This document shows, in pieces, positions 1 to 64,000 of a DNA stretch of 64,000 bases; position 1 is the first letter of the stretch; each line of letters starts with the position of its first letter. The notes under the pieces were generated by a model. The model had not been told where the DNA came from and did no database searches. It worked only from the letters and a program-made list of their open reading frames with translations. Source of the DNA: Methanobrevibacter ruminantium M1 (GTDB lineage: Archaea; Methanobacteriota; Methanobacteria; Methanobacteriales; Methanobacteriaceae); assembly GCF_000024185.1 (NCBI RefSeq), contig NC_013790.1, positions 2,417,001 to 2,481,000 of the forward strand, given 5' to 3'. A program made the position numbers and the translations under genes.

Positions 1-867
1 GCATTTCTCATTGTAAGGCATCTTGGATTCAGCTTTGGAAAATGGTCAAACCTAAAGGAACAGCTTGCCTTTGCCCTTCCAACCATTCCAAGCAATGTTT
101 CAAGCTGGGTAGTTGATTCAAGCGACAAATATGTTATTGGAATCCTTTTAGGGTCAGTGGCAGTGGGATGCTATTCACCAGGATATGCCTTAGGAAGCAT
201 ATTGCTAATGTTCCTATCTCCATTTGCAGTTCTTCTTCCAACGATTCTTCCAGAGCATTATGAAAAGGGAGATATGGCAGAGGTAGACAAATATCTCAGC
301 TATTCAATGAAATACTATCTTCTTCTCACTGTGCCAGCAGCTGTAGGGATGAGCGTACTCTCTAAGCCATTGCTTTACATAATAACAACCCCAGAGATTG
401 CTCTTGGAGGTTATATGGTAACTCCATTTGTCTGTCTAGGTGCAATATTCATGGGAATGTATGGAATAACCAATAATATACTTATACTAGAGAAAAACAC
501 AATGATCCTTGGTAAATTATGGATAATTGTAGCCATATCCAACATTGTTTTAAATCTGATTCTTGTGCCTTATCTAAATATAATTGGAGCGGCAATAGCC
601 ACACTTCTCTGTTATATGCTAGCATTTGGAGTGACTGCCATTGCAAGCAGAAAGACAATGAGATTGCCTTTCAATAGAAAGGAACTTGTAAAAATACTTA
701 TTGCATCAGCGATTATGGGTGCAGTGGTTTATATGATGAATCCAAGTGGAATAGTTAATGTTTTAGTGGCTATATTAGTGGGAGTTGTGGTTTATTTTGC
801 AATTATATTTGTTTTAAAGGCAGTTACAAGAAAAGAAATAGGTATATTTAAAGATTTAGTAAAATAA
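1..867 (+). CDS. Polysaccharide flippase (MOP/Wzx-like), C-terminal part
   Basis: The frame is open from base 1, so the gene starts upstream of the window; 288 residues are visible. The protein is a chain of hydrophobic helices with short polar loops, including a conserved-looking segment 'SSWVVDSSDKYVIG' near the start of the visible part, typical of the Wzx/RfbX-like multidrug/oligosaccharidyl-lipid/polysaccharide flippase superfamily. Members move lipid-linked glycans across the cytoplasmic membrane. The neighbouring acetyltransferase and glycosyltransferases fit a cell-surface polymer locus. Family assignment is good; the substrate cannot be told. The last 24 bases, including the stop codon, are copied 51 bp downstream. 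Confidence 0.8.
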   Translation, partial: AFLIVRHLGFSFGKWSNLKEQLAFALPTIPSNVSSWVVDSSDKYVIGILLGSVAVGCYSPGYALGSILLMFLSPFAVLLPTILPEHYEKGDMAEVDKYLSYSMKYYLLLTVPAAVGMSVLSKPLLYIITTPEIALGGYMVTPFVCLGAIFMGMYGITNNILILEKNTMILGKLWIIVAISNIVLNLILVPYLNIIGAAIATLLCYMLAFGVTAIASRKTMRLPFNRKELVKILIASAIMGAVVYMMNPSGIVNVLVAILVGVVVYFAIIFVLKAVTRKEIGIFKDLVK

Positions 868-918
868 ACCATCATAGAATTAGAATAACAACTCATATTT
901 AAAGAATTAGTAAAATAA
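844..918 (+). repeat. Direct duplication of the flippase gene end
   Basis: The 24 bases ending in the stop codon (844-867) reappear at 895-918 with one mismatch (ATATTTAAAGATTTAG versus ATATTTAAAGAATTAG, then TAAAATAA). The period is 51 bp. The second copy is non-coding. Confidence 0.8.
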
Positions 919-995
919 GTGAATGAATAAAAAAAATTATATAAGAATAGAAAAAGCAAAAGTATAAAAAATCAAATATATTCGCTTAAAAAGCA

Positions 996-1502
996 TTAAT
1001 GAAACTTACCTTCTTCTTTTAATTTTTCATAATGCTCCTTATCTCTAGAAGAAAATACCTTTGCCGGATGACCTCCAGCAATTGCACATTTAGGAATGTC
1101 CTTTACCACAACGCTTCCAGCCTGAATTATAGCCCCTTCACCAATACAGACTCCTGGAAGAATTATTACACGATTTCCAATCCATACATTATCTTCAATA
1201 ACAACATCCTTTGAAATGACAGTCTCATCATAAGGAATCGCTTCCCCCTCATAGTTATGGCTGTCTGTGATTATCATACAGTCGATTCCAGAGTGGAAAT
1301 TGCTTCCTATGCTTACATTGGCAGTTCCTTGTATCTTCATGCCATTGAAATTAACATTATCTGCCAGACTTGTCTTTGGAGTGACATAGGAGTAATTGTT
1401 TACAGTGAGATTATCTCCACAGGACTTTGACACTCTCTTTACCCTATATGTATAATAAGCCCTTTTAATGCTTTGTTTAATGTTAAAAATCTTTGAAATC
1501 AT
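996..1502 (-). CDS. Hexapeptide-repeat acyltransferase (LbH family)
   Basis: A 168-residue left-handed beta-helix acyltransferase, probably an O-acetyltransferase acting on a surface sugar with acetyl-CoA. Repeats of the [LIV]-G-x-x form are clear in 'VWIGNRVIILPGVCIGEGA', followed by 'AGSVVVKDI' and the usual C-terminal 'AGGHPAKVF'. The candidate catalytic histidine is H82 in 'TDSHNYEG'. The length fits the WbbJ/maltose acetyltransferase-like group, although the N-terminus is a short basic helix. It converges with the flippase gene and probably belongs to the same polysaccharide locus. Acceptor unknown. Confidence 0.82.
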   Translation of the reverse strand: MISKIFNIKQSIKRAYYTYRVKRVSKSCGDNLTVNNYSYVTPKTSLADNVNFNGMKIQGTANVSIGSNFHSGIDCMIITDSHNYEGEAIPYDETVISKDVVIEDNVWIGNRVIILPGVCIGEGAIIQAGSVVVKDIPKCAIAGGHPAKVFSSRDKEHYEKLKEEGKFH

Positions 1503-1600
1503 ATAAATAAGTCCTTTTTATGCATTAATAATGTTAAAAATAATTAAATAAACTTTTCTATGCATTTAATATCTTAAACACCTTTGAAATCATATAATTA
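1478..1600 (-). repeat. Duplicated start region of the acyltransferase gene
   Basis: The minus-strand sequence around the acyltransferase start (ATG at 1502, reading MISKIFNI) is repeated 91 bp upstream (ATG at 1593, reading MISKVFKILNA then a stop at 1558-1560). The core CTTTGAAATCATATAA on the plus strand occurs at both sites. It is either a relic of a duplication or a tiny upstream ORF. Confidence 0.65.
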
Positions 1601-1667
1601 CAAAAAATAGAAAAGAAAAATTGATAATAAAAATATAAAAAAAGTTTAATTTGAATAGAACTTCAAA

Positions 1668-3653
1668 TTAATATACATCACAGTTTGCAGAATAATAAGA
1701 AAGTAGCCTTGCTATTTTAGCAACTGTAAGCTCATCCAATCTTTTTCTTCCACGAATTACCTTATTGAATAGCTCATCAATGAAAAGGTCCTCATTGGTT
1801 AGAATTACATTCAATATGGCCAAATCATCATTTACAAAACCGATCAATGGCTCAATATAGATTCCATTGAATCCTTTCTTATCAAGGAAAATAGCCAAGT
1901 CTTCATTTAATTCCAATGCCTTACGTTTGATTTGGCTGTTTTGAGTGAAATGAATCTCTTCATTACCAAATTGGAATCTTGATTGATTGTCATCATAATC
2001 AGTCTGAAGCTCTAGAGTATTCTTCTTTTGCCTATAGTCTTGAATGGAAGCGGATTCGCTTAACATATCTCCTGTTTCAGTGTCAGACTTAAGCTTATTC
2101 TTATAATCCTTTGAATCATATCTTTGAGAGAGAATTGTAAATATTCCAGTAGGTCCAACAACAACGTGATTTATAATGTCCTTTGATTGTGGTGGCTGAA
2201 CTGCATAGAATACATAGAAATCATTTGGAAGGGCAAGCAACCTTTCACGGATGATTCTGCCTCTTGCAATATATTCATTGAAGACATATTTCTTATAAGC
2301 GCCATAGGCCAAAATAACCAAACCTAATGCAAATGCAATGAGAACATACATTATTTGGCTTACAAAGAAATAGTAAGCAAGGGAAACTATAACTATAAAA
2401 AATCCTGCTATGATTATAACATCAGCATTGGACTTTTTAGGCTCATATTTGCGATTTGATTTCATCAATTCCACAGTTTCAGGTGAGACCAATGAATCAG
2501 AATCGTCAGCATATAAATTGCTTTGCTTAACTGTCTCTCCGCCTTTTTTGATTAGGTTTTTAACTGAACGGCCAGACTTGAATTCATTTTCCATTGAAAG
2601 GAGATATTCCTCCTTAAGGATATCCAATAATCCTACATAATATTTGTATCTGGCTGCCTTAAATGCCTCATATTCTTCAGGGCTGTCAAATACCATTTGG
2701 TTTTGAACCCTGTCAAATAGCCTTTGATCCTCTTCAGATAGGACTTGCCTTGTTAAAACAACAGGAGTTTCTGGCAACTCATCCTCTGGTATGTCTATAA
2801 CCTCTACATAAGGAGATTCCTCTTCGACAGAATCAACATACTCCTCTTCAATATACTCTTCCTCTAAGTAGTCTTCAGCGTATTTTCCATTAGGACCATA
2901 TGCAAATCCTGAATCCTGTGAATCTTCCATATATCTTTTTTCAGCATGAATAGGAATAATTTCATCAGTTCCATCATAAGCAGGATATTCTGAAGTATAA
3001 TAAAGCTCATCTAAGCTGATTTGACCTGAGCCTTCTTCTTGAAGGTCTGTTTGGTAGTATTGATCGTCATATTCGTCTTCATAGTAGGAATCAGCATCAG
3101 ATTGAAGAACTTTCTCATATTCGCTTACATAGTATTGATCATCATCTTCGTATTGATTTGCATAAATTTCATCAGATTCTATAAGTTCTTCGTAATATGG
3201 GGTTTGGGAATCGGATTCTGCATGAATAGGAATGATGTCATCAGAATCAGAATAATTAGGGTCGGCATGAATAGGAATGATGTCATCAGATTGAACATAA
3301 GAAACAGTTTCATAATAACTATCAGAACCTTGAGAGTCTTGAGAGATTTGAGACTCTTGAGATTCTTCAGATTTATTGGAAAGATAATCTAAAGGACCTC
3401 CACAGCTTGCACATTCAAAATCATTGATATTGTCATCTTTTTCAATCTGGAATTTTAAACCACAATTTATACAATAAACAAGAACTGAATCAGATCCAGA
3501 TGATTCATCAGATTGTTTAGGAATCTCTTCATCTGAAAAGCTTTCAAGTTCTTTTAAACTTCCAGAACAATTGGAACATTCAAATGCATTAATATCATCA
3601 TCATCATTTAATTGATATTTTGCACCACAGTTCTCACATACTACAACCTTCAT
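1668..3653 (-). CDS. Zinc-ribbon, acidic-linker, membrane protein with NERD-like domain
   Basis: 661 residues, no close named family recognised. In order: two CxxC...CxxC zinc ribbons (C6/C9/C26/C29 and C61/C64/C81/C84); a long acidic, Tyr-, Ser- and Gln-rich linker (about 95-300) carrying three copies of [DE]-IIPIHA (near 123, 138 and 231); a helical charged segment (300-405); two membrane helices (about 411-431 and 433-450); and a C-terminal domain resembling NERD (about 475-650), with 'NHVVVGPTGIFTI' matching the NERD core. The usual NERD acidic and E-x-K catalytic positions read N and ILSQ here, so nuclease activity is doubtful. Start supported by GTGGG ahead of the ATG. Membrane location is inferred; function unknown. 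Confidence 0.7.
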   Translation of the reverse strand: MKVVVCENCGAKYQLNDDDDINAFECSNCSGSLKELESFSDEEIPKQSDESSGSDSVLVYCINCGLKFQIEKDDNINDFECASCGGPLDYLSNKSEESQESQISQDSQGSDSYYETVSYVQSDDIIPIHADPNYSDSDDIIPIHAESDSQTPYYEELIESDEIYANQYEDDDQYYVSEYEKVLQSDADSYYEDEYDDQYYQTDLQEEGSGQISLDELYYTSEYPAYDGTDEIIPIHAEKRYMEDSQDSGFAYGPNGKYAEDYLEEEYIEEEYVDSVEEESPYVEVIDIPEDELPETPVVLTRQVLSEEDQRLFDRVQNQMVFDSPEEYEAFKAARYKYYVGLLDILKEEYLLSMENEFKSGRSVKNLIKKGGETVKQSNLYADDSDSLVSPETVELMKSNRKYEPKKSNADVIIIAGFFIVIVSLAYYFFVSQIMYVLIAFALGLVILAYGAYKKYVFNEYIARGRIIRERLLALPNDFYVFYAVQPPQSKDIINHVVVGPTGIFTILSQRYDSKDYKNKLKSDTETGDMLSESASIQDYRQKKNTLELQTDYDDNQSRFQFGNEEIHFTQNSQIKRKALELNEDLAIFLDKKGFNGIYIEPLIGFVNDDLAILNVILTNEDLFIDELFNKVIRGRKRLDELTVAKIARLLSYYSANCDVY

Positions 3654-3929
3654 GCTATTCCCACTTAAAAATCTATGAAATTTTTTAAAAAAATTTAAAA
3701 AATTGTCTATTAAATCAATACTATTATAATATAAGTAAGTTATTAGATTTAAAGGTTATGGATTTATTTAATCAAAAAATCAATATTTTTTTGATAAAAT
3801 ATTAAAATTCTAAAATTATATGATAAAAATTATTAAAAAATACTGAAAATTAAAACAGTTTAGGAAAAATAGAATAAATTAATATGAAAAAAAATGAAAA
3901 AATGAAAAAATTATAATCTTTAATTAAAA

Positions 3930-5102
3930 TTAGATAAATCTATTATAAATACTTAAAATCTGTTCATTAATCATATCCCAATTGTATTTTTCTTTAATTA
4001 ATTTTTTACCATTTGAACTAAATGTTTCTGATAAATCATCATCAAATAAAAGTTTTTTCATAGCTTCCTTTAGAGAAATTTCATCATCATCACAGGAAAT
4101 GCCTACATTTCCATCAACCCAATCATGAATATGATTGTTTTTGGTTAAAACCAATGGCTTGCCACAAGCCATTGCCTCAAGCCCACTTGTTGTAAAGGAT
4201 TCATATTTTGAAGGCATTACAAACAAGTCACAGTCCACTAAAGCTTCATGCTTTTCTCTTTTATACAAAGGTCCTGTAATAATTACTTGAGATTCCAGAT
4301 TATTCTCTGCTATCCTTTCATTCAAAGTGTCCAAATAGCCATCATCTGGCCCTACAATAGCTAACTTTATAGGGGAAGAACTATCCTTAATTAAAAGATT
4401 AAAGGCATCAATCAATAGATCAAGGCCTTTGATTTCATGGATTCTTCCAACAAACAGAATCAGCTTATCCCCATCAGCAATATTGAACCTTGAACGGAAC
4501 TTTCCAGGTTCTGGCAAATTCTCATACTCTTCAATATTTATTCCCAAAGGGACTATTTCAATCTTGTCTTCAGAGACTCCCATTTTAATGTATTGCTCCT
4601 TTTCCACTTCAGTAAGGGCAAATACACAAGATGCATTATGAAGTATCTTAAATCCAAATGCCTTATCAAAAATGTTTTTTAATCCTTCCTTTTGGAAGAA
4701 AGGAAGTACAGATCCATGGGCCTGAACAATATATGGAATATTGTTTTTTCGAGCATAATGGCTTACTAAAATAGCTAAGGTCTGCCTATGTTCGTGAATA
4801 TGAATGATGTCATGATTTTTTATATCCTTTCTAATTCTAAAATAAGCGGAAAGTGGAGTGTCTAACATGGTAGCTAATTTAAATCTGTTTGACAGATTTC
4901 TAAAGTAATCAACTTTAATTCCATCCACATCTACATCATAACGACCATCTTCAAATTTCAATCGCTGCTTACAGGAGTCTGATGTGTAAACATGCACATT
5001 ATTATCTTTTACTTGATTTAAAGCAATTTGATAACTTGCATTAACTACTCCTCCAGCAGACAGACATGGATAGAAGAAATGAGCCACATGTAAAATATTC
5101 AT
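3930..5102 (-). CDS. Glycosyltransferase family 4
   Basis: A 390-residue GT-B fold glycosyltransferase of family GT4. The N-terminal half opens with 'MNILHVAHFFYPCLSAGG', the usual acceptor-side glycine loop; the C-terminal half has 'LFVGRIHEIKG' and the retaining-enzyme EX7E motif in 'YESFTTSGLEAMACG', which binds the nucleotide-sugar donor. It is a cytoplasmic, probably membrane-associated enzyme adding a hexose in glycan assembly, consistent with the flippase, acetyltransferase and GT-C protein nearby. Full length for the family. Donor and acceptor are not predictable. Confidence 0.87.
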   Translation of the reverse strand: MNILHVAHFFYPCLSAGGVVNASYQIALNQVKDNNVHVYTSDSCKQRLKFEDGRYDVDVDGIKVDYFRNLSNRFKLATMLDTPLSAYFRIRKDIKNHDIIHIHEHRQTLAILVSHYARKNNIPYIVQAHGSVLPFFQKEGLKNIFDKAFGFKILHNASCVFALTEVEKEQYIKMGVSEDKIEIVPLGINIEEYENLPEPGKFRSRFNIADGDKLILFVGRIHEIKGLDLLIDAFNLLIKDSSSPIKLAIVGPDDGYLDTLNERIAENNLESQVIITGPLYKREKHEALVDCDLFVMPSKYESFTTSGLEAMACGKPLVLTKNNHIHDWVDGNVGISCDDDEISLKEAMKKLLFDDDLSETFSSNGKKLIKEKYNWDMINEQILSIYNRFI

Positions 5103-5120
5103 AAATTCACCGATAAAATT

Positions 5121-5226
5121 AAAATAATGTTAAATAATTAAAATAATGTTAAATAATTAAAATAAAGCTAAAAAATTAAAATAAAGCTAAATAATTAAAA
5201 TAATGCTAAATGAATAAAAATTATTA
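5121..5226. repeat. 19-bp AT-rich tandem repeat, about 5 copies
   Basis: A unit close to AAAATAATGTTAAATAATT is repeated about five times with drift (AATGTT, AAAGCT and AATGCT variants). It fills the spacer between the GT4 start and the end of the GT-C membrane protein gene. Confidence 0.8.
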
Positions 5227-5275
5227 AAATAAACTGATAAAAACAATTTAAAGTTTAGTCAGAACTTTTCTAAAT

Positions 5276-7063
5276 CTAATTATTTACTCTTTCATATAAG
5301 AATATGTCTTTATAATTATAAATCTTTGTATAGTTCTCCAGTTTTAAGTCTTCATCACAGATATAGTAAGTTATATTGCTTGATTCCAAGAAATCCAACT
5401 GATCTGTGGTAACAGCAATAGTGGAATCCTTTAACCACCAATTAAAGGTTCTTTGCTTAAATACAGCAATGTCCTTTGATGCATAATCCCCATCATAATC
5501 AATCAAATAATCTGCAACTATCTTATAGTCATTAAAGTCTAAATTATCCTCAAAAGTGCTTGTAAATGAAAATGCAGAAAACATGCACAATACAATCAAC
5601 ACTATTGGAATTATATTTGACAAATTCAAGTCACCAATCTTTAAAGATTTGCCGTCTAAAAGCCCAATAATTTCATTTAAAGCCAGAATTACAAAATAGA
5701 TGAATGCTGGGAAAACTGTAATTATATACCTATTCACCTTTATGTTTAAAAAGGTAAAGAATATGAAATAGACTAAAAACCATCCTATCATAAAAATAGG
5801 GACAGAATAGTCTTTTCTATCAAGACCCTTAGACTTTAGCAAGGAAAATATGATAACCAGCCCTATCAATAGAAATGCAATTGTGATTATTGAATTTATC
5901 TTGAATCCTAAAATGGCAATAGCCAATGAAAGTAACAATCCAATATACAAAAGTGTTTTAAAATGGCTTGTCTTAAAAGAAAATTCCTTAAGATTTGAAA
6001 TTGAAGAATTAACATTATCAAATTGCTTTTTATCCTCTGATTTGTTCTTATTGAAAAATCTATAAATACCCAGTGAAATTCCAATTATCAATATAAATAG
6101 AATCAAATAAGCAAGATAGCTTGCGCCGGTAAGGGTTGGAATGAAATTCTCCTGGAAAATCACCTTTTGGGAGAATAAAAAGTTTAAAAAGTCATGGAAG
6201 TAGAATAAGGTATCTGTAGTATGTGCATAATCATCCAATGCTCCCTTTGAACCTGAAGCGAATGTGCTTCCCTGCTCTAGAAATGAAAGTTCAGCCCCAT
6301 AATATAAAATCACTGAAATGAAAAGCACAGCAACAATCAAAGCCAGAACCAATGCAATCATAAGATATCTGAACTCTTCAGTTTTTAAAAATGATCTTAG
6401 ACTTGAAAAGGCTTCTTTTCTATCGGAGATTAATGAATCTAAAAAGCCAAACAAATCATGTTTAGATAAGTAATAGAGCAAAAACAATGGAATCAGAAAG
6501 AGACAGGTGTAGCGAGTGAAGATGCTTAAGACCAAAAAGACAAATGAAAGGATATAATATTTTGGACTCTCATCAACTGCAAGGATTAAAAATAGAATCG
6601 CCCAAACAGACAATCCTACAGCAGGCAAGTCTAAAGTTCCATTTGCCCACCAAAGCAGATTCAATGAAAAGCTTGTAAAAAGCACTCCTCCGGCAAGGCT
6701 TAAAAGAGAATTGAAATACCTTTTCAGCAAAACATAAATTCCTAAGCTTCCAAAGATTGAAAATACACCAGTAACAGCATAAATGGACACTTCATTCACA
6801 AAACCGAGTCTAAATAAAAAATGAAGTTCCACAAGACCAAAATCCAAAGGAGAGAGATATAGATAAGTGTTGTTATAGCCCATTCGGGCAAATACAAGGG
6901 AATTATAAAGATAGATATAGACATCTGAACAATATATTCCAATACTTTCATTGAAATTGATTAAAAGGACAGTTATTATTGCGCTATAGACCAATAAAAG
7001 GAATAGGCATAAATAATCCTTTCTTTCAATATTTAAATCCTTGGAAATATTAGAAAACATCAT
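5276..7063 (-). CDS. GT-C fold membrane glycosyltransferase-like protein (GT39/ArnT-like)
   Basis: 595 residues with around a dozen hydrophobic helices and a soluble C-terminal tail (about 510-595). An acidic residue in the first external loop ('GIYCSDVYIYLYNS') and the helix pattern that follows fit dolichyl-phosphate-sugar or polyprenyl-phosphate-sugar dependent GT-C enzymes, which transfer sugars on the outer face of the membrane. Its position between two GT4 genes supports a role in surface glycan or glycoprotein assembly. The start has two adjacent ATGs behind an AGGT. Specific substrate unknown. Confidence 0.65.
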   Translation of the reverse strand: MMFSNISKDLNIERKDYLCLFLLLVYSAIITVLLINFNESIGIYCSDVYIYLYNSLVFARMGYNNTYLYLSPLDFGLVELHFLFRLGFVNEVSIYAVTGVFSIFGSLGIYVLLKRYFNSLLSLAGGVLFTSFSLNLLWWANGTLDLPAVGLSVWAILFLILAVDESPKYYILSFVFLVLSIFTRYTCLFLIPLFLLYYLSKHDLFGFLDSLISDRKEAFSSLRSFLKTEEFRYLMIALVLALIVAVLFISVILYYGAELSFLEQGSTFASGSKGALDDYAHTTDTLFYFHDFLNFLFSQKVIFQENFIPTLTGASYLAYLILFILIIGISLGIYRFFNKNKSEDKKQFDNVNSSISNLKEFSFKTSHFKTLLYIGLLLSLAIAILGFKINSIITIAFLLIGLVIIFSLLKSKGLDRKDYSVPIFMIGWFLVYFIFFTFLNIKVNRYIITVFPAFIYFVILALNEIIGLLDGKSLKIGDLNLSNIIPIVLIVLCMFSAFSFTSTFEDNLDFNDYKIVADYLIDYDGDYASKDIAVFKQRTFNWWLKDSTIAVTTDQLDFLESSNITYYICDEDLKLENYTKIYNYKDIFLYERVNN

Positions 7064-7090
7064 AATTTAACCTGTAAAGAGTAAAAATAA

Positions 7091-7151
7091 AACTATAATT
7101 CTAAAACTAAATGAGTGAAAAAAACTATAATTCTAAAACTAAATGAGTGAA
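7091..7151. repeat. Direct repeat upstream of the GT-C gene
   Basis: The sequence beginning AACTATAATTCTAAAACTAA and ending ATGAGTGA is present at 7091-7118 and again at 7123-7150, a 28-bp unit at a 32-bp period. It lies in the short spacer between the DGGGP synthase stop and the GT-C gene start. Confidence 0.85.
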
Positions 7152-7187
7152 GATGAATAATTAATTATCAAACTGCCCTATGAAGAA

Positions 7188-8069
7188 TTAAAGAGCAGCA
7201 AAAATGCTAAACCAATCAAATGAACCTAAAACAAAAGCAACAAAGCTTATTAGCATAGCTATCTTTAGATTCTTAGAGACCTTTGCACAAACTTCCTCTG
7301 GGGGATTAAGCTTCAAACTATAAGCGCAGTATAGGAACATGCATATTGGAACTATCATCACAATCATATAGAAAACATTAAAGATTCCAAATATATAAAG
7401 AACCGGACACATCAAAGTGGTTACAACGATTAGAATGATTGAAACGATGGAAGGAATCTTTTTCCCATATAATATAGGAAATGTTCTTGCTCCCTCTAGC
7501 TTGTCACCTTCAATATCTTCCATATCCTTTACAATCTCACGTGCCAAAGTCATAAATAGTGCAAACAATCCCAAATAAATTGAAATAAACAATATCCTTA
7601 AAGAGGAGGTAGCACAAGCTATTACAGTTCCTGCAATTACAAAGCAGAACCCTGTTAAGGTTGCAACTGTGATGTTTCCAATCAAAGGCATTGCCTTAAG
7701 GTTTCTTGCATAAAGATACATGATTACAACTGCTGGAACGACAATTACAGAAGGCCATATGGAATTGATCATATAATCAATCACAAAGCTTAGGATGATT
7801 CCGATTGCAAAAAGAAGGTAGGAATAGTTTCTTGCATTCTTCAGACTGATTCTTCCTGAAGGTATTGGTCTGTTTGGCTTATTGATTTCATCTATCTTAT
7901 AATCGAATACATCATTGATTGTATTTCCAGCGCCAGTGCAAACAAAGACGATAACTGCACAAAGAATGATTGGCAAGTCGTAATAATGGCCTACAATCAT
8001 CATTAAGACAACCGATATGGCTGCCATAACTGCATTTCCCGGCCTAATAATTTCTAAATATGGGTTCAT
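7188..8069 (-). CDS. Digeranylgeranylglyceryl phosphate synthase (UbiA family)
   Basis: A 293-residue integral membrane prenyltransferase that adds the second geranylgeranyl group to geranylgeranylglyceryl phosphate, an essential step in archaeal membrane lipid synthesis. The UbiA aspartate motif is plain at N52-D53-xx-D56-xxx-D60 ('NDVFDYKID'), followed by 'NKPNRPIPSG'; the second acidic motif is 'DMEDIEGDKLEG'. Eight or nine hydrophobic helices surround these loops and the length is normal. 'LEIIRPGNAVMA' at the N-terminus is typical of the archaeal lipid branch rather than quinone or heme enzymes. Start follows GTGAT. Confidence 0.9.
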   Translation of the reverse strand: MNPYLEIIRPGNAVMAAISVVLMMIVGHYYDLPIILCAVIVFVCTGAGNTINDVFDYKIDEINKPNRPIPSGRISLKNARNYSYLLFAIGIILSFVIDYMINSIWPSVIVVPAVVIMYLYARNLKAMPLIGNITVATLTGFCFVIAGTVIACATSSLRILFISIYLGLFALFMTLAREIVKDMEDIEGDKLEGARTFPILYGKKIPSIVSIILIVVTTLMCPVLYIFGIFNVFYMIVMIVPICMFLYCAYSLKLNPPEEVCAKVSKNLKIAMLISFVAFVLGSFDWFSIFAAL

Positions 8070-8274
8070 TTAATCACTCGTAGTTTATTTGAATCATAAA
8101 ACACTAATAATTGATTTATTTTATAAAATCACTGATAGTTAATTTGTTTAATGTTTATTATAATAATACTTTGATATTTAAATTAATTAAAGATATCTAT
8201 AAAAAGAATTAATATTCTCCATTAGTCAAAATATTTGAAAAACGAAAATCATGATTGATTTAATAAAACAAGAT

Positions 8275-8341
8275 TTAAGCAATGTCATTTAATAAATCAG
8301 CAAATTTAGATGCCATTTTTTCCATGGAATAGTCATCTATA
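8275..8341 (-). pseudogene. Out-of-frame C-terminal tail of the upstream GT4
   Basis: In the alternative minus-strand frame the sequence reads 'EINIDDYSMEKMASKFADLL' and ends NDIA at a TAA (8275-8277). That is a normal glycosyltransferase C-terminus. Removing one A from an AAAA run near 8354-8357 would join it to the gene at 8342-9712. Confidence 0.72.
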
Positions 8342-9712
8342 TTAATTTCTGATTTTAAATTCCACCTTGCCAAGGCTTATAAATTCATTATAAATATCTA
8401 AAATAACCTTTTTTGTAGATTCTAAATCTGAGACATGATATCCTACATTGGTATCCTCTATCAAGTCCTTAAGGGATCCTTCCTTATACCCTATTGATAG
8501 AACTGGCTTTTGCAAAGCAAAATACTCATAGATCTTACCTGGAATAAACATTTTCTCCTTTTCATTATTCCATGATATGAGTAAAAGAACATCACTGTCT
8601 AATTGCTTTTTTAAAACCTCTTCGTGGGAGATCCTGCCACCGATTTTGATAATATCAAGCAGAGAATATTCACGAGCAATCTCTTCCAGATTGCCGCTAT
8701 CTCCATAGAACTCTATGGAAATATTTGAACTATCCAATTTAGATTCGTCTTCTAATTGGCGAATGGCCTTAAATAATAATGTTGGATCTCTTTTCCCACC
8801 ATATAAGGAACCTGCATAGATAAGTTTAAGTTTTCTATCAGTTGAATCAACTGTAGTGATAGAATCTTCACTAGAATTAGAATTCTCGGCAGAAACAGAA
8901 CCTTCACTAGAATTAGAATCCCCAGCAGAAACAGAATCTTCACTAGAATCAGAATCATTATTTTCCTCTAAAACACTCTCTAAAAACTTAAAGTCATCTT
9001 CATCGTAACCAGATAAAATAGGCACTATACGATTATTGGGATGCAATGTTGCTAATGTTTTAGCAGCCAAATCTGTTGTAGTTGTCAATACATCCGTATT
9101 TTCAAATGTCTTCAATTCTAATCTTTTTTCAAAATAATCCCTAATAAAAGTGTGTGAAATATAAGGATCCATATTCCATAAGTCCCTTAAATCAGCTATC
9201 CAAGGAATATTATATTTATCGCTGATGTCCTTTGCTATTGTATGGCATGTAATCGGCCAAGAGGAGCTAATTATGGCATCTATCTTTTCTTCTTCAACTA
9301 TCTTGGAAGCTGCTTCATAAGCAGGACCATACCAATACTTCATTCCATCAGGATATGCAAAGACTTCTCCAGCTATAGAGATTGCCTTTGAGGCAATTGG
9401 ATTAGAAACAGAAGAGGAATCCTTTAGCTTTTGACTGTCTGAGGTGGAATGATTATCTGATTTATCATTAAGCTTGCTTTTATCTCCAGGCTTAAACTTA
9501 GTAAATATATGGGAAAACATGTCTTCATATTCAGTAGTTATTATTCTAGAGCTTAAATCTGCATTTGAGGAAGGTTCATAACCTAAATCTGGAACTATTA
9601 CAACAACTTCCCAGCCAAATTGAGGCAAATATTTAGCTAAAGCCCTTAAACGCTTAGAAGCTATTTCATTTACCTGATTAAAATAAAATGCTATTAGAAT
9701 AACTTTCTTCAT
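8342..9712 (-). CDS. Glycosyltransferase family 4 (WbuB-like), C-terminal frameshift
   Basis: 456 residues from an ATG at 9712 preceded by GTGGT; an upstream TTG is less likely. The N-terminus 'KKVILIAFYFNQVNEIASKR' and 'YEYFALQKPVLSIG' near the C-terminus fit WbuB-like GT4 enzymes. Two low-complexity inserts interrupt the fold: a Ser/Lys/Asp-rich stretch around residues 75-105 and a Ser/Asp/Glu linker around 250-290 built from a 12-residue repeat. The last four residues (KIRN) are abnormal; the expected tail lies in another frame immediately downstream, so this copy either carries a single-base indel or the sequence has an error there. It may still be active, since the lost part is only about 22 residues. 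Confidence 0.8.
   Translation of the reverse strand: MKKVILIAFYFNQVNEIASKRLRALAKYLPQFGWEVVVIVPDLGYEPSSNADLSSRIITTEYEDMFSHIFTKFKPGDKSKLNDKSDNHSTSDSQKLKDSSSVSNPIASKAISIAGEVFAYPDGMKYWYGPAYEAASKIVEEEKIDAIISSSWPITCHTIAKDISDKYNIPWIADLRDLWNMDPYISHTFIRDYFEKRLELKTFENTDVLTTTTDLAAKTLATLHPNNRIVPILSGYDEDDFKFLESVLEENNDSDSSEDSVSAGDSNSSEGSVSAENSNSSEDSITTVDSTDRKLKLIYAGSLYGGKRDPTLLFKAIRQLEDESKLDSSNISIEFYGDSGNLEEIAREYSLLDIIKIGGRISHEEVLKKQLDSDVLLLISWNNEKEKMFIPGKIYEYFALQKPVLSIGYKEGSLKDLIEDTNVGYHVSDLESTKKVILDIYNEFISLGKVEFKIRN
8861..8964. repeat. 36-bp in-frame coding repeat, nearly 3 copies
   Basis: Units start at 8861, 8897 and 8933 (AGAATCTTCACTAGAATTAG and variants). The 36-bp period is a multiple of three and encodes a repeated 12-residue Ser/Glu/Asp-rich block inside the GT4 protein. 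Confidence 0.9.
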
Positions 9713-9715
9713 CAA

Positions 9716-10034
9716 ACCACCAAATATATAAATTAAAAAATACTTAAAATTTAATACCTCTTTTTAAAAAAATTTATATAAATCAAAATAGAATATAAAT
9801 ACAAACATAACAATGATTATATACTTATTAAAATAAATATCAATACATAAATGTATAATATACTATTTGATTATATTCTATTTAATTTTTATTTAAAAAG
9901 TTTCAGAAAATTCCAAGCATTTGATAAAAATTAAATGAATATATTTAATTAAAAAAAAATTAATACTTAAAAAAATATTTTAATAAATTATTAAAATCAT
10001 ATTAATCTATTAATTCAAGAATACTGGTGAAACT
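9716..10034. other. Divergent intergenic region, GT4 / ino1
   Basis: AT-rich spacer between divergently transcribed genes. TTTATATAAAT near 9772-9782 could serve the minus-strand GT4 as a TATA box. A GGTGAA (10025-10030) 4 bases before the ino1 ATG is a good ribosome-binding site. Nothing else recognised. Confidence 0.4.
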
Positions 10035-11129
10035 ATGAGTAAAATTAAAATTGCGATTGTAGGAATCGGAAACTGTGCAAGCTCTCTTATACAAGGGATT
10101 TACTATTATAAAGATAAAAACCCTGAAGATGCAATTGGACTTATGCATTGGAAAATAGGAGAATGGGACCCAACAGACATTGAAGTGGTAGCTGCTTTTG
10201 ACATTGACAAACGAAAAGTGGGAAAAACCATTGATGAAGCCATCTTTGCAAAGCCAAACTGCACCACTGTATTCCAAGAGGAAATTCCTAAAAGTGATGT
10301 TAAAGTTTGCATGGGACCTGTCCTTGATGGTGTAAGCGAACATATGGCTGACTTTGAAGAGGATTATACCTTTGTAGTGGCAGATGAAGAACCAGTTGAC
10401 GTTGTTGAAGTCTTAAAGGAAAGCGGTGCAGAAATCTTGCTCAGTTACCTGCCAGTAGGTTCAGAGGAAGCTGCCAGATTCTATGCTCAATGTGCATTGG
10501 ATGCAAATATTGCTTATATCAATTGTATGCCAGTATTTATTGTAAGTGACCCAGAATGGGATGCTAAATTTAGAGAAAAAGGAATTCCTATTGTAGGTGA
10601 TGATATTAAAGCACAAATCGGTGCAACCATTACTCATAGAACATTAAGCAATCTCTTTAAAGAAAGAGGAGTTAAATTAGATCATACTTATCAGATAAAC
10701 ACCGGAGGAAATACCGATTTCATGAACATGCTTAACCGTAAACGTTTAGACTCTAAAAAGGAATCTAAAACTGAAGCTGTTCAAGCGGTCCTTGCTGAAA
10801 GAATGGACCCTCATGACATCCATATCGGCCCAAGCGATTATGTGCCATGGCAAAAGGACAATAAGGTATGTTTCTTAAGAATGGAAGGCAGAACCTTTGG
10901 TGACGTTCCTATGGAAATTGAGTTAAGATTAAGTGTGGAAGACTCACCAAACTCTGCAGGATGTGTTATTGATGCTATTCGCTGCTGTAAATTAGGTTTG
11001 GAAAGAGGAATTGGTGGACAGCTAACTTCTATCTCTTCCTATGTTATGAAACATCCACCTGAACAATTTACAGATGATGAAGCTGCTGCAAAAGTAGAGG
11101 CATTTATCAAAGGCGAAATTGAACGTTAA
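10035..11129 (+). CDS. ino1: myo-Inositol-1-phosphate synthase
   Basis: 364 residues. Converts glucose 6-phosphate to L-myo-inositol 1-phosphate with bound NAD, feeding archaetidylinositol phospholipid synthesis. The NAD-binding Rossmann loop is at the N-terminus ('IAIVGIGNCASSLIQG'), and the family's central region is clear ('GDDIKAQIGATITHR', then 'TGGNTDFMNM' and 'PWQKDNKVCFLRMEGRTFG'). Length fits the short archaeal/actinobacterial form rather than the longer eukaryotic one. It stands alone, with its own GGTGA ribosome-binding site and a terminator hairpin just downstream. Confidence 0.93.
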   Translation: MSKIKIAIVGIGNCASSLIQGIYYYKDKNPEDAIGLMHWKIGEWDPTDIEVVAAFDIDKRKVGKTIDEAIFAKPNCTTVFQEEIPKSDVKVCMGPVLDGVSEHMADFEEDYTFVVADEEPVDVVEVLKESGAEILLSYLPVGSEEAARFYAQCALDANIAYINCMPVFIVSDPEWDAKFREKGIPIVGDDIKAQIGATITHRTLSNLFKERGVKLDHTYQINTGGNTDFMNMLNRKRLDSKKESKTEAVQAVLAERMDPHDIHIGPSDYVPWQKDNKVCFLRMEGRTFGDVPMEIELRLSVEDSPNSAGCVIDAIRCCKLGLERGIGGQLTSISSYVMKHPPEQFTDDEAAAKVEAFIKGEIER

Positions 11130-11177
11130 AATGATTTTAAAGTTAAGCTATTTACTTTAAAGTTAAAAAAAATTTTT

Positions 11178-11215
11178 AGTTAAGACTTTGTCTTAACTCT
11201 TAACTTTTTATTTTT
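11178..11215 (+). terminator. Terminator after ino1
   Basis: Perfect 9-bp stem AGTTAAGAC / GTCTTAACT (11178-11186 and 11190-11198) with a TTT loop, followed by T-rich sequence (CTTTTTATTTTT). Confidence 0.75.
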
Positions 11216-11463
11216 AATAATACCACCAAAAAAACCATTTTTTAACAGCATCAACACTGAAGATACAATTTTACATATCTTTAAATCAAATACAATAATC
11301 CTAATCTCCCAGAAAAACTCACTCATTTTTAACCAATCACTAAACCTGATTAGGTTCTAAATTAGGCAAAATAATAGATAAGTATTATTAATAGTTTAAA
11401 CATAATATATTTATATAATGAAAAAATTTTTAATATATTAGTTGTTTTATAATTATCGAACAA

Positions 11464-11526
11464 AGATAATTGATATATTTATTCAGTTAACAGATAATTG
11501 TAAAAAAAATATATTTATTCAGTTAA
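11464..11526 (+). repeat. Duplicated leader segment upstream of pycB
   Basis: ATATATTTATTCAGTTAA occurs at 11473-11490 and 11509-11526, each preceded by a variant of AGATAATTG; the period is 36 bp. It sits directly upstream of the pycB ribosome-binding site (GAGGTG) and may duplicate promoter or leader sequence. The rest of the spacer 11199-11463 is AT-rich with no gene seen; CATAATATATTTATATAATG at 11400-11419 contains TATA-like sequence. Confidence 0.7.
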
Positions 11527-11554
11527 TTTAAAGGAAGGAAAGTGAGGTGTAAAG

Positions 11555-13276
11555 ATGAAAGTAAAAATAACTGAAACCGCATTCAGAGATGCTCACCAAT
11601 CCCTTTTAGCAACCAGAATGAGAACAAGAGATATGGTTCCTATTGCTGAAGAGATGGATAAAGTAGGATATCATGCAATTGAAGCATGGGGCGGAGCAAC
11701 CTTTGACACTTGTATAAGATTTTTAAACGAAGATCCATGGGAAAGACTTAGAATATTAAAAGAAAACTTTACCAACACTCCTCTACAAATGCTCTTAAGA
11801 GGTCAAAACTTACTCGGATACAAACATTATGCAGATGACATTGTAACCAAATTCGTAGAGAAATCCTATGAGAACGGTGTTGACATCTTTAGAATATTCG
11901 ATGCTATGAACGATATTAGAAACATGGAACAATCCATTAAGGTAGCTAAGGCTCAAGGAGCTCATGTTCAAGGAACAATCAGCTACACAATCAGCCCAGT
12001 TCATACTGTAGACAAGTTTGTGGAATTTGCTAAAGAGCTTGAAGCATTGGAATGTGATTCAATAGCCATTAAGGATATGGCAGGTTTAATCAGTCCTGCT
12101 GTTGTCTTTGAATTGGTTTCAAGATTAAAGGAAGAAACTGACTTGCTTGTCAACTTGCATTCACACTGTACAAGCGGTATCACTCCAATCAGTTATTACG
12201 CTGCTTGTCAAGCCGGAGTTGACATTTTAGACACTGCAATCTCTCCATTGGCTTGGGGTACTTCACAGCCTCCTACCGAAAGTATTGTAGCATCCCTGCA
12301 AGGAACTGAATATGATACCGGATTGGACCTTAAGACATTAAACCAAATCAAGAAATACTTTGAAACCCTTAGGGCAAAATACGAAGGCTATATTGACCCA
12401 ATCAGTGAAAGAATCGACACTGACGTATTGATGTATCAAATCCCTGGAGGAATGCTTTCCAACTTAATTTCACAATTAAAACAGCAAAACGCATTGGACA
12501 GATACCAAGACGTATTGGAAGAAATGCCTCGCGTAAGAGAGGATATGGGATATCCTCCACTTGTAACTCCAACAAGCCAGATTGTAGGTATTCAAGCTGT
12601 AATGAATGTAATCAATGGAGAAAGATACAAAATCGTATCTAACGAAGTTAAAGATTATATGAAAGGTTACTATGGCCGTGCTCCAGCACCAATCAATGAA
12701 GAAATCGCCAAAAAGATCATTGGTGATGAAGAGCGTATCACCTGCAGACCTGCAGACTTGATTGAGCCTGAATATGACAAGTTCAAGAAAGAGGCTGAAG
12801 ACCTTAAGAACTTCGAGAAGGAAGAGGATGTTCTCACCCTTGCAATGTTACCTCCAGTAGCTAAGCAATTCCTTAACGGAGAAATCAAGGAAGAAGACTT
12901 CCCAGAGAAAAAGGTTATAGATGATGGCGGAATCAGTGCCATTCCTACTGAATACTCTGTAGAGGTTGATGGTGATGTCTTTGATGTAAAGATCATGCCA
13001 ACCGGATACATAAAGATTGATGGAGAAGGCAGTGAGCCAGCTCCAGTTATCGAAGGTGCTATTACTGCATCCATGCAAGGTATGGTTCTTAAAATCAAGG
13101 TAAACACTGGAGATAAAGTACAAAAAGGCTCTGTTGTAGCAGTTCTTGAAGCTATGAAGATGGAAAACGATATTTATGCCGAAGAGGATGGTATTGTTGA
13201 ACAAATATTCGTAGAAGAAGGAGACACTGTTAACGCAGGAGATAATATAATGGTAATTAAAGGATTAGATGAATAA
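11555..13276 (+). CDS. pycB: Pyruvate carboxylase subunit B (carboxyltransferase and biotin carrier)
   Basis: 573 residues. Transfers the carboxyl group from carboxybiotin to pyruvate, giving oxaloacetate for the incomplete reductive TCA path of methanogens. The carboxyltransferase barrel comes first ('TETAFRDAHQSLLATRMRT', 'LHSHCTSG'), followed by the conserved PYC_OADA region (about 285-460) and a biotinyl domain (about 505-573) with the biotin lysine at K535 in 'EAMKMEND'. OadA subunits share this architecture, but methanogens use the two-subunit pyruvate carboxylase; the biotin carboxylase partner PycA is not in the window. Strong GAGGTG ribosome-binding site. Confidence 0.92.
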   Translation: MKVKITETAFRDAHQSLLATRMRTRDMVPIAEEMDKVGYHAIEAWGGATFDTCIRFLNEDPWERLRILKENFTNTPLQMLLRGQNLLGYKHYADDIVTKFVEKSYENGVDIFRIFDAMNDIRNMEQSIKVAKAQGAHVQGTISYTISPVHTVDKFVEFAKELEALECDSIAIKDMAGLISPAVVFELVSRLKEETDLLVNLHSHCTSGITPISYYAACQAGVDILDTAISPLAWGTSQPPTESIVASLQGTEYDTGLDLKTLNQIKKYFETLRAKYEGYIDPISERIDTDVLMYQIPGGMLSNLISQLKQQNALDRYQDVLEEMPRVREDMGYPPLVTPTSQIVGIQAVMNVINGERYKIVSNEVKDYMKGYYGRAPAPINEEIAKKIIGDEERITCRPADLIEPEYDKFKKEAEDLKNFEKEEDVLTLAMLPPVAKQFLNGEIKEEDFPEKKVIDDGGISAIPTEYSVEVDGDVFDVKIMPTGYIKIDGEGSEPAPVIEGAITASMQGMVLKIKVNTGDKVQKGSVVAVLEAMKMENDIYAEEDGIVEQIFVEEGDTVNAGDNIMVIKGLDE

Positions 13277-13323
13277 GTCTAATTCTTTTCTTTTTTCTTT
13301 TTTTTAAACTCTTTTTTAAACTA
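13277..13323 (+). terminator. Poly-T termination region after pycB
   Basis: Immediately after the stop the plus strand carries several T runs (TTTTCTTTTTTCTTTTTTTT). Archaeal RNA polymerase terminates at such U tracts without a strong hairpin. Confidence 0.55.
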
Positions 13324-13435
13324 AATAACTTATTTTACTGATTTTTAATTTAAATTCTTACTTAACTAATTTTTAATCTAAATTCTTACTTTACTGATTT
13401 TTAATCTAAATTTTTTCTTTACTAATTTTTCTAAA
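13324..13435. repeat. 28-bp AT-rich tandem repeat, about 4 copies
   Basis: Units resembling AAATTCTTACTTTACTGATT plus TTTAATCT follow each other with a 28-bp period (clear starts at 13352 and 13380, decayed copies on both sides). The remaining spacer to 13632 is AT-rich with no gene recognised. Confidence 0.8.
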
Positions 13436-13632
13436 GATTTATTTTAGCAATTTAATCAAAAACTATTGAATTCTGATTTAAAAGATTTATTTATTCGATA
13501 TTATACGAATTACTCTAAGTTAAAAAAGAAAGGTTTCAAAAATTAAAAAAGAGAATTTAAAGTAAAAAAAGTATTAAATCGACTAAAAAAGTAAAAAATA
13601 AATAAAAAAAGTAAAAATATTGGTAAGAATAA

Positions 13633-14238
13633 TTATCCATTACCAATTCCTAAAAAGAAGTAATCAAAAGTATTATCCAAAGTAACATCATCCATCCAAG
13701 GATAAGTCTCTCTCAAATATGTTTTTATCTCATCAGAACGGGTAATAACATCGGCCTTATTTAAGAACTTTTGAGACCTAAAGTAATCATTCAAATCATC
13801 ACTTATCTCTCTAGACTTTTCATACAATCTCATAAGATTAGCTGGAGGAATGTCTGGTATATACTCCCTAAGAACGTCTACAGGCAAGAGATCAAAATGA
13901 TTGGCAATTGCAAGATTAAAGACTAAATTTAAAAAGATATCGTTTGCATTAAGAACAACCCTCTTTGGAATATTTTCCGCTTGCTCTTCAGTAATAGCCC
14001 CATCAGCCAAAGCCTTATCAACATTAGTTTCAACAACAACTTTAATAGGAAACTCAACCAATCCCTTTTTAAATTGTATGATAAAGATGATAATACAAAT
14101 TATAGCAAATATGGCTAAAGCTAAGGCCATATAATCTAAAATCTTTGCATGAAACTGTATCTTATTTATTATCAATAGAAAAATAGCCACAAGGAGGGTA
14201 AATCTAGAGATTGATACAAAATTTATTCTTTTATCCAT
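13633..14238 (-). CDS. Hypothetical membrane protein
   Basis: 201 residues from an ATG at 14238. A GTG nine bases upstream is also in frame, but the GTGAG there is better read as the ribosome-binding site for the ATG. Two hydrophobic helices (about 10-24 and 32-55) are followed by a soluble, mostly helical domain with 'ETNVDKALADGAITEEQA' and a C-terminus rich in aromatic residues. No family recognised. It lies between pycB (convergent) and larC on its own. Confidence 0.6.
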   Translation of the reverse strand: MDKRINFVSISRFTLLVAIFLLIINKIQFHAKILDYMALALAIFAIICIIIFIIQFKKGLVEFPIKVVVETNVDKALADGAITEEQAENIPKRVVLNANDIFLNLVFNLAIANHFDLLPVDVLREYIPDIPPANLMRLYEKSREISDDLNDYFRSQKFLNKADVITRSDEIKTYLRETYPWMDDVTLDNTFDYFFLGIGNG

Positions 14239-14461
14239 TTTTCTCACTACTTGTTAAAATTAACATAATTTTAAATAAAAATTTAAATAAAAAGCTAAAA
14301 ATTATCTGATTTTAATGAAAAATTATTCTAAATGTTTAATAAATTATAACATTTCAGATTATATAAACTTTTCCAATGATTTTTTTTTAACGATAATAAT
14401 TAATAGGGACAAATATTATTTTTTAAAATAAATTAACATCAAAAACACATTTAAATAAGTT

Positions 14462-15736
14462 TTATTCTCTATTATTCTCTAAAAAATCACGAATCATTGT
14501 ATTTGCAACTTCCTTAATCTCTGTTAAAGGAATGTCCTCTTCTAAAGAGATTCTTTTAAGGTCTTCATACTCTGGCCTATGGGAAATAATCTCATCCCCA
14601 ATAAGACCTATCTTAAAGTTAATGGTATAAATCCTATCATTAATATTAATGTCTAAAGGAACAAAATGCCTTTCAGCAATTCCCCTATGAGTGTTTTCAG
14701 AAACCCTAATGCCTAATGTTCCGGTTTGCTTAAATAATATATTCACTAGATGATCTACAAGAAGTGGCTTTGAGATAACCTTAATCAATTGCCCTGGCCT
14801 ATTCTTCTTCATCACTATTGGAACCATAGAAACATCGGAAGCTCCAGCATCAAGCAACAAGTCAAATAGGAATCCTAATTCTTCCCCAGACATATGATCT
14901 ATATTGGTTTCAATAACACAAACTCTATGCTTCTCATTTGTATCCTTTGACTTTATGACTCTTATGACATTAGGGAAATCAAATTCCTTAGAGCCGCAGC
15001 CATAGGCGATTCTCTCTGGAGACATCATTGGAGCAAACTCAAGGAATTCATCACAGAATTCCATATACAATGCGCAACCAGTAGGTGTTGCAAGCTCGCT
15101 TTCAACAGGCCCTCCTCGGCATTGTGCCTCTCCCTTATAGAAGTCATTGAATTCATCCTCATTCAAGCCTTTAAGAATATCCAAGCTTGCAGGTGCCGGA
15201 ACAGGGATTATTCCATGGGCTGTCTTTACAGTGCCTCCTCCAACAGAAATAGGCAATCCAACAACCCTTTCCTTGTCCATATCCAAGTCAAAATAAGCGC
15301 AGATTGCACCTAAAACGTCTGCCACAGCATCAGCTGCCCCGACCTCATGAAAATGAACTTCCTCCAAAGATTTTCCATGAACTCTAGATTCAGAAATGGC
15401 TATGCGCTTAAAGACATTTTTAGCCATATCCAAGATTTCATCAGTCAAGTTTTCAATATCAAGCTCCTTTAGTGAATCAATCTTATCAATAAAGTCTGGA
15501 AAATGAATATGATGATTATTTTCATCTTCATCATGGATTGTTTTAACATTGCAGAAGTTAGCTTCGATACCTGACTTATTGACTTTAGTTATGGAAACCT
15601 CTACCTCTCCAAAGTCGTAAGCCACATCTTCCATAAGGTTCTTGACCTTTTCGCCATCTGCTCCCAAATCAACAAGAGCTCCAATAATCATATTCCCAGA
15701 TATTCCTGCATTTTGAGGGTCAATAATAAAAACCAT
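14462..15736 (-). CDS. larC: Nickel insertion protein LarC (nickel-pincer cofactor synthesis)
   Basis: 424 residues, the fused full-length form (former DUF111). LarC is the CTP-dependent cyclometallase that puts nickel into the pincer nucleotide cofactor of lactate racemase and related enzymes. The N-terminal domain carries 'DPQNAGISGNMIIGAL', a His-rich stretch ('NHHIHFPDF') and 'HFHEVGAADAVADVLG'; the C-terminal domain contains 'ETNIDHMSGEELGFL'. In Lactobacillus the two halves are joined by frameshifting, whereas here they are one frame. LarB, LarE and a racemase are not in the window. It is divergent from the CbiS/CobZ-like gene. Confidence 0.88.
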   Translation of the reverse strand: MVFIIDPQNAGISGNMIIGALVDLGADGEKVKNLMEDVAYDFGEVEVSITKVNKSGIEANFCNVKTIHDEDENNHHIHFPDFIDKIDSLKELDIENLTDEILDMAKNVFKRIAISESRVHGKSLEEVHFHEVGAADAVADVLGAICAYFDLDMDKERVVGLPISVGGGTVKTAHGIIPVPAPASLDILKGLNEDEFNDFYKGEAQCRGGPVESELATPTGCALYMEFCDEFLEFAPMMSPERIAYGCGSKEFDFPNVIRVIKSKDTNEKHRVCVIETNIDHMSGEELGFLFDLLLDAGASDVSMVPIVMKKNRPGQLIKVISKPLLVDHLVNILFKQTGTLGIRVSENTHRGIAERHFVPLDININDRIYTINFKIGLIGDEIISHRPEYEDLKRISLEEDIPLTEIKEVANTMIRDFLENNRE

Positions 15737-15869
15737 GATAAAACATCCATTGATAAAATTAAATCAGTATTCCAGAATTTTCAATTTTTTCTTATACTTA
15801 TAGATATATAATTACAATTAAATAATATTTGTTATAAAGATATACTTATAATCTTAAAGAGGAATTCAA

Positions 15870-17087
15870 TTGTCTAAAAAAAATAAGGCTAATAAAAACA
15901 AGAAAAAGAAAGAAAGTGACCAAACCATTCATGAATTAGAGATTGGAAAACTGATTAAAAACGAAGATGTGCTATACATAAACAATCCAGATTACTTTCT
16001 GACATTCAGCGACCTGGAGATAAGCGATGGAATAGACATAATTGAAAACATCATGATTCTCTCTAAAGATTATGTTAGCTTTAATAGGCAATATGAAGAT
16101 GAAAAGATTAGTGACGTTGAACTGATGGAAATTACTGAAGAATATAAGGAAAACAACAATATAGAAGGAGGATACATAAGCCAAAGCTTTGATAACTCCC
16201 AATTCATCATAAATTCCTACAATGACATAACAATAATCACAGTAATTTCTAACGATTTGGAAGTCCAGAAGTTCACAGACAATCTGAAAGTTGTAAACAG
16301 CTGGAAAGGATTCCACAATGCAAAGATAAACTTTGGACAGATCATTCTAATAGACCATGCATTAAGCCCTAAGCTGCTCATTCAGCTTTATAAGACCGCA
16401 ACAAAGCAAAAGGCAAAATTCTTTGAATCCCTTCACATGCCCCTCCATATAAACAATATCCTAAACAATGAAGATTTCTTGGTTATTGCTTCCAATCTGC
16501 CAGAAGAGACCTTAAATCAGGATTATATAATGGAAATAGGATTGGACATCACAAATATGGAATATGAAGATGACAAACTGGACCTTGAAGAGTTTCAAGA
16601 AAGAATTGAAGATGGGGTCACCATAAGCTGCGAGGACGCAATAAGAAAGATCAATCTGAATATTGGAATTCTAGATTACTTTGTTAGCGAAGGAATTTTA
16701 ATTGGAGATTTGGTAGAGCTTGGAATGGAACTTTTAGAAAACACAGAGCCTACAGATGAGCTAAAGGAAAAGCTGAAAAAGCAATTGCTTAAATCTGTCA
16801 GTGACAGAAACATTAATGCATTGATTATGGCTGCAATACGACTGGAAGATGATTTTAGAAAGCAAAGAGTTCGTGAGATAGATTTAAATGAAAAATTAGT
16901 TCATTTCTATCCAGATGAGATTATTGGAGTAGCAATAGCCAATCAAATATCCGGAACTAAAGGAGTCTTAAATTACAGAAGATATTCAAGGCATAAACCA
17001 GGTATCTTGTATGGATTAGGCCCTATATTATCCAATACCTTTGCAGGACTTGTTGCAGGTTGTATGACTAAAATATTGGAAGAATAA
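15870..17087 (+). CDS. CobZ-like alpha-ribazole-phosphate phosphatase with N-terminal CbiZ-like region
   Basis: 405 residues, TTG start 7 bases after AGAGG. The C-terminal part (about 255-405) resembles archaeal CobZ, a PgpA-fold phosphatase acting on alpha-ribazole phosphate in the nucleotide-loop branch of cobamide synthesis: 'YPDEIIGVAIANQISGTKG', 'LNYRRYSRHKPG' and a 'GLVAGCMTKILEE' end. Residues about 25-235 are poorly conserved; their layout weakly suggests a diverged CbiZ (adenosylcobinamide amidohydrolase), which would make this a CbiS-type fusion. A lysine-rich N-terminus precedes it. CobS begins 87 bp downstream on the same strand, supporting a cobamide role. C-terminal call good, N-terminal call tentative. 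Confidence 0.72.
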   Translation: MSKKNKANKNKKKKESDQTIHELEIGKLIKNEDVLYINNPDYFLTFSDLEISDGIDIIENIMILSKDYVSFNRQYEDEKISDVELMEITEEYKENNNIEGGYISQSFDNSQFIINSYNDITIITVISNDLEVQKFTDNLKVVNSWKGFHNAKINFGQIILIDHALSPKLLIQLYKTATKQKAKFFESLHMPLHINNILNNEDFLVIASNLPEETLNQDYIMEIGLDITNMEYEDDKLDLEEFQERIEDGVTISCEDAIRKINLNIGILDYFVSEGILIGDLVELGMELLENTEPTDELKEKLKKQLLKSVSDRNINALIMAAIRLEDDFRKQRVREIDLNEKLVHFYPDEIIGVAIANQISGTKGVLNYRRYSRHKPGILYGLGPILSNTFAGLVAGCMTKILEE

Positions 17088-17173
17088 TTGAAATTATAAG
17101 ATTTATTGTAGTTTAATAATTGGCAAAAAAGCCTAAATAAAAATCAAATTTAAAAAAAGCAAAAGTTGAAACA

Positions 17174-18010
17174 ATGAAAGAAAAAAACAATGATGACTAT
17201 TTTGAAAAGCAAAACCCTTCCATTTTACGCTCAATTGGAGGATTATTCACATTTTCAACCATCCTGCCATTAAATATCTACACAACAATTGATGAAATGG
17301 CAAAAATGACATGGTTCTGGCCAGTATTAAATGGAATTGTTGGTTTGATAGCTGCAATCATCGCATTTATCCTATGCAGATTTGCACATTTGGACGGATT
17401 GGTCATTGGAGCAATAATTTATGGATTCCTATTAATAATCAACGGATATAATCACTTTGACGGATTGATGGACTTTGGAGATGGAGTAATGGTTCATGGA
17501 GATCCTGAAAAGAAATTAAGGATTATGAAGGACCCGATGACTGGAGTTGGCGGAATAGCCACAGGATTTATCGTCGGAACTATAACAATTGCATTATATT
17601 CATCATTGATTGATTATTCCTATATGATAAGCCCAGATTTCATTTTGCTAATCATAGTTGCTGAAATTGCAGCAAAGATAGGATTAACAACCTGTTGCAT
17701 CACTTCAAAAGCAGGAAAAGAAGGAATAGGCAAATACTTTATAAAATATATGAATATTAAGAACTATATTGTTGGACTTATAATTTGCTTAATCATTGCA
17801 TCCTTACTTAGCATGAGGATAGGATCCCAGATAGGAATTTTAGGAATAATCGGAGGAGCATTTGGAGGTGCTTTAACTGCACTAATTGCAAAAAGACATC
17901 TTAAGATTGCAAATGGAGATGTTCTTGGAACTTCTAATGAACTAGGAAGGTTATTTTCATTGCTTGCGATGCTAATTGCAATTTCAATGCATTTTAGTGT
18001 ATTAATATAA
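17174..18010 (+). CDS. cobS: Adenosylcobinamide-GDP ribazoletransferase (cobalamin synthase)
   Basis: 278 residues, polytopic membrane protein. Joins adenosylcobinamide-GDP to alpha-ribazole (or its phosphate), the last assembly step of cobamides needed by MtrA and Mmp10. The family's acidic active-site region is present: 'GYNHFDGLMDFGDGVMVHG' followed by 'RIMKDPMTGVGGIATG'. About six or seven hydrophobic helices surround it. Slightly longer than bacterial CobS, with a charged N-terminus of about 15 residues. It lies just after the CobZ-like gene, and cobY is further on at 43 kb. Confidence 0.92.
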   Translation: MKEKNNDDYFEKQNPSILRSIGGLFTFSTILPLNIYTTIDEMAKMTWFWPVLNGIVGLIAAIIAFILCRFAHLDGLVIGAIIYGFLLIINGYNHFDGLMDFGDGVMVHGDPEKKLRIMKDPMTGVGGIATGFIVGTITIALYSSLIDYSYMISPDFILLIIVAEIAAKIGLTTCCITSKAGKEGIGKYFIKYMNIKNYIVGLIICLIIASLLSMRIGSQIGILGIIGGAFGGALTALIAKRHLKIANGDVLGTSNELGRLFSLLAMLIAISMHFSVLI

Positions 18011-18127
18011 ACAATAATTAAAATTAATTATCAATACATTTCAGCATCTTGAATAAATAATGATTTAAGATTAATTAACTTACAAAAATAACTTATACAG
18101 AGTAGAAAGATTAAGAAGGACAAAAAT

Positions 18128-18685
18128 ATGACAATAAACGTTTTAAGATTAGATCACAGAATTGGAAGAGACACACGTATTACAACCCATGTATGCCTAA
18201 CTGCAAGAGCTTTCGGAGCAAGCAAAGTATGGTTAGCAGGTGAAGAGGACCACAGCATGATGAGAAGCGTTAGAGACATTGCAGACAGATGGGGAGGAGA
18301 CTTTGAAATCGAATATAACAATTCATATATGGAAGTCATAATGAACTGGAGAGAAAAAGGTGGAAAGATAGTTCATTTGACCATGTATGGTGCACAGGCC
18401 CATGAGGTTGTAGATGAAGTGCGTGAAAGCTCTGATGACATTTTAATTATAGTGGGCGGAGCGAAAGTGCCTACAAAAGTATATAAAAACGCAGACTGGA
18501 ATGTTTCTGTAACCACACAGCCTCACTCTGAAGTTGCAGCACTTGCAATTTTCCAACATTTATTGATGGAAGGAAAAGAGTTTGACTTGGAATTTAAAGA
18601 CCCTGTATTTGAGGTTATTCCAACAGCCCATGGAAAAACAGTAAATGTTCATAATGAAAATAGAAAATTAAATAAAAAAGAATAA
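18128..18685 (+). CDS. tRNA (cytidine(56)-2'-O)-methyltransferase
   Basis: 185 residues, archaeal Trm56 of the SPOUT superfamily. It 2'-O-methylates C56 in the T-loop of tRNAs using S-adenosylmethionine. The N-terminal 'INVLRLDHRIGRDTRITTHV' and the SAM-binding knot region 'IIVGGAKVPTKVYKNADWNV' followed by 'TQPHSEVAALAIFQ' are characteristic, and the length is normal. AAGGA lies upstream of the ATG. Its 3' end is duplicated immediately downstream. Confidence 0.92.
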   Translation: MTINVLRLDHRIGRDTRITTHVCLTARAFGASKVWLAGEEDHSMMRSVRDIADRWGGDFEIEYNNSYMEVIMNWREKGGKIVHLTMYGAQAHEVVDEVRESSDDILIIVGGAKVPTKVYKNADWNVSVTTQPHSEVAALAIFQHLLMEGKEFDLEFKDPVFEVIPTAHGKTVNVHNENRKLNKKE

Positions 18686-18756
18686 ACACCCTTCTATTGA
18701 TTTTAATAAAAAAGAATAAACACCATCTATTGATTTTAAAATAGAAAATTAAATAA
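18671..18756 (+). repeat. Duplication of the trm56 gene end
   Basis: AATAAAAAAGAATAAACACC plus TCTATTGATTTT occurs at 18671 and 18705 (34-bp period); the first copy contains the trm56 stop codon. The preceding AATAGAAAATTAAATAA also recurs at 18740. Confidence 0.85.
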
Positions 18757-18760
18757 AGAT

Positions 18761-18786
18761 GAATAACTCTTATTCTCTTTATTTTT
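18761..18786 (+). terminator. Terminator after trm56
   Basis: Stem GAATAA / TTATTC with a CTC loop (18761-18775), followed by TCTTTATTTTT. Confidence 0.55.
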
Positions 18787-18843
18787 AATTAAACAACCAC
18801 ACATTAGCCACAAATAAGAAATAAATCACCAAATTCTTAAAGA

Positions 18844-19965
18844 TTAAGAAATAAAATCATCCAATCTCTTTAAGGCCTTCATCTTATCATACTTATCTAA
18901 TTTTGCCTGATAAAGAGCATCCTTAACAGTTGCAATTGAATTGTCATAGACATCCCTATCCACAGGATAAGGAAATCCATCCTTGCCTCCATGACTGAAT
19001 GTGTATTTAACAGGATCCTTCCAGCTTGCAGGCTCACCAAATACCAAATCAGAAATCAATGCCAATGCCCTAATCTTTTTAGGACCTATTCCATTTAATA
19101 AAATAAGCTCTTCATAATTCTCAGGCTGTATTTCCCAAGCATTCTTTAATACTTGAAATTCCTTATCAGACAAATCCATATCCAATACCTGATGATGAGG
19201 AGGAAGGGTAAGGGTATTCTCTTGGCTAATGCTGAAATCAGTTAAAAGAAGCTGATTTGAATCTTTTCTTTTAAAATAGTCCCTTAAATGGTTAGGATTG
19301 TCATTGATTAAATCAACGCTTATCTTTTGAGCCTCAACACTATCCTTTGAAGCCATATTCAAAGCTTCCTTTTCCTTTTTATCGCAGGAAATTCCATTAT
19401 GAGGGTCTTGCAGGAAACTGTCTACATTCTCCCCCATCCAATGATAGCGCCTAGCATACTTTGTTTCAGTGTTCATTCCCTGTTGCACAACAGCCCAATC
19501 TCCCTTTTCGGTTATGAAGAAATTATGAACATATAATGTATAGCCATCCTGAATGCAGGAATTATCAACCTTTGCAGATAATTTGCTGGAGTTTACCATA
19601 TTATCCACATGAGAGCTTTTTAGATTGAATATCTCGCCAGCCCTTACAATCCCTTGAGGGGTCTTTCGTGAAGCAGAGCCCTTTCCGCCAGAGATGTAAA
19701 TTCCATGCTTTTCAGGGTCAATTGAAGACTTTAACGCTCCAAGGGTTGTGGTGGTTGTACCTGAAGAGTGCCAATCAAAGCCCAGAACACAGGAAAAAGC
19801 CTGAAACCAGTAAGGATTAGAGATTCTGTTTAAAAATTCATTAGGACCATATTCGTCAATTACTACTTCAGTAATTGCACCTGAAAGCTTGGTCATACGA
19901 TCAAATAGCCAACGTGGCGTATGACCTCCATGTAGTGGCAGATTGGTTGTACCTCTTCTTTGCAT
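18844..19965 (-). CDS. DUF763 family protein
   Basis: 373 residues with the DUF763 signature start 'RRGTTNLPLHGGHTPRWLF' and 'FDWHSSGTTTTTLGALK'. The family is widespread in archaea and some bacteria and has no firmly assigned function. Residues around 285-310 ('ELILLNGIGPKKIRALALI') look like a helix-hairpin-helix element, hinting at nucleic-acid contact. The length is normal and the gene stands alone, convergent with trm56. Confidence 0.85.
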   Translation of the reverse strand: MQRRGTTNLPLHGGHTPRWLFDRMTKLSGAITEVVIDEYGPNEFLNRISNPYWFQAFSCVLGFDWHSSGTTTTTLGALKSSIDPEKHGIYISGGKGSASRKTPQGIVRAGEIFNLKSSHVDNMVNSSKLSAKVDNSCIQDGYTLYVHNFFITEKGDWAVVQQGMNTETKYARRYHWMGENVDSFLQDPHNGISCDKKEKEALNMASKDSVEAQKISVDLINDNPNHLRDYFKRKDSNQLLLTDFSISQENTLTLPPHHQVLDMDLSDKEFQVLKNAWEIQPENYEELILLNGIGPKKIRALALISDLVFGEPASWKDPVKYTFSHGGKDGFPYPVDRDVYDNSIATVKDALYQAKLDKYDKMKALKRLDDFIS

Positions 19966-20127
19966 ATAATCCCCTTAGAATTTTGTAAAATAAAACAAGA
20001 AAAACAATAATTGTAATTTTCATATAATATTATTTCAGAACTAATATATAAAATTAAAAAGAGCATTTGAAAACTAATATTGCAAAAAATAAATGATAAA
20101 AAAGAATTTAAAAAAAAAAATAATTAG

Positions 20128-20628
20128 TTATAAAGACTTTCCATGAGCAATTGCTACAATACCTGGAATATCCTTAACTTCCAGCTCAAAGAAGGCCTCC
20201 ATACCTTCTTCTTCATATGCGACGCACTTTTTAGAAATTACATTATTTGTTAAAAGTGCAGCAACAGGAGGAGTTACAATAAAAATAGAATTATATTTAT
20301 CCAAAGTTTTTTTAGTCTCATCAGATAAGGAACCTTTACCTATATGAAATTTAACTCCAGCAGATGATAATGCTTCCATAGAAGATTCAATTTCTGCCTT
20401 ATTGCTTGTAGTTGGAGCTATACCTGCTACACTAAATGCAGTATGCATAATTGCCATGCCTTTAAAATCAAATGGATACTTATCCTCTTGGCCATTTTCA
20501 ATAGATTTGGATAATTTAGGCAAAACTGCATCTCTTCCACAATACATTTTTCCTGAAAGAGAAATCTTATCCCCTATTTTTAAATCATTAATATCATCAT
20601 CACTAATTGGAGTAGTTATTCTTTTCAT
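20128..20628 (-). CDS. Fumarate hydratase class I, beta subunit (C-terminal domain type)
   Basis: 166 residues. The beta half of the two-subunit, oxygen-sensitive 4Fe-4S fumarase (fumarate to malate), part of the reductive TCA path starting from PycB's oxaloacetate. It opens with 'ITTPISDDDINDLKIGD' and 'SGKMYCGRDAVLPKL'; 'GIAPTTSNKAEIE' is the domain's glycine/threonine loop. The alpha subunit carrying the iron-sulfur cysteines is not adjacent. Tartrate dehydratase beta is a paralogous alternative but less likely in this organism. Confidence 0.85.
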   Translation of the reverse strand: MKRITTPISDDDINDLKIGDKISLSGKMYCGRDAVLPKLSKSIENGQEDKYPFDFKGMAIMHTAFSVAGIAPTTSNKAEIESSMEALSSAGVKFHIGKGSLSDETKKTLDKYNSIFIVTPPVAALLTNNVISKKCVAYEEEGMEAFFELEVKDIPGIVAIAHGKSL

Positions 20629-21120
20629 ATAATTAGATTTTTCTTCTAAATTAATAAAATTTTCTTATATTAATTCTAAATGGAATAAGAACATCTGATT
20701 GGAACAAATTTCCTCTTGAAAAAAAACACAAAATCACAAAAATGAAAAAACACTAAAAAATAATTTCATAAAAACAACTAATCACAAAAATGAAAATAAG
20801 AAAAGTAACAAAAGTTAAAAATTGAAAAATCACAAAAGTGTAAAACCATAAAATCACTTAAACACAAAATCACAAAATCACAGCAAAAATTAACTATCAA
20901 AATATTAAAAATACGATAAATTAAATTAAAAGTAAAACTTAATCTATAAAAATAATTTATCAAAAATCTAATTAAAATAAACCATATAGAAAAAAATATA
21001 ATTTTATAAACTGTTATCTACATCAAGTGAAATAAATATAGAAAAATAATGAAAAATAATAAGAAATAATGAAAAATAGAGAGTATAGATTAAAAAAATA
21101 GTAAAAATAAGAGAATCGAA
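20629..21120. other. Low-complexity spacer with AATCACAAAA-type repeats
   Basis: Imperfect copies of AATCACAAAAATGAAAA and ACACAAAATCAC fill about 20725-20885. A short cysteine- and phenylalanine-rich frame on the minus strand there comes from the repeats and is not a gene. No RNA gene seen. Confidence 0.5.
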
Positions 21121-22287
21121 CTAAATAGATTCAGAAATGTCTTTTAAGTCTGATATAAGTTCAACGATATGCTCTCTTTTAATATGATTCATTAAAATTA
21201 CTCTTATCGCCTTAGGACAAGATGAGCAAGAGACTTTCCAATCTCTCTTCTCAATCAATTGGGCCAAGTCATCTGTTTCAAGTTTAGGATGATTGAATGC
21301 CACAATATTCAATTTAGGCTCTACTACCAACTCATAACCTAACTGCTTAACTGACTCTGCTAAAAATATTGCATTATCTAAAGATTCCTTAGCTAATCTT
21401 GCATAGCCATCCTTTCCTAAATACTTCATAACAGCAAAAGTGGCAGCAGATGTTGCTCCCATCCTTGTTCCTACAATTGTGGATTGATGTTTTATGGTTA
21501 GATAAGGAGAATTTACACTAATGGAGTCTAAATACTCTTCATTTCTAAATAGGATTCCCCCAGCTGGAATAGGGGCAAGCCCCATCTTATGAGGATCCAC
21601 TGTTATGGACTTGACTCCCTTCAATGAAAAGTCAAATTCTGGAAGGCCATATCCTATCTCTTTAAGGAAAGGTATGGAAAATCCTCCAAAGGCTGCATCA
21701 ACATGCAAGTGAATGTTATTTTCCAAAGCAATATTAGACAATTCTTCAATAGGGTCAATCATTCCAAGTTCTGTAGTTCCTGCAACTCCTACAATAGCTA
21801 CAGTGTTTTCATTGATTTCATCCTCTACAAAACTAGCGTCCAACTGATAGGAATCATCTAAAACGATTTCCCTAAGCTTAAGATTTAAAATGTCTGAGGC
21901 CTTTTTAAATGAGAAATGAGCAGATTGAGGAACGATGATTTCTCCTTGACTTATTCCTTTTTCATCACGGGCAATATTACGTGCAGCCCTAATGGCCATA
22001 ATATTGGCTTCAGTTCCTCCAGTTACAATGTGGCCAACAGGATTCTCAATGGATAAGAAAGAACCAATCATTTTTAAAACCTTATCTTCAATGGCTTTTG
22101 TTCCTTTAAAAAGACCAGGGTCTCCAAGATTAGATTCTAAAAATTGAATAAAAGCTTTTTGAGCAATAGGATGTGCTTGAGTACACATAGATCCAAGAAT
22201 TCTACCATCTGAATATTTGCAATCTTGAGATTGGTAAAAATCCAATTCCTTAAAAATTTCTTCTTCGCTAATAGGTTCCTTATTCAT
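21121..22287 (-). CDS. mfnA: L-tyrosine decarboxylase MfnA (tyrosine/aspartate decarboxylase)
   Basis: 388 residues, PLP-dependent group II decarboxylase. It makes tyramine for methanofuran; archaeal homologs can also make beta-alanine from aspartate. Glycine-rich PLP phosphate contacts are at '[17 protein letters not shown]', the PLP-ring aspartate is D197 in 'HVDAAFGGF', and the Schiff-base lysine is K234 in '[14 protein letters not shown]'. The length matches the methanogen enzyme. It is a single-gene unit; the long AT-rich spacer on its upstream side (22288-22548) has repeated AATTTTAAAAACCAATAAAT-like sequence. Confidence 0.92.
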
Positions 22288-22548
22288 GATATTACCTTAA
22301 AAATGAAACGATAAGTTAAAAATTAAATCAAAAAATTAATTTTAAAAACCAATAAATATTAGTTTTTTAAAAGCATCTTTAAGAAATCTAAAAAAAGCTA
22401 AATTAAAAATAATTTTAAAAAACCAATAAATAAAAATAATCTAAAATTAATAAAAATCTCAAAAATATCTGAAATAAACTGAAATTATCAAAAATAACTT
22501 AAAAAAAATAAAAAATAAAATTTAAAGATAAAAAATCTTTAAATTAAA

Positions 22549-24819
22549 TTATAATTGTTTTCTAGCTGCATCGAGCATGATTTTCTTTTCAGCTCTTGCA
22601 ACAGTCTTTCTAACCTCTTCAACAGCATCAGTATTAGATGAAACACTTGTAATTCCAAACTTAACAAGCTTTTCAACAATATGAGGCACACTTCCTGCTT
22701 GACCGCAGATACTGCATGTTACACCTGCTGCCGCACAGTGCTTGATTGTTCTTTCAATCAATGCCATTACTGCTGGGTGCTCTTCTCTGTAGTGTTTTGC
22801 AACAAATTCATTGTTACGGTCCACTGCAAGAGTGTATTGGGTCAAGTCATTGGTTCCAAGGCTTACAAAGTCAATTCCTTCTGCAATGTATTCATCAATG
22901 AGAATAGCTGCCGCTGGAATTTCAACCATCATACCGAATTCAACATCCACTTGAGGTTCCAAGCCAACTTCTCTGCAGATTTCCTTTGCTCTTCTAAGCT
23001 CAGATGGGTGTTGTGACAATGGAATCATGATTCCAATGTTTGTGTAACCTTTATCGTGAAGCTTTTTGATAGCCTTGAATTCAGCCTTTAGGATTTCAGG
23101 CTCATCCAATTCTCTTCTGATACCTCTCCAACCGAGCATTGGGTTGTGTTCCCTTGGCTCATCCTCTCCACCTTCAAGGGTGATAAACTCATCGGTAGGA
23201 GCGTCAAGAGTTCTGTACCATACTGGTTTTGGATAGAATTCATCTGCAACTTTCAATACGCCTTCAGCGATAACATCCACTAATTTGTCTTCTTCGCCAT
23301 CTAAGATGAATTTTCTTGGGTGAACGCCAGTGGATAACATCATGTGCTCGGTTCTAAGTAATCCTACACCATCAGCACCAGTTGCTGCTGCCTTAGGAGC
23401 TGCTTCAGCCATACTTACATTAGCCTTTACTTCGGTTACAGTGATTAAAGGAGTTGCAGAAACTTGTACTGCAGCTGCTTCAGCAGGTTCTTCTCCTTTG
23501 ATGATTCCTTTGTAGACTAAACCTTTCTTACCGTCAGCAGTTACCTTGTCGTTTTCCTTTAATGTGGTGGTAGCATCTCCAGTACCTACAACACAAGGAA
23601 TTCCAAGTTCCCTTGAGATGATAGCTGCGTGACAGGTTACTCCACCTTCATCGGTTACGATACCGTTTGCCCTTTTCATAGCAGGTACCATGTCTGGAGT
23701 GGTCATGGTAGTGACCATCACATCACCTTCTTGAACCTTGTCAAGCTCATCAAGGCTTAAGATAACCTTTACAGTACCGGAAGCAAGTCCTGGACTTGCA
23801 CCGAGACCTTTAATCAATACTTCTAAGTCAACATCCTCTTCAGAAGCTTTTTCTTCAGCGTCTCCAAGAGTGGTAATTGGTCTTGATTGCAATAGGAATA
23901 GGTTTCCGCCATGGAAAGCCCATTCGGTGTCTTGAGGTTTGCCGTAATGACCTTCAACCCTTTTAGCCATTTCAACTAATTTTTCTAATTCCTCATCAGA
24001 TAAGACCCTTTCATTTCTCTTATCTTCAGGGACGTCCACTTGAATGGAGGTTCCATTTTCGTCATTGGTAAACATGGTTTTCTTATCACTGACAGTGATA
24101 TTCAACAATTCATTGTTTTCCTTTGAGACAACATAGTTATCAGGAGTTACAGTTCCACTGACAACAGATTCACCAAGTCCCCAAGATCCTTCGATTAAGG
24201 CAATGTTTTCACCAGTGGATGGGTTTACGGTAAACATTACTCCTGCCTTTTCAGAATCGACCATTTGTTGAACTACAACTGCAATGTAAACTTGAGAGTG
24301 TTCAAAGTTGTTCTCTTCCCTGTAGAAGATAGCTCTTGCTTCAAAAAGGGAAGCCCAACATTTTCTTACATATTCGATTACATTGTCAATTCCTTGAACG
24401 TGCAAGAAAGTGTCTTGCTGACCTGCAAAGGAAGCTTCAGGCAAGTCTTCAGCAGTAGCGGAAGAACGAATAGCCACATCAGCTTCATCTACGCCGACCT
24501 TTTGGGATAATTGATTGTAAGCTTCAATGATGTAAGTGGAAATGTCTTCTGGAATTGGAGTTTCGATAACGATTCTCTTGATTTCTTCAGCAGCCTCTTG
24601 GAGCTCTTTAGTGTTGTTGATATCAGTTTGGTCCAATATATCCATAACACTATTGAAAATTCCTGTATCCATCATGAACTTCTTATAAGTTTCGGATGTT
24701 ACTACAAATCCTGGAGGAACAGGAATGCCTGCTTGAGTCAATTCTCCTAAATTAGCACCTTTTCCACCAGCAATACCGATGTCATCTTTACCTAAGTCTT
24801 CAAACTTTATAACATACAT
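22549..24819 (-). CDS. ppsA: Phosphoenolpyruvate synthase
   Basis: 756 residues. Converts pyruvate, ATP and water to PEP, AMP and phosphate: the entry to gluconeogenesis from pyruvate fixed by the organism. Domains in order: ATP-binding PPDK N-terminal ('GGKGANLGELTQAGIPVPPG'), swivelling phosphohistidine domain ('GGVTCHAAIISRELGIPC' with the catalytic His) and the PEP/pyruvate barrel ('GLLRTEHM', 'SLGTNDLTQYTLAVDRN'). The CGQAG motif near the C-terminus is present. Full length. An AGAGGG ribosome-binding site lies before the ATG at 24819. Confidence 0.95.
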   Translation of the reverse strand: MYVIKFEDLGKDDIGIAGGKGANLGELTQAGIPVPPGFVVTSETYKKFMMDTGIFNSVMDILDQTDINNTKELQEAAEEIKRIVIETPIPEDISTYIIEAYNQLSQKVGVDEADVAIRSSATAEDLPEASFAGQQDTFLHVQGIDNVIEYVRKCWASLFEARAIFYREENNFEHSQVYIAVVVQQMVDSEKAGVMFTVNPSTGENIALIEGSWGLGESVVSGTVTPDNYVVSKENNELLNITVSDKKTMFTNDENGTSIQVDVPEDKRNERVLSDEELEKLVEMAKRVEGHYGKPQDTEWAFHGGNLFLLQSRPITTLGDAEEKASEEDVDLEVLIKGLGASPGLASGTVKVILSLDELDKVQEGDVMVTTMTTPDMVPAMKRANGIVTDEGGVTCHAAIISRELGIPCVVGTGDATTTLKENDKVTADGKKGLVYKGIIKGEEPAEAAAVQVSATPLITVTEVKANVSMAEAAPKAAATGADGVGLLRTEHMMLSTGVHPRKFILDGEEDKLVDVIAEGVLKVADEFYPKPVWYRTLDAPTDEFITLEGGEDEPREHNPMLGWRGIRRELDEPEILKAEFKAIKKLHDKGYTNIGIMIPLSQHPSELRRAKEICREVGLEPQVDVEFGMMVEIPAAAILIDEYIAEGIDFVSLGTNDLTQYTLAVDRNNEFVAKHYREEHPAVMALIERTIKHCAAAGVTCSICGQAGSVPHIVEKLVKFGITSVSSNTDAVEEVRKTVARAEKKIMLDAARKQL

Positions 24820-24973
24820 AGTTTTTCCCTCTTAAAAAATCATATCTTAATAATAATCTTAAATTATGATTTAAATAAAATTAAATAATGTTTGGATATT
24901 AAATAAAAGTCCAAATAAAGATTAAAAAATTAATTGAAATTTAATAAGGAATTTTTTAAATTCAATGAATAAA

Positions 24974-25160
24974 AAGAATAAAAATATTCTCTAAAAATGT
25001 TTAAAACTAAAGAATAAAAAATATTCTCTAAAAATGTTTAAAACTAAAGAATAAAAAATATTCTCTAAAAATGTTTAAAACTAAAGAATAAAAAATATTC
25101 TTTAAAAATGTTTAAAACTAAAGAATAAAAAATATTCTTTAAAAATGTTTAAAACTAAAA
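24974..25160. repeat. 37-bp AT-rich tandem repeat, about 5 copies
   Basis: AAAATATTCTCTAAAAATG followed by TTTAAAACTAAAGAATAA is repeated about five times between the ends of rpl10e and the start of ppsA. Copies differ mainly as CTCTA versus CTTTA. The flanking spacer has nothing else recognised. Confidence 0.9.
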
Positions 25161-25177
25161 AGAATTAATTAAAAGAA

Positions 25178-25660
25178 TTATTTAATTAATTCAGCACCTT
25201 TTTCTACAACAATTTTACAGGAAACAGGTAATTTCATTCCAGCTCTTTTTAAAGCAACTTTAGCATCTTCGAAGTTTTTAGGGTTTACGTCAATAGACAT
25301 AACCTTTTGATTGGTCTTTACAAGAGCTTCTACACTGATAGCCTTACCGAATGCATTTCTCATACCACTTTGAACCCTGTCCGCTCCTGCTCCGGTAGCC
25401 ATAGGGTTTTCCCTTACGATATTGTGAGGATATACTCTTAACTTTAAGTGGTATCCTAATCTACCAGCAGATCTTTGCATGTATCTGTTGGAAGCAATAC
25501 GAGCTGCTTCTAAAGCATTGTGTCTAATTTGAGCTGGTTTTTTAACAGCTAAAGATAATCTTACAGGGAAATCTTCAGATAAATTACCCATATCATATTG
25601 AACAATTCTGTTATTTGGTATTTTTCTAATATATTCTCTTCTTGAATAAGCACGAACCAT
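25178..25660 (-). CDS. rpl10e: 50S ribosomal protein L10e (uL16 family)
   Basis: 160 residues, archaeal/eukaryotic-type uL16, which sits near the peptidyl transferase centre and the A-site tRNA. The basic N-terminus '[20 protein letters not shown]' and '[18 protein letters not shown]', then '[16 protein letters not shown]', are standard. Normal length. AGGAC lies upstream of the ATG. No other ribosomal genes adjoin it. Confidence 0.95.
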
Positions 25661-25804
25661 TAAAAGTCCTCCATATAATCATAATTTGAATCGACTGTGA
25701 ATAATTAATTCCATATAAATTTTTTTATTTCACAGCAACCCATTTTTTCAACTAGCTGAAATCCATATCATTTTATTTAACAGCTTATGTTGAAATAAAT
25801 AAAC

Positions 25805-25900
25805 GTTCTATCAGAACATTGTAATAAGGCTTTAAAGAATGATACCCATATTAAGACAATATAAGCTATAATTATATTGCTTATTATCATGATTAAAGCC
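25805..25900. other. Nested inverted repeats upstream of rpl10e
   Basis: Three nested complementary pairs: GGCTTTAA (25828-25835) with TTAAAGCC (25893-25900), ATGATA (25839-25844) with TATCAT (25885-25890), and CAATATA (25857-25863) with TATATTG (25873-25879). A small hairpin GTTCT-ATC-AGAAC (25805-25817) is next to them. Together they could fold into one branched element in the rpl10e leader or be a free RNA. The rest of 25661-26407 is AT-rich and shows no gene. Confidence 0.35.
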
Positions 25901-26407
25901 ATATAAAAATGATAATCTAATAAATAATTGTTTTTTAAAATATTTTTAAAAGCATATTTTAAATATTTATATAATTTTTTTATAATTATTTATTATTATT
26001 TTATTAAGTTAGATAGAATAACATTATTTATTTTTTTAAACATTAATAAATGTTATCATTCTTGGGCAAAATTTCATGAAAAAATATGATTTTTCATGGA
26101 AAAATTATAAAATTTCAGTAAAAATCATAAGAAAATGACTTGAAGGAATACAAAAGTAAATTGAAAATATAAAAAGTTAATCTAAAAAAATGAAAATGGT
26201 GAAAATTTTGAATCAAAAAAGTGCAAAAATACAATTGAAAAAAATTCTTTCAATTAAGATAATGAATATAAAAAACTGAATGGAAAATATTCTATTCAAC
26301 TAAGATAATGAATAAAAAAAACTGAATGGAAAATGTAAATATAAAAAATTACAAATAGAATATTAATTCATAATTCAATATTATATTAAAAAGAGAAATG
26401 TGTTAAT

Positions 26408-26644
26408 ATGAAAATAAAATCAAATATAAGACTTAAATATAATAATTCAAAAAATGCTGAAATTGTATATAAATCTTTAGAAGTGGATAATGAGGGATTT
26501 TTAGAATCTGAATTAAATTCAGATGAAATAGAATACAATATCAAAAGCGACAAGCTTGGAAGTTTTTTAAATACTGCAGATGATTTAATAGCTTCTGAGA
26601 TATTAATAGAGGATCCTTTTAAAAAACAACCTAAAAAAGATTAG
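26408..26644 (+). CDS. KEOPS complex subunit Pcc1
   Basis: 78 residues. Pcc1 is the small dimerising subunit of KEOPS, which with Kae1 makes the t6A modification at position 37 of ANN-decoding tRNAs. The N-terminal strand, 'IVYKSLEVDNEGFLESEL' and the C-terminal 'KLGSFLNTADDLIASEIL' helix match the Pcc1 fold and its S-x-x-x-T-x-DD[LI] motif. The other subunits are not in the window. The short polar tail KKQPKKD is typical of small archaeal proteins. Confidence 0.8.
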   Translation: MKIKSNIRLKYNNSKNAEIVYKSLEVDNEGFLESELNSDEIEYNIKSDKLGSFLNTADDLIASEILIEDPFKKQPKKD

Positions 26645-26965
26645 ATTTAAGCAAAAAAGAAAAAATCTATAAAACTAAGACCCTAAACTAAAATAAAAAA
26701 AGCTAATTTTAAAAAGATGTTTAATTGATAATAAAAATATTCGTATGGATACAAAATAAGATAAATTTAATAATAACTTAAAAGATAAATATATAATACT
26801 ATAAAACTTATAAAGTATATCCTTTATATCCTTTTTTAAGTGGAACTTTGCTTAAATTTAAAGTAAGAGAGTTATAAGTTTTTTTTAAAGAAATAAAAAC
26901 AAAAAACAAGTTTAATGAATATAATATTAATTTATTCGTAATTAAAACTAAATTGAAGTGTTATT
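26645..26965. other. AT-rich spacer, no gene seen
   Basis: Between pcc1 and the B-box-like gene. TATA-like TAAATATATAATACTATAAA lies near 26783-26805. A GAAGTG 6 bases before the ATG at 26966 may be the ribosome-binding site. No RNA gene or repeat recognised. Confidence 0.4.
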
Positions 26966-28195
26966 ATGGAATGTTATAATCACCCTGATAGAGAAGCAGT
27001 CACTACTTGTTCTGTTTGTGGAAAGGCCGTCTGTCCAGATTGTGCTATGGAAATTGCAGGAAATGTCTACTGTAAAGATTGTGTTAATGAAATTGTAACA
27101 CAAAGCATAATGGAAAAGGCAAGCACTCAAGCTCCTAAAGAGGCAGCCGAACCAATAACTGAAGAAGTTCAAGAAGCTGAAGCAGTTGAAGAAGCTATCG
27201 AAGAGCCTGTTGAAATCATCACTCCTGTTCAACAAGAGGAAGTTGAAGAGATTATCCCAGAAACTCCGAAAAAAGCTCCTGAAAACTTTGAGCCTGAAGT
27301 TGAATACGAAACAGAATATGTAGAGACATATGATGAAGACGGTGTGGAAGACAGCTATTATGAAAATCCTGAAATAATTCCAGAACCTGAACCTGAGTAT
27401 AAGGAAAGAGAAAGAATTGTTAAAGAGGAAGCAAAAGCTAAAGAGGAAGAGGAAATAATTGAGCCAGTTCATAAAACTGAAGACATTCCAAAAGAAGCCT
27501 ATATGGATGATATGGAAGCAGACTTTTATGAGGAACAACCTAGCAAAGCTCCAAGTAAGGACCTTGAAGCCAAATATGAGAAATATTTGGAAGACCTTTA
27601 TTACGATGAAGATGAAATAGAGGAAGAAATTTACGAAGCTCCAAAAACTCAAAAAAGACGTTCAAAACCTAGAAGACCTCAAAGAGAAGATAGTTACTAT
27701 GATGAAGACCATAAAAGAAGTCCTAGAAACTATTCCAACCAAGGAGAATACTACATCAACCCTAGAGAAGAAGAATTTGAGGAAGAAGAATTTATCACTC
27801 CAAGCCATAGCAGAAAAAGAGCTAGAAGCGAAGAAACTGAAAGCTATGAAGAGTTAAAAAGAAGAATCGAAAGAAATTATGCTAAAGAGCAAGAAGCTAA
27901 AGAAAATCGTAGATTCAGAAGGTCTAAAAAGTCTAAAAAACAAAAAAGACCTGACTATGAATATGATGAATTAGAAAACATACAAGAAATGCACTCATTC
28001 CCAGAGTATGAAAAAGAGGATAAGATTGGTATCTTAGATATTATCTTAGCAATAATCCTTATTGTTTTAATTATACTGCTTATATTGTATGTTATTTATT
28101 TATTCAGATTAAATGGAGAGTACTTCAGCTTTATTGACTCACTTTTAGGATTAGTCAGAGATCCTAGCGGTTATATAAGCTATGTACTTAACTAA
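26966..28195 (+). CDS. B-box-type zinc finger, acidic-basic linker, single-pass membrane protein
   Basis: 409 residues. Residues 1-45 form a B-box-like zinc-binding module (C3, H6, C15, C18, C23, C26, C36, C39, for example 'CSVCGKAVCPDC'). Residues 50-225 are very rich in Glu, Pro and Tyr; residues 226-345 are mixed charge with Arg/Lys clusters. A strong hydrophobic helix at about 353-380 ('LDIILAIILIVLIILLILYV') ends in a short external tail. No known family for the whole protein. The layout (N-terminal zinc module, long charged linker, C-terminal membrane anchor) parallels the protein at 1668-3653. A scaffold or tether at the membrane is inferred, not shown. Confidence 0.7.
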   Translation: MECYNHPDREAVTTCSVCGKAVCPDCAMEIAGNVYCKDCVNEIVTQSIMEKASTQAPKEAAEPITEEVQEAEAVEEAIEEPVEIITPVQQEEVEEIIPETPKKAPENFEPEVEYETEYVETYDEDGVEDSYYENPEIIPEPEPEYKERERIVKEEAKAKEEEEIIEPVHKTEDIPKEAYMDDMEADFYEEQPSKAPSKDLEAKYEKYLEDLYYDEDEIEEEIYEAPKTQKRRSKPRRPQREDSYYDEDHKRSPRNYSNQGEYYINPREEEFEEEEFITPSHSRKRARSEETESYEELKRRIERNYAKEQEAKENRRFRRSKKSKKQKRPDYEYDELENIQEMHSFPEYEKEDKIGILDIILAIILIVLIILLILYVIYLFRLNGEYFSFIDSLLGLVRDPSGYISYVLN

Positions 28196-28199
28196 ATTT

Positions 28200-28238
28200 A
28201 AAAACAAAGCTAATCCTTTGTTTTTAACTTTTATTTTT
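28200..28238 (+). terminator. Terminator after the B-box protein gene
   Basis: Perfect 10-bp stem AAAAACAAAG / CTTTGTTTTT (28200-28209, 28216-28225), loop CTAATC, then T-rich sequence. The spacer from here to 28612 is AT-rich with no gene recognised. Confidence 0.75.
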
Positions 28239-28612
28239 TAATAACACTTTAATTTTTAATTTAAAACTTTTTTTAATTATTTTTCTAATTTTACTTATTT
28301 TTTATTATATTTTTATTATTTAATCTATTTTTACTAGTTTTAAACTTTTTTTACAGTACTTAATAAAATAGCCATATAATTTTATAATATAAAAAGCTAT
28401 TTTAATCAAAAAAGGCCCTTAATTTATTTAAAACAATGGTTAAAAAAAAATAGTTTCACTAAATATAAAATAAAAATAGTAATTTAAATTAAAAAAGAGA
28501 AAAAACCTATTTAAAAAAAAGAAAAATCAATACAAAATATCAAAAAAAAAGAAAATAATTACGATTGAAAAAAAATAAAAAAAAAGAAAAGGTAGGGGAA
28601 TAATTAATAAAA

Positions 28613-29383
28613 TTATTCTTCTGCATCTGCTTCTACTTCAGTTTCTACTTCTGCTTCTACTTCTTCATCAGGAGCTTCTTCTACGATTTTTTCAAATTCG
28701 TCTACGAATTGAACTTTTTCGTAATCCATATTGTCCCAAATGTCTTTAGAAATTCTGAATCTAGCAAAAGTTACATCCATATAGGATTGTTGATCGAATC
28801 TAGTGATCTCATCTAATTTAATAGAAACGGTGCTTCCATCGAATTTAATTTCAATATTATCATAATCCATATTAGGATAGGAGTAATGTAACTCAATCAT
28901 GCTTTTAATTTTTTCTTCATCATCTTCAATGAGTTCTACAACAGTTACATCATATTCTAAGTTTTTACCAGCTAAATCATGGTTGAAATCAACTTTTACT
29001 CTTCCGCCATTTACAGAAATGATTTTACCGTTACCGTTTTCAGTGCTGATTTTCATGCCTCTTACAGGAGTCATGCCTTGTTTTTTAAACTCTTTCATAG
29101 GAATTAATTGAATTAAATTAGGGTTTCTTTGACCGAAACCGTTTTCAGGAGTGACTGATACATGAACAGATTCACCAGCTTCAGATCCGATAATTGCCTC
29201 TTCAATTGCAGGTAATAAATGATTTCCACCTACAATGATTGGAATTGGACCATATTTTTTATTTTCTACTAAAATACCAGCTTCTTCAGCAATGTCTTCA
29301 GAAGTGGTATCAAAAATTTCATCAGTTTCTTTAATACTACCAGTAAAGTCTACTCTTACAAAGTCACCATCTTGGATTGCCAT
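28613..29383 (-). CDS. FKBP-type peptidyl-prolyl isomerase, SlyD-like long archaeal form
   Basis: 256 residues. The N-terminal FKBP domain ('GDFVRVDFTGSIKETDEIFD') contains a chaperone insert-in-flap region (about 85-140, 'GMKISTENGNGKIISVNGGR'). A C-terminal domain (about 155-230) follows, then an acidic tail made of Glu, Ala, Val and Asp. It catalyses proline cis-trans isomerisation and assists folding in the cytoplasm. Longer than bacterial SlyD and lacking the His-rich metal tail, as usual in methanogens. Single-gene unit. Confidence 0.88.
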   Translation of the reverse strand: MAIQDGDFVRVDFTGSIKETDEIFDTTSEDIAEEAGILVENKKYGPIPIIVGGNHLLPAIEEAIIGSEAGESVHVSVTPENGFGQRNPNLIQLIPMKEFKKQGMTPVRGMKISTENGNGKIISVNGGRVKVDFNHDLAGKNLEYDVTVVELIEDDEEKIKSMIELHYSYPNMDYDNIEIKFDGSTVSIKLDEITRFDQQSYMDVTFARFRISKDIWDNMDYEKVQFVDEFEKIVEEAPDEEVEAEVETEVEADAEE

Positions 29384-29890
29384 AATATTCTCTCCATAAA
29401 TTATTTAAAAATCTTTAATTGCAAATCAATTAGTTAAAAAAAAGTCTCTCACATTTCCAGAACAACTTTCTAGAACCTATTTAATTAATTAAAATGCAAT
29501 TAAATAATCAATGTAATTAATAAAAGTAATTAGTAAATTCAAAAATTATCAAATTAATAAATCTTTTTTTTACTTTGAATATAATTATCAAAAAGGATTT
29601 GATAATATGATTTTATTAAAATATAATTTCAAATAATAATTACAATAATTAAATATTAAACAATCAAATATTTATAATTTATTTATTTTTGGGTAAAATT
29701 TTAGTAAATCTTAAGAGTGAAATTGGAAAAAATAGAAAAATTTCGATAAAATATGAAAATTTTAAAAAAAAAATAATCGCTAAAAAAAATAAAAAAAGAG
29801 TAACTTAAAAAAAATATTTAAAAAAAAATAACTTAAAAAATATTTAAAAGAAATACTTAAAAAATATTTAAAAAAAAAGGATAGAGAAGA
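29384..29890. repeat. AT-rich spacer with a degenerate repeat near its end
   Basis: Between the FKBP gene start and the end of the nucleotidyltransferase gene. About 29803-29878 holds four degenerate copies of ACTTAAAAAATATTTAAAA. Nothing else recognised. Confidence 0.5.
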
Positions 29891-31078
29891 TTATTCATTA
29901 GTCAATTCAATTGAATTTACAAAAGGATGATCATTTAAAACCTTTTCCTCAAATTGGGTTAAAACTGTCTCATTCTTATAATTTAAAACCCTAACATTAA
30001 ATGGATAGGTATTAATATAATTAGAGATGACATCCCCTCTCATTTGAGTTTCCAAAATGCTTAAAACCCTATTTTTATAATGGCTGCTAAATCCATAAAA
30101 AATAGCATCCTCTATTTCAGAGATAGATTCAAACTCCTTATTTTCCCGTTTTTCAATAAATTCATTAGCCAATTTTTCACTGAAGAAGTTTAATTTAATT
30201 AGCTCATCATAGGACAAGTTGTTTGCTGAGTTTAAAATCACTTCATAATCTCGCTGATCATGTAAAGGAGCATTATCATTATCCAATTCTCTTTTTAAAA
30301 TTCTTAATGTTTCCGGAGGAAGCATTGACTCTACATCTTCCAATTTGTTTTCGGAGCAGGCTTTTCGAATTAAAGTTCCGCTAACACCTTCAATACGAGG
30401 GACAAAAATAAATTTATCCTTAAAATCAAAGCCTATTCTTTTTAAAGATTTGGAAAAGGAAACGATAACATAATTGTCTTCCTCAAGCTTTCCTTCAAGA
30501 ATAGTTTCTTTTGTATCCATATCAACGATTTTATAAGGTTTTGGAGCTACACCATGTCCCATAGAAATTCTTTTTAAGATTTCATCATAGCCATCAAAAG
30601 GCCTATAGCCTCGTGGAATGAAATCTGTGTTTAAAGCTTGAAACATCTTGCATAAGCATAATGAATATTGGCCGGATCCCATTATTCCCATTGGAGGTCC
30701 TTCAACAACAATATCTGCCCCAACTTCAATAGCTATTTCTGCCCGGACATTTCTATGCATGATATAAGGCAATCCCCGACCGCTTCGCTCAAAAAGACCT
30801 GGAACAATAGCAACAAAAAGACCGTTTGGAATTTTAGACTTTGCTGTTTTCATGCAATGAAAATGACCATTATGAAGGGGAGAATACTCAGTAAAGTCTG
30901 CAATTAAAGGATTGGATGTAGATTCTTCATTAGTTTTTTCATAAGACTGTTTTGACTGTGAAGAGCCATTAGAATATCCATCATCATCAGATAAAGACTT
31001 TTGAGCTTTTTTATAATCATTGCAAAATGTTTTCTTATCTTCTTTAAGAATATTTCTTATAAAATCAATTGAAGGCAT
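29891..31078 (-). CDS. HIGH-superfamily nucleotidyltransferase, TmcAL-like
   Basis: 395 residues. The HxGH motif is at 69-72 in 'EYSPLHNGHFHCMKTAK', which matches the layout of bacterial TmcAL/YlbM (tRNA-Met cytidine acetate ligase: acetate plus ATP to modify C34 of elongator tRNA-Met). 'GLFERSGRGLP' and 'GADIVVEGPP' follow in the expected places, and residues about 260-395 form a helical C-terminal part. An unusual N-terminal extension of about 56 residues ends in a Ser/Asn/Gln-rich linker. Archaeal homologs are not characterised to my knowledge, so the tRNA role is inference; other cytidylyl- or adenylyltransferase roles remain possible. Confidence 0.65.
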   Translation of the reverse strand: MPSIDFIRNILKEDKKTFCNDYKKAQKSLSDDDGYSNGSSQSKQSYEKTNEESTSNPLIADFTEYSPLHNGHFHCMKTAKSKIPNGLFVAIVPGLFERSGRGLPYIMHRNVRAEIAIEVGADIVVEGPPMGIMGSGQYSLCLCKMFQALNTDFIPRGYRPFDGYDEILKRISMGHGVAPKPYKIVDMDTKETILEGKLEEDNYVIVSFSKSLKRIGFDFKDKFIFVPRIEGVSGTLIRKACSENKLEDVESMLPPETLRILKRELDNDNAPLHDQRDYEVILNSANNLSYDELIKLNFFSEKLANEFIEKRENKEFESISEIEDAIFYGFSSHYKNRVLSILETQMRGDVISNYINTYPFNVRVLNYKNETVLTQFEEKVLNDHPFVNSIELTNE

Positions 31079-31142
31079 AATATATAATATTTTTATTAAA
31101 ATTAATAAAATTAATTATTTAAATCTAAAAATTTAACACGTT

Positions 31143-31227
31143 TAGAAACCTACCAAGTCTAGAAACTTACAAAGTCTAGAAACCTACCAAGTCTAGAAAC
31201 TTAGCAAGTCTAGAAACTTACAAAGTC
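31143..31227. repeat. 17-bp iteron-like tandem array, 5 copies
   Basis: Five adjacent copies of TAGAAACCTACCAAGTC with variants TAGAAACTTACAAAGTC and TAGAAACTTAGCAAGTC. It is richer in G+C than the flanks and lies between the ribbon-helix-helix gene and the start of the nucleotidyltransferase gene, where a repressor could bind. Confidence 0.9.
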
Positions 31228-31325
31228 TTGAACTTATCTCTTTCAAAATTCAAAAATTAATTTTATTAATCCAATGCAAATTAAATCCACTAAAACTGAC
31301 TTCATTCATGATTTGAAAGTTTAAA

Positions 31326-31523
31326 TCAAGTATCTTCTTCAGGAAGGTCTTCAAAGTCCTCTTCTGGATTATTCTCAATCCATAACAAAATGGCTTCCTT
31401 AATCGCCTTACTGTACCATTTCGGCTCAAATCGAAACTTCTGAGAAGCTAATCGCCTAAATTCATAATCTAACTCACTTTCAACATGTATAGTTACTCGT
31501 TTAATCTTTGTTTCTTCAGACAT
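31326..31523 (-). CDS. Small ribbon-helix-helix-like DNA-binding protein
   Basis: 65 residues from the ATG at 31523 (an in-frame TTG precedes it). A beta strand 'IKRVTIHVESELDYEFRRLA' leads into two helices ending 'AIKEAILLWIENN', the pattern of MetJ/CopG-type ribbon-helix-helix proteins, followed by an acidic tail. Such proteins bind repeated operators as dimers. The 17-bp array 100 bp downstream is a natural candidate site. No toxin partner is adjacent. Confidence 0.6.
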   Translation of the reverse strand: MSEETKIKRVTIHVESELDYEFRRLASQKFRFEPKWYSKAIKEAILLWIENNPEEDFEDLPEEDT

Positions 31524-32134
31524 CAATACACAACCTAGCTAATTTATGGAAAAAATCAAAATGAAGGAAAAACTCAAAAATAACTCTATTTCTTCTTTAT
31601 CTTTCAAGTTAATTTCTTTAAAAAAAGATTTACCATATATAACTATTTATAAAAATAAAGATTGAAATGAAGTTTTTCTTAAATTAATATATTATATGAT
31701 TTTTATTAATAAAAAGATTTTCTATAAATCCTTAATTCATCAAAATAAGATTAAAATAGCGAAATTGATTTAATATTAAAACAATATTGATTTGAGAATA
31801 TAAAATTATGACTAAATTGAAACAATTTTATAGTGAAAATAAAAAATTGTTCTTATCTCGTAACAATTTTGATTTTAAAAAATTAATTAGATTTTTAAAA
31901 AATTTCAAAAATGATATAAAAAAGATCAAGACTTAATACAATTTTTAAACAAGAAGAAAAGACCAGATTTTTAAAATACTAAAATTTGAAAATGTTTTAA
32001 AAATTGAAAAATGAGAAATTGATATGAAAAAATACTAAAAATTTGAATAAAAATTAGAATATAAATACATTAAAGACTATAAAAGCATTTAAATGTAAAA
32101 ATAAAAATTTATTGGAGAATAATTAAGAAACCAT
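31524..32134. other. AT-rich spacer, no gene seen
   Basis: 611 bases between pyrC and the ribbon-helix-helix gene with scattered A runs. No tRNA, repeat array or open frame of substance recognised. Confidence 0.4.
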
Positions 32135-33388
32135 TTAAATAAATAATTCATTATCCTCCATAATTACCTCTCCACCAATAATAGTCATTGTAGCAGCCCC
32201 TTGATAGTCCATTCCATCAAATGGAGAATATTCTGCTTTTGTATAAAACTCATCAATATTGAAAGTTCCTTCTTTATTTAAATCTACAACAACAAAGTCT
32301 GCATCATAATTTTCCTTAATAAATCCTTTATTTTTTAGATTGAATCTTTTAGCTGGATTTTCAGCAAATATTTTAGGAATTAAATTGAAATCCAGATTGG
32401 ATTTATTCACTTCAGTCAATAATAATGATAGAACTGTTTCTAAAGAAGGAATTCCCGGACTGGAATCCCACACACCTTTATTTTTCTCCTCCAAGCTGTG
32501 AGGTGCATGATCTGTACCAATCATTGAATCTGAATCAATATCTGAAACATTAACCTTATCCTTAGATTCCCTTAAAGGAGGATTGGTCTTAACGATTGTG
32601 CCAAACTTATCAAAATAACTATTGTCAAACAATAGATGATGAGGAGTGAATTCATAGCTAATGTTGTTCTCCTTTGCAAGTTCCATTCCCTTTTTTGTGC
32701 TTAAATGACATATATGCAAATTATTTCCAAATTCTTTTGAAAGGGAAATCGTTTGAGAGATTGATTCTATCTCAGATTCGGCAGAACGGGCATAGCTATA
32801 GCTGATTGGCTTATCCTTAAGTTCTAAGTCCTCAGATAATCTTTCTGTATTTTCTCGAACAATGGATTGCTTTTCAGCATGAACAGTTAAAATAGGATTT
32901 CCATCAAGATTAGAAATGTTTTTAAATATCTCCCTAAGACGTTCATCACTTTCAAGATCCATAAAAACCTTAAAGGACATTGGATTCAATTCCAGTATTC
33001 TTTCCATCTCTTCAAATGAGGAATGACCTGAATGAAGGCCGAAATTAACAACTGACTTTGAATTGGCCATTTCTAACTTATCCTTAAATGCCTTGTATGT
33101 GTTTGTTTTAGGAAGAGTATTAGGCATATCCATAACAAAGGTAAATCCTCCATTGGCTGCTGCCATAGAACCTGTTTTAAAATCTTCTTTATAGGTGAGT
33201 CCAGGGTCTCTAAAGTGAACATGAGGGTCTATAAGTCCTGGCAAGACATATTGTCCTTTAATATCCATCTCGTTATCTGCTGAAATTGGAGTTTTAGACA
33301 TCTTTGCTATCTTTCCATCCTGAATAGCAATATAAAATTCTCCAGACTCTCCTACAAGCTTTAAGTTTTTTAAGACCAAATCAAACAT
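32135..33388 (-). CDS. pyrC: Dihydroorotase
   Basis: 417 residues, class I amidohydrolase. Cyclises carbamoyl-aspartate to dihydroorotate in pyrimidine synthesis. The first metal motif is H56-x-H58 in 'GLIDPHVHFRDPG', 'GFTFVMDMPNT' follows, and the catalytic aspartate is in 'MIGTDHAPHSLEEK'. The length and 'GIPSLETVLSLLLTEV' fit dihydroorotase better than allantoinase or hydantoinase. It is a single-gene unit. Confidence 0.9.
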   Translation of the reverse strand: MFDLVLKNLKLVGESGEFYIAIQDGKIAKMSKTPISADNEMDIKGQYVLPGLIDPHVHFRDPGLTYKEDFKTGSMAAANGGFTFVMDMPNTLPKTNTYKAFKDKLEMANSKSVVNFGLHSGHSSFEEMERILELNPMSFKVFMDLESDERLREIFKNISNLDGNPILTVHAEKQSIVRENTERLSEDLELKDKPISYSYARSAESEIESISQTISLSKEFGNNLHICHLSTKKGMELAKENNISYEFTPHHLLFDNSYFDKFGTIVKTNPPLRESKDKVNVSDIDSDSMIGTDHAPHSLEEKNKGVWDSSPGIPSLETVLSLLLTEVNKSNLDFNLIPKIFAENPAKRFNLKNKGFIKENYDADFVVVDLNKEGTFNIDEFYTKAEYSPFDGMDYQGAATMTIIGGEVIMEDNELFI

Positions 33389-33625
33389 AAAAACACCATA
33401 AAGTAAAATAAATTAAATAAACAGTTTTTAAAGAAAAATCGTTATTAACTCAATGAAAAATATTGAAATAATTAGTAAAAATTTTAAATTTTGCTTCTAA
33501 TTAAATATTTTTAATTAATATATAATAAACCTATTTTAAAATCACAAGAATTTAAAAAAAAATCAGCGTAAAAAATTAGAAAATTCATAACAAATAAGAA
33601 AATACGATAAAAAAAAAGTAAAAAA

Positions 33626-33649
33626 GGCACTTAACATAAGTTAAGCACC
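33626..33649 (-). terminator. Terminator after mvhB
   Basis: On the minus strand GGTGCTTAAC / GTTAAGTGCC form a stem (one 2-base mismatch, loop TTAT), followed by TTTTTTACTTTTTTTT. It lies 40 bp past the mvhB stop. The rest of 33389-33690 is AT-rich spacer. Confidence 0.7.
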
Positions 33650-33690
33650 ATACCTAAATAATATAGGTTTAATTTTGTATTTTGACGTAC

Positions 33691-34923
33691 CTATTTTAAG
33701 CTAAGTGCTTCAGGGGTACATTTTGCAAGACATTGTTCACAAAGGGTACAAAAACCTGCGATTGGCAAGTTAACTTTGTATGCTTTATGTAACATATCAT
33801 ATGGACATGCGTCAATACATTCTCCACATTCGTCACATTTGGATGGGTTGAATATGATTCTGTCTCTCATGACAGTCTCGCCATCAATCTCTTTGTCAAC
33901 ATAGTCTAATTGTAATGCATCGTTAGGACAAACATTTGCACAAGCACCACATCTTACACACATGATGAAAGATTGTTCGCCCATATCTTTCTGACGGGAA
34001 GGTACTTCCATTCCTCTCTTAGTCACTACTCTTATAGCTTCAGTAGGACATTTTAAAGCACAGCCTCCATCATAGAGACATTTTTCGCCATCCCAACAGA
34101 TTCCTTCAGTTGAATCGAATTTAGATGCGCCATATTCAACATCTAAATCAATTGCATCTACAGGACATACATTTACACAAAGACCACAAGCAGCACATGC
34201 TTCAGGAAGAGCTACAGTCAAGTCAGATTTAGGACTAATGAAGTCACCAGGACATGCGTCAACACAGGAATTACAGCCAATACATGCATCAGCGTCTAAA
34301 GTAAAGGATTTCATTACTTTGCTACGTTTTGCAGGTTTTGCGTTTCCAGCGATGAAAATTGCATTCCAAGGACAGGATTGTGAACATACTCCACATTGGA
34401 TACATTTGTCTTCATCCACTTCGATAGGTTCTCCGTAAGCAGATAAGGTGATTGCATCTACAGGACATTCAGCAACACATACTCCACATCCTTTACAATC
34501 ATCAATGTATACCGCGCCTTCTGGTTCAATTACTCTAGAAGCAGGTTCTTTAATTCCAGGAACTCCGATAACGTCAACAGGACAGATGTCCACACATTTT
34601 TGACACATTACACAGAATCCTTTAAGGAGTTGAGAATCTTCTGGATCTAATTTAAGAGTTTTAGAAGGACATGCGTCTACACAGTCTCCACATTCGTCAC
34701 ATTTTGTTTTGTTAAAGATTAATCTTACTTGAGTGTTTCCTTCTTCATCAATAGCTATGTCGTCTACTTGCAAAGCACCTTTGGTACAGACTTCTGCACA
34801 TTTTGGTTCTTCGCTGCAAGTATCACAGTAAACGATATGATCGCCTACTTCAATAGCTGCTGTAGGACAGACTCCTTCACATGCTCCACATTTAATACAG
34901 CTATCTTCATTGAATACTATCAT
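33691..34923 (-). CDS. mvhB: Polyferredoxin MvhB (12 x [4Fe-4S])
   Basis: 410 residues with twelve cysteine motifs, ten of the standard CxxCxxCxxxC[PT] type, for example 'CIKCGACEGVCP' at the start. Two carry longer spacing ('CDTCSEEPKCAEVC' and 'CLYDGGCALKCP' with an upstream Cys). This matches the six tandem two-cluster ferredoxin units of MvhB, an electron carrier co-purifying with the F420-non-reducing hydrogenase/heterodisulfide reductase complex. It is last in mvhDGAB, 15 bp after mvhA. Confidence 0.95.
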   Translation of the reverse strand: MIVFNEDSCIKCGACEGVCPTAAIEVGDHIVYCDTCSEEPKCAEVCTKGALQVDDIAIDEEGNTQVRLIFNKTKCDECGDCVDACPSKTLKLDPEDSQLLKGFCVMCQKCVDICPVDVIGVPGIKEPASRVIEPEGAVYIDDCKGCGVCVAECPVDAITLSAYGEPIEVDEDKCIQCGVCSQSCPWNAIFIAGNAKPAKRSKVMKSFTLDADACIGCNSCVDACPGDFISPKSDLTVALPEACAACGLCVNVCPVDAIDLDVEYGASKFDSTEGICWDGEKCLYDGGCALKCPTEAIRVVTKRGMEVPSRQKDMGEQSFIMCVRCGACANVCPNDALQLDYVDKEIDGETVMRDRIIFNPSKCDECGECIDACPYDMLHKAYKVNLPIAGFCTLCEQCLAKCTPEALSLK

Positions 34924-34938
34924 TTTAACACTCCAAAG

Positions 34939-36366
34939 TTAGATTTTGTTTATTAAGTTTCCTTCACTGTCATATACTTCTACAGTAGCTAATCTCATTT
35001 GACTGTCCATAGTGTGGGTAGCACAAGATAAACATGGGTCGTGAGCTCTGATAACCATTTCCATTAAGTTGAAAATCTTATCATCTACTTCTACACCAGG
35101 TTTGATGTAGTCTTTAGCTACTTGTTGAATACCCATTTCCATAGCAGGGTTGTTTTGGATAGTTGCTACAATAATGTTTGCTTGGGTGATTAATCCTTCG
35201 TCATCAGTTGTGTAGTGGTGGATTAAAGTACCACGTGCAGCTTCTACGATACCTGCACCTTCACCAGCAGTTCTTTCTAATGCGTCAGGGAATTTGTCAC
35301 CAGATAAGTCTTGTTCTAATGCGTCAACAGCCATTTCAGCAGAAGCTAATAATTCGATTAATCTTGCCCAGTGGAATAATAATGGGTATTGTGCGTAACC
35401 GAATCTGTCTCTGAAGTCTTCTAAAGCACCTTGTGCTAAAGGAGCTGCATCAGGCATCTTATCACAAACGTTAATACGGGATAATGGAGCAACTCTGTAA
35501 ATACCTTCTGGGTATCCTAATTCTTTAATGTAAGGGAATTTTAACCAGGAGTATGGTTTTACATGTTCTGCAACAATATCTTTGTATTCGAGGTTTCTGT
35601 ATTCAGTGTAGATAGAACCGTCTTTGTCTTTTATTCTTACTTTACCGTTGTATACGTCCCAGTCACCATCTTTAGTTACGATACCACAGTGACGGGTGTC
35701 ACCGAAGTAACCTAAGGTTTTGACTAAGTCGATTTTTTCCTCTAAGATAGGTACAGCTAATTCAATGGTAGCTTGAGCTAATTCTACGTTTTCTTTAGCT
35801 TTTGCTAATAAGTCAGCTTGAGTTTCTTCATCTAATTCGGTGGAAATACCACCAGGGGTAGAGGAAGTTGGGTGAATTGGACGACCACCGGTTGCGGATA
35901 CGATGTCTAAACCGTTTCTTCTGATTTTAATAGCTTGAAGTGCAACTTCAGGCATATCTTGGATAATTTGGAAAACGTTTCTTGTTTTTCTGGTTCCGTT
36001 AGGAACTACTAAATCAGGTGCTGCTAAGAAGTAGAAGTGGAGAGCGTGAGAGTGCATGTAAGATCCCCAGTTCATTAATTCTCTCATTTTGTAAGCAGCA
36101 GGTAAGATGTCATCATCGTTAAATCCGTAGATTTGGTCAACAGCCTTAGCAGCTGCTAAGTGGTGTTGTACATCACAAATACCACAGATTCTAGGTACAA
36201 TACGAGGTACTTCCTCAGCTGGACGTCCTTGTAAGAATTTTTCGAATCCTCTAAATTCCATAACATGTAATCTAGTGTCTTCTACATTTCCTGCTTCGTC
36301 AAGGTGTACAGTAATTTTTGCGTGACCTTCAATACGAGTTACAGGTTCCATAGTAAGTTTTACCAT
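34939..36366 (-). CDS. mvhA: F420-non-reducing [NiFe] hydrogenase, large subunit
   Basis: 475 residues. Carries the Ni-Fe active site that oxidises H2. The N-terminal cysteine pair is in '[11 protein letters not shown]', and the C-terminal pair is in '[11 protein letters not shown]', where a maturation protease normally cuts after the His once nickel is in. Both second-site cysteines are Cys, not selenocysteine. The gene starts one base after the mvhG stop. Confidence 0.96.
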
Positions 36367-36367
36367 A

Positions 36368-37294
<927 letters not shown>

Positions 37295-37314
37295 AAATAA
37301 TCCTCCAGTTAAAT

Positions 37315-37740
37315 CTATCCTTCAGCATCTAATTGTGCTTTTAATGGGGAAGGTCCTAAATCTTTAATTCTGTCTACCATCATTTTAACAGAACTAGCGA
37401 ATTTTTCTCCTTCGGAAGCGGAAATCCAGTCGTGGTGGACTCTTTCTCTTCCGATTCCCATATCTTCGACTAATTTATAAACTAATCTCATTCTTCTGTC
37501 AAGTTTATAGTTACCTGCATCGTAGTGGCAGTCACCCATGTGGCATCCTGCTACGAATACACCGTCAGCACCGTCTCTGAATGCTTTTAAAATAAACTGA
37601 GGGTCAATTCTTCCAGAACACATTACTCTTATAACACGAATGTTAGGTGGGTATTGCATTCTTGCAGTACCTGCAGTATCTGCTCCACCATAGGAACACC
37701 AGTTACAACAAAACATTACAATTTTTACATCTTCAGACAT
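37315..37740 (-). CDS. mvhD: F420-non-reducing hydrogenase iron-sulfur subunit D
   Basis: 141 residues with a [2Fe-2S]-type cysteine set: '[16 protein letters not shown]', 'VMCSGRID' and '[15 protein letters not shown]'. It links the MvhAG hydrogenase to HdrA, so that electrons from H2 reach the flavin used for electron bifurcation between heterodisulfide and ferredoxin. First gene of the operon, with a strong GGAGGA site before the ATG. Confidence 0.95.
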
Positions 37741-38667
37741 AGAGTTTATCCTCCTCTATTTTCAAATATTGTTTATAGTCCAAAAATAAAATTCTAATTT
37801 CATTTTAGACTTATCTCATTATTTCAATCAATCAAAAATATCATCAAATCAATCAAACTGATATAATTGATAGTCAATATGATTAGTATTGGCTTATTGA
37901 AACAATTCGATACTCAACCTAAATAGTTTGAACTATTAGATCAATAGTCTCACTATTTTTTTAACCTATAAAGATCCAAATCAAAAATCCCATAGATTAA
38001 TTCTTGAATTCCAAATCAAAAAATTCAAGATTCCGTTTGAACTTTAAAAATCCAAATCAAAAATTTCTAAAGCTCTAGATTTCAATCTAATTTCTTTTTT
38101 AAAAAAGTTTTTCAAATCTATAATTAAAGCATTTTGATGGATGCCTTAATCTCAAATCATCGTACGTCAATGAGCTAGCTCAGCTTAACATTAATGTACT
38201 AATATATATTATATTAAGAATTAAATATAAAGCTTACTTGGAAAGTAAATACACAAACTTTATATACTATAATACTTTTTTTTAAATGTGTATTAACTAT
38301 ATAAAATTAAAATATGGATGATAAATAAGCGATATGAAAAAATAAGCAAAATTATTAATAAGCAGAGAAAAAAAGGAACTTTTTTATTATCACATAAAAA
38401 TCAAGCTCATAAAAAGAGATTAAATTAAGTTTCAATAGTTTAAAACAATTCTATAAAATAAGAATAAATTTTAAAAAATCAGCCAAAAATTAAGGAAAAC
38501 CTAAAGAAAAATTTTGATAAAAAATTGATAAAAAATTGATAAAAAATTGATAAAAAATTGATAAAAAATTGTAAAAAACTAATAGAAAAAAATGAGAAAA
38601 AGTGAAAAAATTCAAGTAAAAATCATAAAAAAACAAATAAAAAAATATAAGCATGATCCTAAAGAAA
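37741..38667 (-). promoter_or_regulatory. Long mvh upstream region with repeated CCAAATCAAAAA
   Basis: 927 bases. CCAAATCAAAAA occurs three times (37976-37987, 38011-38022, 38052-38063). Palindromes CGTACG (38161-38166 area) and GAGCTAGCTC (38172-38181) lie nearby. Minus-strand TATA candidates are CTTTATATTTAA near 38222-38233 and AATATATATTAG near 38200. Five tandem copies of an 11-bp TTGATAAAAAA unit lie at 38519-38572, nearer the vapC end. Which TATA box serves mvh cannot be settled from sequence. Confidence 0.4.
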
Positions 38668-39087
38668 TCATAAATCCAATAGATTCACATCATCAAATAC
38701 CTTAAAGTTCTTATCAAAGGTAACAATATAATCCAAGCCATAATATTTATATAAAAAAGCAATGGAACAGTCTGTAAATCCCACTTTAAATGATTTTGAA
38801 TTGTATCTTTTAAACATCTCAAATACCCTATCATTGAACATACTTATCTCGAACTCATTGATAATAGTTAGATTGTCCTTCATAAAGTAGTATGCTTTGA
38901 CTGTCAATTCAATATCCTTTGTCCTCATCATAAGGATTGTAATGATTTCATTGAAGACCCCATTGCTTATATAACATTCATGGTTGGACAAGAGCTCCTC
39001 ACAAGTGGAAATTGCCAGTTCATTGTTTGTTTCGATTTCACGGAAAATTGCAATTATGAAATTGGCATCCAAAAAATATTTACTCAT
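38668..39087 (-). CDS. PIN-domain ribonuclease toxin (VapC-like)
   Basis: 139 residues. The PIN fold is indicated by 'KYFLDANFIIAIFRE' with the first catalytic Asp (D7), a mid-protein Glu in 'NEIITILMMR' and C-terminal 'VGFTDCSIAFLY' then 'YIVTFDKNF'. VapC toxins cut tRNA or rRNA. The start overlaps the end of the antitoxin gene by 8 bp, the usual order for vapBC. Confidence 0.85.
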   Translation of the reverse strand: MSKYFLDANFIIAIFREIETNNELAISTCEELLSNHECYISNGVFNEIITILMMRTKDIELTVKAYYFMKDNLTIINEFEISMFNDRVFEMFKRYNSKSFKVGFTDCSIAFLYKYYGLDYIVTFDKNFKVFDDVNLLDL

Positions 39088-39325
39088 TTAAATAAACTCC
39101 CCTATCAATTTTCCAATCCCCTTCAACATCATTTTCCTTTTTAATCATCCCTGCAACATCCTTTAAAGTAACTTTTTTTCTGAAAGTGATTCTTAAATCT
39201 CCAAACTCATCCACGCCCCATTCAATGATAGTGTCCTCATCTACATTGAACCTATCCCTAACTTCACTGGGAATTATGGTTTGCTTGTTTTTATACATTT
39301 TGGTATTTGCTATAATATCTATCAT
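39080..39325 (-). CDS. AbrB/SpoVT-type antitoxin (VapB-like)
   Basis: 81 residues. A swapped-hairpin AbrB motif is visible: 'NKQTIIPSEVRDRFNVDEDT' followed by 'IIEWGVDEFGDLRI'. The C-terminal part (about 55-81) would wrap the PIN toxin. It would repress its own promoter. First gene of the pair. Confidence 0.85.
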   Translation of the reverse strand: MIDIIANTKMYKNKQTIIPSEVRDRFNVDEDTIIEWGVDEFGDLRITFRKKVTLKDVAGMIKKENDVEGDWKIDRGVYLNE

Positions 39326-39610
39326 ATAAAAATCTCCTATTAATATATATTTTAGAGGTAATATATAAAATTAATGTAAAATTTAATTTCCCTATCAAAA
39401 ATGAGATTTAAATATTTTTCCGGAACCTAAATAGTGTGAAATCATTCAAAATATATCCCCCTAGTGATAGGAAAGCATTATTCAAGAAAAAAAACTATTA
39501 AAATTAATAAAAAAACTAAAAAAAGCATTATAATAAAATAAATAAAATAATAACAGAAAAATAAGTGTAAAAAAAGTAAGCTTAGGAGCATACAACTCCC
39601 AAGTAGAGAT

Positions 39611-39658
39611 AAAAATTTTTGGTCAAGGTTTTTGAGGCCGAAGGCCTCAAAAAGCTTG
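39611..39658. repeat. Perfect GC-rich stem-loop (REP-like or terminator) after sufB/D
   Basis: TTTTTGAGGCC (39629-39639) and GGCCTCAAAAA (39643-39653) pair perfectly around GAA; CAAG (39624-39627) and CTTG (39655-39658) extend the stem past one mismatch, and AAAAATTTTT (39611-39620) adjoins. It begins 2 bp from the sufB/D stop codon. The surrounding spacer 39326-39610 has no gene seen. Confidence 0.7.
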
Positions 39659-39660
39659 GA

Positions 39661-40902
39661 TTACATACCATCCAAACTCATATCAATCATTCTTTGGGTC
39701 TCAGCAGCCAATTCATCAGGAAGACCTGTAATATCCATGCTTAAGAAACCTCTTACAATCATGGAAGCTGCTTCCTCTTCAGTAAGTCCTCTTGAGGTAA
39801 GGTAATAAATCTCCTCTTCATCGATTTGACCTACAGCTGCCTCGTGAGACATTTCAAGGTTTGCAGCATTAGCCTCAAGCTCTGGCACAGCATAGATTGA
39901 AGAGCCATCATCCAATACCAATCCATGACATTCAAGGTGTCCCTTTACATTAGGAACGTTTCCAGCCAAGTGACCTCTTGAATAGATGCTTGATTCGTCA
40001 TTTGCTACAGCACGGGAAATAATCTCAGCGCTGGTGTTAGGAGCATTTAAAAGAGCCCTTGAACCTACATCAATGATTGAATCTTTTGTTCCGCTTTGAA
40101 TACTCTGGAACAATGCCCTTGCATTCTCTCCATTACAATGGGTGGTAGGATAGGATTGAATTGAATTGACAGGGCTTGTCAAAATGTAATTATTAATATA
40201 AGTGGTATTCTCCGCTTGAAGAATAGCAGTCCTAGGACGTACTTCAACCTGTTCAGCCCAATTGTGAACCATTGTAAAGGTTATTTTAGAACCTGGCTTA
40301 AGATACATCTCAGATACTCCAACGTGGAGAGCTGATGAAACGTCTTCCCCTGTTGCACAGCCTGTGATAAGGTGAAGCTCAGAGTTCTCCTCTGCAATAA
40401 TAATGTTATGAGCAGTTTGCATAACATCCTGATCTGCAATAAACATACATGCCTGAACTGGGAAAACCTCTTTGGTTCCAGGAAGTGACCTTACAAAGTA
40501 TCCGCTATATGACTCTTCCTCCACTTCACGAAGTGCAGTCTGAGCAGTGTATTTGTCTGCATCAGGCTTTACAGCATTCCACATGTAATCCTTTAGCCAG
40601 GAATACTTTTCAAGTGCAATTCCAGTGTTCATGACCTCTACAGAATTGGAAATGGAACTGGAGAATACATTGGACTGATCCATCTGGAGGAATGACCCTG
40701 CCCTTTCTTCAGACTCTGTATCAACACCAACTTTCAATAATGTCCTTTTGGTCTTTTTGTCAACGTCATCAATATCATCAAGGACATCAAAAGCATTTAC
40801 TTCCTCTTTAGAGAAGTTTTCAATAACTATATCAGTACCTAAAGCTGCCTTTTTATCCTTTGCCCTTAAAGCATCATTTGCCACATTCCGCACAGCCAAC
40901 AC
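39661..40902 (-). CDS. Fe-S cluster assembly scaffold SufB/SufD family
   Basis: 413 residues, archaeal SufB/D paralog that with SufC builds iron-sulfur clusters, needed in bulk for Mvh, polyferredoxins and Mcr maturation. The beta-helix core shows 'ENTTYINNYILTSPVNSIQS', 'HCNGENARALFQSIQSG' and 'GHLECHGLVLDD', then 'MSHEAAVGQIDEEEIYYL' near the C-terminus. The start is a GTG at 40902 inside sufC (29-bp overlap); in-frame GTGs at 40893 and 40884 are possible alternatives. SufB versus SufD cannot be decided here. Confidence 0.85.
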   Translation of the reverse strand: MLAVRNVANDALRAKDKKAALGTDIVIENFSKEEVNAFDVLDDIDDVDKKTKRTLLKVGVDTESEERAGSFLQMDQSNVFSSSISNSVEVMNTGIALEKYSWLKDYMWNAVKPDADKYTAQTALREVEEESYSGYFVRSLPGTKEVFPVQACMFIADQDVMQTAHNIIIAEENSELHLITGCATGEDVSSALHVGVSEMYLKPGSKITFTMVHNWAEQVEVRPRTAILQAENTTYINNYILTSPVNSIQSYPTTHCNGENARALFQSIQSGTKDSIIDVGSRALLNAPNTSAEIISRAVANDESSIYSRGHLAGNVPNVKGHLECHGLVLDDGSSIYAVPELEANAANLEMSHEAAVGQIDEEEIYYLTSRGLTEEEAASMIVRGFLSMDITGLPDELAAETQRMIDMSLDGM

Positions 40903-41632
40903 ATCCTTTAAATCCTTCTTTTCTAATATCTTCTAAAATTTCATCAGGGTCACCGGAACAGGCAATTATACCATGCATCAACACATGTGCCTTGTCCGCT
41001 TTAACGAAGTTTAAAATATAACCTAAGTGAGTGATAAGAAGCCCTGCTCTTTTTCTTTGGCCAGGCTTTTTATCCTTATCCAATAATACATTCAACTCTC
41101 CAGCCAAAAGCTCAACATTCTCAATGTCAACACCAGAGTCTGGCTCGTCGAACATTGTAAATAGCGGCTCTTGAGCAAGCAATTGAAGAATCTCAGACCT
41201 TTTAACCTCTCCTCCGGAGAATCCTCTGTTAACATCACGGTCTAAAAACTCATCGCTGAACTTTAATTTCTTTGCAAGCTCTTGCATCCTTGGATTCAAG
41301 TCTTCATCTGGATCTTGCTTGGATTCGAACTTAAGCAAGTCCCTAACGCTTACCCCACGAATTGCAGGAGGGTTTTGGAAACTTACTCCAAGACCTTTTT
41401 GAACACGTTCGGTAGTACTTAAACCAGTGATATCCTCTCCATTGAAGATAATGGACCCTTCAACAACTTCATATTTAGGAAATCCCAAAATAGTTAAGAA
41501 TAATGTACTTTTGCCGGCACCATTAGGGCCTAAGAGCACATGAGTCTCTCCTTCTCTTATAGCAAGGTTTACGCCATTTAAAACGCGTTTGCCTTCAACT
41601 TCAACAACTAAATCTTTTACTTCAAGCAACAT
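40874..41632 (-). CDS. sufC: Fe-S assembly ATPase SufC
   Basis: 252 residues, cytosolic ABC ATPase powering the SufBD scaffold. Walker A 'LLGPNGAGKSTLF', signature 'NRGFSGGEVKRSEI' and Walker B 'PLFTMFDEPDSGVD' are all present. The last residues are cysteine-rich (CVGCAECGK), not a feature I associate with bacterial SufC. It forms a two-gene unit with sufB/D, which begins inside it. Confidence 0.92.
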   Translation of the reverse strand: MLLEVKDLVVEVEGKRVLNGVNLAIREGETHVLLGPNGAGKSTLFLTILGFPKYEVVEGSIIFNGEDITGLSTTERVQKGLGVSFQNPPAIRGVSVRDLLKFESKQDPDEDLNPRMQELAKKLKFSDEFLDRDVNRGFSGGEVKRSEILQLLAQEPLFTMFDEPDSGVDIENVELLAGELNVLLDKDKKPGQRKRAGLLITHLGYILNFVKADKAHVLMHGIIACSGDPDEILEDIRKEGFKGCVGCAECGK

Positions 41633-41910
41633 GCTATCATATCCTAATCATTTTCAAAATTAACGAATTACAAAATATAAATAAATTTGACAGTTTATTA
41701 ATAGTATTTTAAGTCAATTTCATTGACATCATTGAATTAATAAATCATTAAATTAATTATATAACATTATTATATTAGTCTTTTACTATAAAATAATTAA
41801 CTATTTTTTTAATTTAGGTATGATGTGAAAGTAAATTAAAATTATAATCAATGATAAAAATGACTAAAATCAATTGAAGAATAAAATCAGAAATAATATA
41901 TAATAAATAA

Positions 41911-42126
41911 AATAATGATATGCAAAGAAAAAATAGACTAAAATAGAGAAAACAAGCTATAACTAAATAAAATAAGGATAAACAAAGAAAAAATAGACTA
42001 AAAAACTAAAAATAACTTAACTAAGAAAAACAATAACAAATAAAGAAAAATAGACTAAAAAAACTAAAAATAACTTAACTAAGAAAAACAATAACAAATA
42101 AAGAAAAAATAGACTAAAAAACTGAT
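41911..42126. repeat. About 59-bp AT-rich tandem repeat, 2 good and 1-2 decayed copies
   Basis: AGACTAAAAAACTAAAAATA, ACTTAACTAAGAAAAACAAT and ACAAATAAAGAAAAAT form one unit, with copies near 41995 and 42053 and decayed ones before. It lies between sufC and the PRC-barrel gene. No gene seen in 41633-42217. Confidence 0.8.
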
Positions 42127-42217
42127 AAAAAAAATTAAAAAAATTAAATTTACTAAATACAATGCAAAGAAAATAGATAAAATAAAAAAGTGAAAATATA
42201 GTTAGAAAATTATTCAG

Positions 42218-42487
42218 TTACAATAATGAATTCTCCAACTTTCTCAATTTTGTAAAAGGTATTAATAATAAGTCTCCTCTACGTTTAGCACCTTTTACAT
42301 GGATATTACGTCCACTTTCGATTTTAACGGCAATATCCACAATTTTACCTGTTTTTTCATTAATAATCAATTCATCAAGAACTCCTAAAATACGTGCATT
42401 ATTAGTAGCTACTTGATAATTTTTAATTTCACTCCATAATTTTTCTTCCCTTCTGTGAGGGTTAGGTTTAGCAACAGCATTTTCCAT
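42218..42487 (-). CDS. PRC-barrel domain protein
   Basis: 89 residues. The core 'ARILGVLDELIINEKTGKIV' followed by 'GDLLLIPFTKLRKLENSLL' is a PRC-barrel, a small beta domain found in photosystem H subunits, RimM and many archaeal stand-alone proteins. The stand-alone type is common in methanogens, and its partner is unknown. It is a monocistronic unit. Confidence 0.8.
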   Translation of the reverse strand: MENAVAKPNPHRREEKLWSEIKNYQVATNNARILGVLDELIINEKTGKIVDIAVKIESGRNIHVKGAKRRGDLLLIPFTKLRKLENSLL

Positions 42488-42974
42488 ATTTTCACCAATA
42501 AATCTTAATAATTATAATCGAAGAGATTATGTTTCTTGAGAATATTTTTTATTTTTTCCATCTGATTTTTCAAACCAAGAAATCAAAATTATTCTCAAAA
42601 ATAATACTCCATTTTAAAAAAACTAATATTTATTATTAAATTTTAGTTTACCTTATAATTCTTTATGATTAAAACAATATATAAACTTATTGATTTTTTT
42701 AATAAAAATGAGTAAAAATTAGTAAAAATTTAGATAAATTAAAGAAAAAATAGATTAAAAATAGAAAAATTAGATAAATTCATTGAAAAATTATTCTAAA
42801 ACAAAAATAATTTAAAGTTTAGAAAAAATGGATTTTGAAACAAATTTTTCCAAAAGGATAATGAGAATATAAAAAAATAATGAATCTTAAAAAAAAAATG
42901 GATTTGGAAAGCATTACCAAATAGGATAATGGAGGTATAAAAAATTTTGAAAGACCTTTGGAAATGATGAAAGA
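42488..42974. other. AT-rich spacer, no gene seen
   Basis: Between the PRC-barrel gene and cobY. A decayed duplication (ATGGATTTTGAAAC/ATGGATTTGGAAAG, each followed by AGGATAATG) lies at about 42828-42930. A phenylalanine-rich open frame on the minus strand is an A/T composition effect. Confidence 0.4.
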
Positions 42975-43607
42975 TCATAAAAATTTACTGGCTAATATAG
43001 ATGTCTCGATAGTATTTATATTAAAAACTAACTCATACCTTGGAATAATTAAAACTTCCTCCTCTTGAACGACATTTTCACTCCTAAGTATGTTGATTCC
43101 TGCAGGGACTTTTCCATTAAAATCATAGGTATAAGGAATGCCATATTCTTCAAATATTTCTACTGGCACCAATGTGGATAATGCAGGCTTGTCATGGTCT
43201 AGATAGTATTCAATGATGTAGTCAATTATATTTTCATCCACTAAAGGAAGGTCTGCATTTATGAAAAGTAAGATGTCATCTTTTGAATGATTTTCAAAAC
43301 AAGTGAGGATTTCAGAGAGATCTTCGACAAAACCTATTCCTTTGGTGTCTAAATAAAAATCGGTTTTTGTGCTATTGTAAAAATCATCATGGAAATCAGA
43401 AAAATTCAAATCATCTTTTAAATAGGATTTGGTGTTTTCCCCATTTGGGCTTACGGCAACAACTGTCTTTTCTATGTATTTGGACTTTTTTAAATTATCC
43501 AAGACATAATCCATTAAGGGTTTGTCATTGATTGGAAAAAGAGGCTTTTCTATATTTGATTTTAGTCTAAGACCCTTTCCACCAGCCATTACCAAAGCTA
43601 TAATCAT
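42975..43607 (-). CDS. cobY: Adenosylcobinamide-phosphate guanylyltransferase CobY
   Basis: 210 residues, archaeal NTP transferase replacing CobU: transfers GMP from GTP to adenosylcobinamide phosphate, giving the CobS substrate. The N-terminal nucleotide loop is 'ALVMAGGKGLRLKSNIEKPL' and the family-specific later part reads 'FNGKVPAGINILRSE' then 'LVFNINTIET'. MobA-like molybdenum enzymes share the first motif but not the second. cobS is at 17 kb. Confidence 0.85.
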   Translation of the reverse strand: MIIALVMAGGKGLRLKSNIEKPLFPINDKPLMDYVLDNLKKSKYIEKTVVAVSPNGENTKSYLKDDLNFSDFHDDFYNSTKTDFYLDTKGIGFVEDLSEILTCFENHSKDDILLFINADLPLVDENIIDYIIEYYLDHDKPALSTLVPVEIFEEYGIPYTYDFNGKVPAGINILRSENVVQEEEVLIIPRYELVFNINTIETSILASKFL

Positions 43608-43871
43608 ATAAAGACCTCTAATGAAATAATAAAAATATCTGTTTAATTTTGAAATAAAAGTTAAATAATAATTTTTTAAAATGAAAAATATTCTAAATTA
43701 AAAAATATTATAAATTGAAATATATTATAAATTGAAAAATAAATGATTAAAAAAATAAAAAAAGTTTAAAAAGCTTAAAAAGCTTAAAAAGGTTTAAAAA
43801 GATAGTTTAAAATCTTAGAATGCTTTAAAAGCTTAGAATAGTTTAAAAAGAAAAAATAAAAAAGGTACTGA

Positions 43872-45350
43872 TTATTCTATAGTACCTTGAGCTTGCATTC
43901 TCTTCTTTAAAATACATCTTTCTCCTTGGTTTCCTCCAAGAGGGTTCTTTTGAGTTCCCATGGAGTTCATACAACGAGCCATGATTGCAGAACCGAGAGC
44001 AAGACCATCCTCAACAAATACAACATCCTTGAACTTGTCTTGAGCATACTCTAAAATAAGCTCTGGCTTCTTACCAGTTATTCCAGCTCTTCCAGTGACT
44101 CCTAAAATGGAACCGTCAAGGATAAGGTTCTCTTCAAATGCAACATCAAGAACTCTGTATACGATGTTTGCGCTTACGTGGTCCATAGTGGCAAGGAGTG
44201 TTGGAATTCCTTCATCCTCATAGATCTTTGCTCCTATTTCAACCAATCCGTCAAGGCCGTCTGCATTTGTTCCCACATCACATCCTATAAGACATGTACC
44301 TGCTGCCTTTGCTCCTGCAGCGTCTAATGGGACAGTACCGAATCTATCGATTCCTTCTGGAACCTTGCAGATGTTAATGAGCTCATGAGCTTCTTTAGCA
44401 TATTGTTTTGCTTTTTCTTGGTGTTTCTTACCATCTGCCTTTTTAAGTAGTTTAGGATCAAATAGGTCCAATGCTGCACCATTCTTTTGGTCGATTTGCT
44501 TGGAACCTTTAGCTAATGAGTCTGAAATAACACCAGCCAAACCTAGGAAGTTACCTACAGTGCTTGCATAAGGCTCATCCTTGTTTACAATACGTCCTGC
44601 TAAGGTGGAACCAAAGTCTAAAGATACACAAGGGTTTCTATAGTCTACTTCAGTCCATTTAGCACCTAATTTGATTCCTGCAGTTACAAGTTCACCTTCC
44701 ATTTCATTTGCTACAACTTCCTTACCTTTTGGTGGAACTACACTTACTACCGCTCCATCAAACATTACATTATCCAGGAGAGTGTATTTTTGAAGTCTTT
44801 TTGGAAGATGTGCTGAAGACATGGCTGGAGCCATTTTTGTATGGGATATTCCTGCATCCAAACAGCCATCTGCTAAAGCTTTTACCATTTGCCCCACTTC
44901 TTGAGTAGTGGCAAAACCTGCAGTTACCCCAGTGGATCTTACTACAAAGTCTAAATCTTCATCCATATCTACATGAGCTTTTTTAAGTGATTCTAATACA
45001 GTGTCTTTAATCATATCTGCAACAGATTCTTTAGAAAGTTCAATACCCCAAACTGTTTTACCGAAGACCTCTTCATCAGGTTTAGGGGCTCTAACATCCC
45101 TTGTCATATTCACAGTTTTATTGATTAGATAAGATTGGCTGTTGTTTAGGTTAGTAGCCATAATAACACATTTGGTAGTGGTGTTTCCTAACTCTACAGA
45201 AGCAGTGACATAATATTCATCCTGTTGTGCTACCATAACACCTGGGCCTTGAGGCCTGTTACCTGCTTTTAAAATACTTAAATCCCTTGATTGACTTTCA
45301 GCAATAATTGGCTTAGGTCCCTTATTAAAAATTTTATCTAAAAAAGACAT
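43872..45350 (-). CDS. Methanogenesis marker protein 14
   Basis: 492 residues. Archaeal methanogen-only family with an actin-like ATPase cast: 'TASVELGNTTTKCVIMATNL' and 'CVSLDFGSTLAGRIV' resemble the two phosphate loops of that superfamily. The C-terminal 'LGVTGRAGITGKKPELILEY' is strongly conserved-looking. The function is not established; being downstream of mtrH it may assist methanogenesis enzyme maturation. It is separated from mtrH by 410 bp containing a terminator and repeats, so it is probably a separate transcript. Confidence 0.78.
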   Translation of the reverse strand: MSFLDKIFNKGPKPIIAESQSRDLSILKAGNRPQGPGVMVAQQDEYYVTASVELGNTTTKCVIMATNLNNSQSYLINKTVNMTRDVRAPKPDEEVFGKTVWGIELSKESVADMIKDTVLESLKKAHVDMDEDLDFVVRSTGVTAGFATTQEVGQMVKALADGCLDAGISHTKMAPAMSSAHLPKRLQKYTLLDNVMFDGAVVSVVPPKGKEVVANEMEGELVTAGIKLGAKWTEVDYRNPCVSLDFGSTLAGRIVNKDEPYASTVGNFLGLAGVISDSLAKGSKQIDQKNGAALDLFDPKLLKKADGKKHQEKAKQYAKEAHELINICKVPEGIDRFGTVPLDAAGAKAAGTCLIGCDVGTNADGLDGLVEIGAKIYEDEGIPTLLATMDHVSANIVYRVLDVAFEENLILDGSILGVTGRAGITGKKPELILEYAQDKFKDVVFVEDGLALGSAIMARCMNSMGTQKNPLGGNQGERCILKKRMQAQGTIE

Positions 45351-45490
45351 ATAAAAATCCCCATAATCTTTCTATATAATATATAGTATTTTCATTAAAT
45401 AATATAAATTTTGTTAAAAAATTTTGAGAATAAATAAACTAGTGTGAAAATTAGAAATTTAAAATTAAATATTTGTTAAAAAATGTTAAA

Positions 45491-45687
45491 ATAAAATAAG
45501 ATAAAATAAGATAGAATAAGATAGAATAAGATAGAATAAGATAAAATAAGATAAGATAAGATAAAATAAGATAAGATAAGATAAATTAGATAAAATTAGA
45601 TAAAATAAGATAAAAAAAGATAAAAATGTTAAAAAAAAGTTAAAAATGTTAAAAAAAAGTTAAAAATGTTAAAAAAAAGTTAAAAAT
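45491..45687. repeat. Two adjoining AT-rich microsatellite-like arrays
   Basis: 45491-45620 is made of 10-bp and 5-bp variants of AAGATAAAAT; 45621-45687 is about three copies of the 20-bp TAAAAATGTTAAAAAAAAGT. They lie between the mtr terminator and the mmp14 start. Confidence 0.9.
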
Positions 45688-45713
45688 TTAAAAATATAAA
45701 AAGAAATAATTTG

Positions 45714-45746
45714 AAAAAAGATTAGATGAAATAAATCATCTAATCT
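45714..45746 (-). terminator. Terminator of the mtr operon
   Basis: Perfect 11-bp stem on the minus strand: AGATTAGATGA / TCATCTAATCT around a 6-base loop, followed at once by T6 (45714-45719 on the plus strand are A6). It starts 15 bp past the mtrH stop. Confidence 0.9.
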
Positions 45747-45760
45747 CGGACCCTTTCAAA

Positions 45761-46693
45761 TTATAATAACAAGTTCAATGGGTGTGCTTCAATAGGTTCG
45801 GTACCGATATCTCTTGCTGCTTCAGCAATCATAATATCTGCCATACCACATGCTGGGAATGCGAGTCTTGAGTTTTCGATAGGACCGAAAAGTACGAAGT
45901 CTCCACCAGCCATTTGTTGTACGATGTTAGAACCTATATCACATACAGGCCATGCTTCTTTGTGTTCTTTTTTGTATTGTCTTAACCAATCCCATGCGGA
46001 AGGTACGTTGTGAATACCGGAACCTACAGGGTATCCCCATTTAGCTTTTACAGCGTAGGAAGTTCTTACTGCAGGACCTGCACCTTGACCTAAAGGAGTA
46101 ACTGCTACGTCCATCCAAGGTTTGGTAATACCACATCTTTCTGCCATTTCGAGAATACCTTCGTCGATAACAGATCCACCGGTTTCCCAGATTTCGAGTT
46201 TACCAGGTACACCAGGGGTCATTGGGTTGAAACCTAAGAGAATGGATGCGTCGATGTCAGAGTTAGCTACAGCTTCGATTTCTCCAGCTTCTGCTGCCAT
46301 ACTTAAGGAGTTGTATACAGCTCTTTCAGCTAATCCTGCTTCTTGTACGTATTCTACACCTGCAATCTTTGCAGCTGCAGCAGTTGAGTCGATAAGGAAA
46401 GGTTTGTCACAGATGTCCCCTACAAATTCTAAGTATTTAACCATAGCTTCTGCAGTAGCACCGAAAGTTTGTACAACACAAGGGTTTCCGGTTACATCAG
46501 ACATTTCTTCCATTGTTTTAATTAATCCTTCAGCAGCGTCTTTATCAAAGTCTCCTGCTTTTTCATCACTAATAATTTTGTGTCCGCCGTAAAAGATAGT
46601 TCCTGCTAAAACGGTAGGGTATTCTCCAGGTTGTCCTCCCATTTTTACTCCAGCAATATCTACGACGAGTTGTTCTTTATCAAATCTAAACAT
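45761..46693 (-). CDS. mtrH: Tetrahydromethanopterin S-methyltransferase subunit H
   Basis: 310 residues, peripheral cytoplasmic subunit. Takes the methyl group from methyl-tetrahydromethanopterin and passes it to the Co(I) corrinoid on MtrA. TIM-barrel of the pterin-binding methyltransferase type, with 'VDIAGVKMGGQPGEYPTVLA', 'PFLIDSTAAAAKIAG' and 'LLGFNPMTPGVPGK'. Normal length, last gene of mtrEDCBAFGH, 15 bp after mtrG. Confidence 0.97.
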   Translation of the reverse strand: MFRFDKEQLVVDIAGVKMGGQPGEYPTVLAGTIFYGGHKIISDEKAGDFDKDAAEGLIKTMEEMSDVTGNPCVVQTFGATAEAMVKYLEFVGDICDKPFLIDSTAAAAKIAGVEYVQEAGLAERAVYNSLSMAAEAGEIEAVANSDIDASILLGFNPMTPGVPGKLEIWETGGSVIDEGILEMAERCGITKPWMDVAVTPLGQGAGPAVRTSYAVKAKWGYPVGSGIHNVPSAWDWLRQYKKEHKEAWPVCDIGSNIVQQMAGGDFVLFGPIENSRLAFPACGMADIMIAEAARDIGTEPIEAHPLNLLL

Positions 46694-46708
46694 TTATAAT
46701 CCTCCAAT

Positions 46709-46960
46709 TTAGACTAAGCTTGTAAGCATAGTACTCATTGCACTTACCAAACCAAATTCAATAGATACTATTAAAATTACAAGACCTAAAATAATACCAT
46801 ATAAAATACCAATATCTCTACCGTTTTGTTGTCCTAAACGTTGGAAGTATTCACCAACAGCGAATTCTACTTTTTCTTCAGCTTCATCCAATTTATTAAT
46901 TGCAGCTGCCATATCATCGGTAGATACAATAATTTGAGGTACTGATTCTTCTTCAGACAT
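46709..46960 (-). CDS. mtrG: Tetrahydromethanopterin S-methyltransferase subunit G
   Basis: 83 residues: acidic amphipathic N-terminal half and one C-terminal membrane helix ('[20 protein letters not shown]'). Small stalk subunit of the sodium-pumping Mtr complex. Length and position fit. Confidence 0.93.
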
Positions 46961-46971
46961 TTATAACACCT

Positions 46972-47178
46972 CTATAAACCACATAATTTAGCTAAGTATG
47001 GAATAACAACTGCTAAAGCAAGAGCTAATCCAATACCAATAGCCATTCCAGAAAATCTGGTGCTGATTACGCCAGCAAATAATCTTCCTTCTCTACCTAA
47101 GAGCTTTGCACGGTATTCTACATTATTAGAAGCATTTCTAATACCACGAGTATTTGGTTTGTTTGAAAATCTAACCAT
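46972..47178 (-). CDS. mtrF: Tetrahydromethanopterin S-methyltransferase subunit F
   Basis: 68 residues: basic N-terminal soluble part ('FSNKPNTRGIRNASNNVEYR') and one C-terminal membrane helix. It resembles the N-terminal portion of MtrA in layout and is a small structural subunit. 11 bp separate it from mtrG. Confidence 0.93.
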   Translation of the reverse strand: MVRFSNKPNTRGIRNASNNVEYRAKLLGREGRLFAGVISTRFSGMAIGIGLALALAVVIPYLAKLCGL

Positions 47179-47193
47179 TTATAAAACCTCCAG

Positions 47194-47931
47194 TTATGCA
47201 CCTAATAATGGTGCCATTAATAACAAGAAACCGATTACTAAAGTGAATATTAATCCAATCATGATACCTTGGACTTTTCCTGAATAGTTACCTGCCATAT
47301 TTCTTTGTACAGCACCAACTAATTTTACTTGAGTGTCAATGTTTCTGATTCTTGCTTCAAGTAATGCAGTTTCAGCGGAAATAGGACGAATTTCTTCACC
47401 TTCATCTTCGTCGTCATCTCCTTCTTTCACTTCAATAACCATAGCATCTTCTTCAAAAGCACCAGGATCTTTCTCGATACATTCTTTTACTTTTGCAGTG
47501 ATTGCTCCACCGTCTTCGTTGTCGATCAAGTCAACAAGTTCTACTTGTTGTTGGAATCTTTCTACACCTTCCATAGGAATGTTTTCTACGAAAGGAATAG
47601 CACCGGTAGCACCAGTGATCTTTTTCTTTTCAGGGTCGCAACCATTTTCATGTAATGCTTGGATACTTTGACCAGTAATGTGACCTTGCACTTCAGCACC
47701 ACAAAGGATTAAGAATCTGATGTTTGGGTTTGAAATAATGTTTGCAACAACTTTTTCAATACCTAAGTTTTCAGTCTTACAAGGTCCAGCAATAGCTGCT
47801 CCAGCAGCAGCTGGAATATCTTCATTGTGAGAAGCTAAGGTAGTTACAGCAACAGGACTTTCAGGGTCCCCTACAATGTAGTCTCCACTTACTACAGGCC
47901 AGTTATCAGCAGCAGGTTTTTTGTCAGCCAT
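47194..47931 (-). CDS. mtrA: Tetrahydromethanopterin S-methyltransferase subunit A (corrinoid carrier)
   Basis: 245 residues. The soluble N-terminal domain binds the cobamide prosthetic group, with the lower axial histidine at H84 in '[14 protein letters not shown]', the position reported for the Methanothermobacter protein. An acidic linker (about 165-185) leads to one C-terminal membrane helix (about 222-243). The methyl-cobamide delivers the methyl group to coenzyme M, driving sodium export. It starts right at the mtrB end. Confidence 0.97.
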
Positions 47932-48252
47932 CTATAAAACCCCCATAGCTGTTAATATAGGCATTGCTGCCATGATAAGGAACATTCCTATAATAAATCC
48001 ATAAACCATATTGGTCAATGTTCCTGCAATAACAAAGTTACCTTCTCTTCCTGGGAAGGAACCTAATGGTGCGGAATTAGGATCTAAGGAATTCATTAAT
48101 TCATCAGCAGCCGCTTCGACTTTTGCGATTTCTCCATTTATCTCATCCATTGAAAGAATGATTAAATCTCCACCACCTGCACCGAGAAGACCGGTTTCAG
48201 GATCAAGATTTAAGTTTAATTCAGGAATAAATTGTATTAAAGGTAATACCAT
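47932..48252 (-). CDS. mtrB: Tetrahydromethanopterin S-methyltransferase subunit B
   Basis: 106 residues: short N-terminal strand region, acidic helix ('[20 protein letters not shown]') and a C-terminal membrane helix. Anchors the stalk of the Mtr complex. The stop adjoins the mtrA start. Confidence 0.94.
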
Positions 48253-48266
48253 CTATAACAACCTCC

Positions 48267-49085
48267 TTATTCCTCAACTTTTGGCCATAATCCGGACCAT
48301 TTAACAGATGCTGCAGCTTCGTAGGAAGCATTAACAAACATTTTAAATGAGACGTACCAGCCGATAAGTCCAACAACTAAAATTGCAAACCATGCGTATC
48401 CTCCAGCGGAAATTGCGAGAATACCAGTAATAATCATGGTTAAGAATGCAGTGGATGCACCACATTTAAGAGTTCTAACTTGATCTTCGTTAGGTCCTAA
48501 ACATGCGTTGAATGGGTGTTGGATAGCCATAGTAACTAATATGTAAAAGAGAGCAATGAATCCAGGAGCTACAACAGCGGTTAATAATAAATCAATAGAG
48601 TATCCACCTGCAATTGCAGAGGAGAATCCGAGAACAGCTAAAGCAGCAGCACCAGCGATTTCAGCTGTGCATCTTTCCATAACAGGGATTTTCATTCCAA
48701 CAATCTTCTTAGCAACAATTGCAACTAATAAACCAATGAGCATTGCAAATACTAATGCAAGTATTGGTCCGAGCATTTCTAATCCTTTTAATTTAAATGC
48801 TGCAATTATACCTACACCTGCTAATGCACCGATTACACCTATACCTAAAGACATGTAACCAATAGAAGGTACACCAGTACCTAAACCGTAACTTGCTACA
48901 CTACGAATAGCAAGAACTCCCCAAAGAATTGCACAAACTGCACCAAGACATGCAATGACTGGTCCAATAGTAGGCTCAAAACTTGACGCATAAATACCAA
49001 TTAATCCACCGATAATACCAACTGCTAACATTACATTAGCATTTACAGCACCTTCTGCAGGTGCTCCACTTCCTCCAGCAGACAT
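48267..49085 (-). CDS. mtrC: Tetrahydromethanopterin S-methyltransferase subunit C
   Basis: 272 residues, polytopic: about seven helices rich in Gly, Ala and Ile. Part of the membrane globe (MtrC, D, E) of the sodium pump. A conserved-looking cytoplasmic loop 'HPFNACLGPNEDQVRTLKC' lies between helices. Confidence 0.95.
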   Translation of the reverse strand: MSAGGSGAPAEGAVNANVMLAVGIIGGLIGIYASSFEPTIGPVIACLGAVCAILWGVLAIRSVASYGLGTGVPSIGYMSLGIGVIGALAGVGIIAAFKLKGLEMLGPILALVFAMLIGLLVAIVAKKIVGMKIPVMERCTAEIAGAAALAVLGFSSAIAGGYSIDLLLTAVVAPGFIALFYILVTMAIQHPFNACLGPNEDQVRTLKCGASTAFLTMIITGILAISAGGYAWFAILVVGLIGWYVSFKMFVNASYEAAASVKWSGLWPKVEE

Positions 49086-49086
49086 C

Positions 49087-49788
49087 TTAAATACCTCCTA
49101 TCATTAAAACCATGAAAATAGCAGCTACAAGAGAAACAACAGCACAAGCGAGGATTCCAGTTGGGAGTCTTTTGAATTTAGGGTCTACGAAACCTTCAAT
49201 AGTACCTCCAATGTTATAGGAAGCAGTTACTGAATTGATAAAGAACATACCTACAGAGAGAATAGCTGCTAAACCAGCGATAACAGTAGCGTCAAATCCA
49301 GTTAAGTTTGCAGTAGCAAATTCATTAATTGCCCAGTAGACTAATCCTCCACCAGCACCACCAAGTAAACCACCGATGATACCACTTATGTAACAGACGG
49401 TAGGAATACCGTGTCCTTCGGTACCTGGGGTTTTGTATTTTTCTTGGTTCCAACCAGTAATTGGGTCGACTGCTGCTTTACCAGATGCTGGTACTACACC
49501 AACACCGAAAATATAAATAAAGTTACCAATAAGCATGGTGATACCCATCATTAACATGGAACCAACTGCACCTGCTAATACGATTAACCATACTGGTTGA
49601 CCGGTCATAGAAGCTGCGGTAATTAGTCCAGTTAATCCTGCACCAGCTGCTAACATTGCGGTACCAGTTCCTACACCGGTAGCGGTAGCCATAGCTGCAG
49701 GAGCACCACCTACAGGAATGAAGTGTACACCTCCACCCATAATAATACCTGCGATTACAACACATATAATAAATATTAAAAGATCCAT
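49087..49788 (-). CDS. mtrD: Tetrahydromethanopterin S-methyltransferase subunit D
   Basis: 233 residues, about six helices with Gly-rich stretches and a polar segment ('[20 protein letters not shown]'). Membrane subunit of the Mtr sodium pump. One base separates it from mtrC. Confidence 0.95.
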
Positions 49789-49800
49789 AATGTAACCTCC

Positions 49801-50673
49801 TTATTCCTCATATGGTCCGAATTTTGCTCTTGTAGACTTTTCAAGTAAGTAATTAGCAGCGATTAATAAAATAACGATGACAATACCTACAATTTGTCCT
49901 CCTAAAGCTCCGAATACAACAGTAATCCAGAAGCTTACGAAAACAATAAGTCCAAAACAGAATCCGGTTAAAGGTCCACCATATTTAGCACAGAAGTTAC
50001 CTACATCGATAGAGTTTTTAGCACCGAGAGGAGCTTTAGTTACGATATCCCCTTGAATCGCTACAGGAGTACCTCCACCGTAGTCGAATTTTTGGTATTC
50101 ACTTTCTGCACCATAATGAACATCCCCTGTGGATGATCCGATTGCACCAATAGTAATTCCCCAAAGTACAGCGAGTAATGGTAATGGGAATGGGTGTCCA
50201 AGTCCGTCTAATGGAAGAGTCATTAAATAAGCGATTCCTACAATACCGAAACTAGCTATAAAACCATGAGCTGCGATAGGGCCTAAGGATTGGGTTAATA
50301 CGTCCATAAATAATGGTTGTTCAAATTGAGATTGACCGACAATCCTTCCCATGTGTGATGTGACTGTATAAATTGCGTGAACAAGTGCAGCGACAGTAGA
50401 ACCCATTGCAATTGCCACTATAGGTATAATACCCATACCCATAGCAAGAGCTGCAATAGCACCGGAAATACCACACCAGCATCCGTATGCTACTGGTTCC
50501 CCAGAAGCTGCCTTATTTATCATACGGTGTAAGTGTCCCATTTGTGGAGCGAGCTGAACCTGAGAGTTAGGGTTACTTTGTGAACCGATGTCAGATTCTA
50601 AGTCCTCTGCAGCACCTGCAATGGTTGCTGCTGCACCCATCAATGCGACTACACCTAATGTAATAGGGTCCAT
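49801..50673 (-). CDS. mtrE: Tetrahydromethanopterin S-methyltransferase subunit E
   Basis: 290 residues, polytopic, first gene of the operon. Contributes, with MtrC and MtrD, to the sodium channel; an Asp in a membrane helix of this subunit has been proposed as sodium-binding. Visible marks are 'QMGHLHRMINKAASGEPVAYG' split across the first loop and 'GSSTGDVHYGAESEYQKFDYGG'. A GGAGGA ribosome-binding site lies before the ATG at 50673. Confidence 0.95.
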   Translation of the reverse strand: MDPITLGVVALMGAAATIAGAAEDLESDIGSQSNPNSQVQLAPQMGHLHRMINKAASGEPVAYGCWCGISGAIAALAMGMGIIPIVAIAMGSTVAALVHAIYTVTSHMGRIVGQSQFEQPLFMDVLTQSLGPIAAHGFIASFGIVGIAYLMTLPLDGLGHPFPLPLLAVLWGITIGAIGSSTGDVHYGAESEYQKFDYGGGTPVAIQGDIVTKAPLGAKNSIDVGNFCAKYGGPLTGFCFGLIVFVSFWITVVFGALGGQIVGIVIVILLIAANYLLEKSTRAKFGPYEE

Positions 50674-50726
50674 ATTTTCTTTTCCTCCTTAAATTTTATT
50701 AAATTTTAATTATTTAATAAATAAAT

Positions 50727-50759
50727 AAGTGATTAAAATTTCCCTTTTTTTAATCACTT
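50727..50759 (-). promoter_or_regulatory. Leader hairpin of the mtr operon
   Basis: Perfect 11-bp arms AAGTGATTAAA / TTTAATCACTT around an 11-base loop. It lies 54-86 bases before the mtrE start and is close to the T6-tailed hairpin upstream, so the two may be alternative or tandem elements. Confidence 0.55.
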
Positions 50760-50802
50760 TTAGACATATTCCAACTCAAATATAAAATACATAAAGACAA
50801 CT

Positions 50803-50849
50803 AAAAAACGGCCTAAATAATGGACTAAAAAATAATCATTATTTAGACC
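50803..50849 (-). terminator. Terminator-like hairpin with T6 tail ahead of mtrE
   Basis: Minus strand: GGTCTAAATAATG / CATTATTTAGGCC, 13 bp with one G-U pair and a 14-base loop (arms at 50837-50849 and 50810-50822), then CG-less-spaced T6 (50803-50808 are A6). The same form as the mtr terminator. It sits 130 bp before mtrE and about 850 bp past mcrA. Confidence 0.75.
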
Positions 50850-51700
50850 ATAATTAGAACATCCTATAGTAATTTTATACTTTATGATTATACTTCAAAA
50901 CTTAAACAAGATTTTTAAATCAAATAAGCCAAAGTAAACCACTCAGCTTTTAATCTAGCTAGATTAAATCCTTAGTTAGTTAAGAATGAAATATTTGATG
51001 AATAAATCTAAAAATCTTAATAATTAAACAACGAATAATTAAAAAGATAAATTTTGTGAAAAACTTATTTCAAATCTAAAAAGATCACACGAATCAAATC
51101 TGAAATAGCATTTCATGTATAAAATTTGCAATTTTTGCAATATGTGAAAAATCGCAAATCAAGTTTATTTTAATAAAAATAAACTCTAAATTAATTGTTT
51201 TTGAGACAATTTAATGCCTCTAATTAATATTTTATTTTAAACTACATATATAAGTTTTACTAAAAAATCTCGAATTTTATCCATTATTTTTAGCAATGCC
51301 TAACAATTTAAGCGATTAATCAAAATTAATTGAATACATGTCAATTAAATTGAAGAAGTTTTTTCCCAAATTTGCTTTTAAAATAGTGAATAAAATAATG
51401 TCGAATTTGTAAATAAATTTTTTAATAAAAACCATTTCTTAATTAATAAATAAATGAATATAAATATAATATTTTTAAATTAAAATGAAATTTATAAGTT
51501 TCAAAAATGTTTGAAAAAAAATCCATTCTAATTTATACAAACAAATTTTTTTATTGAAAAAAATAAATAAGGTAAAACGGATTATTTCAATGGAATAAAC
51601 CAATGAAAAGATTTTATGGAAAAACAATTCCAATAAAATCAATTCATTATGAAACAATCAGTTAAAAACCTTATTTATATAATTCCCGTTTACACCAAAC

Positions 51701-53353
51701 TTATTTTGCTGGAATGATGATAGATCTTTCACCTGCAGGTTCGAATTCTCTTAAAGCACCTTTAGCGAATTCAGCTCTGACTTTGGTGAAGTCGAATGGT
51801 AAGTTCTTGTCAGCAAATGCAATCTTTACGAGAGGGTTAACTGCAAATGCGTCTCCACGAGCACTGTGAGGTGCTTGTGCGATACCTGCGTATTCACCTT
51901 GGTGACCTACGTTCATTGCATAGTTAGGATAGTTAGGTCCTCTTAATTCAAGTGGTAAACCTTCGTCGTTTCTGATTGCGAATACGTTAGCTGCACCACA
52001 TTGATCTTGCAAGTCGTAACCGTAGAATCCTAATCTGGAATGTTGTTCTTTGTGTAAGTATTGTGCTAAGTACCATGCAGATAAACCGGTTTGTGCGTTT
52101 CCAGTTGCGAATGCAGTGGAAATACCTGAAGCTGCAGATACAACAGCAGCTCTTTGAGAACCACCGAAGTGAGTTTCAAGTAAAGCTGGGTATTCTTCGT
52201 ATTGTTCTAATGAGTAGAATGTTACTGCAGAACCTACGTCAAGAACGGTGTCCATGTCGTTAGGTGCGGAACATAAGTCTCCGTATTTGTCTTCTACGTA
52301 ATCTTTACCGAAGTAAGAGAAGTCGTCTAATACGTTATCGGTGTATGCTGCGGTAGCATATTGAGTAAATCCTACACCACCAGACATGTAAGAACCTAAC
52401 CAGATTTGGTCGTATAAAGCAGCACCTAAAGCTACTACTTCTAATGCAGATTCTACAGGGTCGTCGGTTACTCTGGTTGCTTGACAGATATCTGCCATGA
52501 ATCCGAATGGGACACCACCGAGTTCGTTACCTGCTCTTGCTCTTCTGATTGGTAAGTAAGTACCCATACCAATAACTTCTGCGTGTTTGGATGCGTATGC
52601 GAAGTCACCAGTAGCACCTTCACCTGCACATTGTCCGTATGCGGAAATCATGGACATACCAATTTGCATAGCAGACCATCTGGAGGTTGTACCACCGTCA
52701 CAGACTCTACCTACAACAGATGGAACTCTTACAATTTGCCAAATAGCTCCGCCTACTTCAGCTTTTAAAGCTTCAGCTTGTTCTTCTGGGAACTCTTTGT
52801 TAATGTCTAATACAAATGCAGGGTCGATTTCTGCTGCTAAGTCGTCGTCACCGGTAAATACTTTTACGTAGGAGTCGTCTACGAGTAATGGGTTGGTTTC
52901 TACCATGTGTTCTTGTACTGCAGCTGCACCAGGCATAGCGTGGTTTACAACTTCTAAGTAGTTGGTAATGGTTTCAGGAGTTACTTCCATACCTAACCTT
53001 TTTTCGAGTACGTTGTGAGCAGTGTTTAAACCTACGATTACAGTTTTTCTGATATCGTCCCAAGCTTGTTGCATTGCTGCGTTGTTAATAAAGTGTAAGT
53101 CGTCCCCTTCTACGAAAGTGTCAGTACCGGATAATTGGTAGGACATTAAAGCTCTTTGACCAAGTGGGTTACCAATGTCTGGGTTGTACATTGGAATTCC
53201 TCTTGCTTCAGCGATTGCTTTACCTTCGTTTACAAATTCAGTTTTTCTTTCAGATTGAGTCCAACCGCCCATATTATAGAAGGTAGTAGTTTTTTCTTCT
53301 GGAGCTTCTTTGAACTTTTTAGTCATTGCATCTAAGAATTTTTTATCAGCCAT
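51701..53353 (-). CDS. mcrA: Methyl-coenzyme M reductase I subunit alpha
   Basis: 550 residues, carries the nickel F430 site of the enzyme that releases methane from methyl-CoM and coenzyme B. Its numbering nearly coincides with the Methanothermobacter protein: Ni ligand Q147, methylhistidine site H257, methylarginine site R271 ('[13 protein letters not shown]'), methylglutamine site Q400 ('[10 protein letters not shown]'), Y444, thioglycine G445, D450 and C452 ('[15 protein letters not shown]'); Y332 equals Tyr333. The residues after R271 differ from the common GENEPGG. Last gene of mcrBDCGA; mcrC in the operon marks isoenzyme I rather than Mrt. Confidence 0.98.
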
Positions 53354-53367
53354 TTTAATAAACCTCC

Positions 53368-54120
53368 TTAATATTCTGGGTTGTAACCAAATTGAGATCT
53401 AGTGACGTGTATTTGTCTTAAGACAGTTACAGCGTCTTCGTCGTCTTTATAAGCTTCACCATCACATCTGTAGATTGTGGTTTTAGCTCTGAGAGTTTCT
53501 TCGTCTAATGGTTCACCTAATACTACAGGTTCGTCTAATTCACGACCAATTTGGTCTTTTACCATTTCAACGTTACCGGTTTCTTTGTTGAGTACTTGTC
53601 TTCTTAACATGTCAAACATTAAACCGTTTTCGTCGAGTCTTAAAGAGTGACCGTGTACACCTGCACCTCTGATTCCAGTACGTGCAGTGTCAAAGTATTC
53701 GTTTTCTAAAATTTCTTTAGAAATTCTTTCTACATCTCTTTCACGAGCTTCGATAATTTGTCTTCCGGATAAGGTACCGGTATCGATTCCTCTGTATCTG
53801 TATACGTAGGATCTTGCTCTTAAGAAAGGTTGAGCTGGAGCAAAGTACATGGAGTCTACAAATTGGATGTATCTTACTCTGTCTCCTGCTTTTGCACCGT
53901 CAATAGGTTCTACAATTTCTCTAATAATGTCATCAGGTTCATCGAGTTCGTCGAGAGGTGGGTGAACGGATTTGTATTCTTCACCTGGAGCTCTGTGACC
54001 TAATAATTTTACTACATCTTCATCAGATATTTCTCTTAAAACTTCTAACTCAACATCTGGGTTAGTAAATTTTCTTCTGTTTTCAGCTACCTGAGAAGTT
54101 CCTGGATAATATTGTGCCAT
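53368..54120 (-). CDS. mcrG: Methyl-coenzyme M reductase I subunit gamma
   Basis: 250 residues, the small structural subunit of the (alpha-beta-gamma)2 enzyme, completing the coenzyme entry channel. '[15 protein letters not shown]', '[18 protein letters not shown]' and '[19 protein letters not shown]' are characteristic. Two bases after mcrC and 14 before mcrA. Confidence 0.97.
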
Positions 54121-54122
54121 AA

Positions 54123-54719
54123 TTATGCATCTCCTAATGTTAATCTAACTTTTCTAATAATCTCATCTAATTTTTCTTGAGAGACTGTTTGTCCCCTAAT
54201 AACCCCTGATACTATGTTCATGATTTTACCTTCTGTCTTTACCTCATCAGGCATGACCTTTGCGGTTTTGACACCGATTTTTGCAAAATCTTCAAAGTCT
54301 ACAGGATATTCACAAATAATAACACAAGGTTTGTTAACGTTACGCAAGATAAGTCTTGCTTTGTATGTAATATGATTTCTCACTCCACCTAAATGAACCA
54401 CAATGACCTTGAACTTTTGCATCTGCTCGACTTCCTTGTCAGTCAAGCCGAATGCATTACCGGCACCTCCAGCAGGAGCATCATGCGGTACGCCGCTTCC
54501 TGCATCCAATATCATGGTGCTGGTCAATAGGTTGGCTTCGCGAAGACCGAAGGTGATTTCACAGACTGGCTTGGTAATGTGTCTTCTACCTGGAGACATT
54601 GCAACTGCCAAAACATCGCTTCCACATTCTGCAAAAGTTCCTCTTTGGGCAATTCCTCCTCCTTCACCAAGTCCTCTTGTTTCCCTGCAGTCTACAAGAT
54701 GTGTGCATCTTCCAATCAT
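54123..54719 (-). CDS. mcrC: Methyl-coenzyme M reductase operon protein C
   Basis: 198 residues. Not part of the mature enzyme; McrC is found in the ATP-dependent Mcr activation complex with Mmp7 and other marker proteins. '[20 protein letters not shown]' and '[18 protein letters not shown]' are recognised. Its presence distinguishes the mcr from the mrt operon. Confidence 0.95.
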
Positions 54720-54750
54720 ATTATCTGACCCTTAATCAAACTAGATATTT

Positions 54751-55206
54751 TTATTCCAGACCATCTTTTCTTAGAATAGAGACATGTTCATTAAATTTAG
54801 AACGGGTATCTGCGATACCAATCAGTTCTTCAGGAATTTCTGTATTTTCACCATATTTCAATCCATCAGTAACTGTTTTTTGCTTACGGATGTATTGAGC
54901 CTTGCTAGTATTAATATCAAAACCAGTGTCAATATGCTTATCGCATATGGCTCTAATTTCCTCAATACCAGATTCATCATAGAGTTCTACAAAAATTCTA
55001 CCAGTTTTAACCTTTAATTCAACTTCTTCGCCATTTACCACAATGATTCTGCGATCTCCATAGATTCTGTCAATCTCATCTTGTGGTGGGAGTCTTGGCC
55101 CTTGAATTACAGTTCTTTTAACTGAATCTAAAGATTCTAAATCATTTAATACCTTTTCAGTTGTGTCTGTACCTAAAATTCTGTGTGGAAATATTTCAAT
55201 ATCCAT
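54751..55206 (-). CDS. mcrD: Methyl-coenzyme M reductase operon protein D
   Basis: 151 residues, ferredoxin-like fold accessory protein. It binds apo-Mcr during maturation and F430 loading and is not in the mature enzyme. 'DIEIFPHRILGTDTTEK' and 'VIQGPRLPPQ' mark the family. It follows mcrB by 99 bp. Confidence 0.94.
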   Translation of the reverse strand: MDIEIFPHRILGTDTTEKVLNDLESLDSVKRTVIQGPRLPPQDEIDRIYGDRRIIVVNGEEVELKVKTGRIFVELYDESGIEEIRAICDKHIDTGFDINTSKAQYIRKQKTVTDGLKYGENTEIPEELIGIADTRSKFNEHVSILRKDGLE

Positions 55207-55305
55207 TATTTAACCTCAAATATTCAAATCAAAATGATTCAAATAATTTATTATTGTAATTGTGAATTTTAATTAGATTTTAATTAACAAAAATTAATTC
55301 GATAA

Positions 55306-56637
55306 TTAGATGTCACCTTTAATCTCAGCAGCTGCTAAAGCAACATATTTGAGTGGTTCTCTGAATTCGTCAATCTCACTGTATACCTCTTTAATTAAAC
55401 CAGAAGTTGCTTCTGGAGAGAAGAGTTGGGTACCAGCATCTAAAGCCATACCAGCAGCTACACAAGGGATGGTAAATCCTTTACTGTGTCTGGTTACTAC
55501 GTGGTTACCGTTGAATAAACCAGGACCTCCTCCACCATAGATAGAGTGAGAGAAGAAAGAGAATCCAACAGCTACACCTTCAGCTCTACCGAAGTCAATA
55601 CCAGGTAAACCGGTAGCGAATTCGATGTTGTCGTTGAAGTATAAAATAGTAGATGGAATACCTTGAGCAGCTCTTGCTGCACCTACGTTAACCATAATAG
55701 CAGCAGTACATCCAGCAGCAGCGTATGCGTTCCATTTAGCTGCATCGTTGGTTGCGTACATGTTGTAGTCGGTTAATTCTTTTTCTACAGCGATAACACC
55801 ATCAGCTTCAGCTTTAGCAATGGTGTCTTGTACGATAGAACCTACGGTTCCTTCTTTTGCGTTGTCTTGTACGAGACCTAATACCATGTTGTCTGCGTTT
55901 AATCCTTGGTAAGCTAAACCTAATAAGTGCATTCTTTCGTATGCACCGACTGCGTCACCCATTTCAAACATAGCAGTTTGTTCAAAGATACTTGCAAGAG
56001 CAGTTGCTTGTAAAGTATTCTTTAAGGTAGCAGCTACGAAGTCGTTTGCTTTAATGTTTCTTAAAGAGTAACCTGGACCTTCTAATTTTTGTGGTACGTC
56101 TAACATGGTTTTTAAGTTGGATCCCATGTATTCTACAGATTGTGGGTATCTTCCTAAGATAGCAGCTTTTACCATGTTTGCGTCGTACATGCTTACGTCA
56201 AACTCTTTGATAATAGCTTGGGTTAATGCAGTTGCGGTAGCTAAGGTTGCTACGGAGTATTCTGCGGAAGAATCTAATCTGATAGTTGGAATTTGGACTA
56301 AAATCCTTTTTCCACCAGAGAGTATTTCACATTTAGTATCATCGTCTTCAGTTACTTGAAGCATTTCTTTTAAAGAAGCGTTAATGGAGTCAGCTTGAGC
56401 AACAATGTCAAGATCCATTTCTCTTCCTAAGATTTTAGATTTTGCTCCACCAACGGAAGCAGTTTTTAAAGATTTTTCGATACCTTCTAAGTTTACAGCT
56501 ACAGTTCTTTTAACACCGCTAATAATGTTCTTAATAGCAGGGTTACGTAACGGACTTAGAGCTTCGATTGGTACATCAGATTCGACTAATGAACCTCTGT
56601 CGTCGTATAAATCGACTTTATCATCAAACTTTGCCAA
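55306..56637 (-). CDS. mcrB: Methyl-coenzyme M reductase I subunit beta
   Basis: 443 residues, forms the active-site channel with alpha and gamma. '[20 protein letters not shown]' begins the protein; the coenzyme B contact region reads '[19 protein letters not shown]'. The start codon is TTG (56635-56637), directed by a strong GGAGGG 5 bases upstream, a detail that could mis-place a start in automatic calls. First gene of the operon. Confidence 0.97.
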
Positions 56638-57458
56638 TTTTTTCCCTCCTTAATAAATAGAGTTAATATACCTCTCAAAAAAAACTTTATGTTTTAAGTT
56701 TTTCATGAGTAAGCCATAAAGCAAGTTTTTGCAATAGCCAGCTATTTGGTATACAAATATTATTTTATTTTAAATATAATATAAACATTATTCTAAGAAT
56801 CAAATAGCAAAGTTTATAAGCAATAAACGATTCAAAATTTTTTATTATATTTGACTCAAAAAGTAATACTTTTCATTTTTAATTATAATTCTTGAATTGG
56901 AATAAAATAAGTGATTGATTAATATTTTATAAATTTAAAGTCCATAATTTGATTTCTCTAAATTATATCCCAGCATATTAGTCAAATAGGAAAAATACCC
57001 CTAATTTAAAAATGATGAAAAAAATCAAAAGTATTACTTTTAGGTTGATTTAAACTATTTTTTAAGGACATTAGAACAGTTATATATAAAATAAATATAA
57101 ATTAAAGTTTTTACTCAAAAAATAAGCAAAATTTAGTCTTAAACAAAAAATACAAGATAGTACCACCAGGAGAATTAAAAAAATAATACTTTCTATTAAT
57201 AAAAGAATTACAAAAAATAATATTTGAGAATAAATTAGTTTGAATATGGCTAAATTAATAATTTTTATGTATAAAAATAATACAAAAGAGCTAAAAAAAA
57301 TTTCATAAAATTTTGGGATTTTTGAAAAATTTGAAAAAATTGAAAAAATTAGAAAAAATAATGGTTTTCTTAAAAAAATGCTAAAAAAAATAAAGCTAAA
57401 AATAGTTAAAAAATGTTAAAAAAAGTTATAAATAGTTAAAAATTAAATTTTAGACATA
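56638..57458 (-). promoter_or_regulatory. mcr promoter and leader region
   Basis: A minus-strand TATA candidate, TTTATATTATATTTA, lies at about 56771-56785, which would start transcription near 56750 and give a leader of about 115 bases. A second candidate is CTTATAAAC at 56811-56820. The dyad AATAGC-CA-GCTATT (56733-56746) lies just downstream of the inferred start. Upstream to 57458 is AT-rich with A runs; no gene seen. Confidence 0.5.
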
Positions 57459-58709
57459 TTATAACCTACGCATACCAAAGAAGTTAATAGCTTCTATTAA
57501 TTCAATAAATGAACCTAATTCATGTTCAATGACTTCTTCTTCACTCATCCCACTGCTTAATTCTCCGTCAACACTTAAGGTATCAGGGCCAAATCCCACC
57601 AAACGTTGCTTTCCATCAGAGGATAGGATTCTTTCAGCATCCAATATATGAATGAAAGCTCTTCCCGGAAGAATGACAGCATCCTTTAGCTCATCCAAGT
57701 CTAAAGCCTCAAGGTCCTGCTTTGTCATAAGGCAGGCAATGTCCTTTTTAGTTGCAACTACATTTACATTGTCGGGAGCAATCTTATCAAAGATCTTCTT
57801 TAGGAAAGGAGCTGCAATCTTAGAGGTTAAAAGAGTTGCCTCTCCCCTAACTTCAGGCAGGATTCCTAAAAACTCCTCATACTCATCCTTAGCTATGATA
57901 AAAGGAGCGCCAATAGTAGGGTCCCCTAAAGGAGTTCCGGTAACTCTCATATCATATTCAGAATTGATCTCCTTTACAAGCTCTTCAAATTCAAGTGGCT
58001 CATGTGGAACGACTCCTTCAATGACAGGCTCGTTTCCAAGGATCAATCCCTGATCGTAGGAATTTGCAAATCTCATCATCATCAAGGCCTTTGCACCCCA
58101 CTCCTCAAGCTTATTGCAGGTATCCACCAAAGCCTGTCCATCGTTGACTCCAGGAATTATTACAGCTGCAGCATGCAAGTCAGCCCCTTCTGCAAAGAGT
58201 TGGGCTGCCTTTAGGGACTCTTCAGGAGTAGGATCAAGCATCCATTGTTTTCTAAGAGCCGGGTCAACTGAAAAGATGGTGTATGTAACCTCATTAACGC
58301 CATAGTTTAGGAATCTGCTTGCAATATCTCCATCGTCAATTCCCTTTCCGCTTGTATATCCTAAGTGGATTGGCAATTGCCATTGGTACAATGAAGCGAT
58401 AAGCTCTTCAAGCTGAGGATAGCAGCTTACATCACCACCACCGCTGATATTGACCTTAAGATTAGCGTCACGAACAGGGTTCATCATCAAAGCCATTTGT
58501 ACTTCGCTTAAGACTGTGAATGGCTGTTGAAATGGCTTGCCTGCTTCCTGAACTCCTTCAAGACATCGCTCACATCCCACCTTGTTTGGAGGGCAGTGCT
58601 GACATCCTAAAGCTTCGGTTAATGGCTTTACCTTTCTAAAGTAGCAAAACTTGCAATAACCTCTACAATCCTTCCCCGGAGTTCCACCAAGATCAGCTAT
58701 AACTTGCAT
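57459..58709 (-). CDS. mmp10: Mmp10, radical SAM McrA-arginine C-methyltransferase
   Basis: 416 residues from the ATG at 58709, placed 5 bases after GGAAG; the longer frame back to 58754 lacks such a site. The radical SAM cysteines are C15, C19 and C22 ('CRGYCKFCYF'), a CxxxCxxC motif; a second cysteine group is 'LGCQHCPPNKVGCERC'. The cobalamin-dependent enzyme methylates the McrA active-site arginine (R271 here). It is just upstream of the mcr operon, with 820 bp between. The assignment rests on motif, length and context. Confidence 0.88.
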   Translation of the reverse strand: MQVIADLGGTPGKDCRGYCKFCYFRKVKPLTEALGCQHCPPNKVGCERCLEGVQEAGKPFQQPFTVLSEVQMALMMNPVRDANLKVNISGGGDVSCYPQLEELIASLYQWQLPIHLGYTSGKGIDDGDIASRFLNYGVNEVTYTIFSVDPALRKQWMLDPTPEESLKAAQLFAEGADLHAAAVIIPGVNDGQALVDTCNKLEEWGAKALMMMRFANSYDQGLILGNEPVIEGVVPHEPLEFEELVKEINSEYDMRVTGTPLGDPTIGAPFIIAKDEYEEFLGILPEVRGEATLLTSKIAAPFLKKIFDKIAPDNVNVVATKKDIACLMTKQDLEALDLDELKDAVILPGRAFIHILDAERILSSDGKQRLVGFGPDTLSVDGELSSGMSEEEVIEHELGSFIELIEAINFFGMRRL

Positions 58710-58984
58710 AATTCTTCCTTCTAAATGAGATATGAAATAAATAAAAATAATCAATATGATTTATTAAAAAATAAATACTATAAATTATTATTTTAATTCT
58801 AATATTAATAGTTTATTTAATATTGATTTTAAAAAAATTAAAATAAAATTAATCTATTGAACAAAATTAGAAAAAACATAATTCAAAAAATGAAAAAAGT
58901 GAAAGAAAAACATAATAAAAAATAATTATATTATAATTTATTATATATAATAGTATTTATTTAGAAAATTTTTATGAAAATTAG

Positions 58985-59190
58985 AAAAAGAATAAAGAAA
59001 CTAAAAAGAATAAAGAAACTGAAAAGAATAAAGAAACTAAAAAGAATAAAGAAACTGAAAAGAATAAAGAAACTGAAAAGAATAAAGAAACTGAAAAGAA
59101 TAAAGAAACTAAAAAGAATAAAGAAACTAAAAAGAATAAAGAAACTAAAAAGAATAAAGAAACTAAAAAGAATAAAAAAATTAGAAAAAG
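58985..59190. repeat. 18-bp tandem repeat, about 11 copies
   Basis: AAAGAATAAAGAAACTAA and AAAGAATAAAGAAACTGA alternate irregularly. Because 18 is a multiple of three, all frames stay open and produce repetitive pseudo-proteins on both strands; none has coding character. It lies between mmp10 and mmp7; the rest of 58710-59227 is AT-rich spacer. Confidence 0.95.
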
Positions 59191-59227
59191 AATAAAGAAA
59201 AAATAGAAAAAAATAAAAAATATATGA

Positions 59228-60142
59228 TTAATCAACTAAAGAACTCTCAGTCAAGAGTTCTACAAGTATATAATCATAGAAATGTGATTTTTTAATGTTT
59301 GCAATGTCTTTTAGCTTTTGCTCTCCGATTACAACATTCTCAATCTCTTCATGATAATTGTCATAATCTAATTTTACCCTCAAGCCGCTTAATTGGCTTG
59401 TAACAGGTGTTGGAGAGAAAACCCCTTCAATTGCAGGGACCTGATTTTCTATCTCATTTTTAACTAGAATTGAAGGGACTATAGGAGGGTCTTGAGCCAA
59501 TTCCTTTTTACGTTTTTCAAGAAGGTCTTCAATTGTTTGAACAAGATGCTTTAAAGCCCTTATGTTTTCCCCTCTTTTTAATCTGCGAGGAATTCTACCA
59601 AGCCCTGGAACATATGCATCAACACCAGGAAGCTCTTCCAAGTCAATTTCAGGAGCTCCAGTAACAATCACTGGAATGTCAATGTCATTATAAAGATAAG
59701 CCTTATCCACAATGCACTGCTTAAAGCTTCCAAGAGCAAATATTGCTATGTCATGCTCTTCAATCAATGCCTTTTCGGTTTCGCTTATTCCAGCGGTTCC
59801 CTTTCCATGCCCACGGGCCAGACCGATCATATTGTCTTTTGCACCATAACGTCTAAGGTATTCGGAGATGTCACAGGCAGCATGTGGAAGGTGATGTCTT
59901 GCAAGGGTAGGGGAGACGATAGCTATCTCAGAGCCAGCCATAGGAGCTACAGAGAGCTCTCCTAAAAGCTCATTTGCCTTATCCTCTATAATCTTAACAT
60001 CATCAATAGGAACTGCCATGTTTAAGACAAGCTCCATCTGCAATATATTGGATTGGAGTACAAAACCGCCTAAATCCTCTATAAGTTCCTTTAATTCCTC
60101 ACTTTTGTGAATTCCACCTGTGAATGTTAATGTTTCATACAT
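59228..60142 (-). CDS. mmp7: Methanogenesis marker protein 7
   Basis: 304 residues of a methanogen-specific family; in Methanococcus it is part of the complex that activates Mcr with ATP, together with McrC. Family marks: '[20 protein letters not shown]' and '[20 protein letters not shown]', then '[20 protein letters not shown]'. Start ATG follows GGTGAT. It sits near mcr as a separate unit. Confidence 0.85.
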
Positions 60143-60532
60143 TTCATCACCTTAAACTAATAATAATTGATAAATATAATTCCAAATTCATTTTCAAATC
60201 TAAATTTCACAATTTAATCAAAATTTTAAAAATTTATAAAGCAATTAAATATTCTAATTAAATATATTTTCATATTATATTATATAATTTATTATTTTTA
60301 TCTATTATTTTTATCTCGGTGAAATTTAAAAAAGAACATCAAAATAAAATAAAAAAAAAGTTTATCAATGCAAAAACTCAAAAAGCGAAAACTCAAATAA
60401 ATTCAAATAAAATTCAAGAATAAAATATATTATTTTTTATATTATTAATAATAAAGAATTAATTAACTAATTAAAAAACTAACAAAAAAATAAATATTTA
60501 CAATTATATTTATTTAGAATTTTTTTAACTAA
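60143..60532. other. Divergent AT-rich spacer, no gene seen
   Basis: Between mmp7 (minus) and the HerA-like gene (plus). No RNA gene recognised. Confidence 0.4.
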
Positions 60533-60544
60533 ATGGGTGTTAAT

Positions 60545-62197
60545 ATGTATGCAGAAAACAATATATTGGTTGGAGCTAATGAGAATACAGAAGTTTACTT
60601 ATTATCCAAATTAGCTAATCGTCATGGCTTAATTGCCGGTGCAACAGGTACCGGTAAGACAGTTACCTTAAAAACACTTGCAGAAGCTTTCAGTGACATG
60701 GGAGTTCCAGTTTTCCTTGCTGATATGAAAGGAGACGTATCAGGACTTGCAAAGATAGGGGAACCTAGCTCAAAGACAACTGAAAGAATGGAAAAGTACA
60801 ATCTTGCAGATAAGGGATTCATCTTCAAGTCATATCCTGTTGAATTCTGGGACCTTTACGGCGAGAAAGGATTGCCTATTAGAGTTACAATCTCTGAAAT
60901 GGGTCCTCAGCTTCTATCAAAAATATTGAACCTTACTGAAGCGCAGGAAGGTGTCTTGAACATTGTATTCCGTGTGGCAGATGATGAAAATCTCCTTCTA
61001 ATTGACATTAAGGACTTAAAGTCAATGATTAACCATGTAAGCGACAATGCCGAACTCTATGAATCAAAATACGGCGCAGTGGCTAAAAAGTCAGCAACTA
61101 CACTCCTCAGATCATTGCTTGCCCTTGAAGAGCAAGGAGGAGACATGTTCTTTGGAGAGCCTGCACTTGAGCTTGAAGACTTCATGCAATGCGACGATGA
61201 AGGAAAAGGAATAATCAATATCTTAGATTCCGTAAAGCTTTCTACCGCACCTGAACTCTATTCCACATTCTTGTTATGGATGATTTCCGAACTCTATGAA
61301 AAGATGCCTGAAGTTGGTGACATGGACAAGCCAAAATTCATTTTCTTCTTTGATGAGGCTCACCTCTTATTTGACGATATGGCTCCAGCGGTACAGAAGA
61401 AAATTGAACAAATAGTGAAACTTATCCGTTCAAAAGGAGTGGGACTATACTTCATTAGCCAAAGCCCATCCGACATACCTGATAGCGTCCTTGCACAGCT
61501 TGGAAACAGGGTACAGCATGCATTACATGCCTACACCCCTAAAGAGCAAAAGGCAGTAAAGACTGCTGCTGAAACATTCAGACCAAACCCTGCATTCGAT
61601 ACAAAAGAAGTAATTTCCAATTTAGGAACTGGTGAAGCATTGGTTTCCGTTCTTGAAGAGAAAGGTGCTCCAAGTGTAGTAGAGCAAGTGGACATACTCC
61701 CTCCACAAAGCTATATCGGAGCAATCGAAGACAATTTCAGAGCAGAACTTATGAGCATTTCGCCTTTAAGAGGCAAATATAAGGAAGCAGTCGATAGGGA
61801 GTCTGCTTATGAGATGCTATTAAATAAGATTGATAATAATCCAAACATTCAAACAGAGATACCTCCAGAAGCCCCTATTAGGGATATTCCTAATCAGGCC
61901 GAGCAAGCTCCAAGTCAGCCACAAGCACAGCAAGCCCCTCAACAGGCACCTAGTCAGCCACAAGCACAGCAAGCCCCTCAAGAAGAGGCTCCTAAACAGA
62001 AAGGATTGCTTGATGATGTTATTGGAATAGCTGTTGGAACTGCTGTAGACCAAATGACAAAACAAAACAAGACTACAAGATCTAGAAAAACCACTAAACA
62101 GACAACTGTTGAGAAAGCAACTTCAACTATGGTAAATACTGCAGCAAGAGAGGTTACAAAAGGAATTATTAGAGGATTATTTGGAAATATGAAATAA
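60545..62197 (+). CDS. HerA/FtsK-like ATPase, DUF853 (YjgR) family
   Basis: 550 residues from an ATG 6 bases after GGTG (an ATG at 60533 is less likely). Walker A is at 32-39 ('GATGTGKT') and Walker B in 'FIFFFDEAHLLF'; 'LYFISQSPSDIPDSVLAQLG' and 'GEALVSVLEEKGAP' follow, as in the YjgR group of HerA-type motor ATPases. The C-terminal 440-500 is a Pro/Gln/Ala linker made of two repeats of APSQPQAQQAPQ, then a basic tail. No NurA partner adjacent. Cellular role unknown. Confidence 0.85.
   Translation: MYAENNILVGANENTEVYLLSKLANRHGLIAGATGTGKTVTLKTLAEAFSDMGVPVFLADMKGDVSGLAKIGEPSSKTTERMEKYNLADKGFIFKSYPVEFWDLYGEKGLPIRVTISEMGPQLLSKILNLTEAQEGVLNIVFRVADDENLLLIDIKDLKSMINHVSDNAELYESKYGAVAKKSATTLLRSLLALEEQGGDMFFGEPALELEDFMQCDDEGKGIINILDSVKLSTAPELYSTFLLWMISELYEKMPEVGDMDKPKFIFFFDEAHLLFDDMAPAVQKKIEQIVKLIRSKGVGLYFISQSPSDIPDSVLAQLGNRVQHALHAYTPKEQKAVKTAAETFRPNPAFDTKEVISNLGTGEALVSVLEEKGAPSVVEQVDILPPQSYIGAIEDNFRAELMSISPLRGKYKEAVDRESAYEMLLNKIDNNPNIQTEIPPEAPIRDIPNQAEQAPSQPQAQQAPQQAPSQPQAQQAPQEEAPKQKGLLDDVIGIAVGTAVDQMTKQNKTTRSRKTTKQTTVEKATSTMVNTAAREVTKGIIRGLFGNMK
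61899..61990 (+). repeat. Coding repeat in the HerA-like gene
   Basis: CAGCCACAAGCACAGCAAGC followed by CCCTCAA occurs twice, 39 bp apart, encoding the APSQPQAQQAPQ linker repeat. Confidence 0.85.
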
Positions 62198-62199
62198 AT

Positions 62200-62265
62200 T
62201 CATATTTTCCTCTTTTTCTTATAAAATTCCTTATTTTTCTTATTTTTTATTATTTTATTATTTTA
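62200..62265 (+). terminator. Poly-T termination region after the HerA-like gene
   Basis: Several T runs follow the stop at 62197 (CCTCTTTTTCTT, TTATTTTTCTTATTTTTTA). Confidence 0.5.
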
Positions 62266-62408
62266 TTAATTTATTAATTTATGATTTTATTAATTATTTT
62301 TATCAAAAATCGTTGCATATAACTAATTATTATTTTAATCTTATTTTAGTATTAGAAGATTTAATTAAAAAAAGTGCTAATTTTATATATAACAATTAAG
62401 TGATTTTT

Positions 62409-62777
62409 ATGGTGGAATTAGATAGAGAAGAATTATACAGACAACTGGAAGAAATGGAAAACGATTTAAGACTTTATCCCATTGAAGAAGGATTGGAAGA
62501 TGATATAATTGATTATATCAATGGAAAAGAATTAAGTGATAATGAGAAGTGGGACCTTGAAAACAGACTTGAAGACTTCTTCTATGGTGCCAAACTCAAA
62601 TGCAGAAAGCCAACCTACTACTTTACAGACGGATTTGAGTTTTATGTTACAGAAATCTATATAGACTTTAGAATATTGGAGCACGTTCGTAAATCTTTTC
62701 CTAAATTCAATCAATTATCTGTATCATCTGAAATAGAACAGGGATTTTCTACATTGTCTGTTAAATTGACATTATAA
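62409..62777 (+). CDS. Small hypothetical protein
   Basis: 122 residues from the ATG at 62409; GTGAT at 62400-62404 is better read as its ribosome-binding site than as a start. It is acidic at the N-terminus ('ELDREELYRQLEEMENDL') and ends in a strand-rich half ('YYFTDGFEFYVTEIYIDFRI'). No family recognised. It lies between the HerA-like and nitroreductase genes. Confidence 0.65.
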   Translation: MVELDREELYRQLEEMENDLRLYPIEEGLEDDIIDYINGKELSDNEKWDLENRLEDFFYGAKLKCRKPTYYFTDGFEFYVTEIYIDFRILEHVRKSFPKFNQLSVSSEIEQGFSTLSVKLTL

Positions 62778-62905
62778 ATCCCAATTTGATTTTAAACCCC
62801 AATTTTGATTTATAAATCCATTTTTGTTTATAATTATTGATGACATAAATTAAAATTTTAAAAAAAGAAACCTACATCACAATTTATTTTAATTATAGAC
62901 CAAAA

Positions 62906-63703
62906 TCACCTATAATAAACATCAATCCCCTTATGAGGCACTGTTCTTCTGTATTTCACTCTAGGATAACCTATTACAAAAGCAGAATACATATGCTTGT
63001 GTGAATCTATCCCTGGGAAAAATTCCATCAATCTATCATGATCCAACTCATCTGCCTTAAGAGTGAAAAGGGAATAGAATCCTCCAAGGCCCATTGTATA
63101 AGCAAATAGCTCAAGCCTTGTACTTGCAATCAAGGCATTGGCAGAGTTTCTAGAAAAGGCTAAAATCATTTGATGGCCTTCCCAAAGAAGAGGGTGATTC
63201 TTATAATCTCCTTCTCCACGCAAATACTCGCCAAATTGCTTTATTCTAAAGAATTTATCCTCTTCAGCACTGATTATATCATAAACAAGATGCATAAATT
63301 CATCCAATTCATTATCAAGTACAACAAATTCAACATCTTGAGCATTTTGAGCACTTGGACTGTAATATGCTGCTTCAAAGAGCTTATTAAAGGTTTCTTT
63401 ATCTATCTTTTTCTTTTTAAACCAGCGAATGCTTCTTCGTTGCTTTAACAGATTCAGATAATCCTCGCTTGATACTGGAATCTCTTTAGGATTGTACTCG
63501 CCAACACGGTCTTTTTGACCATCAAAGCCCTTTAAAGAGATAGAATTTGATGGACAAATGGCTAAACAGTGGCCGCAATCAAAACAATCCCCATTATCCA
63601 CTTCCACTGCCTTTTTATCCACAACAATTATATTGTCCCTAATGCAGACAGTCTCACAGAGTTTACATCCAGTACAAGTCTCTTTATTAATGTTCAACTT
63701 CAT
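62906..63703 (-). CDS. Ferredoxin-nitroreductase fusion protein
   Basis: 265 residues. Residues 1-60 form a two-cluster 4Fe-4S ferredoxin ('CTGCKLCETVC', 'CFDCGHCLAICP'); residues about 80-265 are a nitroreductase-family flavoprotein ('RRSIRWFKKKKIDKETF', 'AYYSPSAQNAQDVEFVVL'). Such fusions, common in anaerobes, probably pass electrons from reduced ferredoxin to FMN for reduction of an unknown substrate. Start follows GAGTGATTAA. Confidence 0.88.
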   Translation of the reverse strand: MKLNINKETCTGCKLCETVCIRDNIIVVDKKAVEVDNGDCFDCGHCLAICPSNSISLKGFDGQKDRVGEYNPKEIPVSSEDYLNLLKQRRSIRWFKKKKIDKETFNKLFEAAYYSPSAQNAQDVEFVVLDNELDEFMHLVYDIISAEEDKFFRIKQFGEYLRGEGDYKNHPLLWEGHQMILAFSRNSANALIASTRLELFAYTMGLGGFYSLFTLKADELDHDRLMEFFPGIDSHKHMYSAFVIGYPRVKYRRTVPHKGIDVYYR

Positions 63704-63834
63704 TTAATCACTCAAAATGAATTTAAAAATAAAATAATTCTTTAATAGAATAAAAAATCAATAAAAAGAATTTAAATATAACAGTCATTTTAAAATAATA
63801 AAAAAAGATAAAATATATTTGATTTGAAAAAGAA

Positions 63835-64000
63835 TTATAATAATTCTTTAATTTGAGCTTTTACATCATCCAAACTTTGAGTTGGCTCAAATCTTGCAAC
63901 TACATTGCCTTCTCTGTCAACTAAAAATTTGGTAAAGTTCCATTTAATGTCATTGCTGTCCATATAATCTGGATTAATGCTTTCAAGGATTCCTTTTAAT
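63835..64000 (-). CDS. Glutathione peroxidase family protein, C-terminal part
   Basis: 55 residues at the window edge; the gene begins beyond base 64000. '[20 protein letters not shown]' is the conserved WNFxKFL segment of GPx/BtuE thiol peroxidases, with the motif Trp and Asn present. The catalytic Cys (or Sec) lies outside. The likely role is peroxide reduction using a thioredoxin-type donor, since methanogens lack glutathione. Confidence 0.85.

Follow-up and report, generated by a model that had tools for sequence, protein, structure and literature searches.

Organization of the mcrA-mtrE spacer

The window analysed is a stretch of 64,000 nucleotides from the single-contig genome of Methanobrevibacter ruminantium M1 (2,937,203 bp). 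The end of mcrA (51701) and the start of mtrE (50673), both on the minus strand, are separated by a spacer of 1,027 nt; the intergenic G+C content of this region is 19%. Mtr is a sodium-pumping complex, responsible for the energy-conserving methyl transfer step of hydrogenotrophic methanogenesis; much rumen methane comes from the M. ruminantium clade, one of its main sources. The spacer is made of four layers: a terminator of the mcr operon, a promoter motif, a near-invariant block and a region containing the two hairpins marked in the initial annotation, here called hairpin 1 and hairpin 2. Outside the central structured part, the features are the following (window coordinates):

51557-51677, minus strand: mcr operon terminator directly 3' of mcrA, AAATAAGG...CCTTATTT followed by a T-run
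51248-51261, minus strand: very likely mtr promoter, BRE/TATA motif AGTAAAACTTATAT, conserved in 13/13 loci
50727-50759, minus strand: hairpin 2 (P_GGA), mtr-specific, with GGA in the loop, perfect over 12 bp
50695-50721, minus strand: P_SD, AU-rich hairpin directly before the Shine-Dalgarno sequence
50684-50690, minus strand: Shine-Dalgarno sequence AAGGAGG of mtrE
49801-50673, minus strand: mtrE, first gene of the mtr operon (mtrEDCBAFGH)

Thirteen genus-type loci were compared: mtrE is present in 12 of the 19 genomes of the genus, and one further locus (L017) lies on a genus-type contig carried by G057, a mixed bin assigned to another genus. Ten of these loci are close relatives, while L014, L015 and L016 represent the three deepest lineages of the genus set. 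In the family as a whole mtrE was found in 93 of 139 genomes, those lacking it being mostly incomplete assemblies. The mcrA-mtrE spacer measures 690-1,030 nt in all 13 genus-type loci and 133-612 nt in most other genera; in the deepest genera it is about 60 nt long, with the terminator hairpin and the Shine-Dalgarno sequence alone left. Literature searches yielded neither TSS nor Term-seq maps of Methanobrevibacter.

In all 13 genus genomes the mcr terminator keeps a run of 7-8 T no more than 230 nt from mcrA, with a variable stem interior. Further downstream, the motif AGTAAA[AG]CTTATAT is found in 13/13 genus genomes, 477-588 nt before the mtrE ATG; since similar motifs (e.g. AGTAAAACATTTATATT) precede mtrE by 150-190 nt in several genomes of other genera, 51261-51248 is very likely the mtr promoter. 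The mtr RNA would start at about 51225, some 25 nt after the motif. Of the two TATA boxes proposed initially, the one at about 51250 corresponds to this conserved promoter; the one at about 50875 (GTATAAAAT) is instead a foot of a long stem, whose other foot is a second TATA-like sequence at about 50785 (TTTTATAT), and the three deepest lineages keep neither. Downstream of the conserved promoter, near mtrE, no other promoter of its kind was found. The idea of a long and unusual mtr leader appears well founded: transcription from about 51250 would give a leader RNA of about 550 nt, with both hairpins inside.

Two further observations concern this upstream part. In other Methanobrevibacter genera an inverted repeat, CAAGTTTACTTG, stands just before the mtr TATA box (TCAAGTTTACTTGAAAAAATCCAAAACATTTATATT) upstream of mtrE (L018-L020, L022, L023, L028, L029 and others), and is sometimes repeated further down; it was not seen in the M. 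ruminantium clade and is possibly a regulator binding site. Segment 51061-51214 (minus strand) corresponds to an M1-specific portion of the leader of about 85-150 nt with its own hairpins (e.g. GATTTGCGATTTTT...AAAAATTGCAAATT); it is largely deleted in most relatives, and L009, L013 and L014 have different sequence or gaps.

A conserved domain in the predicted mtr leader

Hairpin 1 is the tip of one arm of an RNA domain of about 290 nt, spanning 51049-50759 on the minus strand. Lying downstream of the conserved promoter, the domain should therefore be part of the ~550-nt mtr 5' leader. Its parts, with secondary structures predicted by folding and comparison, are:

50877-51049, minus strand: near-invariant block of about 173 nt (5' strand of P1, S3, S4, S5)
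51014-51048, minus strand: S1 hairpin (AUCUU/AAGAU, UAAUUA/UAAUUA), 5' edge of the domain, 99% of cells paired
51000-51012, minus strand: 5' strand of P1, UUUAGAUUUAUUC, invariant in 13/13
50968-50987, minus strand: S3 hairpin, 98.8% of cells paired, U.G to U-A in L015 and L016
50949-50968, minus strand: S4 hairpin UUUAAUCUAGCUAGAUUAAA, invariant in all genomes
50884-50942, minus strand: S5 long hairpin GUGGUU...AAUCAU, with double changes
50778-50882, minus strand: long imperfect stem-loop of about 105 nt with hairpin 1 at its tip
50803-50849, minus strand: hairpin 1 (GGTCTAAATAATG/CATTATTTAGGCC, T6), from sequence and shuffles
50759-50771, minus strand: 3' strand of P1, GAAUAUGUCUAAA, GAATAT[AG]TCTA in 13/13 with variable neighbours

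Promoter, block, long stem and P1 occur in the same order in 13/13 genus genomes with mtrE, always between mcrA and mtrE and once per genome, so that the position between promoter and start codon of a single operon, which marks a structured leader, is conserved throughout. In the three deepest lineages the identity of the block to M1 is 0.77-0.80, compared with 0.63-0.68 at the four-fold sites of mtrE; for the other spacer segments upstream of 50790 it is 0.10-0.53. Genus restriction and single locus were assessed by BLAST, by an exact pattern over the GTDB r220 set and by a covariance model (R1). The latter gave a single match in each genus genome having mtrE, and its sole above-noise match in the rest of the family was the mixed bin G057; a match in G045 (E 0.025) is no better than expected by chance over 139 genomes. 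The domain was not found elsewhere in the family or away from mtrE among these 139 genomes, BLAST matches to the block at other sites being weak, short and AT-rich, and the single copy per genome excludes a mobile or repeated element.

Searches for known classes gave no assignment. The leader has no match among Rfam 15 covariance models, also at E up to 5, and no sense-strand small ORF (MtrI/MtrR-like) of at least 12 aa is shared in it. An antisense ORF of 13 aa that the genomes share is explained by the invariance of the block; in L015 and L016 it is interrupted. A C/D or H/ACA guide RNA was also discarded: the D-box-like CTGA is present only in some genomes (GCTGAG/GCTAAG/GCTTAG) and no C box is found on the sense strand.

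Independent folding of each of the 13 genomes returned the same architecture, with S1 followed by a P1 helix enclosing S3, S4, S5 and the long stem. In P1 the invariant UUUAGAUUUAUUC pairs with the equally invariant GAAUAU[GA]UCUAAA, which lies beyond hairpin 1; its only change is one-sided (G/A opposite U), and its mean pair probability ranges from 0.21 to 0.87 across genomes, being low in three (0.21-0.40). S5 contains double changes, U-A to C-G and A-U to U-A, and the only large deletion in the block, of about 40 nt in L009, removes exactly the apical part of S5. Independent folding favoured the GUGGUU...AAUCAU hairpin, which is longer, over a pairing initially assigned to S5, AAGCU/GGCUU. 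The folding energy of the long stem gives z = -7.3 against shuffles in M1 and from -3.4 to -9.5 in the 10 genomes tested, always more negative on the sense than on the antisense strand; for the whole M1 leader (552 nt) z is -7.75. The long-stem arm of the three deepest lineages no longer aligns with that of M1, and it still folds as one long stem-loop.

Covariation within the block is modest, because ten of the genomes are close relatives: two pairs have double changes, a number matched by 45/500 shuffles, and the covariation score is 0.040 compared with 0.030 +/- 0.003, reached by 4/500 shuffles. Pairing is conserved through sequence change in the turnover of the long stem, in the double changes of S5 and in the stem swaps of P_GGA; in the rest of the block this signal is weak. 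The comparison of sequences establishes the conserved position, strand, predicted fold and genus restriction of the leader domain.

Hairpin 2 was likewise confirmed at 50727-50759, and it belongs to a more widely distributed pair of elements. A GGA-loop hairpin, usually 77-112 nt before mtrE, was found in 33 of 59 upstream regions (0.6 expected), and an AU-rich hairpin directly before the Shine-Dalgarno sequence in 53/59 (10.7 expected). The form of P_GGA from another genus, ATTTTTRTATGGAAYAAAAAT, has 19 matches in 18/139 genomes, all just upstream of mtrE. Between genera the stem pairs interchange freely, with A(N)GGA or an A-rich GGA retained in the loop; on these comparative data P_GGA is an older mtr-specific element, whose stems covary and which precedes mtrE in two genera. 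The GGA loop is missing in L014, and both P_GGA and a typical P_SD in L015 and L016. The GGA-loop hairpin forms a tandem pair upstream of mtrE in G055:C111:804-896, and a second, partly matching copy is seen upstream of mtrE in L018. The P_GGA loop resembles both CsrA targets and the start of the Shine-Dalgarno sequence itself; as in CsrA/RsmA GGA hairpins, an A(N)GGA loop near the Shine-Dalgarno sequence is kept on a variable stem. Unlike that system, CsrA (PF02599) is absent from this genome, while control genomes give matches, and CsrA was discarded as the reader of the loop.

Hairpin 1, its T-run and the alternative explanations

Hairpin 1 can be read directly from the minus strand at 50803-50849: the arms GGTCTAAATAATG (50849-50837) and CATTATTTAGGCC (50822-50810, one G.U) are followed by a G and by T6 (50808-50803). 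The initial annotation had correctly recognized this stem and made it too short, as it has 13 bp and forms the tip of the ~105-nt stem-loop. Dinucleotide shuffling of the 1,027-nt region (300 replicates) gives an expectation of 0.023 per strand for stems of at least 13 pairs with at least 5 T in 6, and of 0.113 for stems of at least 11 pairs, of which two are observed; a chance origin of hairpin 1 is unlikely. The proposed likeness to the mtrH terminator also holds, the latter consisting of GATTAGATGA/TCATCTAATC and T6. After that terminator, at 45480-45714 of the minus strand, there is a long T-rich stretch with short repeat units TAACTTTTTTTTAACATTTT and TTATCTTATTC.

A stem followed by a U-run, as in intrinsic terminators, is present in M1 and broadly in the ten close genomes; the three deepest lineages have lost it. 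Counted over the 3' half of the long stem, the longest run of T has 6 residues in two and 5 in eight of the ten closest genomes, and only 3, 4 and 3 in L014, L015 and L016. In the close relatives the U-run pairs inside the long stem (UAAAAAUGG/CCAUUUUUA) and a U.U or U.C mismatch interrupts the tip stem. Conservation in relatives, indicated at the outset as a check, gave a divided answer, with the terminator features lost in the deepest lineages and the stem kept. The mcr terminator, in contrast, never has fewer than 7 T; stem persistence with loss of the T-run indicates that selection maintains the stem and not a terminator. The T6 is considered not to be the purpose of the leader domain, and some premature termination there in M1 is possible.

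These data bear on the three roles initially suggested for hairpin 1. As an attenuator, it would gate mtr expression by stopping polymerase at the T6 (50803) unless the leader refolds; the 13-bp stem with T6 in M1, designed like the mtrH terminator, the U5-6 run in ten genomes and the location downstream of a structured domain are in keeping with this. Moreover, archaeal transcription can terminate at U-tracts alone, with no hairpin needed (PMC7515710, PMC2253867), which makes attenuation mechanistically feasible, and it was therefore retained among the alternatives. However, the three deepest genomes keep domain and long stem with only 3-4 T, the U-run is base-paired within the stem in close relatives, and no competing anti-terminator was found: the single alternative partner examined for the 5' strand of P1, AAUCAUAAAG, has a pair probability of 0.00 in 13/13 genomes. 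Attenuation is accordingly judged quite unlikely. Slightly better placed, and still unlikely, is an independent non-coding RNA of about 420 nt, running from the conserved promoter to the U-run at 50803, with mtr transcription beginning at a different start or reading through from mcr. A terminator-like hairpin with U5-6 would form its 3' end in the ten closest genomes, and the block is as highly conserved as in stand-alone RNAs; but no other promoter like the conserved one lies near mtrE, and mtr would therefore lose its transcript if the RNA ended at hairpin 1. In addition, the TATA-like sequences are stem feet that have disappeared from L014-L016, P1 closes beyond the U-run, at 50771-50759, and no copy occurs away from mtrE in 139 genomes.

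A remote terminator of the mcr operon, although on the same strand and downstream of mcrA, is rejected as practically without likelihood, because mcr has its own terminator directly after mcrA in all 13 genomes, and 850 nt and a promoter intervene. It is also very improbable that the feature acts as DNA, as an operator or as curved AT-rich sequence with chance pairing: the low G+C content and S4, a perfect DNA palindrome, would suit such an explanation, while G.U-tolerant changes, the sense-strand bias of the folding energy, the double changes of S5 and the stem kept after sequence turnover point to RNA.

Proposed leader RNAs of the mtr and mcr operons

The best reading is a genus-specific structured leader that would control translation or stability of the mtr mRNA. 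Hairpin 1 is the apical part of the long stem in the ~290-nt domain of the ~550-nt mtrEDCBAFGH leader, which would most likely act in cis; as the tip of a larger conserved structure, the hairpin probably helps to set the amount of enzyme rather than ending transcription. According to this model, the RNA starting about 25 nt after the promoter (51261-51248) would be continuous from 51225 into mtrE and would fold into S1, the multi-branch domain closed by P1 (S3, S4, S5 and long stem), the GGA-loop hairpin and the hairpin next to the Shine-Dalgarno sequence, a structure that comparison supports. Most likely, the domain and the two downstream hairpins would set ribosome entry at the mtrE start, protect the 5' end of the mRNA against decay, or both, possibly with the help of a putative protein that reads the GGA loop. 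The domain would have been added in the M. ruminantium clade between an old promoter and old hairpins, other genera being without it.

Long 5' UTRs are found in mRNAs of Methanosarcina mazei and Methanolobus psychrophilus, and in a cold-adaptive methanogen those of the mta transcripts contribute to transcript stability (PMC5378194). Like these mta leaders, the mtr leader is long, belongs to a core methanogenesis operon, has stem-loops close to the site of ribosome binding and is proposed to act on the stability or translation of its mRNA. It differs in operon and archaeal order and in having a defined, conserved ~290-nt domain, recognized by comparison rather than by RNA mapping; no common sequence is known between the two. 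Riboswitches and cis-regulatory leaders of Rfam likewise show an invariant core, a P1-closed multi-branch fold and hairpins next to the Shine-Dalgarno sequence; unlike riboswitches, the mtr leader matches no Rfam 15 family, occurs in one gene context of one genus, and has no demonstrated ligand or switch. With archaeal terminators (U-tract, aCPSF1-dependent; PMC7515710) it has in common the U6 after a stem in M1; unlike theirs, its U-run is not conserved and is buried in a longer stem.

A second structured RNA was identified in the mcr operon leader, 6 kb upstream of that of mtr:

56632-56762, minus strand: structured RNA directly before mcrB, in the mcr operon leader (L138-L183)

At E <= 0.001 a model (R2) built from nine genus genomes matches 82/151 genomes of the order, and at E <= 0.05 it matches 88/139 of the family (Methanobacteriaceae), almost always with a single copy in each; matches adjoin the mcrB start where positions were compared. 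Covariation is strong, with 63 double-change cells compared with 22 +/- 3 in shuffles and a score of 0.234 compared with 0.086 (0/500 shuffles). The predicted fold is a three-way junction with an invariant P1 (GUAUACC/GGUAUAU), a covarying P3 and a CUCU/AGGAG pairing that covers the Shine-Dalgarno sequence. No Rfam 15 match and, in a literature search, no description were found for this element, which seems to be a cis-regulatory RNA of mcr not described before.

In methanogens with limited genetic tools, little is known of how the level of core enzymes is controlled, and an undescribed conserved RNA domain ahead of mtr offers a testable handle on this. The locus also advises caution, since an isolated stem with a T-run in AT-rich archaeal leaders need not be a terminator. 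More tentatively, and with considerable doubt, the mtr leader domain may represent a new class of regulatory RNA, gating Mtr synthesis on sensing a signal from a metabolite or protein, beside the separate, family-wide RNA of the mcr leader; if so, the last two steps of methanogenesis would both be under RNA control in rumen Methanobrevibacter.
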